A stretch of 24,217 bases of DNA from a virus, in the IMG/VR virus record IMGVR_UViG_3300046817_001311, positions 1-24,217 of that record; one strand, written 5' to 3'. Under the pieces are notes generated by a model. It worked only from the letters and a program-made list of their open reading frames with translations. It was not told where the DNA came from and searched no databases. The position numbers were made by a program, and so were the translations under genes. Position 1 is the first letter of the stretch. The number at the start of each line of letters is the position of its first letter. This document shows, one piece after another, positions 1-24,217 of this stretch.

Positions 1-3000
1 TTCAGCACGCTGTCCCAGTAGCCCTCGACCTCGGGGTGGGAGAGGACGAAGGTGTTGACCCAGCGGTCGAACTCGAGCTTCACGGCGGCGAGCTGGTTCT
101 GGCTCGACTGCTTGCGGTCGGCGCTGTAGCGGATGGTCATCGCGTTGTAGGTGTCCCACGAGTCCTGAAGGGTCTTCAGGCTCTGCGTGTGCCACGCCTG
201 CGGCGCCTGCGGGTCGTTGACCGCCACGCGCATCTCCTTGATGGTCTCCTGGCGACGCTGGCTGCCGGAGCCCGTCTGGAGCTCGGTGGCGAACAGCGGG
301 TGAGCGGCCAGGTAGTCCTGCTGCCATCGGCCCCACGTCGCCGTCATGGCCTGCTTCTGGGCTGTCGTCTTGGCCTGCGCCAGCATGTACTTGTAGCTGT
401 CGGAGGCGTTGAAGTAGGGCTGGGCGGCGACCTTGAAGTACATGGAGCGCACGAACTCCTCAGGCGTCTGGCGCACCCGCAGGTCGTTGGCGAGCTGGTC
501 GTCGTAGGCGCCCCGGTCGATCTCGTTGGCAGGATCGCCGGGCTTGGCCGGTGGGATGAACCACGGTCCGGCGTTGGGGTTGGCGTTGATCCAGTTCTTG
601 TTGGCGTCGTAGAAGTCGATCGAGCCCTGCGTAATGGGGATGCGGGCGCCCGAGGGGGTCTTGGTGTTCGGCTCGGTCAGGGCCAGCGTGTTGTAGGCCT
701 GCCACGGATCGACGTTGGGATGCTCGGCCAGATACTGCGCGGTCCCTGCCTGGATGCCCATGTTGCGCACGATCTGGAGGTAGTCGGCGTCCATGACCCC
801 GGCCGGGTCGTCGACGCCGGCGCCGGTGAGCTGAGCCATGAGCGATCCCGGGTTGCCCGTCTGTGACAGCGTGGGCGAGCCGGGAGTGATGAAGCCCGTC
901 AGGGCCTGAGCGACAAGGAGAGTTCGAGCATGACCACGGAGTTTCCGGAGGAAATCCTGCACGTCGAGGTCACTGGCGTTTTCGGGGAGACCCTGTCCGT
1001 TCGCTTGCAGGATCTTCGCGGCTGCCATCATTGCGGCTGCGTACTTGCCGTTGGAGTCATCCGCCGTGAACGCGTCTACGAGGTTCACCACACTCGATGG
1101 GAAGAACGCACGGAGTACGCCCTTGTTCGTCCCGCTTGGCCCGAGAAGTGCGTCCTGCACCGGCTTGAGGTCGGGGAACTGCGAGCCGATCAGTCCGATC
1201 GGGACGGACAGGAGCGGTGTTGCGCGCGGTGCCCCGAACTCCTGGAGCCCGGGGAGCATGGCGGAGGGCTGGGTCTTCATGAGGGCGCCGGTGCCGAGGA
1301 CGCTCCCGAATCCTGGAACATGCCCTAGCGCCTCGGTCAGCAGACCCGAGCCGGGGTACACGAACCAGTCCTGGCCGTTGGCGTCGGTCTGGATGAGGCC
1401 GCCCGACTTCATGCCGTCGTAGGCCAGGCGCCCCTTCTCGATGGCCTCGGGGGCGATGCGCAGAGTCTTGGCCCAACGCTTCACCATGTTCTCCTCCGCG
1501 AACTGGAACGGGAGGAAGGGCTTGGCCTGGTCCGCGAACTGGCTGCGGAACTGGTGGGAGTGGACGAACGGCATCGTCATGTTGACGGCCTGCTCGATGG
1601 CCTGGTCGGTGACGTGGGTGACGAGGTTGCGCTTCTCCTCGCTGGCCGTCATCAACAGCTTGGCGTTGTTGTCGTCGGACACCACGGCGTGCATGGCCGG
1701 ACCCATGCTGTTGCGCACGTCGGCCGCCACCGCATCGGACCATTCCGATGGAATACGGCGTTTGGCGGCGGCGGGCATCATGTCGTCCCATGCCGTCAGG
1801 AGACGGTCGCCGGGACGGTTGGAGGCGTCGGGCCACAGGTGGGGCATGTGGGCCTGGAGGGTCAGGTTCTCCTCGGCCAGGCCGTCCTTGCCCGCTGCCC
1901 GGAGCTGGGTGGCGCGGTCGGCCAGGGCGCTGATGGCGTCCTGCGGCGTCGAGCCCAGACCCCGGAGCCAGTGGTTCACGTCCTCGACGCTGGAGAGCGT
2001 GCCCTCGTTAGCCGCCTGAGCCTGCCTCGCGGCCATGCGTACCAGGCTGCCCGAGGTCGTGGCGTCGAGACCGGGGGCGATCCGGTCGAGGGCATCCAAC
2101 AGCTCGGGGTTGCGGAGCCAGTCGAGGGAGGCCATGCCGTCGCGGTAGGCGATCGAGAAGTTGTGGAAGGCCAACGGCTTCCTGATGATGGCGTCCACGG
2201 CGGGGCCGATCACCCGGTTGAAGCCGAAGCGCACCGCCCGGTCCCAGAAGGTGTTGCCCTTGATCTGGGTGTAGACGGGGCCGAGGGCCACGTTGGGCAG
2301 GTCCGTGCCGCTGGAGTCGATGACGTCCTTCACCGATGAGCGCAGCACCCGCGCGCCCTTCTCCATCGTTCTGAACCCCTTCTCGTCGTCCATGGAGTCC
2401 ATCACCATGGGAGCGAGAATCTCGTGGAGGATGCGCCGGTCCCCGTTGTCGCGGAGCCGGTATTCCCATGGAATCTCCCGGGGGTCCACGAAGTTGCCGG
2501 CCTCGTCGCGGAAGCCCTGGGGCGGGTCCTCGTTCATGGCCTGCCCGGCGGGATACTGGACGCCGTCGTGGCTGTAGATGTTGGAGTGCAACTGCTGGGT
2601 CATGTTGCCCTCCTCGTCGTAGGCCTGCTGGAGCGCCTTGGTGGGCATCACCCGGTCCTCGCGCACACCGGCCCGGAACTTGGTGTTGATCTTGTCGGCC
2701 AGCGACTGCATGCGCTCCTGCACGGCGTCCTCGTAGGACATGCCCGGCACCTTGGGGCCGAAGGGAATCTTCATGCCGCCCTGGTTCACGCCGGTGACCC
2801 AGGCGCTCTCGGGGTCCCAGACGATGGCCACCTTGTGCTCGGTCTCCCCGACGATGCCGCCACCGATGTGGCCGAAGCCGTCGTAGCCCATCCCCGCCAG
2901 TTCCTTGGGCACCTCCTTGGACAGGAGCACGCCGAGGTCGGAGGGATTGGTGGCGTCCACCAGATGGTCGTCGAGGGTCAGCCGGTAGGCGTTTCCGATG

Positions 3001-6000
3001 GAATCGACCGGGCTGACGCCGTGGCCGTTCAGGTAGGTCTGGAGCTCCTGGCCGAGCTGGTTGTCCTCCAGCCCCAACTTCTTGCCCGCCGCGTCCATCG
3101 CCTTGACCAGATCGTCTTCCATCCCGGCGGTCGGATGGTCGAGGTCGAGGAGCTTGAACTTTCCATCGGTCGGCTCGACCCGGTAGGTCCGGGTGCCGGA
3201 GACGGCACTCTCGTCGATCGGGTCGAAGCCACCGCGCGAGTAGTCGTAGGCGATCTCGGGGTTGTCGGTCATGTAGAGGCCGGGGCCGTACAGGCTGCCC
3301 GGGTTGCCCTCGGCGAAACCGGGGTTGGGGTGCTCGTCGTACCAGGCCTGGGTGGTGCCGTGGTACCACTGGCCCTCGGTGGCGCCGGCGGCCGGGTCGA
3401 ACATCTCGATGGGGCCGCGGGTGGTGCGGACCATGGGCGTGCCCTGGGGCACGATCTGGGCCTTGTAGGTCATCGCGTCGCTGTTGACCATCCACGCCCG
3501 CTTGCCGTTGTCCACCATCGGCTTGCCCACGCCGTACATGTCGCCGTCGCGGAACTTCATCACGTCGGCCGGGAGGTCGGCGTAGGAGTACACGCCCGAT
3601 TCCGCCGGAATCTGGGCCGCGTCCTGCCAAGGGGTCTGGAGCACCCGGCTGATGTCCTCGGCCACCTTGGGGTCCTGGAAGGCCATGGCCATGAGGGGCG
3701 TGACGCCATGCCCGGCCTCGTTGGCGTTGCGGATCATCTCGTCCCACGTCGCCGGACCGAGGTGGGCCATGGCGTTGGCGAAGGAGTCGAGATGGTCGAG
3801 ATGGTCGAGGGCGGGCGAGCTGATCTGCTGGAGACCGGTGAGGAGGTGCTCGTAGATGTTGGCGTAGATGTTGTTGGGGTCGGCCGCCGAGCTCATCAGG
3901 TTGGCGAACGCCTGCGGCTCGGCCGTGGGGAAGTACATGCGGGTCACACCGCGCGCCGGGGCCTGGGCGACCGGCATGCCCGAGGGGCTGGTGTGGGCGT
4001 AGTGGGAGCGGGTGAGCTGCGTCGTCCACTCCGGCTTGCGAGCCTCGTCGGCCAGACCGTTCTGCATGTGCTCGAGGAACTGGTCGGCCGTCTTCCACTC
4101 GGTCGGCAGCTCCTGGCCCTGGTGGGCATGGAGGAGGAGGGCGTACTGGTGTTGGAGCATGGGGTCGACGTTGATGTCGAGAAGGGGGGCGACCTTTCTT
4201 GCCTGCACCCCCCGACCGGCTTCGTTCAGCCCGGCCCGCACCGCCTTGACGATCCCCTCGGAGTCCATATCGCCCAGAGGCAGGTTGCGGTAGACGGCCT
4301 CCTGGAGCTGAGGGTCGCGGATGCGGCTGACGAGATTCTTGATGATGCGCTGGTTGGGCTCGCCGGTCTGGGATTCCACCAGAATCTGGCGCACCATCGG
4401 GTCGCCCACCGCGCTGACGGCCTCGTGCCCGGCCCGCACCGTCTCCGGGCTCAGGCCATCGGGCATGTAGTGGGTGAAGAAGTCCTGGACGGTGGGAGCC
4501 TGGAAGGGGTCCTCGACGTACTTGGAGTAGTCCGAGTGCAGGCTGCTCATGAAGGTCGGGTCCTTCTCGATGTACTTGCGCTCGAACTGGCCCCGCAGCG
4601 GCAGCATCATCTGGTCGTCGATGTTGCCCGAGCGTGGGTCCCACGTCTTGACCATCTGCCCGTAGTTGTTGCCCGTCCACTGGTTGTCCCACGGTCCCGT
4701 CCGGTTCGACGAGACTTGGGCCATCAGCCGATCGCCCACCGGCCCCGCGAACTGCTTGGCCGCGTCCACTACGTCAGGAGCCATCCCATGAAAGAACATG
4801 TCCCGTACGGAGCCCTCGGGGCTGATCAGCGTGCGCAGGCGCGGCGACAGGCCCTCCACCAGGTTCGGGGCAGCTCCGGTCTGGAGGGTGGACCGCACGA
4901 AGTCCGAATAACTACCCAAGACCTGATCGGTGAAGCTCTGGCCGAAACCGACGCGATTCGCGATGCGCTCCAACGGGCGAACGTGGGCCAGGTACCGCCA
5001 GCGCTGGAGCCGCTGAGCTTCCTGTTCGCTGAGCGCGTCCGCGCCCAGATTGCCCGCCTTCGCCGCCAGCTCGTCTGCGACCTCACCCTGACCTACGGCA
5101 CGCTCCGCGAAGGTGCGGGCGTAGGAGCCGAGGCCGGAGCGGGCGATGAAGGCCAGCATCTCGTCGCCGGCGACCCGGGGGATGAACCCGATGCGCAGAA
5201 GTACCGAGGGTTTCCACACGCGGTTCATGGCGGTGTCGATGAGGGGCGTATCGACGACGTTGAGTAGGTCGTGCATGATGCCCGACTTCATGCTCGCCCG
5301 GCGCAGCTCCTGGATGTTCGGGATGGGCAGGTCGTAAGCCTGGTCCAGCACGACGAGCTGGCCCACCGGCATGCGGCCGGCGGGCGTGTCGGCGCTGGCG
5401 TCGGACCCGAGGTAGTAGGCCTGGTTGACCTTGTCCCGGAACTTGGCGATCAGGTCCTCACCGCCCTCGATGCGGTCCACCCCGGCGCTTCTGAACCCCT
5501 CCTGCATGAACGCGGTGATGGCGTTGAGGCGCTGGCTGTCGTTCTGCCCGGCGAGGATGAAGTCCCGCCAGGCGTCGCGGGTGAGGCTGGGCATGCCCGC
5601 CGTGCGGAACATGTCGGTGAAGCGGTCGATCTCGGCTGCTGCATCGGGACTCACCAGGTTCACAGCGTCCCTCGTCGGTGCGAGACTGGTGAGACCCGAC
5701 AGCAGAGTGCCGACCTTGCGGAGGGGGTAGCCGATGACGGGGACGCCGGCTATTCCGTGGGTGGCCGAGTACAGCGTCCCAGGTTCGGGCGGTGTGATTC
5801 CAGCGGAAAACCCGAACTGGGCCAGCGTCTCGGGGTCGGTCGGGGGCAGATGGCTCTCGATGTCGGCGGTGTGGAGGAAGTCCGCCATGGTCTTCTCCAG
5901 GTCGGCGTCGTTGGAGGCGTCGATGACGGTCCCCATCAAACCCTTCACCGCGCCCCATGCTTGTCCGGTGCGTGTGATCCTCGGCAGCATCCGGACCTCA

Positions 6001-7544
6001 CCGGGCTTGGCTGCCTTCCCCACGATCAGATCGGAGAGTTGGTTGTTGTCCGAGAGCCAGCCGAGAACGTCATGACCGGTAACCGTCTCGAGATTATTTG
6101 CTCTGGCCCAATCGACGACCTTGTCGAACATTGGCTGGAGCTGCGGCGCCGTGTTCCGCAGGTCCTCGAACCCCTGAGCTCCCTGGGTAGCGGCACCGGC
6201 CAGGGTGTCGACGGTGCGGGTCCAGCTCGAATCGCGCCCGTAGAGGCTCGTCATCTTGGCCACGATTCCACCGGAATCGAGGGCGTCGAGGCCGTAGCGC
6301 GCTACGCGATAAGTCTCACTGGCTTTGGCCGCAGCGAGGGTTGGGTCGAGAGCCACGATCCAGAGGGCATCAGTGGCGCCGCTTACGAAACGACCCCAGC
6401 CCTGGGAGGGATCGAGCCCGATCGCGTGGGTCAGGTCGCGCCCGGGGCTGATCTTCCCTTCCTGGAGTGTCTGCACCGCCTGACGGAACGTTGGATCGGT
6501 CACGAGGCCCCGCAACTGTCCGTAGAAGGTGTCGTGCTGTGGCGTCCCCGGCGTGAAGGTCCGGTCCGCTATGCGCTGAATCCCTTTGTCATACGTGTTT
6601 GGATCGAGAGCGTCCCGGTTCCCGGCGAGGCTCGTGGCAATGTCGTACAGGCTCGGCTGGTCGGAGCCCCAAGCCACATCCTTGGCCAGGTTCGTCAGGC
6701 GGTCGTCGGTGAGCAGGCCGCGAGCTTTGCTCTGAGCGTCCGTCTTGAAGGTCTTCTCGCCGTCCCAGGAGGCCTGGAAGGCGTCGAACCAGTCCGATGG
6801 ATTCGTTACCGCAGCACCGGCCGTGGCCCCGAGGAGAGCCCCACCACCTATCGCAGCAGCGGTAAGACCCAGGCTGAGGCCGCCGGTGAATGGTGCCGCC
6901 GCCAGACCGGCCCCGGCGATAGCGCCGCCCGCGGCCCCGCCCAGCACCAGGCCCATGTTGGCACTGGGGTCGGTGGCGATGGCCCGGTAGGCGTGGGCGG
7001 GCTGGTCCTGAACCCAACGCAGACCTTCCATGGTCGGACCGGCTACGGCCCCGAAGGCGGCTCCGCCGGCATTAAGGGCGCCTCCGATGGCCTGGCCCAG
7101 CGGACCGGCGACGGGGCTGAGGATGCCTGAGAACCACGAGCCCTCGCTGTTCTGTGGTGGCTTGTAGCCGAGCTGGGCGGCGGCGGCCTGCTGCTGGGCC
7201 GTCATCTGGTTGTAGAGCGCCCGCTGCGCTCCCGGGCTGGAGTTCTTCAGGATGCCGAGGAAGCTGTCGAGGTTGGTGGCGGCGCCGGCGGCGGCGGCGT
7301 GGGTGGCCAGGTCGGCGTCGGAGTAGGGCGACTGGGCGAGCTGGAGCACGGCCTGGGGGTCCTTGGCCATGTCCGGCATCTGGGACAGCACCAGCTTGAA
7401 CCGGGCCGCCAGCCGCTGCTGGGAGGCGAGCGAGTTGGCCGTGCCCACCGTGGTCGGGTCGGCCACCACGTTGCGGTAGTAGGCGGTGAGGTCGGCGCCC
7501 TGGAGGTTCAGGCCCGCGGACGGCGTGCTCTGGGTGTCAGTCAC
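1..7544 (-). CDS. Giant virion-associated protein with ADP-ribosyltransferase-like segment (3' end outside window)
   Basis: One reading frame stays open for 2514 codons from a GTG at 7544 to the left edge without a stop, so the C-terminus is missing. The GTG follows GAGGAG with a 4-nt gap; the first internal ATG is over 50 codons in. Residues 135-168 and 196-245 are glycine/alanine-rich and hydrophobic, possibly membrane-inserting. Residues about 1390-1590 look ADP-ribosyltransferase-like: YHGT (H1395), GPGLYMTD (Y1424) and a late GETEHKVAIVW strand (E1569), matching the H-Y-E triad order of PARP/diphtheria-toxin types. Near residue 2009 a PFLPFQFAEENM stretch resembles, from memory, large phage internal proteins. 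It lies downstream of terminase and portal in the virion operon. I infer a virion-packaged, perhaps ejected, multidomain ('polyvalent') protein; the frame is secure, the function is not. Seven full 13-bp sites and one with a substituted right arm lie inside it. Confidence 0.85.
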   Translation of the reverse strand, partial: MTDTQSTPSAGLNLQGADLTAYYRNVVADPTTVGTANSLASQQRLAARFKLVLSQMPDMAKDPQAVLQLAQSPYSDADLATHAAAAGAATNLDSFLGILKNSSPGAQRALYNQMTAQQQAAAAQLGYKPPQNSEGSWFSGILSPVAGPLGQAIGGALNAGGAAFGAVAGPTMEGLRWVQDQPAHAYRAIATDPSANMGLVLGGAAGGAIAGAGLAAAPFTGGLSLGLTAAAIGGGALLGATAGAAVTNPSDWFDAFQASWDGEKTFKTDAQSKARGLLTDDRLTNLAKDVAWGSDQPSLYDIATSLAGNRDALDPNTYDKGIQRIADRTFTPGTPQHDTFYGQLRGLVTDPTFRQAVQTLQEGKISPGRDLTHAIGLDPSQGWGRFVSGATDALWIVALDPTLAAAKASETYRVARYGLDALDSGGIVAKMTSLYGRDSSWTRTVDTLAGAATQGAQGFEDLRNTAPQLQPMFDKVVDWARANNLETVTGHDVLGWLSDNNQLSDLIVGKAAKPGEVRMLPRITRTGQAWGAVKGLMGTVIDASNDADLEKTMADFLHTADIESHLPPTDPETLAQFGFSAGITPPEPGTLYSATHGIAGVPVIGYPLRKVGTLLSGLTSLAPTRDAVNLVSPDAAAEIDRFTDMFRTAGMPSLTRDAWRDFILAGQNDSQRLNAITAFMQEGFRSAGVDRIEGGEDLIAKFRDKVNQAYYLGSDASADTPAGRMPVGQLVVLDQAYDLPIPNIQELRRASMKSGIMHDLLNVVDTPLIDTAMNRVWKPSVLLRIGFIPRVAGDEMLAFIARSGLGSYARTFAERAVGQGEVADELAAKAGNLGADALSEQEAQRLQRWRYLAHVRPLERIANRVGFGQSFTDQVLGSYSDFVRSTLQTGAAPNLVEGLSPRLRTLISPEGSVRDMFFHGMAPDVVDAAKQFAGPVGDRLMAQVSSNRTGPWDNQWTGNNYGQMVKTWDPRSGNIDDQMMLPLRGQFERKYIEKDPTFMSSLHSDYSKYVEDPFQAPTVQDFFTHYMPDGLSPETVRAGHEAVSAVGDPMVRQILVESQTGEPNQRIIKNLVSRIRDPQLQEAVYRNLPLGDMDSEGIVKAVRAGLNEAGRGVQARKVAPLLDINVDPMLQHQYALLLHAHQGQELPTEWKTADQFLEHMQNGLADEARKPEWTTQLTRSHYAHTSPSGMPVAQAPARGVTRMYFPTAEPQAFANLMSSAADPNNIYANIYEHLLTGLQQISSPALDHLDHLDSFANAMAHLGPATWDEMIRNANEAGHGVTPLMAMAFQDPKVAEDISRVLQTPWQDAAQIPAESGVYSYADLPADVMKFRDGDMYGVGKPMVDNGKRAWMVNSDAMTYKAQIVPQGTPMVRTTRGPIEMFDPAAGATEGQWYHGTTQAWYDEHPNPGFAEGNPGSLYGPGLYMTDNPEIAYDYSRGGFDPIDESAVSGTRTYRVEPTDGKFKLLDLDHPTAGMEDDLVKAMDAAGKKLGLEDNQLGQELQTYLNGHGVSPVDSIGNAYRLTLDDHLVDATNPSDLGVLLSKEVPKELAGMGYDGFGHIGGGIVGETEHKVAIVWDPESAWVTGVNQGGMKIPFGPKVPGMSYEDAVQERMQSLADKINTKFRAGVREDRVMPTKALQQAYDEEGNMTQQLHSNIYSHDGVQYPAGQAMNEDPPQGFRDEAGNFVDPREIPWEYRLRDNGDRRILHEILAPMVMDSMDDEKGFRTMEKGARVLRSSVKDVIDSSGTDLPNVALGPVYTQIKGNTFWDRAVRFGFNRVIGPAVDAIIRKPLAFHNFSIAYRDGMASLDWLRNPELLDALDRIAPGLDATTSGSLVRMAARQAQAANEGTLSSVEDVNHWLRGLGSTPQDAISALADRATQLRAAGKDGLAEENLTLQAHMPHLWPDASNRPGDRLLTAWDDMMPAAAKRRIPSEWSDAVAADVRNSMGPAMHAVVSDDNNAKLLMTASEEKRNLVTHVTDQAIEQAVNMTMPFVHSHQFRSQFADQAKPFLPFQFAEENMVKRWAKTLRIAPEAIEKGRLAYDGMKSGGLIQTDANGQDWFVYPGSGLLTEALGHVPGFGSVLGTGALMKTQPSAMLPGLQEFGAPRATPLLSVPIGLIGSQFPDLKPVQDALLGPSGTNKGVLRAFFPSSVVNLVDAFTADDSNGKYAAAMMAAAKILQANGQGLPENASDLDVQDFLRKLRGHARTLLVAQALTGFITPGSPTLSQTGNPGSLMAQLTGAGVDDPAGVMDADYLQIVRNMGIQAGTAQYLAEHPNVDPWQAYNTLALTEPNTKTPSGARIPITQGSIDFYDANKNWINANPNAGPWFIPPAKPGDPANEIDRGAYDDQLANDLRVRQTPEEFVRSMYFKVAAQPYFNASDSYKYMLAQAKTTAQKQAMTATWGRWQQDYLAAHPLFATELQTGSGSQRRQETIKEMRVAVNDPQAPQAWHTQSLKTLQDSWDTYNAMTIRYSADRKQSSQNQLAAVKLEFDRWVNTFVLSHPEVEGYWDSVL
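942..954. repeat. 13-bp palindromic site 1
   Basis: TTTCC-GGA-GGAAA. Inside the giant gene, which uses it as D-F-L-R-K codons. Confidence 0.6.
1742..1754. repeat. 13-bp palindromic site 2
   Basis: ATTCC-GAT-GGAAT, giant gene, read as RIPSEW. Confidence 0.85.
2462..2474. repeat. 13-bp palindromic site 3
   Basis: ATTCC-CAT-GGAAT, giant gene, read as EIPWEY. Confidence 0.85.
2775..3377 (-). other. ADP-ribosyltransferase-like domain within the giant protein
   Basis: This segment (residues about 1390-1590) starts with GQWYHGTT, continues with GPGLYMTDNPEIAYDYS, and ends with GYDGFGHIGGG and EHKVAIVWDPES. In the ART superfamily the first His lies in an HGT/HGS turn, the Tyr in a G-[LI]-Y strand, and the Glu before a terminal beta strand. 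H1395, Y1424 and E1569 are candidates for these. The domain call is from motif recognition only; no profile search was possible. Confidence 0.6.
2992..3004. repeat. 13-bp palindromic site 4
   Basis: TTTCC-GAT-GGAAT, giant gene, read as DSIGN. Two extra near-misses lie at about 3161 and 6792. Confidence 0.8.
3599..3611. repeat. 13-bp palindromic site 5
   Basis: ATTCC-GCC-GGAAT, giant gene, read as QIPAES. Confidence 0.9.
4373..4385. repeat. 13-bp palindromic site 6 (one mismatch)
   Basis: ATTCC-ACC-AGAAT, giant gene, read in the third codon phase as ILVES. Confidence 0.7.
5797..5809. repeat. 13-bp palindromic site 7
   Basis: ATTCC-AGC-GGAAA, giant gene, read as FSAGI. Confidence 0.75.
6265..6277. 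repeat. 13-bp palindromic site 8
   Basis: Consensus ATTCC-ACC-GGAAT, giant gene, read as DSGGI. Confidence 0.95.
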
Positions 7545-7557
7545 TCAGCTCCTCGGT

Positions 7558-7570
7558 ATTCCGGTGGAAT
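7558..7570. repeat. 13-bp palindromic site 9, intergenic
   Basis: ATTCC-GGT-GGAAT (consensus on the minus strand), between the 43-aa stop and the GAGGAG of the giant gene. Confidence 0.95.
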
Positions 7571-7701
7571 CAGAGCCAGTAGCCGCAGCGGTCGAACATC
7601 AGCCCGACGTAGCGGTTCATGTGCGGGATGCCGCACACGATGGTGTGGACGAAGGTGTGGCCGTGGGTGATGAGCCACCAGAGAGGTTCGTAGCCGTTCA
7701 T
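7570..7701 (-). CDS. Small 43-aa protein between the 148-aa protein and the giant gene
   Basis: The ATG at 7701 overlaps the stop of the upstream 148-aa gene (ATGA), and the frame ends in TGA at 7572-7570. The product is 43 aa, rich in aromatic residues and histidine (PLWWLITHGHTFVHTIVCG). It has two cysteines and a hydrophobic central stretch that could be a short membrane segment. The stop codon shares one base with a 13-bp palindromic site that precedes the ribosome binding site of the giant gene. I do not recognise a family. Tight coupling on both sides supports it as a real gene. Confidence 0.6.
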   Translation of the reverse strand: MNGYEPLWWLITHGHTFVHTIVCGIPHMNRYVGLMFDRCGYWL

Positions 7702-8144
7702 CCGAGTCCTGCCCTTCTTGCGAGGTCGAGTAGGTAGGGGTCACCGGTGGCCTGGGCCAACTGCTGCCAGATGGGTGTGGCCGCCGCCGCCGCGGTGGCC
7801 GGTCCCAGTGCCTCGGGTCCGGCGCCCGGTCCGGCGGCGAGGCCGTTGGAGACCGAGACGCCAGGGTAGGCGGTGGGGGCGTTGAGGCGCCCCTGCACCG
7901 CCGGCATGGCCTGGGCGGCGGCACTGGCGGCATCGTTGATGTCGGGCGGTGGGGCCGGAGGCTGCTGAGGCGTCAACTTAGCTGCCCTTTGCCTCGCCGC
8001 GGCGATGCCCTGGGTGATCTGCTGGTCCCGCTGGGCGTTGCGGTCGGGGATCGGCGCCACCTTGTTGGCGTCGGCCATGGCGACCTTCTGCCCGTAGCCG
8101 GGGCTGGGCATGTTCTTCAGGTTCTGGTTGCCGTTGCGCGGCAT
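7698..8144 (-). CDS. Ala/Pro-rich 148-aa protein downstream of portal
   Basis: The ATG at 8144 begins one base after the portal stop codon. The 148-aa product is low-complexity, rich in Ala, Pro, Gln and Gly, with a basic N-terminal third (about residues 1-60), a PAPPP stretch and a short helical C-terminus (WQQLAQATGDPYLLDLARR). No catalytic motif is visible. Its place between portal and the giant protein suggests a small virion-assembly or scaffold-like factor, but this is positional inference only. It overlaps the following 43-aa gene by ATGA. Confidence 0.75.
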   Translation of the reverse strand: MPRNGNQNLKNMPSPGYGQKVAMADANKVAPIPDRNAQRDQQITQGIAAARQRAAKLTPQQPPAPPPDINDAASAAAQAMPAVQGRLNAPTAYPGVSVSNGLAAGPGAGPEALGPATAAAAATPIWQQLAQATGDPYLLDLARRAGLG

Positions 8145-8145
8145 G

Positions 8146-10158
8146 TCACTGCCCGGCCTTTAGGGCGAGCATGACCCGCTTCAGCCCGGCCTGGTCGGGG
8201 TTCGGCCCGACGTTGGCGCTAGGGGCCATCATGCCGGTGGGCGTGCCCGGCCCCGGTGCGGCCTGGCCCGGCATCGGCTGCATGGCGCCCAGTCCCCCGA
8301 CCGGCGGCGGCATTCCACCGGAATCAGGCGCTCCCGGCGGGGGCGGTCCGCCACCGGGGATGCCCGGCGCTCCCGGAGGCCCGGCGCCCGCTCCGGCCTG
8401 AGCCTGGTTCTGGGCCGCCATCTCCGCTTCCTGGGCTGCCTTCACCCGCTCCAGCGCGTGCTGGTAGGCGGCGAAGCCGTTGACGCCCTTGGCCAGCTCG
8501 TCGTCGAGGAACAGGCCGAGCTCGGGCGGAGCCTGGCCGCTGGCGATCTGGACGTTGATGGCCCGCTTCTGGGCATCCCACAGGTCCTCGCGGTCCAGGT
8601 CGACCCGCACCTGCTCCTCGTCCTCGACCAACGGGTGGCGCCTCCGGGCGTCGGCCATGGAGATCAGCTTCGAGGCGCTCATCTGCTCCAGCATCACCGT
8701 CGTCGTCTGGAGGTTGGCGCCCGCCACCGGGTAGGTGACGGTGTTCTCGTAGCTCTCCTCCAGATGCACGCTGGGGGTGAACTCCACGTGCTTGCGACTG
8801 CCCTGCCAGCCGGTGAACATCGTGTAGGTCTTGTCGGGCCAGTGGCCCACGTAGCAGTGGGAGACGGCCTTGTTCAGGATGGGTAGGTAGGTCTGCATGA
8901 TCTCGTGCAGCTCGAGGATCTTGGGGTCGATCGACATCGACGCCATGGTGTCGAGGCCCCGGCCGGTGCGCAGGCCGTTGCTGTTCTCGCCGTTCATCAT
9001 CGGGGCCGAGTCGATGTTGAGGTTGGCGTCGCGCTCCATGCGGTCGTTGATCGTCTCGATCTGCATGTCGGGCGTGGGCCGGATCATGTCGAGCTTGGCC
9101 ACGCCCTTCAGGAGGTTGATGTTGCCAGTGCGGCCGTCCTGCCACTGACCGCCACCGGAGACGATCTCGGGAACCCGGCCGTCGGCACCGATGGCGTACA
9201 GCGTGGGCCAGATGCCCTTCTCGGCGGCGAGGATGTGGAGCGCCCGTAGCTTGGCCTGGAGGTCGACGATGCCCACGACGTTGGCCATGTGGCTGACGAG
9301 GCGGTCGAGGGTGACCCGCTCAGGGACGATGACGGGAACCATGCCGGCCCGGTTGGGGAACCGGCATATCTCCATCCACGGCTGGGAGCTGTAGGCGTCC
9401 GCGATGTGATCGCCGGCCTGCTCGATGGGACCCATGAGGCCGTAGACGATGGACTCCTCGTCGAACCACTCCAGCGTCTGCCACGACTGCCAGGTGTCGT
9501 CGGTGGAGATGGGGCCGCCCATCTCCTCGCGCAGCTTGGGGAAGGCCATGCGCAGCTCCTCGCCGCTGCGGCGGAAGATGAAGCCGCAGTCGTAGGGCTC
9601 GCGCACGATCTCGATGGACTTCTCCTCGGGGAGGCAGGCCAGCGGATTGCGAATCTCGATGCGGGGCCGACCCTCCTTGAAGTCGGGGACGACCACGAAG
9701 CAGCACGTGGCGTAGGCGGCCAGATGGCGGTAGGCCCGGCGCCGGGTCAGCATGAAGCTGTTGGCGTACCACGTGGCCGACCATGCCTGGCGACGGGTGT
9801 TGGCGTAGCCCAGGCTGCCCTTGCCCACCATCAGGTTGGGCTTCACCGCGGGAGCCCAGATGGACTCCAGGACACTCGAGGCCTGAACGGCGAGGTTGTC
9901 GGTGGCGTTGGCGATGATGGCCGGCGTCAGCGGCGGCAGGAGCGGCTCGCCCTCAGCCGAGGTGACGGGCAGCACCCAGGTCCCGTTGTAGCGGGCGAGG
10001 ACGTCCTCCATCCCCGAGAACAGGGGCGAGCGGTTGGCCTGGCGGGTGCGCACGATCGAGTTGATCTTGCCGTAGGGCAGGCCGAAGGGCGGATGCTCGG
10101 GGTCGTAGGCACCCGGCATGAACGAGGAGATTCCACCGGAATACGCCACCGTGCTCAA
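8146..10158 (-). CDS. Portal protein
   Basis: Predicted portal, which forms the dodecameric ring at the capsid vertex through which DNA is packaged and ejected. The frame is open further upstream, but that part overlaps terminase and is not protein-like. I favour TTG at 10158, preceded by GGGAG with a 7-nt gap and overlapping the terminase stop (TTGA), giving 670 aa; GTG at 10149 is an alternative. Portal-like features are the position directly after terminase, the size, a mixed alpha/beta body, a helical stretch around 'LVSHMANVVGIVDLQAKLRAL', and a Pro/Gly-rich tail (about the last 88 residues, GGGPPPPGAP). 13-bp sites fall in codons 6-10 and in the tail. Confidence 0.8.
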   Translation of the reverse strand: MSTVAYSGGISSFMPGAYDPEHPPFGLPYGKINSIVRTRQANRSPLFSGMEDVLARYNGTWVLPVTSAEGEPLLPPLTPAIIANATDNLAVQASSVLESIWAPAVKPNLMVGKGSLGYANTRRQAWSATWYANSFMLTRRRAYRHLAAYATCCFVVVPDFKEGRPRIEIRNPLACLPEEKSIEIVREPYDCGFIFRRSGEELRMAFPKLREEMGGPISTDDTWQSWQTLEWFDEESIVYGLMGPIEQAGDHIADAYSSQPWMEICRFPNRAGMVPVIVPERVTLDRLVSHMANVVGIVDLQAKLRALHILAAEKGIWPTLYAIGADGRVPEIVSGGGQWQDGRTGNINLLKGVAKLDMIRPTPDMQIETINDRMERDANLNIDSAPMMNGENSNGLRTGRGLDTMASMSIDPKILELHEIMQTYLPILNKAVSHCYVGHWPDKTYTMFTGWQGSRKHVEFTPSVHLEESYENTVTYPVAGANLQTTTVMLEQMSASKLISMADARRRHPLVEDEEQVRVDLDREDLWDAQKRAINVQIASGQAPPELGLFLDDELAKGVNGFAAYQHALERVKAAQEAEMAAQNQAQAGAGAGPPGAPGIPGGGPPPPGAPDSGGMPPPVGGLGAMQPMPGQAAPGPGTPTGMMAPSANVGPNPDQAGLKRVMLALKAGQ
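8312..8324. repeat. 13-bp palindromic site 10
   Basis: Consensus ATTCC-ACC-GGAAT in the portal tail, read as DSGGM. Confidence 0.95.
10130..10142. repeat. 13-bp palindromic site 11
   Basis: Consensus ATTCC-ACC-GGAAT in portal codons 6-10 (YSGGI). Confidence 0.95.
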
Positions 10159-11945
10159 GGTCTCGCTCCCACCGGGATGATCAGGTTCGGCTTCTGGTAG
10201 CTGAACATCGAGGCGCCAGTGTGCCATCCGTTGGGGCTGCGGAACGGCACCTTGGTGTTGAGGCGCCAGTGAATCCACACGAACCACAGCGCCATCACCA
10301 GGTCCTGACGGAGCCGGTTGCCTCGGAACTTCAGGTTGCCTCGCATCTCGTCGGCGTTGGTGCGGAAGCTGTAGAACTGGTTGATCAGCTCCTGCACCAT
10401 GTCACGGGTGTAGCGGTCGTCGGGATGCCAGGGCAGGTCGAACTCGCGGGACTTGAAGGTGTGCAGCATCGACAGGACGCCGATGTCCTCGTCCCACTTG
10501 TTGATGCCGGTCAGATGCTCGTAGAGCTCGCAGTGGTAGGCGTCGGCCAGCTTGGTGAGGCGCTCGTCGCGCGCCAGCCCAGCCTGGAAGTTCTTGGCCT
10601 CGATGATGATGCGGCTCACCAGCGCCCCCTGGGCGGTCTGGGACATCAGCTCCATCTCGACCTGCTCGATGATCTCCTCGTTGGTCTGGAGGCCTTCGGC
10701 CTCGCGCATCCCCGTCAGTTTGATTCCGTTGGAAACCTCGCAGGCGATGACGGCGTTGCGCCCTCCGATGGCGGGATCGAGGCCGATCCACACGATCCCC
10801 GGCAGCGGCTCCAGCTTCCGCTGGGAGTTGAGGCATGGTCCGATGTCGGCAGTGGTGAAGTGCCGGTTGCGGCTGACCATCTCGGGCTGCTGCATCCAGT
10901 TGCGGTACCAGGCGTCGTCACCGACCTTGGCCTTCATGTCCTCCAGGGCCTCCATCGTCCAGCGCCCCGGCCACAACGGCTCCAGGTTGCCCTGGTGGCC
11001 CCGGACCACGCACGGCATCTTGATGACGCGCATGAGCGGAGGACGGCCTCCCGACCTCGGTGCCGTCAGATCCTTGTCGGAGCTGAGGCGCCAGTACACG
11101 TCGTCGTCGGTGACGCGGTTGCCGAACACGGTGGTACGGCCCTCGTCGGCCGGTCGGCTCAGCCAGTCCTGCCGGAACTTGCGCTCGATCTCGGAGGTCT
11201 GCCCGGCGGTCTGGGCGTCCTGCAGGTCGTCACCGTGGAGGTGGTTGGTACGGATCGAGGCGAGGCTGGCCGTCATGCCCACCGCCTGGATCGAGTAGTC
11301 GCGGTCGGAGCCCTTGGGCTTCTGGGCCACGTTGAAGTAGCTGGCGCTCCATATCTGCTTGTTGGCGCCGGGACCGGTCAGCTTGAACGGCCCGTACTTG
11401 GCCAGATAGCGCGAGAAGCCCGAGTCGGGCTCCATGCGGGCCTTGATGCGGCCCAGCACCTTCTTGGCGTGGTCGACCTTGTTCATGCCTACCGTGGCCA
11501 TCCACGACGGGTCCATGGCCAGCTTCATCCCGGCGTAGTCCTCGAACAGGGTGGTCTTGCCGTGGAGAGGGGCGAACAGGACCAGGAGTATCTGGCCCGG
11601 CGCCATCGTCTCCAGCTCCTTGATGACTTCGAGGTGGAACGGGGGCGAGTGGTGGTCGAACATCTCTAGGCGGAACTGGGCGAAGTCGATGGCGGTGCCG
11701 AACTCCTTGCGGACCGACTCCTCTCGGCCGATCTTGGCCTTGGCCTTCAGCATGTCGACCTCGTTGCCGAAGTCGGGCCAGCGCACCCGCCACTGCCGGT
11801 AGGCCGTCATGGAGATACCGGCCGCCTTCAGGCCACCGTTGACGGTCCCCTCGGCCTCCAGCCCCTCCAGAAACTGCCGGCGCCGGCGCTTGGCCGCTTC
11901 GTAGTTGAAGTTGGCCCCGCCCGTCATCTTCCCCGGAGTGCTCAT
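10155..11945 (-). CDS. Terminase large subunit (packaging ATPase-nuclease)
   Basis: The 596-aa product is full length for a TerL, the motor that translocates DNA into the prohead through the portal and cuts it. The N-terminal 40-60 (GGLKAAGISMTAYRQW) resembles a helix-turn-helix. The ATPase has a Walker A-like APLHGKTT at 125-132 and an acidic LHGDDLQDA at 236-244 in the Walker B region. The C-terminal RNase H-like nuclease shows its acidic residues in IGLDPAIGG (D390), IIIEAKNF (E449) and LRQDLVMAL (D548). The ATG at 11945 overlaps the stop of the 58-aa gene (ATGA) and the stop overlaps the portal start. A 13-bp site lies just upstream of the start and another within the nuclease part. Confidence 0.92.
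   Translation of the reverse strand: MSTPGKMTGGANFNYEAAKRRRRQFLEGLEAEGTVNGGLKAAGISMTAYRQWRVRWPDFGNEVDMLKAKAKIGREESVRKEFGTAIDFAQFRLEMFDHHSPPFHLEVIKELETMAPGQILLVLFAPLHGKTTLFEDYAGMKLAMDPSWMATVGMNKVDHAKKVLGRIKARMEPDSGFSRYLAKYGPFKLTGPGANKQIWSASYFNVAQKPKGSDRDYSIQAVGMTASLASIRTNHLHGDDLQDAQTAGQTSEIERKFRQDWLSRPADEGRTTVFGNRVTDDDVYWRLSSDKDLTAPRSGGRPPLMRVIKMPCVVRGHQGNLEPLWPGRWTMEALEDMKAKVGDDAWYRNWMQQPEMVSRNRHFTTADIGPCLNSQRKLEPLPGIVWIGLDPAIGGRNAVIACEVSNGIKLTGMREAEGLQTNEEIIEQVEMELMSQTAQGALVSRIIIEAKNFQAGLARDERLTKLADAYHCELYEHLTGINKWDEDIGVLSMLHTFKSREFDLPWHPDDRYTRDMVQELINQFYSFRTNADEMRGNLKFRGNRLRQDLVMALWFVWIHWRLNTKVPFRSPNGWHTGASMFSYQKPNLIIPVGARP
10723..10735. repeat. 13-bp palindromic site 12
   Basis: ATTCC-GTT-GGAAA in terminase, read as VSNGI. 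Confidence 0.75.
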
Positions 11946-12118
11946 GATTCCGCCAGAAACATCTCGAGCGCCACCGAGGCGACAATCTGGCCCAGCCGGG
12001 CGGCCCAGTTGTTGGGCGAGTGGGCGACGTGGGCGAAGGAGCCGTTGGGGAACCGCACCGTGGTCACGCTCTGCTCGTCGTAGGGCTTGTCGAGGCGGAA
12101 GGGGGCGAAGTCGAACAT
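11942..12118 (-). CDS. 58-aa protein upstream of terminase
   Basis: The ATG at 12118 opens a 58-aa frame (starts MFDFAPFRLDKPYDEQ, ends VALEMFLAES) whose TGA overlaps the terminase ATG. It lies 10 bp after the repeat-rich protein. Third positions are mostly G/C, consistent with coding. No family is recognised. Its position immediately before TerL could suggest a small terminase or packaging accessory, but it is much shorter than usual TerS proteins and no DNA-binding motif is visible. Confidence 0.65.
   Translation of the reverse strand: MFDFAPFRLDKPYDEQSVTTVRFPNGSFAHVAHSPNNWAARLGQIVASVALEMFLAES
11947..11959. repeat. 13-bp palindromic site 13 (one mismatch)
   Basis: ATTCC-GCC-AGAAA, last codons of the 58-aa gene and immediately upstream of the terminase ATG. 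Confidence 0.65.
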
Positions 12119-12128
12119 GGCCGGGAGG

Positions 12129-14072
12129 CTACGTCTCCTCGGGCGCAGCCTCAGGGACGAAGATGCCGACGCCCACGATCATGCCGCCATGGCCACGGCT
12201 GGGGGTCGAGCCGGCACGGCTGATGCCGAGAGCGAAGTCCGCTTCGACGGCGGTCCCAATCCCGGCCTTCTTGGTGAAGGTCACGGCTGACGCGCTGTCG
12301 GCCTCGGAAGCCTTGCCCACCGTCGCGGCCTTGGTCCTGCCGACCGCGGGGGCCGAGTCCGTTTCCACCGGAATACCGACTGCTCGGGTCTTGCCCCGTC
12401 CCAGTGCCGGCGCAGAGTCGGCCTCGGTGGCGATCCCCAGGGCCTTCTGCTTGGTGAAGCCCACCACCGGTGCCGAGTCGGCTTCGGTGGCCATGGTGAC
12501 GGCGACGTTGTGGCCTCCGGTCGTTACCCCCAGCGCGGAGTCGGCCTCCGTGGAGATACCGATGGCTCGGGCCTTGGTGAAGGCGATCGAGGGAGCAGAA
12601 TCTGTTTCCTGCCCCATCCCGATCGCCCGGGAGTGGAGTCGTCCCACGGCCAGCGCGCTATCGGTCTCCGACGCGGTCCCGATCGCCTTCAGCTTGGCGT
12701 GGGTGATGGCGAGAGCGGAGTCTGTCTCGCTGGCGATTCCGACAGAAATGTTGTGGGCACCACTCGACGGCGGTGGTACTGCGACGGTGATGCCGATCGA
12801 GGGCCGCGACGTAGAGGTGAAAGTGCCGGCGTCGTCCGACGATGCCGTGGCCTGCTTCCAGGACAGCCGAGCCACCGACGAGGTGGTGCTGCTCGCGCTG
12901 GTCGAGCCGACCAGGTCCGTGTAACCGGACGGTCCCGCCGAGACGGTGCTGCCGGTCGTCGCGCCGATGCAGCCCCACGTCAGCCAGACATAGTTCTGAG
13001 AGACGCCGGGGTTGCAGTTGGGCGGGTCGGGGTTGCCGTTCGAGGCGTTGAACGTCCCGGCGAAGGTGAGGTCGGTGCTCGGCGTGGTCACACCGTGCAG
13101 TGCCGCGGGAATGCGGCATCCGATCATCGTGTAATCCTGCGCCGCCCCGTTGGGATTGAACGTGTCGCTGCCGGACCCGTCGAGGACGCGGGCGAAGACG
13201 CGGCCCTCATGCACATTCGACGTGATCGTTTCGTGGCCGAGGTCGTCCCATCCGGCCGACGCGCTGATGGCGGTACCGGCGGTGGCGTCCGACGACACGA
13301 AGTACACGATGAGATCGCCGGTGGTAGACCCCACCGGGTTCGTGGCGTTCGCGGCGGTGCTCAGGTTGGTGCCGTGTTGCTCGTTGGCGTTGGGTGCCAG
13401 CGTCTCGCTTACTTCCACGATCTCGGCGGTGTACGTGGAGGCGGTGCCCGAGAACGTCCAGTTGTTGCTCTGCGCCCCCGACCCGTTGATGTAGGCGTCG
13501 CTGTGAACGGTGCCCTGGCCGTCGGTCGTGATGTCGACGCTCGTCCAGCCCGAAGGCTGGGTGAAGGAGGTGCCGGCCCCTTCGTCGGCGCCGCCGATCA
13601 GCAGCGAACTGGTACCGGGGATGGAACCCAGGGCCACCGTGATGGGTGACGCCGTTCCATGTGTGCCGTTGGCGCCGGCCTGGATGACGAAGATCGAGCC
13701 GCCGCTCGGGTGGACGAGGTAATACTGGGTGCGGACCGACAGGAGCACGGTGCTGCCGGGGGAACGGGTGATCGTGATCGTGCCGCTCGACGACGGGCTA
13801 CCACCGAGGATTCTCGTGTGGACCGTCGAGAGGACGGTGTAGACGCCCGAGAAGCTGGGGAAGTTGTCCTCGTTCTTCACCCATGAGCCAGTCCCGCCGA
13901 ACGTGTCGGATGCCGCCAGCGACTCGTTCGTGGTCGCGATGGCGCCGGTCGTGACCGCCACCAGCATGTCGCCGGCGGCGACACCGGTGATCGTGGCCGA
14001 CGTCATCGTCGTGGCCGCGCTCGACGCCGAGTCGAGAGCCACCCGACCTTTGTCGGTGATCGTGATGCTCAT
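12129..14072 (-). CDS. Ig/jelly-roll-like virion protein with nine C-terminal ~20-aa repeats
   Basis: The 647-aa product is rich in Thr, Ser, Gly and Ala and looks like an extracellular beta-rich phage structural (fibre or decoration) protein. The first ~430 residues suggest one or two beta-sandwich modules (SWVKNEDNF, NNWTFSGTASTYTAEIVEVSE, then a similar GWDDLGHETITSN...GRVFARVLDGSG module). Residues about 441-621 are nine tandem units built on an AIG-x-x-x-E-[TA]-D-S-A-x-x-[VI] core. The tail ends MIVGVGIFVPEAAPEET. Similar ETD-repeat proteins occur in actinophage tail or decoration proteins as far as I recall. Two 13-bp sites lie within the repeat region. The Shine-Dalgarno is weak (GGGG before ATG 14072), which suggests translational coupling. 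Confidence 0.75.
   Translation of the reverse strand: MSITITDKGRVALDSASSAATTMTSATITGVAAGDMLVAVTTGAIATTNESLAASDTFGGTGSWVKNEDNFPSFSGVYTVLSTVHTRILGGSPSSSGTITITRSPGSTVLLSVRTQYYLVHPSGGSIFVIQAGANGTHGTASPITVALGSIPGTSSLLIGGADEGAGTSFTQPSGWTSVDITTDGQGTVHSDAYINGSGAQSNNWTFSGTASTYTAEIVEVSETLAPNANEQHGTNLSTAANATNPVGSTTGDLIVYFVSSDATAGTAISASAGWDDLGHETITSNVHEGRVFARVLDGSGSDTFNPNGAAQDYTMIGCRIPAALHGVTTPSTDLTFAGTFNASNGNPDPPNCNPGVSQNYVWLTWGCIGATTGSTVSAGPSGYTDLVGSTSASSTTSSVARLSWKQATASSDDAGTFTSTSRPSIGITVAVPPPSSGAHNISVGIASETDSALAITHAKLKAIGTASETDSALAVGRLHSRAIGMGQETDSAPSIAFTKARAIGISTEADSALGVTTGGHNVAVTMATEADSAPVVGFTKQKALGIATEADSAPALGRGKTRAVGIPVETDSAPAVGRTKAATVGKASEADSASAVTFTKKAGIGTAVEADFALGISRAGSTPSRGHGGMIVGVGIFVPEAAPEET
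12362..12374. repeat. 13-bp palindromic site 14
   Basis: TTTCC-ACC-GGAAT inside the ETDSA repeat region, read as GIPVE. Confidence 0.9.
12736..12748. repeat. 13-bp palindromic site 15 (one mismatch)
   Basis: ATTCC-GAC-AGAAA at the start of the ETDSA repeat region, read as ISVGI. Confidence 0.5.
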
Positions 14073-14092
14073 GGGGGATCAGCCCCGTTCGG

Positions 14093-14569
14093 TCAGGTGG
14101 TGGCCCGGAAGAAGACAGCCACCTGGGCGGTCACGTCGGAACCGTCGAGGGTCACCGCGAAATCATGCCAGGTGGCAGGGACGATGTTGGCGTCCGTGCC
14201 TCCCGTCGAGTCCGAGTCGTAGTTGAAACCCAGGTCGGTGGGATTGGTCCCGCCCGAGGTGAGCGCCGTCCAGGTCTGGTCGGCTATGTCGACGTCGGTG
14301 CGGTCGTTGGTGTCGTCGATGGTGACGGTGAGCGAGCCGACCGAGTCGGAGATGGTCTTGCGGGCGTAGGTGCCGCCGGTCAGCTCGGCGGCGTTGGCGT
14401 CGGCCTCGATCTGGGCCACGGTGTCGTAGTCGCGGATGGTGGCGTCGGTGGCCGCCCCGGCGTTCCACAGGGTGATGACGAACACCGAGTTGGTGGGGTC
14501 GTTGGCGATGACCCGGGCAGCCCACTCGGCCACCTTGCCGGCGCCCTGGTTGAAGACGAAGTTTCCCAT
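14093..14569 (-). CDS. 158-aa predicted virion protein
   Basis: The frame is open upstream but only becomes protein-like from ATG 14569 (MGNFVFNQGAGKVAEWAAR), which overlaps the upstream stop as TGATG. The product has an N-terminal helical part and then a beta-rich, Asp/Thr-rich body (SLTVTIDDTNDRTDVDIADQTW) ending VTAQVAVFFRATT. This resembles small phage surface or tail-associated proteins in composition, but I recognise no named family. Its neighbours are the repeat-rich fibre-like protein and the spike base protein, so a virion-surface role is likely by context. Confidence 0.75.
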   Translation of the reverse strand: MGNFVFNQGAGKVAEWAARVIANDPTNSVFVITLWNAGAATDATIRDYDTVAQIEADANAAELTGGTYARKTISDSVGSLTVTIDDTNDRTDVDIADQTWTALTSGGTNPTDLGFNYDSDSTGGTDANIVPATWHDFAVTLDGSDVTAQVAVFFRATT

Positions 14570-15078
14570 CAGACACGCTCCGCCAGATAGAACCAGGTGG
14601 CCTGGTGGGTGGGATCGCCGCAATCGGCCTCGGCGCTCGGATTTCCATCGGAATCCGTCTTGTCGGGCTGCTGCACCACACGGAAGTGGTGGTCGCCGTC
14701 GACCATGTGGAAGACGAGCTCGTCGGCCTGAATGAAGGTGTGGGTCACGTTCCACGGCGCCGACGCGGGACCGCCCGGCCGGTGGACGACCCGGCGCCCC
14801 TTCAACTCCACCACGTCGGGATGGGAGGCGGGGTAGGACATGGGGAGGCTGATGGCCTCGGGAGGGTCGACGTGGTGGCCGTCGAGGTCGGAGAAGTGCG
14901 CTCCGGCGAAGACCCGGGGCAGCGGTTCGCCCGTCACCGGATGAGCCAGGTAGGACACGCCGGTGTCGGGGTGGTAGCGCTTGGCCCGGGCGATGCCGTC
15001 GTCGGAAGCCAGCTTGCGCACGATCACCGGCTGGTACTTCACCTTGGGATCGGGCCGGTTCCGCGAGCGCCGCGCCAT
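14569..15078 (-). CDS. 169-aa protein of unknown function in the virion operon
   Basis: Real coding begins at ATG 15078 (MARRSRNRPDPKVKYQPV), overlapping the spike base stop as TGATG; the open frame above that is the shadow of the spike base gene. The N-terminus is strongly basic, followed by HPDTGVSYLAHPVTGEPLPRVF and a histidine-rich segment (DGDHHFRVVQQP), ending ATWFYLAERV. No catalytic pattern is obvious. It is probably a structural or assembly protein from its place between spike base and other virion genes. A 13-bp site encodes the DSDGN segment. Confidence 0.7.
   Translation of the reverse strand: MARRSRNRPDPKVKYQPVIVRKLASDDGIARAKRYHPDTGVSYLAHPVTGEPLPRVFAGAHFSDLDGHHVDPPEAISLPMSYPASHPDVVELKGRRVVHRPGGPASAPWNVTHTFIQADELVFHMVDGDHHFRVVQQPDKTDSDGNPSAEADCGDPTHQATWFYLAERV
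14642..14654. repeat. 13-bp palindromic site 16
   Basis: TTTCC-ATC-GGAAT in the 169-aa gene, read as DSDGN. Confidence 0.8.
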
Positions 15079-15341
15079 CAGGCCATCCCGATCAGGGACC
15101 CGGCGGTGGTGCCGGTGTTCATGACTCGTTTGATCCGCACCGGCAGCACAGTACCGGCTGGCACGGCGGAGAAGGTGACCTGGCTGTTGTCGAGGCACAT
15201 CACCCGCAGGTCCCCGGCCGTCCCCACGTACAGGGCCCGGGTCACCTCGCCCAGGTCGTTGGAGTCGTTGGGGGTGATGGCGACGAGCGCCTCGCACGCC
15301 CCCATGGACCCCAGGTTCTTCCACCGGTCGGTGATCGCCAC
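15078..15341 (-). CDS. Spike base protein, GTA RCAP_rcc01079 type
   Basis: The 87-aa product has the hallmark pattern of the small spike base protein described for the Rhodobacter gene transfer agent and many phages: an N-terminal TPNDSNDLGEVTRALYVG, then AGDLRVMCLDN, VTFSAVPAGTVLPVRIKRV and a terminal TGTTAGSLIGM. In the GTA it supports the head spikes. The GTG at 15341 directly abuts the upstream TAG with little Shine-Dalgarno, so translation is probably coupled. Its presence suggests that this cluster encodes capsid-decorating spikes or fibres. Confidence 0.75.
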   Translation of the reverse strand: MAITDRWKNLGSMGACEALVAITPNDSNDLGEVTRALYVGTAGDLRVMCLDNSQVTFSAVPAGTVLPVRIKRVMNTGTTAGSLIGMA

Positions 15342-15536
15342 CTACTTGCGGCCCGTCAGCACGTTCTTGGCGAACTGGGCCTGCTTCTGCGCCTTCGGCC
15401 CCAGCTTGCCGGCCAGGGCCGCCGCCTTCTTCTTCGCCGGGATCGGCTTACCGGCCGGCGTCCCCGTCGAGCGGTGGAGGCCGCCGGTCTGGAAGTGGAT
15501 CGGCTTGGCGCCCTTCTTGCCCTTCACGGTTCCCAT
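15342..15536 (-). CDS. Small lysine-rich basic protein (64 aa)
   Basis: ATG 15536 opens a 64-aa, very basic protein (MGTVKGKKGAKPIHF, PIPAKKKAAALAGKLGPKAQKQ). No domain is recognised. High Lys/Ala content suggests nucleic-acid or acidic-surface binding, for example a head-associated or DNA-condensing peptide, which is inference only. It sits 15 bp after the membrane peptide and abuts the spike base gene. The Shine-Dalgarno is poor. Confidence 0.65.
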   Translation of the reverse strand: MGTVKGKKGAKPIHFQTGGLHRSTGTPAGKPIPAKKKAAALAGKLGPKAQKQAQFAKNVLTGRK

Positions 15537-15551
15537 GGGGCGGGAACGGTA

Positions 15552-15668
15552 CTACCGGCGCACCAGCCACACGATCATGCAGATGAGGGCGAGCAGAAGG
15601 GCGAGGATCACGAGGATCGTCACCACGCTGGAGTCGGACCCGTTGGTCACGTCAGCGAAGGTCAGCAT
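15552..15668 (-). CDS. 38-aa single-pass membrane peptide
   Basis: The ATG at 15668 gives a 38-aa peptide: a short polar N-terminus (MLTFADVTNGSDSS), one hydrophobic helix of about 20 residues (VVTILVILALLLALICMIV) and a positively charged end (WLVRR). The charge pattern predicts an N-out/C-in topology. It could be a holin-like or other membrane-modifying peptide, but lysis genes are not recognisable nearby. The upstream frame extension overlaps the 119-aa gene and is not coding. Confidence 0.6.
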   Translation of the reverse strand: MLTFADVTNGSDSSVVTILVILALLLALICMIVWLVRR

Positions 15669-15673
15669 GGCCC

Positions 15674-16033
15674 TCAGCTTCCCACATTTCCGGTGGAATG
15701 AAACGTGTGGAAAGAGACCTCGAACCTCATGGTCTCGCCCGTCCGCGGGTTGTAGACGGCGCGCCAGGTGGGGAAATGACGCGTAGAAGGGGGAGGAGGG
15801 GTGGCCCACCAGGGAAGGTCGAACTCGGTGGGGGGCAACGGGATCATGTGCTGGTCGGGCCAGAGGGAATGGTCCACCAACTGCGCCCGTTCCCAGGCCC
15901 GTTCGAGGTATTCCATGTGGTCGAGGAGCCGGTTCATCTGCTCCCAGTCCACCGGCTTGGCCCTCTCGCCGGTGGAGAGGTGCAGACCCTCGTCGTGGTA
16001 GATGCCACAACGTCCGCAGGCGATGCTAGCCAT
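15674..16033 (-). CDS. 119-aa protein with N-terminal CxxC
   Basis: ATG 16033 overlaps the end of the Acb2-like gene by 8 bp. The product starts MASIACGRCGIYHDEG, with one CxxC plus a histidine, has a helical Glu/Arg-rich middle (LDHMEYLERAWERAQ) and a Pro-rich stretch (WWATPPPPSTRHFP), then RAVYNPRTGETMRFEVSF. A single CxxC could be half of a zinc site. No family is recognised. The last codons contain a 13-bp site (HSTGN). Confidence 0.65.
   Translation of the reverse strand: MASIACGRCGIYHDEGLHLSTGERAKPVDWEQMNRLLDHMEYLERAWERAQLVDHSLWPDQHMIPLPPTEFDLPWWATPPPPSTRHFPTWRAVYNPRTGETMRFEVSFHTFHSTGNVGS
15687..15699. repeat. 13-bp palindromic site 17
   Basis: TTTCC-GGT-GGAAT (ACC spacer on the minus strand), last codons of the 119-aa gene and 19 bp upstream of the membrane-peptide start. 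Confidence 0.9.
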
Positions 16034-16253
16034 TGAGGACGAGGCCCTTCACCGCCCACATGGTCGTTTCCTCGAGATGGGTGATGGCCAGGCTCCGCTC
16101 TCGGCTGCCAGGCACCAGGCGCAGGATCACCTCGCCCAAAGCCTTGGCCTCCTCGCGCACCGCCTCGATCAGCTCGATCGTCTCGGTGGAGGGCGTCACA
16201 TTGGTCAGGCTGCGGTTCAGGTTGGCGATCAGGTCTTCGACAGTGGGCTCCAT
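16026..16253 (-). CDS. Acb2/Tad1-like hairpin protein, candidate cyclic-nucleotide sponge (anti-CBASS/anti-Thoeris)
   Basis: The 75-aa product has a short polar N-terminus and two helices separated by a turn: ELIEAVREEAKALGEVILRLVP and then SRERSLAITHLEETTMWAVKGL. The pattern 'E..ALG..I...P.SRERSLA.T.LEE..MWA' is what I recall for the Acb2/Tad1 hairpin family. Acb2 oligomers bind cyclic di-/trinucleotides and block CBASS; Tad1-type proteins bind Thoeris signals. This is the first gene of the leftward operon, with AAAGG 7 nt before ATG 16253. Recognition is from memory of the family pattern; ligand specificity cannot be read. Confidence 0.7.
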   Translation of the reverse strand: MEPTVEDLIANLNRSLTNVTPSTETIELIEAVREEAKALGEVILRLVPGSRERSLAITHLEETTMWAVKGLVLNG

Positions 16254-16276
16254 GGCCTACCTTTCACTCGGGGGAA

Positions 16277-16306
16277 CCAGGAGAGGGACTGTAGTACCCC
16301 TCCTGG
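16277..16306. repeat. Inverted repeat in the divergent region
   Basis: CCAGGAG pairs with CTCCTGG, then one A/A mismatch, then GGG with CCC, around an 8-nt loop ACTGTAGT. There is no T-tract, so an operator is more likely than a terminator. Confidence 0.5.
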
Positions 16307-16391
16307 CTCTACCCCGAGATGGTCCACCACCGGGATGAGACGGTGGTATACCGTGGTCACGCCAGCAACCATGGCTGACTGTAGCCCCTCC
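16287..16391. repeat. Two-copy direct repeat GACTGTAG-(TA)-CCCCTCC
   Basis: GACTGTAG occurs at 16287-16294 and 16377-16384, each followed by CCCCTCC (16297-16303 and 16385-16391). The copies are 90 bp apart and differ by a 2-nt insertion. They could be paired regulator sites in the divergent promoter region. Confidence 0.4.
16326..16347. repeat. Inverted repeat ACCACCG / CGGTGGT
   Basis: A 7-bp perfect inverted repeat with an 8-nt loop, overlapping ACGGT-N5-ACCGT and the palindrome GGTATACC (16345-16352). The nested dyads suggest an operator in the divergent region. Confidence 0.4.
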
Positions 16392-16491
16392 GGACTCACC
16401 ATCCGGACATGGGATCCTCGTAACCGGGAACGGGCAGGTCGAGCTATGCCAGTACGGCGGCTCGGAAACAAGGTGAACGGAGTGCGTGTGA

Positions 16492-16534
16492 GCCGAGCGA
16501 GAATCGGCCGGGAGTCCGGGTGTGGCAACCGGAC
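16492..16534 (+). repeat. Two leader hairpins upstream of the first rightward gene
   Basis: GCCGA (16492-16496) pairs with TCGGC (16504-16508) across a 7-nt loop. GTCCGG (16514-16519) pairs with CCGGAC (16529-16534) across a 9-nt loop. They end 37 bp before ATG 16572 and may fold in its mRNA leader. They do not form a tRNA: no T-arm or acceptor stem is present. Confidence 0.35.
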
Positions 16535-16571
16535 GGGCGTGGTTGTGCGCGTCCCGGATGAAAGGAACCCG

Positions 16572-16793
16572 ATGTCCCTACCCAAGTACGTGACCCTGGC
16601 GGATGGAACGCTGGCCCAGGTGATCCACGACTCTGACGTTCCGATCGACAAGGCCTACCTGCTCAGGCGAGCCGACTGGCCGACACCCGATCCGGCCGAG
16701 TGGATGAAGTGGTGCCTCCACTGCGACCGCTGGCACCCCACGAACTTCTGGGGTCGTGAAGTCCCCGAGTCCCCCAAGATTCCACCGGAATAG
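16572..16793 (+). CDS. 73-aa CxxC protein, first gene of the rightward arm
   Basis: ATG 16572 is preceded by AAAGGA with a 5-nt gap. The frame is open far upstream, but this start is the only one with a Shine-Dalgarno signal. The product (MSLPKYVTLADGTLAQVIHD) contains a WCLHCDRWHP segment with C48, C51 and H55, a partial zinc-knuckle pattern common in small phage regulators. It ends KIPPE, where the final codons and stop are formed by a 13-bp palindromic site. No specific family is recognised. Confidence 0.65.
   Translation: MSLPKYVTLADGTLAQVIHDSDVPIDKAYLLRRADWPTPDPAEWMKWCLHCDRWHPTNFWGREVPESPKIPPE
16779..16791. repeat. 13-bp palindromic site 18
   Basis: Consensus ATTCC-ACC-GGAAT; forms the last codons and first base of the stop of the 73-aa gene. 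Confidence 0.95.
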
Positions 16794-16946
16794 CCGTCAC
16801 CCGCACGGTCGTACTACCTGACCACGTTCAGAATCGCCCCCCGTCCAGGCACATCGCCCTTGAGGCTCGTGCCTTTGGACTCCTCAGTGGTGAGCCTGAG
16901 CCAAGGCTGGTGGAGGTGGCTCAGGACGAGCTTTCGGAGCTGCCAA

Positions 16947-16975
16947 AACTTGGTCAGGCAACTCCTGACCAAGTT
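16947..16975. repeat. Perfect 12-bp inverted repeat, 5-nt loop
   Basis: AACTTGGTCAGG is followed by CAACT and the exact complement CCTGACCAAGTT. No T-tract follows. This is the strongest stem in the gene-free region. Confidence 0.8.
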
Positions 16976-17004
16976 CCTCGCCACTGCCTGCACATACACG
17001 CAGT

Positions 17005-17024
17005 CGATGCACATCAGTGCATCG
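17005..17024. repeat. Perfect 8-bp inverted repeat, 4-nt loop
   Basis: CGATGCAC, loop ATCA, GTGCATCG. It lies 29 bp after the 12-bp hairpin. Confidence 0.7.
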
Positions 17025-17178
17025 GCCGTGGTGCATGCGCTGGTGGTAGCGCACCAGGGTGAAGCCCTCGGGGCGGGCGGCCCACCGACATCGAGGAGGC
17101 TCGCTGCGCTCGCGGTTCCTCGGATTGCTCCTGGTGAAGACTCGCCGTGGGCCGTTCGTAGGACGGCTTGCACCCTTG

Positions 17179-17190
17179 CTGAACGTTCAG
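17179..17190. repeat. 12-bp palindrome CTGAACGTTCAG
   Basis: A perfect palindrome without a loop, so it fits protein dimer binding or intermolecular RNA pairing rather than a hairpin. Confidence 0.5.
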
Positions 17191-17214
17191 TTGGAAGGCT
17201 TCGCACGTGTCTGC

Positions 17215-17238
17215 GCACGAGCCACCGAAGGCTCGTGC
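17215..17238. repeat. Perfect 9-bp inverted repeat, 6-nt loop
   Basis: GCACGAGCC, loop ACCGAA, GGCTCGTGC. Confidence 0.7.
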
Positions 17239-17268
17239 ACCTCGTCGCTCGCTGGCGCTCCTCCTCGT

Positions 17269-17320
17269 GCGGTGATTCCCCGCCGTGGGTCCGAGCTGCG
17301 AAGCGGTTCGGAATCACCGC
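17269..17320. repeat. Long-range 11-bp stem enclosing a small GNRA-like hairpin
   Basis: GCGGTGATTCC (17269-17279) pairs perfectly with GGAATCACCGC (17310-17320). Inside, GCT-GCGA-AGC (17295-17304) would cap a short stem with a GNRA tetraloop if transcribed rightward. Confidence 0.7.
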
Positions 17321-17384
17321 GGTGGATTGTATCCGCGCGCGTTGGGGGGCTGAGCCTCCGTGCGTCAAGCATGACTCTGGCCAC

Positions 17385-17397
17385 ATTCCTTCGGAAT
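17385..17397. repeat. 13-bp palindromic site 19
   Basis: ATTCC-TTC-GGAAT in the hairpin-rich gene-free region, extended to CATTCC/GGAATG. The spacer is atypical, so it may be an RNA stem instead of a family member. Confidence 0.6.
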
Positions 17398-17565
17398 GGC
17401 GCCTGCGGCTTGCCCAGACTCACGCTGGACCCACTGGTCCGGGGTGCTACGACGGGTGAAGTTCGGAGAACGGGTGAGGTCGCAGGCGGGAAGGATGTGG
17501 GGGAGGGGTAGTTGATGATGAGGATGCGGGTCAGGTCGATCCGCTCCAGCCTGAGGAGGCACGAA

Positions 17566-18327
17566 ATGACTGTTATCCGTAGCTCCAACCGACCCGAGGG
17601 CATCGAGGTCGAGGAAGCCAAGCCGAGGTTCGACATCACCCGGTTGACGACGGCGACACCGAAGGTGGACGCGGTGGTGGCCACGCAGTTCCTGGCCCGC
17701 TGGGTCGACGGTTACGTCGGCGCTGACGGTGCCACCGATGCTCACGTCGTCCGCTGGAACGGCGGCGAGGAGGTCGAGGTGGATCAGGCACTGGTCCAGT
17801 TCGGCCGTGAGTTCGTCGTGAAGGACATGGCGCCCCGCACCATGCGTTTCCTGTGGAATCTCGCCCGGGATCGTGAGCGTCAGCTCGGGATGCCGGTGGT
17901 GCTGGCCGAGTCCGACGAGGACCAGTTCCAGTCCGACGCGCCCCACGTGTACTTCGTGGACGTCAGCGACTGGGAGCGCAAGGCGGCGTTCTCGGAGATT
18001 TGCGCCGCTCGGGGCATGACCACCGACGAGCTCGAGGTCATCGCCCTGGTCTACGTCCCCCAGCCCGGTTCGGGGTGGGTGGGCAAGGACGGTCGGAGGC
18101 GGGTCTCACAGCTCGACTCCGACGTCCAGTTCCTGCTGCCCATGGTCGCACCGTTGCGCCAGGGCCAGGGCGAGACGTGGTTCCATCTGGTCCGGCTGTG
18201 CGTGCGCACGCTGTGGGCGGAGGCCAACCGGCCGGTGCGGGACGTGGGCAACGTTCCGCTCGACAGCCTCGACGAGGCAGAGCTGGCCAGCCTGATGGGC
18301 TTGGCCGAAGACGACGAGCCGTTCTGA
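17566..18327 (+). CDS. 253-aa protein with SSB-like acidic C-terminal tip
   Basis: Translation starts at ATG 17566 after GAGGAGG with a 6-nt gap; the more upstream ATGs lack a signal and give an Arg/Met-rich extension. The product shows no catalytic motif I recognise. Its middle (ALVYVPQPGSGWVGKDGRRR, then WFHLVRLCVRTLWAEAN) looks globular. The last ten residues, MGLAEDDEPF, end in the acidic-Pro-Phe pattern used by bacterial SSB to recruit repair and replication partners; the SSB encoded in this window ends NEEPF. I infer a role in phage DNA replication or recombination. A strong terminator follows 8 bp after the stop. Confidence 0.8.
   Translation: MTVIRSSNRPEGIEVEEAKPRFDITRLTTATPKVDAVVATQFLARWVDGYVGADGATDAHVVRWNGGEEVEVDQALVQFGREFVVKDMAPRTMRFLWNLARDRERQLGMPVVLAESDEDQFQSDAPHVYFVDVSDWERKAAFSEICAARGMTTDELEVIALVYVPQPGSGWVGKDGRRRVSQLDSDVQFLLPMVAPLRQGQGETWFHLVRLCVRTLWAEANRPVRDVGNVPLDSLDEAELASLMGLAEDDEPF
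17847..17859. repeat. 13-bp palindromic site 20
   Basis: TTTCC-TGT-GGAAT in the 253-aa gene, read in the third phase as RFLWN. Confidence 0.7.
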
Positions 18328-18334
18328 GGACCCG

Positions 18335-18376
18335 GCCCGGTGGGGGGAGCGACAGCTCCTCCTGCCGGGCTTTCTT
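18335..18376 (+). terminator. Intrinsic terminator after the 253-aa gene
   Basis: GCCCGGTGGGGGGAGC pairs over 16 positions (three G-U) with GCTCCTCCTGCCGGGC across a GACA loop, followed by TTTCTT. Confidence 0.85.
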
Positions 18377-18397
18377 CGCGGGCGGGTCCTGGGTCTC

Positions 18398-18444
18398 GCA
18401 CCCTCCTCCCCTACAGACCCTCCTCAGGCGGGGGAGGGGGGTGC
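18398..18444. repeat. 14-bp inverted repeat between terminator and next gene
   Basis: GCACCCTCCTCCCC (18398-18411) pairs with GGGGAGGGGGGTGC (18431-18444), with one G-U, around a 19-nt loop. There is no T-tract after it on the plus strand. It may act as a leader structure or backup terminator upstream of the 131-aa gene. Confidence 0.5.
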
Positions 18445-18485
18445 CGGGCTCAGGGCCGCCGATACCAAGTGACGAGGAGGACACG

Positions 18486-18881
18486 ATGAAGGCGATCATG
18501 CAGTGGGCTGTCGATGGCCACACCACGACGGTGGACGGCCTCCAGACCCAGGACCACATGGTGGCGCTGCGCTGGCTGGCGCCGCTGCCGATGGACGGCG
18601 ACCGGATCAGGATCGTCGAGGAGGGTGACAAGTTCTGGGACTACGTCTACCGCGATGCCACCGGCTGGCAGCCGGAGGTGCACGGCACCGGCGACGCCTT
18701 CGCCATCACCCACCGCTTCATTCCGCCGGAAACGGTGGAGGCACAGCGGCAGGGGCGGTTGCACCAGGCGCAGTTGGAGACGTTGTCCAACGTCATCAGC
18801 CATCTCCGCTGGAGCGCCCTGGTGGCCTGGACGCTGGCTGTGGTGTTCCTCATCACAACCATCGCTGCGCTCAGTCACTGA
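18486..18881 (+). CDS. 131-aa C-terminally membrane-anchored protein
   Basis: ATG 18486 follows GAGGAGG within the string AGTGACGAGGAGG, which also precedes the 67-aa gene. The soluble part (residues 1-105) is mixed alpha/beta with many Trp and acidic residues. Residues about 108-130 (WSALVAWTLAVVFLITTIAALSH) form one hydrophobic helix ending at the C-terminus, giving a tail-anchored topology with the bulk probably cytoplasmic. Function unknown; membrane-associated superinfection exclusion or host-takeover proteins have this form, but nothing specific supports that. A 13-bp site encodes FIPPET. Confidence 0.75.
   Translation: MKAIMQWAVDGHTTTVDGLQTQDHMVALRWLAPLPMDGDRIRIVEEGDKFWDYVYRDATGWQPEVHGTGDAFAITHRFIPPETVEAQRQGRLHQAQLETLSNVISHLRWSALVAWTLAVVFLITTIAALSH
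18720..18732. repeat. 13-bp palindromic site 21
   Basis: ATTCC-GCC-GGAAA in the 131-aa gene, read as FIPPET. Confidence 0.85.
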
Positions 18882-18886
18882 GAGTT

Positions 18887-18923
18887 CTGAACCCTGTATC
18901 AGCGCAAGCTGTACGGGGTTCAG
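18887..18923 (+). repeat. Long intercistronic hairpin capped by a GCAA tetraloop
   Basis: CTGAACCCTGTA pairs with TACGGGGTTCAG (one G-U). After a single bulged T, CAGC pairs with GCTG around a GCAA (GNRA) loop, giving 16 pairs in all. It lies 5 bp after the 131-aa stop with no T-tract behind it, so an RNA-stability or regulatory hairpin is more likely than a simple terminator. Confidence 0.7.
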
Positions 18924-18951
18924 GCGCGGACCACTACCCGAGGAGGACGAC

Positions 18952-19254
18952 ATGTTTGCTTCAGCCATCGCGGTGGGCATCGCCACCGCGCTCAGCATCA
19001 CGCCGGTGCACCACCACAAGCCACCGGTCAAAGTGGTGGTCTCCCAGGCCTACGTCGATTCCGGCGGAATCACGGACGTGAGCCCGCCCACGCGCATGGA
19101 CGTCGTGATGACGGCCCGCTGGGACGGCAACGTCGTGCCCCGGGCCGAGATCGCCTGGTGCCTCGACTCGGGGGGCGAGCTGATCGCCTACCCGCTGCAC
19201 TGGAACTACCGGCCCCTGCGGGGACGGTTGGTGTGCGAGGGGGTGGACTACTGA
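18952..19254 (+). CDS. 100-aa exported or membrane-tethered small protein
   Basis: ATG 18952 follows GAGGAGG with a 6-nt gap. The N-terminus MFASAIAVGIATALSITPVH is a short hydrophobic, signal-like segment, although it lacks the usual basic N-region. The remainder (VKVVVSQAYVDSGGITDVSPP, MTARWDGNVVPRAEIAWCL, RGRLVCEGVDY) is beta-rich with two cysteines that could pair outside the cytoplasm. No family is recognised. It forms its own cassette between a GNRA hairpin and a terminator. A 13-bp site encodes DSGGIT. Confidence 0.7.
   Translation: MFASAIAVGIATALSITPVHHHKPPVKVVVSQAYVDSGGITDVSPPTRMDVVMTARWDGNVVPRAEIAWCLDSGGELIAYPLHWNYRPLRGRLVCEGVDY
19058..19070. repeat. 13-bp palindromic site 22
   Basis: ATTCC-GGC-GGAAT in the 100-aa gene, read as DSGGI. 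Confidence 0.9.
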
Positions 19255-19299
19255 TGTGAACGATGCAGGCGTGCCCACGCTTCGACAGGCGCCGTGGAT

Positions 19300-19331
19300 G
19301 AGCCCGATGGCCTATGGCTGTCGGGCTCTTT
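19300..19331 (+). terminator. Intrinsic terminator after the 100-aa gene
   Basis: GAGCCCGA pairs with TCGGGCTC, with a smaller GCC/GGC pairing inside the loop, followed by TTT. Confidence 0.6.
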
Positions 19332-19358
19332 CCGCGGACTACTACCAGGGAGGTCAGG

Positions 19359-19574
19359 ATGGACACGATGCTGGGAACGCATGAGGAGGTCTGCACCGAC
19401 GCTCTGGGCGAGGTGCTCGACGAGATCGCCAGCCTGGTCGTCACCACGGCCGTCGACAACTGCATCCCGGTCCACTCGATCACCGAGGTGAGGGGATGGG
19501 TCAGCCAGCCCCGTAACCCGGTGTCGATCATCGACATGAAGGTGGACGGCCTGTGGACGGCGTTCGGGTTGTGA
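19359..19574 (+). CDS. 71-aa protein of unknown function
   Basis: ATG 19359 follows AGGGAGG with a short gap; the longer open frame upstream runs through the terminator and is not used. The product starts MDTMLGTHEEVCTDALGEVLDEIASLVV and is mostly helical and acidic in its first half, ending VSIIDMKVDGLWTAFGL. No motif is recognised. The stop lies 7 bp before a 13-bp site. Confidence 0.65.
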   Translation: MDTMLGTHEEVCTDALGEVLDEIASLVVTTAVDNCIPVHSITEVRGWVSQPRNPVSIIDMKVDGLWTAFGL

Positions 19575-19580
19575 TCGTCG

Positions 19581-19593
19581 ATTCCACCGGAAT
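19581..19593. repeat. 13-bp palindromic site 23, intergenic
   Basis: Consensus ATTCC-ACC-GGAAT, 7 bp after the 71-aa stop and 59 bp before the chosen start of the 53-aa gene. Confidence 0.95.
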
Positions 19594-19651
19594 CACGAGA
19601 GCCAGAGGCCACCTGCTGGGACCGGGGACGGTCCGGCTGGTGGAGGACGTC

Positions 19652-19813
19652 ATGAGATTCGGGGACACCGCCTGGATCACGGACCGGAGGGGAGTGACAT
19701 GGAGCATGGCGCTGTACCTGAGCAACCGCCGCAAGCACCGCAAGGCCTGGCGGTGGCCGGAGGGCACGAAAGCCCTCGTCGCCGACGTGAGGTGGGCGCT
19801 GGCCGGCGGCTGA
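19652..19813 (+). CDS. 53-aa basic, Trp-rich protein
   Basis: ATG 19652 has GGAGG with a 5-nt gap. A GTG at 19571, overlapping the previous stop, would give 80 aa but lacks a good Shine-Dalgarno and would read through the 13-bp site at 19581. The product (MRFGDTAWITDRRGVTW, then LSNRRKHRKAWRWP, then LVADVRWALAGG) is basic with many tryptophans, consistent with nucleic-acid binding. GC3 supports this frame in 19700-19813 over the competing frame that runs into the SLOG gene. Confidence 0.5.
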   Translation: MRFGDTAWITDRRGVTWSMALYLSNRRKHRKAWRWPEGTKALVADVRWALAGG

Positions 19814-20211
19814 TCCTGGTGTCGGGCTCGAGGCTGAAGTTCTGGTCCGAGCCCGACGCGGTGAAGGACCATCTGTGGCACACGCTCGACTGGCTCCGGC
19901 CCGACGCGCTGCTCAACGGCGGCGAGCCGACCGGCCCCGACACGTGGGGCTGGGAATGGGGGGTCGCCAACATCGAGGCCCGCTACAACCAGGTCCAGCG
20001 GGCGGAGTGGACGAAGTACGGAAGGGGGGCGGGGAAGATCAGGAACGGGGCCATGGCCGACAGGGTGGTCAAGGCCAAGGCGGCGGGATGGGCCGTGGAG
20101 GTGCATGTCTGGTGGGACGGACGTTCCACCGGAAGTGCCCACATGCGGGACGTCTCGGCCCGGAGAGGGCTCATGGTCGTGGTGCATGACATGAGTCGGT
20201 ACAGGCAGTGA
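19792..20211 (+). CDS. SLOG-fold protein, DUF2493/YspA-like
   Basis: The product carries the signature of the small DUF2493 branch of the SLOG (YpsA/LOG-like) Rossmann superfamily: first strand RLILVSGSR (residues 6-14), helix, ALLNGGEPTGPD (39-50) and KYGRGAGKIRNGAMAD (75-90), where the RN-x-x-M loop is typical, then EVHVWWDG and GSAHM. These proteins are thought to bind nucleotide-derived ligands; the phage role is unknown. The start is uncertain: GTG 19792 (139 aa, overlapping the previous gene by 22 bp) fits codon use, while ATG 19699 has a better Shine-Dalgarno (GGAGGGG) but gives a Pro/Arg-rich extension with poor GC3. A 13-bp site encodes RSTGS. Confidence 0.75.
   Translation: MGAGRRLILVSGSRLKFWSEPDAVKDHLWHTLDWLRPDALLNGGEPTGPDTWGWEWGVANIEARYNQVQRAEWTKYGRGAGKIRNGAMADRVVKAKAAGWAVEVHVWWDGRSTGSAHMRDVSARRGLMVVVHDMSRYRQ
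20123..20135. repeat. 13-bp palindromic site 24 (variant outer bases)
   Basis: GTTCC-ACC-GGAAG in the SLOG gene, read as RSTGS. The core is intact but the outer pair is G/G. Confidence 0.7.
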
Positions 20212-20372
20212 CTGCACTGGGAGCGGTGATCCTGATTGCCGCTCTCGCAGGGTTCAGAATGTTCAGGAGGCACCAGCGCCGTCGCTGGAGGGGCACACCG
20301 CCCTCATCAACCCAAGGAGCTTTCAGTGGCAAACGGAAACACCATCAGCATCATCGGGAACCTCACCCGTGA
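20208..20372 (+). CDS. Possible 54-aa membrane peptide overlapping the SSB start
   Basis: GTG 20208 overlaps the SLOG stop as GTGA. The frame encodes a hydrophobic helix (TALGAVILIAALAGF) followed by a strongly basic stretch (RMFRRHQRRRWRG), a plausible single-pass membrane peptide. It continues 47 bp into the SSB gene, where it becomes His-rich and unlike protein. There is no clear Shine-Dalgarno. It fills the otherwise empty gap before ssb, but chance cannot be excluded. Confidence 0.35.
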   Translation: MTALGAVILIAALAGFRMFRRHQRRRWRGTPPSSTQGAFSGKRKHHQHHREPHP

Positions 20373-20742
20373 CCCGGAGCTGCGGTTCACCACCAGCGGC
20401 CGGGCCGTCGTCCAGTTGGGCGTGGCCGTCAACGACCGCTACCAGGTCAACGGCGAATGGCAGGAGCGGGTCAACTTCTTCGACGTCACCGCCTGGGCGC
20501 AGCTCGGGGAGAACGTCGCCGCCAGCTTGGTCAAGGGCGACCGGGTGGCCATCCAGGGCCGCCTCGTCTACCGCAACTGGGAGACGGCCGAGGGCGACAA
20601 GCGCTCCAAGGTCGAGCTGACCGCCGACTCGGTGGCGCCCGACATGCGCTTCGCCACCGTCACCATCGAGAAGAACGAGCGGACCAGCTCGGGCGGCGGC
20701 GACGCCACTCCGGCCGAGCTCTACAACGAGGAGCCCTTCTAG
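20326..20742 (+). CDS. ssb: Single-stranded DNA-binding protein
   Basis: The 138-aa product coats single-stranded DNA during phage replication and recombination. GTG 20326 follows AAGGAG with a 6-nt gap and gives the expected start MANGNTISIIGNLTRDPELRF. The OB-fold shows the usual landmarks: GRAVVQLGVAVND, VNFFDVTAWAQLGENVAASL, KGDRVAIQGRL and KVELTADSVAPD. A short Ser/Gly linker leads to the acidic tip YNEEPF, which recruits partner proteins. It is slightly shorter than host SSBs because the linker is short. A UUCG-loop terminator follows immediately. Confidence 0.95.
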   Translation: MANGNTISIIGNLTRDPELRFTTSGRAVVQLGVAVNDRYQVNGEWQERVNFFDVTAWAQLGENVAASLVKGDRVAIQGRLVYRNWETAEGDKRSKVELTADSVAPDMRFATVTIEKNERTSSGGGDATPAELYNEEPF

Positions 20743-20748
20743 CCGGCC

Positions 20749-20777
20749 AGCCCGGGGACTTCGGTCCTCGGGCTTTC
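20749..20777 (+). terminator. Intrinsic terminator with UUCG tetraloop after ssb
   Basis: AGCCCGGGGAC, loop TTCG, GTCCTCGGGCT (one G-U), then a short T run. Confidence 0.85.
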
Positions 20778-20821
20778 GCCGCGGCCCCACAAGGGCATTC
20801 ACACATAGCAACTACAACCGA

Positions 20822-20856
20822 GGCGGCGGGGCGACAAGGCATCGGTCCCCGCCGCC
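20822..20856 (+). repeat. Perfect 10-bp GC hairpin upstream of the 67-aa gene
   Basis: GGCGGCGGGG pairs with CCCCGCCGCC around a 15-nt loop that contains CGA and TCG able to extend pairing. No T-tract follows. It lies between the ssb terminator and the 13-bp site at 20864. Confidence 0.55.
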
Positions 20857-20863
20857 ATGGTCG

Positions 20864-20876
20864 TTTCCACCGGAAA
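20864..20876. repeat. 13-bp palindromic site 25, intergenic
   Basis: TTTCC-ACC-GGAAA between a GC hairpin and the Shine-Dalgarno of the 67-aa gene. Confidence 0.9.
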
Positions 20877-20915
20877 CGCAGTCGGCCTCACGATGCCAGT
20901 GACGAGGAGGCAACC

Positions 20916-21119
20916 ATGCCCGAATATCACGACACCGGCTGGAAGATCAAGCGGCCGTCCGTCGACGAGGAGTACCTGGTGCGCCTGGTCGTGCCCGACG
21001 GCATGAGCCTGCCACCCACGATCGAGCTCGCCTTCGACATTCGCTCCTCCACCAGGGGTGTGTGGACTCCGATCGAGTTGATGGATGGTGATGCCACCAT
21101 CGCCCCGGTGCGGACATGA
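20916..21119 (+). CDS. 67-aa protein of unknown function
   Basis: ATG 20916 follows GAGGAGG within AGTGACGAGGAGG. The product (MPEYHDTGWKIKRPSVDEEYLVRLVVPDG) is beta-rich, about two thirds of the way to a small barrel, ending ATIAPVRT. No family is recognised. Its stop overlaps the next start (ATGA), so it is co-translated with the HELAH-containing protein. Confidence 0.7.
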   Translation: MPEYHDTGWKIKRPSVDEEYLVRLVVPDGMSLPPTIELAFDIRSSTRGVWTPIELMDGDATIAPVRT

Positions 21120-21412
21120 GCCGCCGCATAGTCAACGGCTGTCACGTCCTGATCGACCCGGCATTCACGCCTGCCGAGGACCAGATGATGATGGCCGCCA
21201 TGCGCGAGGCCGACCCCGAGCTGATGCGGCACCTCGACATCGACGAGTACGACCCCGTGGTGGGAGACCGCATCTGGAGGCAGCCAAGCGAAACCGAGAT
21301 GGCCATCCGCGTCCACGAGTTGGCTCACAAGGCTTACGCCCTCATCCGCGAGCACGTGGAGTGCGAGATGGTGTGTGAGGAGATTCCCGAGGAATCCCAT
21401 GCCGCCCACTGA
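21116..21412 (+). CDS. 98-aa protein with an HExxH-like motif
   Basis: The ATG overlaps the previous stop (ATGA). The sequence includes IRVHELAHKAYALIREH, in which H67-E68-x-x-H71 matches the zincin HExxH pattern, with H80 and E82 downstream as possible further ligands. It is much smaller than known metalloproteases, so this may be a minimal zinc-binding helix or coincidence. The acidic C-terminus (ECEMVCEEIPEES) overlaps a 13-bp site that also supplies the next gene's Shine-Dalgarno. Confidence 0.65.
   Translation: MSRRIVNGCHVLIDPAFTPAEDQMMMAAMREADPELMRHLDIDEYDPVVGDRIWRQPSETEMAIRVHELAHKAYALIREHVECEMVCEEIPEESHAAH
21383..21395. repeat. 13-bp palindromic site 26
   Basis: ATTCC-CGA-GGAAT near the end of the 98-aa gene (EIPEES). 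Its right half is also the Shine-Dalgarno of the 75-aa gene. Confidence 0.7.
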
Positions 21413-21626
21413 CAACTGGATAGACAGGACGTTCCCGATCCATCCCCGGTGGGACAAGGAGCTGGAGGAGGCGTGGTGGACCTGTGACGAGCTCGACCTC
21501 AGCGTCTTCGGGATCGGGAACCCCGATATCGACGGGCGCGGCGGCAACGGCAGCGTGCTGCTGATGTCCTACGGTGAGGGCTTGTGCATCCACCACAAGT
21601 GGATCGAGCTGTACCTCTGCCCATGA
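21399..21626 (+). CDS. 75-aa acidic, Trp-rich protein
   Basis: ATG 21399 uses GAGGA from the right half of the 13-bp site at 21383 as its ribosome binding site and overlaps the previous gene by 14 bp. The product (MPPTDNWIDRTFPIHPRWDKELEEAWW) contains CDELDLSVFGIGNPDIDGRGG and ends CIHHKWIELYLCP. No family is recognised. It closes the three-gene cassette 20916-21626, and a long hairpin follows. Confidence 0.65.
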   Translation: MPPTDNWIDRTFPIHPRWDKELEEAWWTCDELDLSVFGIGNPDIDGRGGNGSVLLMSYGEGLCIHHKWIELYLCP

Positions 21627-21660
21627 TCTGGCGTCGAGCGAGTGCCCGCTCCGCCGGACC

Positions 21661-21698
21661 GAGAACCCCGCCCGGACCCCAACCGGAGCGGGGTTCTC
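21661..21698 (+). terminator. Perfect 11-bp hairpin, probable terminator lacking a T-tract
   Basis: GAGAACCCCGC pairs exactly with GCGGGGTTCTC around a 16-nt loop that itself holds CCGG/CCGG. No U run follows (GCGCGAGC), so termination is uncertain; it sits where neighbouring cassettes have terminators. Confidence 0.5.
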
Positions 21699-21707
21699 GC
21701 GCGAGCT

Positions 21708-21720
21708 ATTCCACCGGAAT
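21708..21720. repeat. 13-bp palindromic site 27, intergenic
   Basis: Consensus ATTCC-ACC-GGAAT, 9 bp after a hairpin and 3 bp before AAGGAGG of the 120-aa gene. Confidence 0.95.
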
Positions 21721-21735
21721 CACAAGGAGGCAATG

Positions 21736-22098
21736 ATGGAGGACTCAGGGATGCACTTCCTGCCCGAGGACACGGCCGGCGAGCAGGTACGCCGGGCCGC
21801 CGTTCTCCAGGCCGAGCAGTGGCTGAAGCAGTTGGAGGACTACACCCCCGACCAGCAGCAGGCCATCTACGACATGCTGCTCAGCATCTTCGGCATGTAC
21901 ACGACGCTGCACGAGTCCCTGACCGAGGTCTACCCCGAGCCGGAGAAGCGCAAGCTGGTCACCGGCGGGGCCATGGGGGCGACCATGATCGCCGTCATCT
22001 CGGCCTACGGCCGGTTGTCGCCCAAGCGCCTGGTCCGTTCGATGATGGAGTCTCACCTGTCGAACTTCGAGCTGGTGCTCCTGCGCACGGAGGAGTGA
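21736..22098 (+). CDS. 120-aa helical protein of unknown function
   Basis: Two adjacent ATGs follow AAGGAGG. The second (21736) has the better 5-nt spacing and is chosen; 21733 would add one Met. The product is almost wholly helical: QVRRAAVLQAEQWLKQLED, DQQQAIYDMLLSIFGMY, then a glycine-rich hydrophobic LVTGGAMGATMIAVISAYG (residues 74-92), then RLVRSMMESHLSNFELVLL. The hydrophobic stretch could be a membrane-associated helix. No family is recognised. A 13-bp site sits between the preceding hairpin and the Shine-Dalgarno. Confidence 0.7.
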   Translation: MEDSGMHFLPEDTAGEQVRRAAVLQAEQWLKQLEDYTPDQQQAIYDMLLSIFGMYTTLHESLTEVYPEPEKRKLVTGGAMGATMIAVISAYGRLSPKRLVRSMMESHLSNFELVLLRTEE

Positions 22099-22148
22099 CG
22101 GTGGGAGGGGAGTGGCTGAATCGCTGGGAACGAGACAAGGAGGACAGG

Positions 22149-22340
22149 ATGGACCGCGACGAGTGGTACGCCAAGAAAGCTCTCGGCCACGAGGCTGACG
22201 CCGCCACCATGAAGCACCAGGACCTGTTGGACCTGATGCCCGATCCCTCCGACGAGGAGCTGGGCGAGCTGGAAGACTCCGGTTTCGTCGAGGACCTCCT
22301 CGTCGACCTTGACCGCGAGGACCGCCATGACCAGGCCTAG
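22149..22340 (+). CDS. 63-aa highly acidic protein
   Basis: ATG 22149 follows AAGGAGG with a 5-nt gap; a GTG 48 bp upstream is an alternative without a signal. The product is rich in Asp and Glu (LLDLMPDPSDEELGELEDSG, DLLVDLDRED). Such acidic phage proteins can mimic DNA or bind host factors, but no family is recognised. It overlaps the exported HNH gene by 14 bp. Confidence 0.65.
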   Translation: MDRDEWYAKKALGHEADAATMKHQDLLDLMPDPSDEELGELEDSGFVEDLLVDLDREDRHDQA

Positions 22341-22776
22341 ATGGATATGGCTGGCCGCCATCCCGACCGCGTTCGTGGTCGGCGGTGGCATCGCCGCCGT
22401 GAGTGCCTCGCATTCCGGCGGAAACCCGTCGTTCAACCCGGCTGTCACGCAGGCCACCATCGACAAGACGATCTGCACCAAAGGCTGGACGGCGACGGTA
22501 CGGCCGCCGCTCAGCTACACCGACCCGATCAAGCACAAGCTGATCGGGGAGCTGCCATCGACGGCCAGTCATCGCCCGGCCGACTACGAGCTCGACCATT
22601 GGGTGCCGCTGGAGGTGGGAGGCAATCCCACCGACCTGCGCAACCTGGCGCTGCAACCCATCGTCCAGGCCCGCATCAAGGACGTGATCGAGAACCAGAC
22701 CCACGACGCCGTGTGCTCGGGCCGGCTCACCCTGGCCCAGGGCCGCAAGGTGTTCACCCAGATGACCAAACCATGA
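22327..22776 (+). CDS. Exported or membrane-anchored HNH-like endonuclease
   Basis: ATG 22327 with GAGGA upstream gives 149 aa. MTRPRW followed by a hydrophobic helix (IWLAAIPTAFVVGGGIAAVSA, to residue 27) is a signal peptide or N-terminal anchor. The body matches an HNH-type nuclease pattern: ICTKGWTATVRPPLSYTD, then YELDHWVPLEVGG (D90, H91), N100, NLALQP with N106, and VCSGRLTLAQ. C50 and C130 are placed to form a disulfide, consistent with export. Extracytoplasmic location suggests degradation of external or entering DNA (superinfection exclusion) instead of packaging, but this is inference. A 13-bp site encodes HSGGN. Confidence 0.75.
   Translation: MTRPRWIWLAAIPTAFVVGGGIAAVSASHSGGNPSFNPAVTQATIDKTICTKGWTATVRPPLSYTDPIKHKLIGELPSTASHRPADYELDHWVPLEVGGNPTDLRNLALQPIVQARIKDVIENQTHDAVCSGRLTLAQGRKVFTQMTKP
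22412..22424. repeat. 13-bp palindromic site 28
   Basis: ATTCC-GGC-GGAAA in the HNH-like gene, read as HSGGN. Confidence 0.85.
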
Positions 22777-22787
22777 AAGGACCAGAC

Positions 22788-23105
22788 ATGACCAGCATCG
22801 CATCCCTCGAAGCCCAGATCGCCAGGCTCCAGGGCCAGATCGAGCGGCTCTCCCGCTTCGGTGAGGACGTGTACGAACTCGGCTCGGTGCTCGTGTTCGA
22901 CAAGACGTTCCCCAAGACGAATTCCTCGGGCTACAAGGCCGGTGGCACCACCAGGCCCTACAACTACGCCGCCATCAAGGCCGGCGACGGCTACTGGTAC
23001 ATGACCGGCCGCGAGGTCAACGGCAAGACCTGGAGCATGCTCGTCGAATTCATGAGCGAAGGCGTCGACGAGGTGTATCTCTGCACCACTTGCGACCCCA
23101 TCTGA
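22788..23105 (+). CDS. 105-aa protein with N-terminal coiled coil and C-terminal CxxC
   Basis: ATG 22788 follows AAAGGA with a 6-nt gap, 11 bp after the HNH gene. Residues about 5-24 (ASLEAQIARLQGQIERLSRF) form a short coiled coil. A compact beta-rich part follows (GYWYMTGREVNGKTWSMLVEF), ending VYLCTTCDPI with C99 and C102. The form suggests a small oligomeric protein; no family is recognised. A terminator follows 5 bp after the stop. Confidence 0.7.
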   Translation: MTSIASLEAQIARLQGQIERLSRFGEDVYELGSVLVFDKTFPKTNSSGYKAGGTTRPYNYAAIKAGDGYWYMTGREVNGKTWSMLVEFMSEGVDEVYLCTTCDPI

Positions 23106-23110
23106 GCGCA

Positions 23111-23133
23111 AGCCCGGCCCTGTGCCGGGCTTT
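23111..23133 (+). terminator. Intrinsic terminator after the 105-aa gene
   Basis: AGCCCGGC, loop CCTGT, GCCGGGCT, then TT. It ends 11 bp before a 13-bp site. Confidence 0.75.
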
Positions 23134-23144
23134 CGCCGCGTGTC

Positions 23145-23157
23145 ATTCCACCGGAAT
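23145..23157. repeat. 13-bp palindromic site 29, intergenic
   Basis: Consensus ATTCC-ACC-GGAAT, 11 bp after a terminator and abutting the AGGAGGA Shine-Dalgarno of the 215-aa gene. Confidence 0.95.
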
Positions 23158-23168
23158 CAGGAGGACCA

Positions 23169-23816
23169 ATGTCCGACACCGATGTCCACGTCAGCGTGCA
23201 TCCGCCGACCATCCAGGGGGTCATCGACCACCTGAAGGAAGAACTGGAAATCCAGGAGCGGTTCCAGGGCCACACCCGCCACTTCAGCATGGGGACGTGG
23301 GCCAGCAACCTGCTCGACAGCGACAAGCTGCACGATCCCACCGTCAACCCGAACCTGTGCAACACGGCGGCGTGCCTGGCCGGCACCGCCAGCCTGCTCT
23401 GGAAGCTGTCCCAGGGTGAGGACATCTTCACCTGGGTCGAGCCCGGGAACGACGAGTACGTCACCCTCAAGGGCTACTGGCAGTTGATGGACGAGGACGA
23501 CATGTACAACCTCGGCCGCGACATCCTTGGCTTCAACGACACCGAGGCCGACGCCTTCTTCTACTCGAACTGGCCGCACACGTGGCTGAGGGAGCAGGGC
23601 ATCGAGCACCACACCAAGACCTACGAGCTGGAAGGGGCCATCAAGCTCCTCGAGTTGAAGCGCGACGGTCGCCTCCGGATCACCGAGGACGGCGAACAGG
23701 ACTGGGTCATCGACGAGGTGAACGTCACCGCCGAGCCGGACATCGACATGGACGAGGACGACCACGAGGACGAGGAACCCGACGACGAGGACCTCGACAC
23801 CGGCGACGAGGCATGA
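23169..23816 (+). CDS. 215-aa protein with CNTAACLAG motif and acidic tail
   Basis: ATG 23169 follows AGGAGGA. After a helical N-terminus (VIDHLKEELEIQERFQG) comes FSMGTWASNLLD and LCNTAACLAGTASLLW (C64, C69). This resembles a widespread uncharacterised phage/bacterial pattern 'F-x-M-x-x-W ... C-[GN]-T-x-x-C-[LI]-A-G', which I recall without a function. Residues 189-215 are an almost continuous Asp/Glu tail (DIDMDEDDHEDEEPDDEDL), possibly DNA-mimicking or partner-binding. The stop overlaps the methyltransferase start (ATGA). Confidence 0.75.
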   Translation: MSDTDVHVSVHPPTIQGVIDHLKEELEIQERFQGHTRHFSMGTWASNLLDSDKLHDPTVNPNLCNTAACLAGTASLLWKLSQGEDIFTWVEPGNDEYVTLKGYWQLMDEDDMYNLGRDILGFNDTEADAFFYSNWPHTWLREQGIEHHTKTYELEGAIKLLELKRDGRLRITEDGEQDWVIDEVNVTAEPDIDMDEDDHEDEEPDDEDLDTGDEA

Positions 23817-24217
23817 TCCCTCATCGCCTGAACGCCGGGTGCGGACGTGATGTCCGCCCCGGCTGGTGCAACCTCAACGAGGTCCATTCCGCCGGAATGC
23901 TCTACGAGCGCGATCTGGTGGTGGACCTGGAGCTGCCTCGGTACCAGGCCCTCCCCTTCGAGTCCTACCTGGCGTGGAAGAACCTCGACGACCACTTCGG
24001 TCTGATCGAGCTGTCGCACGTCATCGAGCACATGCACAAGCCGCTGGCCGTCATGCAGAACCTGTGGGAGGTAGCCAAGCCCGACTGCGAGCTGGTCGTC
24101 AAGTGCCCCTACGGGTCCTCCGACGACGCCGACGAGGACCCCACCCACGTCCGGCGGATGTTCCTCGGCAGCTTCGGCTACTTCAGCCAGCCCTACTACT
24201 GGCGAGCCGACTATGGC
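23813..24217 (+). CDS. SAM-dependent methyltransferase, class I (3' end outside window)
   Basis: ATG 23813 overlaps the previous stop (ATGA) and the frame is open to the window edge (135 codons). MIPHRLNAGCGRDVRPGW contains the SAM-binding glycine motif (L-N-x-G-C-G) with the typical following 'PGW-x-N' pattern. VVDLELP supplies the acidic residue after strand 2, IELSHVIEHM is the post-strand-4 motif, and LWEVAKPDCELVVKCPYGSSDDA matches the strand-5 region. The substrate is unknown; in phages such enzymes modify DNA precursors, proteins or surface sugars. A 13-bp site encodes HSAGM. Confidence 0.8.
   Translation, partial: MIPHRLNAGCGRDVRPGWCNLNEVHSAGMLYERDLVVDLELPRYQALPFESYLAWKNLDDHFGLIELSHVIEHMHKPLAVMQNLWEVAKPDCELVVKCPYGSSDDADEDPTHVRRMFLGSFGYFSQPYYWRADYG
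23886..23898. repeat. 13-bp palindromic site 30
   Basis: ATTCC-GCC-GGAAT in the methyltransferase gene, read as HSAGM. Confidence 0.9.

Follow-up and report, generated by a model that had tools for sequence, protein, structure and literature searches.

A hairpin-rich, non-coding element where the late and early arms of a probable actinobacteriophage meet

A gene-free region near the start of the early arm

What kind of element occupies positions 16794-17565 of a 24217-base IMG/VR virus record, where no gene is found, and does it work as RNA, as DNA, or not at all? The record, which we refer to in its entirety as the window, derives from an uncultivated phage, probably with an actinobacterial host. 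Its late arm (left) lies on the - strand and its early arm (right) on the + strand, with the two diverging at 16254-16571. In the late arm, the terminase large subunit (10155-11945, -; phrog_38, E 4e-28), which served as the anchor for finding relatives, is ~22-24% identical to its closest named relatives, mostly from Streptomyces phages (Beephvirinae), and the adjoining 8146-10287 product has Streptomyces phage portal proteins as its closest named relatives. In the right arm, the anchor was a single-strand binding protein (SSB; 20236-20742, +; PF00436, E 4e-30). The first gene of the + arm is a 73-aa ORF with a CxxC motif (16572-16793, +), ending 1 base 5' of the gene-free region. The next gene (17566-18327, +), preceded by a GAGGAGG Shine-Dalgarno-like motif, encodes a 253-aa protein of unassigned function for which family searches returned no family match.

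The divergent intergenic region, as delimited by gene calls (16254-16571), contained no recognizable sigma-70-like consensus site, and a search for promoter and terminator consensus sequences likewise recognized none. A 52-bp imperfect palindrome (16267-16318, detected as a self-inverted match) is located immediately 5' of the first - strand gene (16026-16253) and, judging from its sequence, could be a candidate late-operon leader hairpin or operator.

A protein-coding reading of 16794-17565 was ruled out. Codon log-odds were negative in all six frames across the region, and the long ORFs inside it scored -0.11 to -0.36 per codon vs +0.31 for the next gene; no frame was conserved, and a Pfam search of these ORFs yielded no match. 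The region was instead strongly enriched in predicted structure. Perfect Watson-Crick stems with 8 or more bp and loops no longer than 45 nt numbered 6 in the region vs 0.69 expected; none of 300 dinucleotide shuffles reached that count, and no other 772-nt tile had more than 3 such stems, tiles overlapping the region excepted. The minimum free energy (MFE) of the region was -396 kcal/mol on the + strand (z -5.9) and -360 kcal/mol on the - strand (z -5.2), and its folding z was the lowest among all 700-nt tiles (about -6 on +, from -5 to -7 on -). An earlier note on this DNA had described the region as gene-free, with at least ten inverted repeats and perfect stems of 12, 11, 9, and 8 bp; all of this holds, the listed stems being present and 16 inverted-repeat pairs being listed for 16700-17650. 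The same note regarded the surrounding arm as otherwise densely coded. The right arm does, however, include other non-coding spacers, of ~90-170 nt, so that the region is the most extreme member of a series and not a solitary gap. Overall, a strongly structured, non-coding element is present at the late/early junction.

Hairpin spacers of the early arm

Five of these spacers, 91-173 nt in length, displayed a folding signal that favored the sense strand, with z+ from -3.3 to -5.6 vs z- from -1.0 to -2.5: 18328-18485 (z+ -5.6, z- -1.2), 18882-18972 (z+ -3.3, z- -1.7), 19255-19358 (z+ -3.3, z- -1.0; a stem followed by TTT), 20743-20915 (z+ -4.0, z- -2.5; 3' of the SSB gene, where TTT follows a hairpin capped by a CUUCGG tetraloop), and 21627-21732 (z+ -4.2, z- -1.4). 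When a weaker sixth is counted, the + strand was favored in 6/6 early-arm spacers. Every early spacer tested carried hairpins, the arms of which appeared mutually unrelated by inspection.

The reading that we favor, at a probability of roughly 40%, is that the region lies between cistrons of the early (+) transcript as a structured segment acting in cis, which fits this spacer series, the lack of sequence conservation, and the different next genes of relatives (see below). The rightward early transcript would run through 16794-17565, between the first small ORF and the gene at 17566, and the segment, once transcribed, would adopt a compact, many-branched fold of ~700 nt. The folded segment would then insulate and stabilize, or process, the early mRNA in cis, and this effect would set the expression of 16572-16793 relative to the downstream genes, making the region a much enlarged counterpart of the hairpins that separate the following genes. 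We infer the transcription of the region and its cis-acting role from a set of observed features, namely its non-codingness, its excess structure, the sense-biased spacer series, synteny, and compensatory evolution in one pair of relatives. An RNA role of the element has moderate support.

The early spacers also recall the extended start-associated sequences (ESAS) of cluster K mycobacteriophages, which are inverted repeats located before the ribosome-binding sites of right-arm genes and which share a common 17-bp consensus plus a 13-bp start-associated repeat, GGGATAGGAGCCC (PMC3203893). An identical GTGACGAGGAGG is found at 18469-18480 and 20899-20910, ahead of two starts and each time within or after a hairpin spacer, so that both hairpin placement and a start-proximal repeat resemble the ESAS arrangement. 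Unlike in ESAS, however, inspection shows no kinship among the hairpin arms of the spacers, the start-proximal repeat is GTGACGAGGAGG, exact at two sites only, and the large region is many-branched; judged from the spacer arms and these two sites, the combination of a common 17-bp consensus with GGGATAGGAGCCC is not found here.

Syntenic junction gaps in related phages

No alignable relative of the region's own sequence was found in any collection searched. A BLAST search against phages and plasmids returned no match, a covariance model of 16885-17071 retrieved itself plus insignificant matches only, and 396 genomes from the phylum of the single bacterial contig with a distant terminase yielded only chance matches of 25-72 nt. 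Scans with the proteins flanking the gene-free region recovered no relatives. The region's own element is unalignable to anything because the contigs of the closest relatives stop short of it: the one with a 98% identical terminase (L002) ends at the stop of its 73-aa ORF (L002:1-91, corresponding to window position 16793, 1 base before the region), and the one with a 60% identical terminase (L019) reaches only 416 bases upstream of the first gene. In L002, the 73-aa ORF is 73% identical over 55 aa, with its stop at the same position. The contigs of L019, L134, L138, L158, L165, and L167 likewise end in or near the junction, and this clustering of contig ends perhaps indicates that the region assembles badly.

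More distant relatives were informative by position. Six phage records (G003-G008) encode the SSB plus a 44% identical terminase, and a wider terminase scan identified 70 loci. Among relatives with a 39-44% identical terminase, a non-coding gap of 0.9-3.3 kb occurs at the same divergent late/early junction wherever the contig spans it (G003-G008, L169, L174, L185, and L161), with sizes of 3.1 kb in G003, 2.0 kb in G004 and in G006, 1.6 kb in G008, 0.9 kb in G005, 1.85 kb in L169, 2.8 kb in L174, 3.3 kb in L185, and 1.26 kb in L161. The gaps of G003, G004, G005, and G006 contain windows with folding z below -4, those of L161, L174, and L185 are locally structured, and those of L165, L167, and L169 weakly so. 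We infer that these gap elements are true counterparts of the 16794-17565 element. Most of the gaps are mutually unalignable, including those of G006 and G008 despite a 98% identical flank.

Individual gaps showed further palindromic features. The L161 gap (L161:1200-2900) includes a ~95-bp imperfect palindrome of very low folding energy (z -11.8), and the junction gap of L174 is occupied by a ~1.9-kb imperfect palindrome (L174:5861-7762, ~72% identity). The inverted match in L174 was considered as a second copy of an RNA and rejected, as it consists of an early gene (5900-6574, -) plus its decayed inverted copy.

Compensatory change in one pair of relatives

The sole long alignable gap pair is G003/G004, over ~1.1 kb with 85% identity outside gaps. 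RNAalifold on this pair identified 24 base pairs changed on both sides with pairing kept, some of them in the downstream coding end. When the structure was instead taken from G003 alone and restricted to the non-coding part, we counted 17 compensated double changes vs 1 broken, whereas 500 rounds of reshuffled substitutions averaged 2.9 and never exceeded 8. With G004 as the reference the signal was weak (6 double changes kept, 11 lost, null mean 2.3). Since the changes cluster in a modest number of helices, G003/G004 amounts to one strong comparison rather than a deep alignment, and since the region itself has no alignable relative, the covariation sought by the earlier note is limited to a syntenic element of unrelated sequence, in which it is seen from one reference and weak from the other. 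The late-arm stretch flanking the G003/G004 element showed no compensatory signal, and other short alignable gap pairs gave weak or mixed results. G003 carries an entire 16-bp hairpin, its loop A-rich (L132 ~3828-3877), that G004 lacks, with a clean boundary. Although the elements of G003 and G004 can be aligned, their downstream next genes differ.

These patterns bear on whether the structure is functional at all. The junction could be a neutral or weakly constrained hypervariable site, at which mutational processes (inverted duplication, quasi-palindrome-correcting template switching) create hairpins and apparent compensation without function. This would fit the extreme variability beside 98%-identical flanks, as well as the near-perfect stems of relatives, which include few G-U pairs and show one-sided changes without strand bias, and the decayed inverted duplication of ~1.9 kb in the L174 gap indicates that such events occur there. 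Yet a structured gap persists at the same place among compact genomes whose terminases are 39-44% identical, and substitution in G003/G004 is slower in stems (0.13) than at unpaired sites (0.20). The compensatory changes also hit several distant stems, including a long-range pair (columns 802/1114), and the sense-strand bias of the neighboring spacers is not what neutral hairpins would lead one to expect. We thus regard a neutral origin as unlikely.

Predicted fold and comparison to known RNA families

On the + strand, the region is predicted to fold into a core spanning 16813-17512, in which weaker outer helices (16813-16819/17506-17512, P 0.80; 16822-16829/17493-17500, P 0.64) enclose a central many-branched domain (16836-17350) closed by GCCCCCC/GGGGGGC (P 0.95). 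Eight nearly linker-free arms make up this domain: 16843-16880, 16885-16986, 16989-17035, 17036-17053, 17054-17071, 17072-17284, 17285-17317, and 17318-17341. A further 3' arm (17400-17488, +) combines a 12 + 4 bp stem with an inner hairpin at 17421-17446 (P 0.90-0.99). Overall, 46% of bases had a pairing probability >0.9 on the + strand vs 20% in shuffles, and 30% on the - strand. The perfect 12-bp stem forms the hairpin 16947-16975 (16947-16958/16964-16975, +; AACTTGGTCAGG / CCTGACCAAGTT), the 10-bp core of which, with a 3-8 nt loop, was absent from all IMG/VR contigs in a pattern search. The inverted-repeat list also includes the 11-bp stem (17269-17279/17310-17320), two 9-bp stems (16895/16917 and 17215/17230), and the 8-bp stem (17005/17017). 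The listed repeats are not all formed together: in the MFE structure, the 11-bp repeat and arm 17072-17284 compete with each other.

The earlier note had interpreted the region as a large ornate RNA akin to GOLLD and ROOL. The structured element stands, while the kinship is unsupported: Rfam returned no match on the window at gathering thresholds, nor on 16253-17650 up to E 10, no GOLLD or ROOL match was detected in relatives' junction gaps up to E 1, and loose thresholds gave chance matches only. A tRNA scan found 0 in the window and none in 13 of 15 relatives' loci, the exceptions being L174 (1) and L185 (2), where tRNAs are ~1 kb or more from the gaps. The unpaired bases of the region are not A-rich. 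GOLLD, a large RNA (often >800 nt) with an elaborate, multi-branched structure, occurs in gene-free parts of phage and prophage genomes (PMC12286853), and the element resembles it in size class, gene-free phage setting, and, by predicted fold, many-branched architecture. It differs in that GOLLD is frequently associated with tRNAs, whereas there is no tRNA island here and no conserved 3' half among relatives' gaps, and a GOLLD assignment was rejected given the lack of both a covariance-model match and tRNAs. With ROOL it shares the character of a large phage-borne structured RNA without assigned function, but there is no model match, on which ground this assignment was also rejected, and conserved sequence and pseudoknots are undemonstrated for this element. 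The region is thus not a member of a known RNA family.

An element outside these families could still work in the manner of GOLLD or ROOL, whose discrete, abundant transcripts form homo-oligomeric particles; it would then be a processed, abundant, trans-acting ornate RNA made early and folded into a defined 3D particle. The size (~700 nt here, ~1.1 kb in G003/G004), the closed, many-branched, and almost linker-free folds, the compensatory changes in G003/G004, and the gene-free phage location would all be consistent with such an RNA. Against it, there is no Rfam match at any threshold used, the sequence is not conserved even between G006 and G008, tRNAs are lacking from the window and from most of the relatives' loci that were scanned, and no horizontal copy was found. 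Together with unpaired bases that are not A-rich, this makes a trans-acting particle rather improbable.

Strand assignment and DNA-level alternatives

The cis-acting early-transcript segment that we prefer places the structure on the + strand, and the evidence for this strand is mixed overall. In the region itself, the + strand is favored by the pair definition, by G-U content (18/201 confident pairs on + vs 8/135 on -), by gene orientation, since the flanking genes are both on the + strand with no coding signal between them, and by the neighboring spacers. A census of tetraloops in junction regions counted 5 cUNCGg on + and 0 on -, of which ~3 are independent and none lies in 16794-17565. However, the strand z of the region is -0.3, i.e., energies give no preference, the - strand of G003 folds better (z -12.8 vs -9.7 on +), and one-sided changes in relatives show no G-U bias towards +; a test based on unpaired A gave no signal. 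We assign the large element to the + strand provisionally, and the mixed strand evidence means that DNA-level explanations, as well as the neutral hairpin junction discussed above, keep some weight.

The main DNA-level explanation, which the earlier note had named as its alternative, is a replication origin, with the stems acting either as DNA hairpins bound by an initiator or as initiator RNA in RNA-primed replication, as in some cluster A mycobacteriophages. RNA-based actinophage origins are ~400-600 bp, non-coding, and of low sequence identity (PMC7157519), and the cluster A prophage origins of the Alma, LadyBird, and RedRock type are expressed and adjoin parABS (PMC7157519). The element is similar in size, in poor sequence conservation, and in its position in the non-structural arm, at a non-coding junction adjoining the early arm, and its two strands fold about equally. 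A ParB-like protein is encoded in the same arm of G005. In the window, on the other hand, there is little to support an origin: 16254-17565 contains no tandem repeat, GC is 0.61-0.67 throughout with no AT-rich stretch, no DnaA-box-like site occurs in the region, and, in this 24-kb fragment, no ParA/ParB or Rep was found among the right-arm proteins scanned, unlike the parABS found alongside the cluster A origins. The 12-bp palindrome CTGAACGTTCAG (17179-17190), flagged earlier as a potential initiator-binding site, occurs as exactly one exact copy in the window and lies outside any confident helix. We accordingly doubt that the region is an origin. Among the relatives, the G006 gap includes five iteron-like AACCGATT repeats (L197:1187-1232), also visible in G008, which on sequence grounds represent a possible candidate replication origin.

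Implications for the detection of large phage RNAs

Beyond this locus, the junction elements may represent a new class of large structured phage RNAs (0.35-1.1 kb) that evolve very fast and keep a fixed position at the late/early junction in a lineage of uncultivated phages, in which selection would act on fold or hairpin density and not on sequence, although we give this generalization a low probability. Provided that the structure has a function, searches by RNA family would miss such elements entirely, because their sequence turns over between phages with 98% identical flanks, and positional synteny combined with folding statistics would offer a route to finding them. Because it keeps to a single junction and has known neighbors, the element also lends itself to testing what large phage RNAs are for. 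A pattern derived from the G003/G004 RNA matched only G003 and G004 plus three chance matches. Finally, the hypervariable gaps of L132, L134, L138, L139, L142, and G004 share a 113-nt element, 75-92% conserved, that includes two TGTAC motifs, has the late-arm flank on one side and the structured part on the other, and looks like a candidate promoter or operator.
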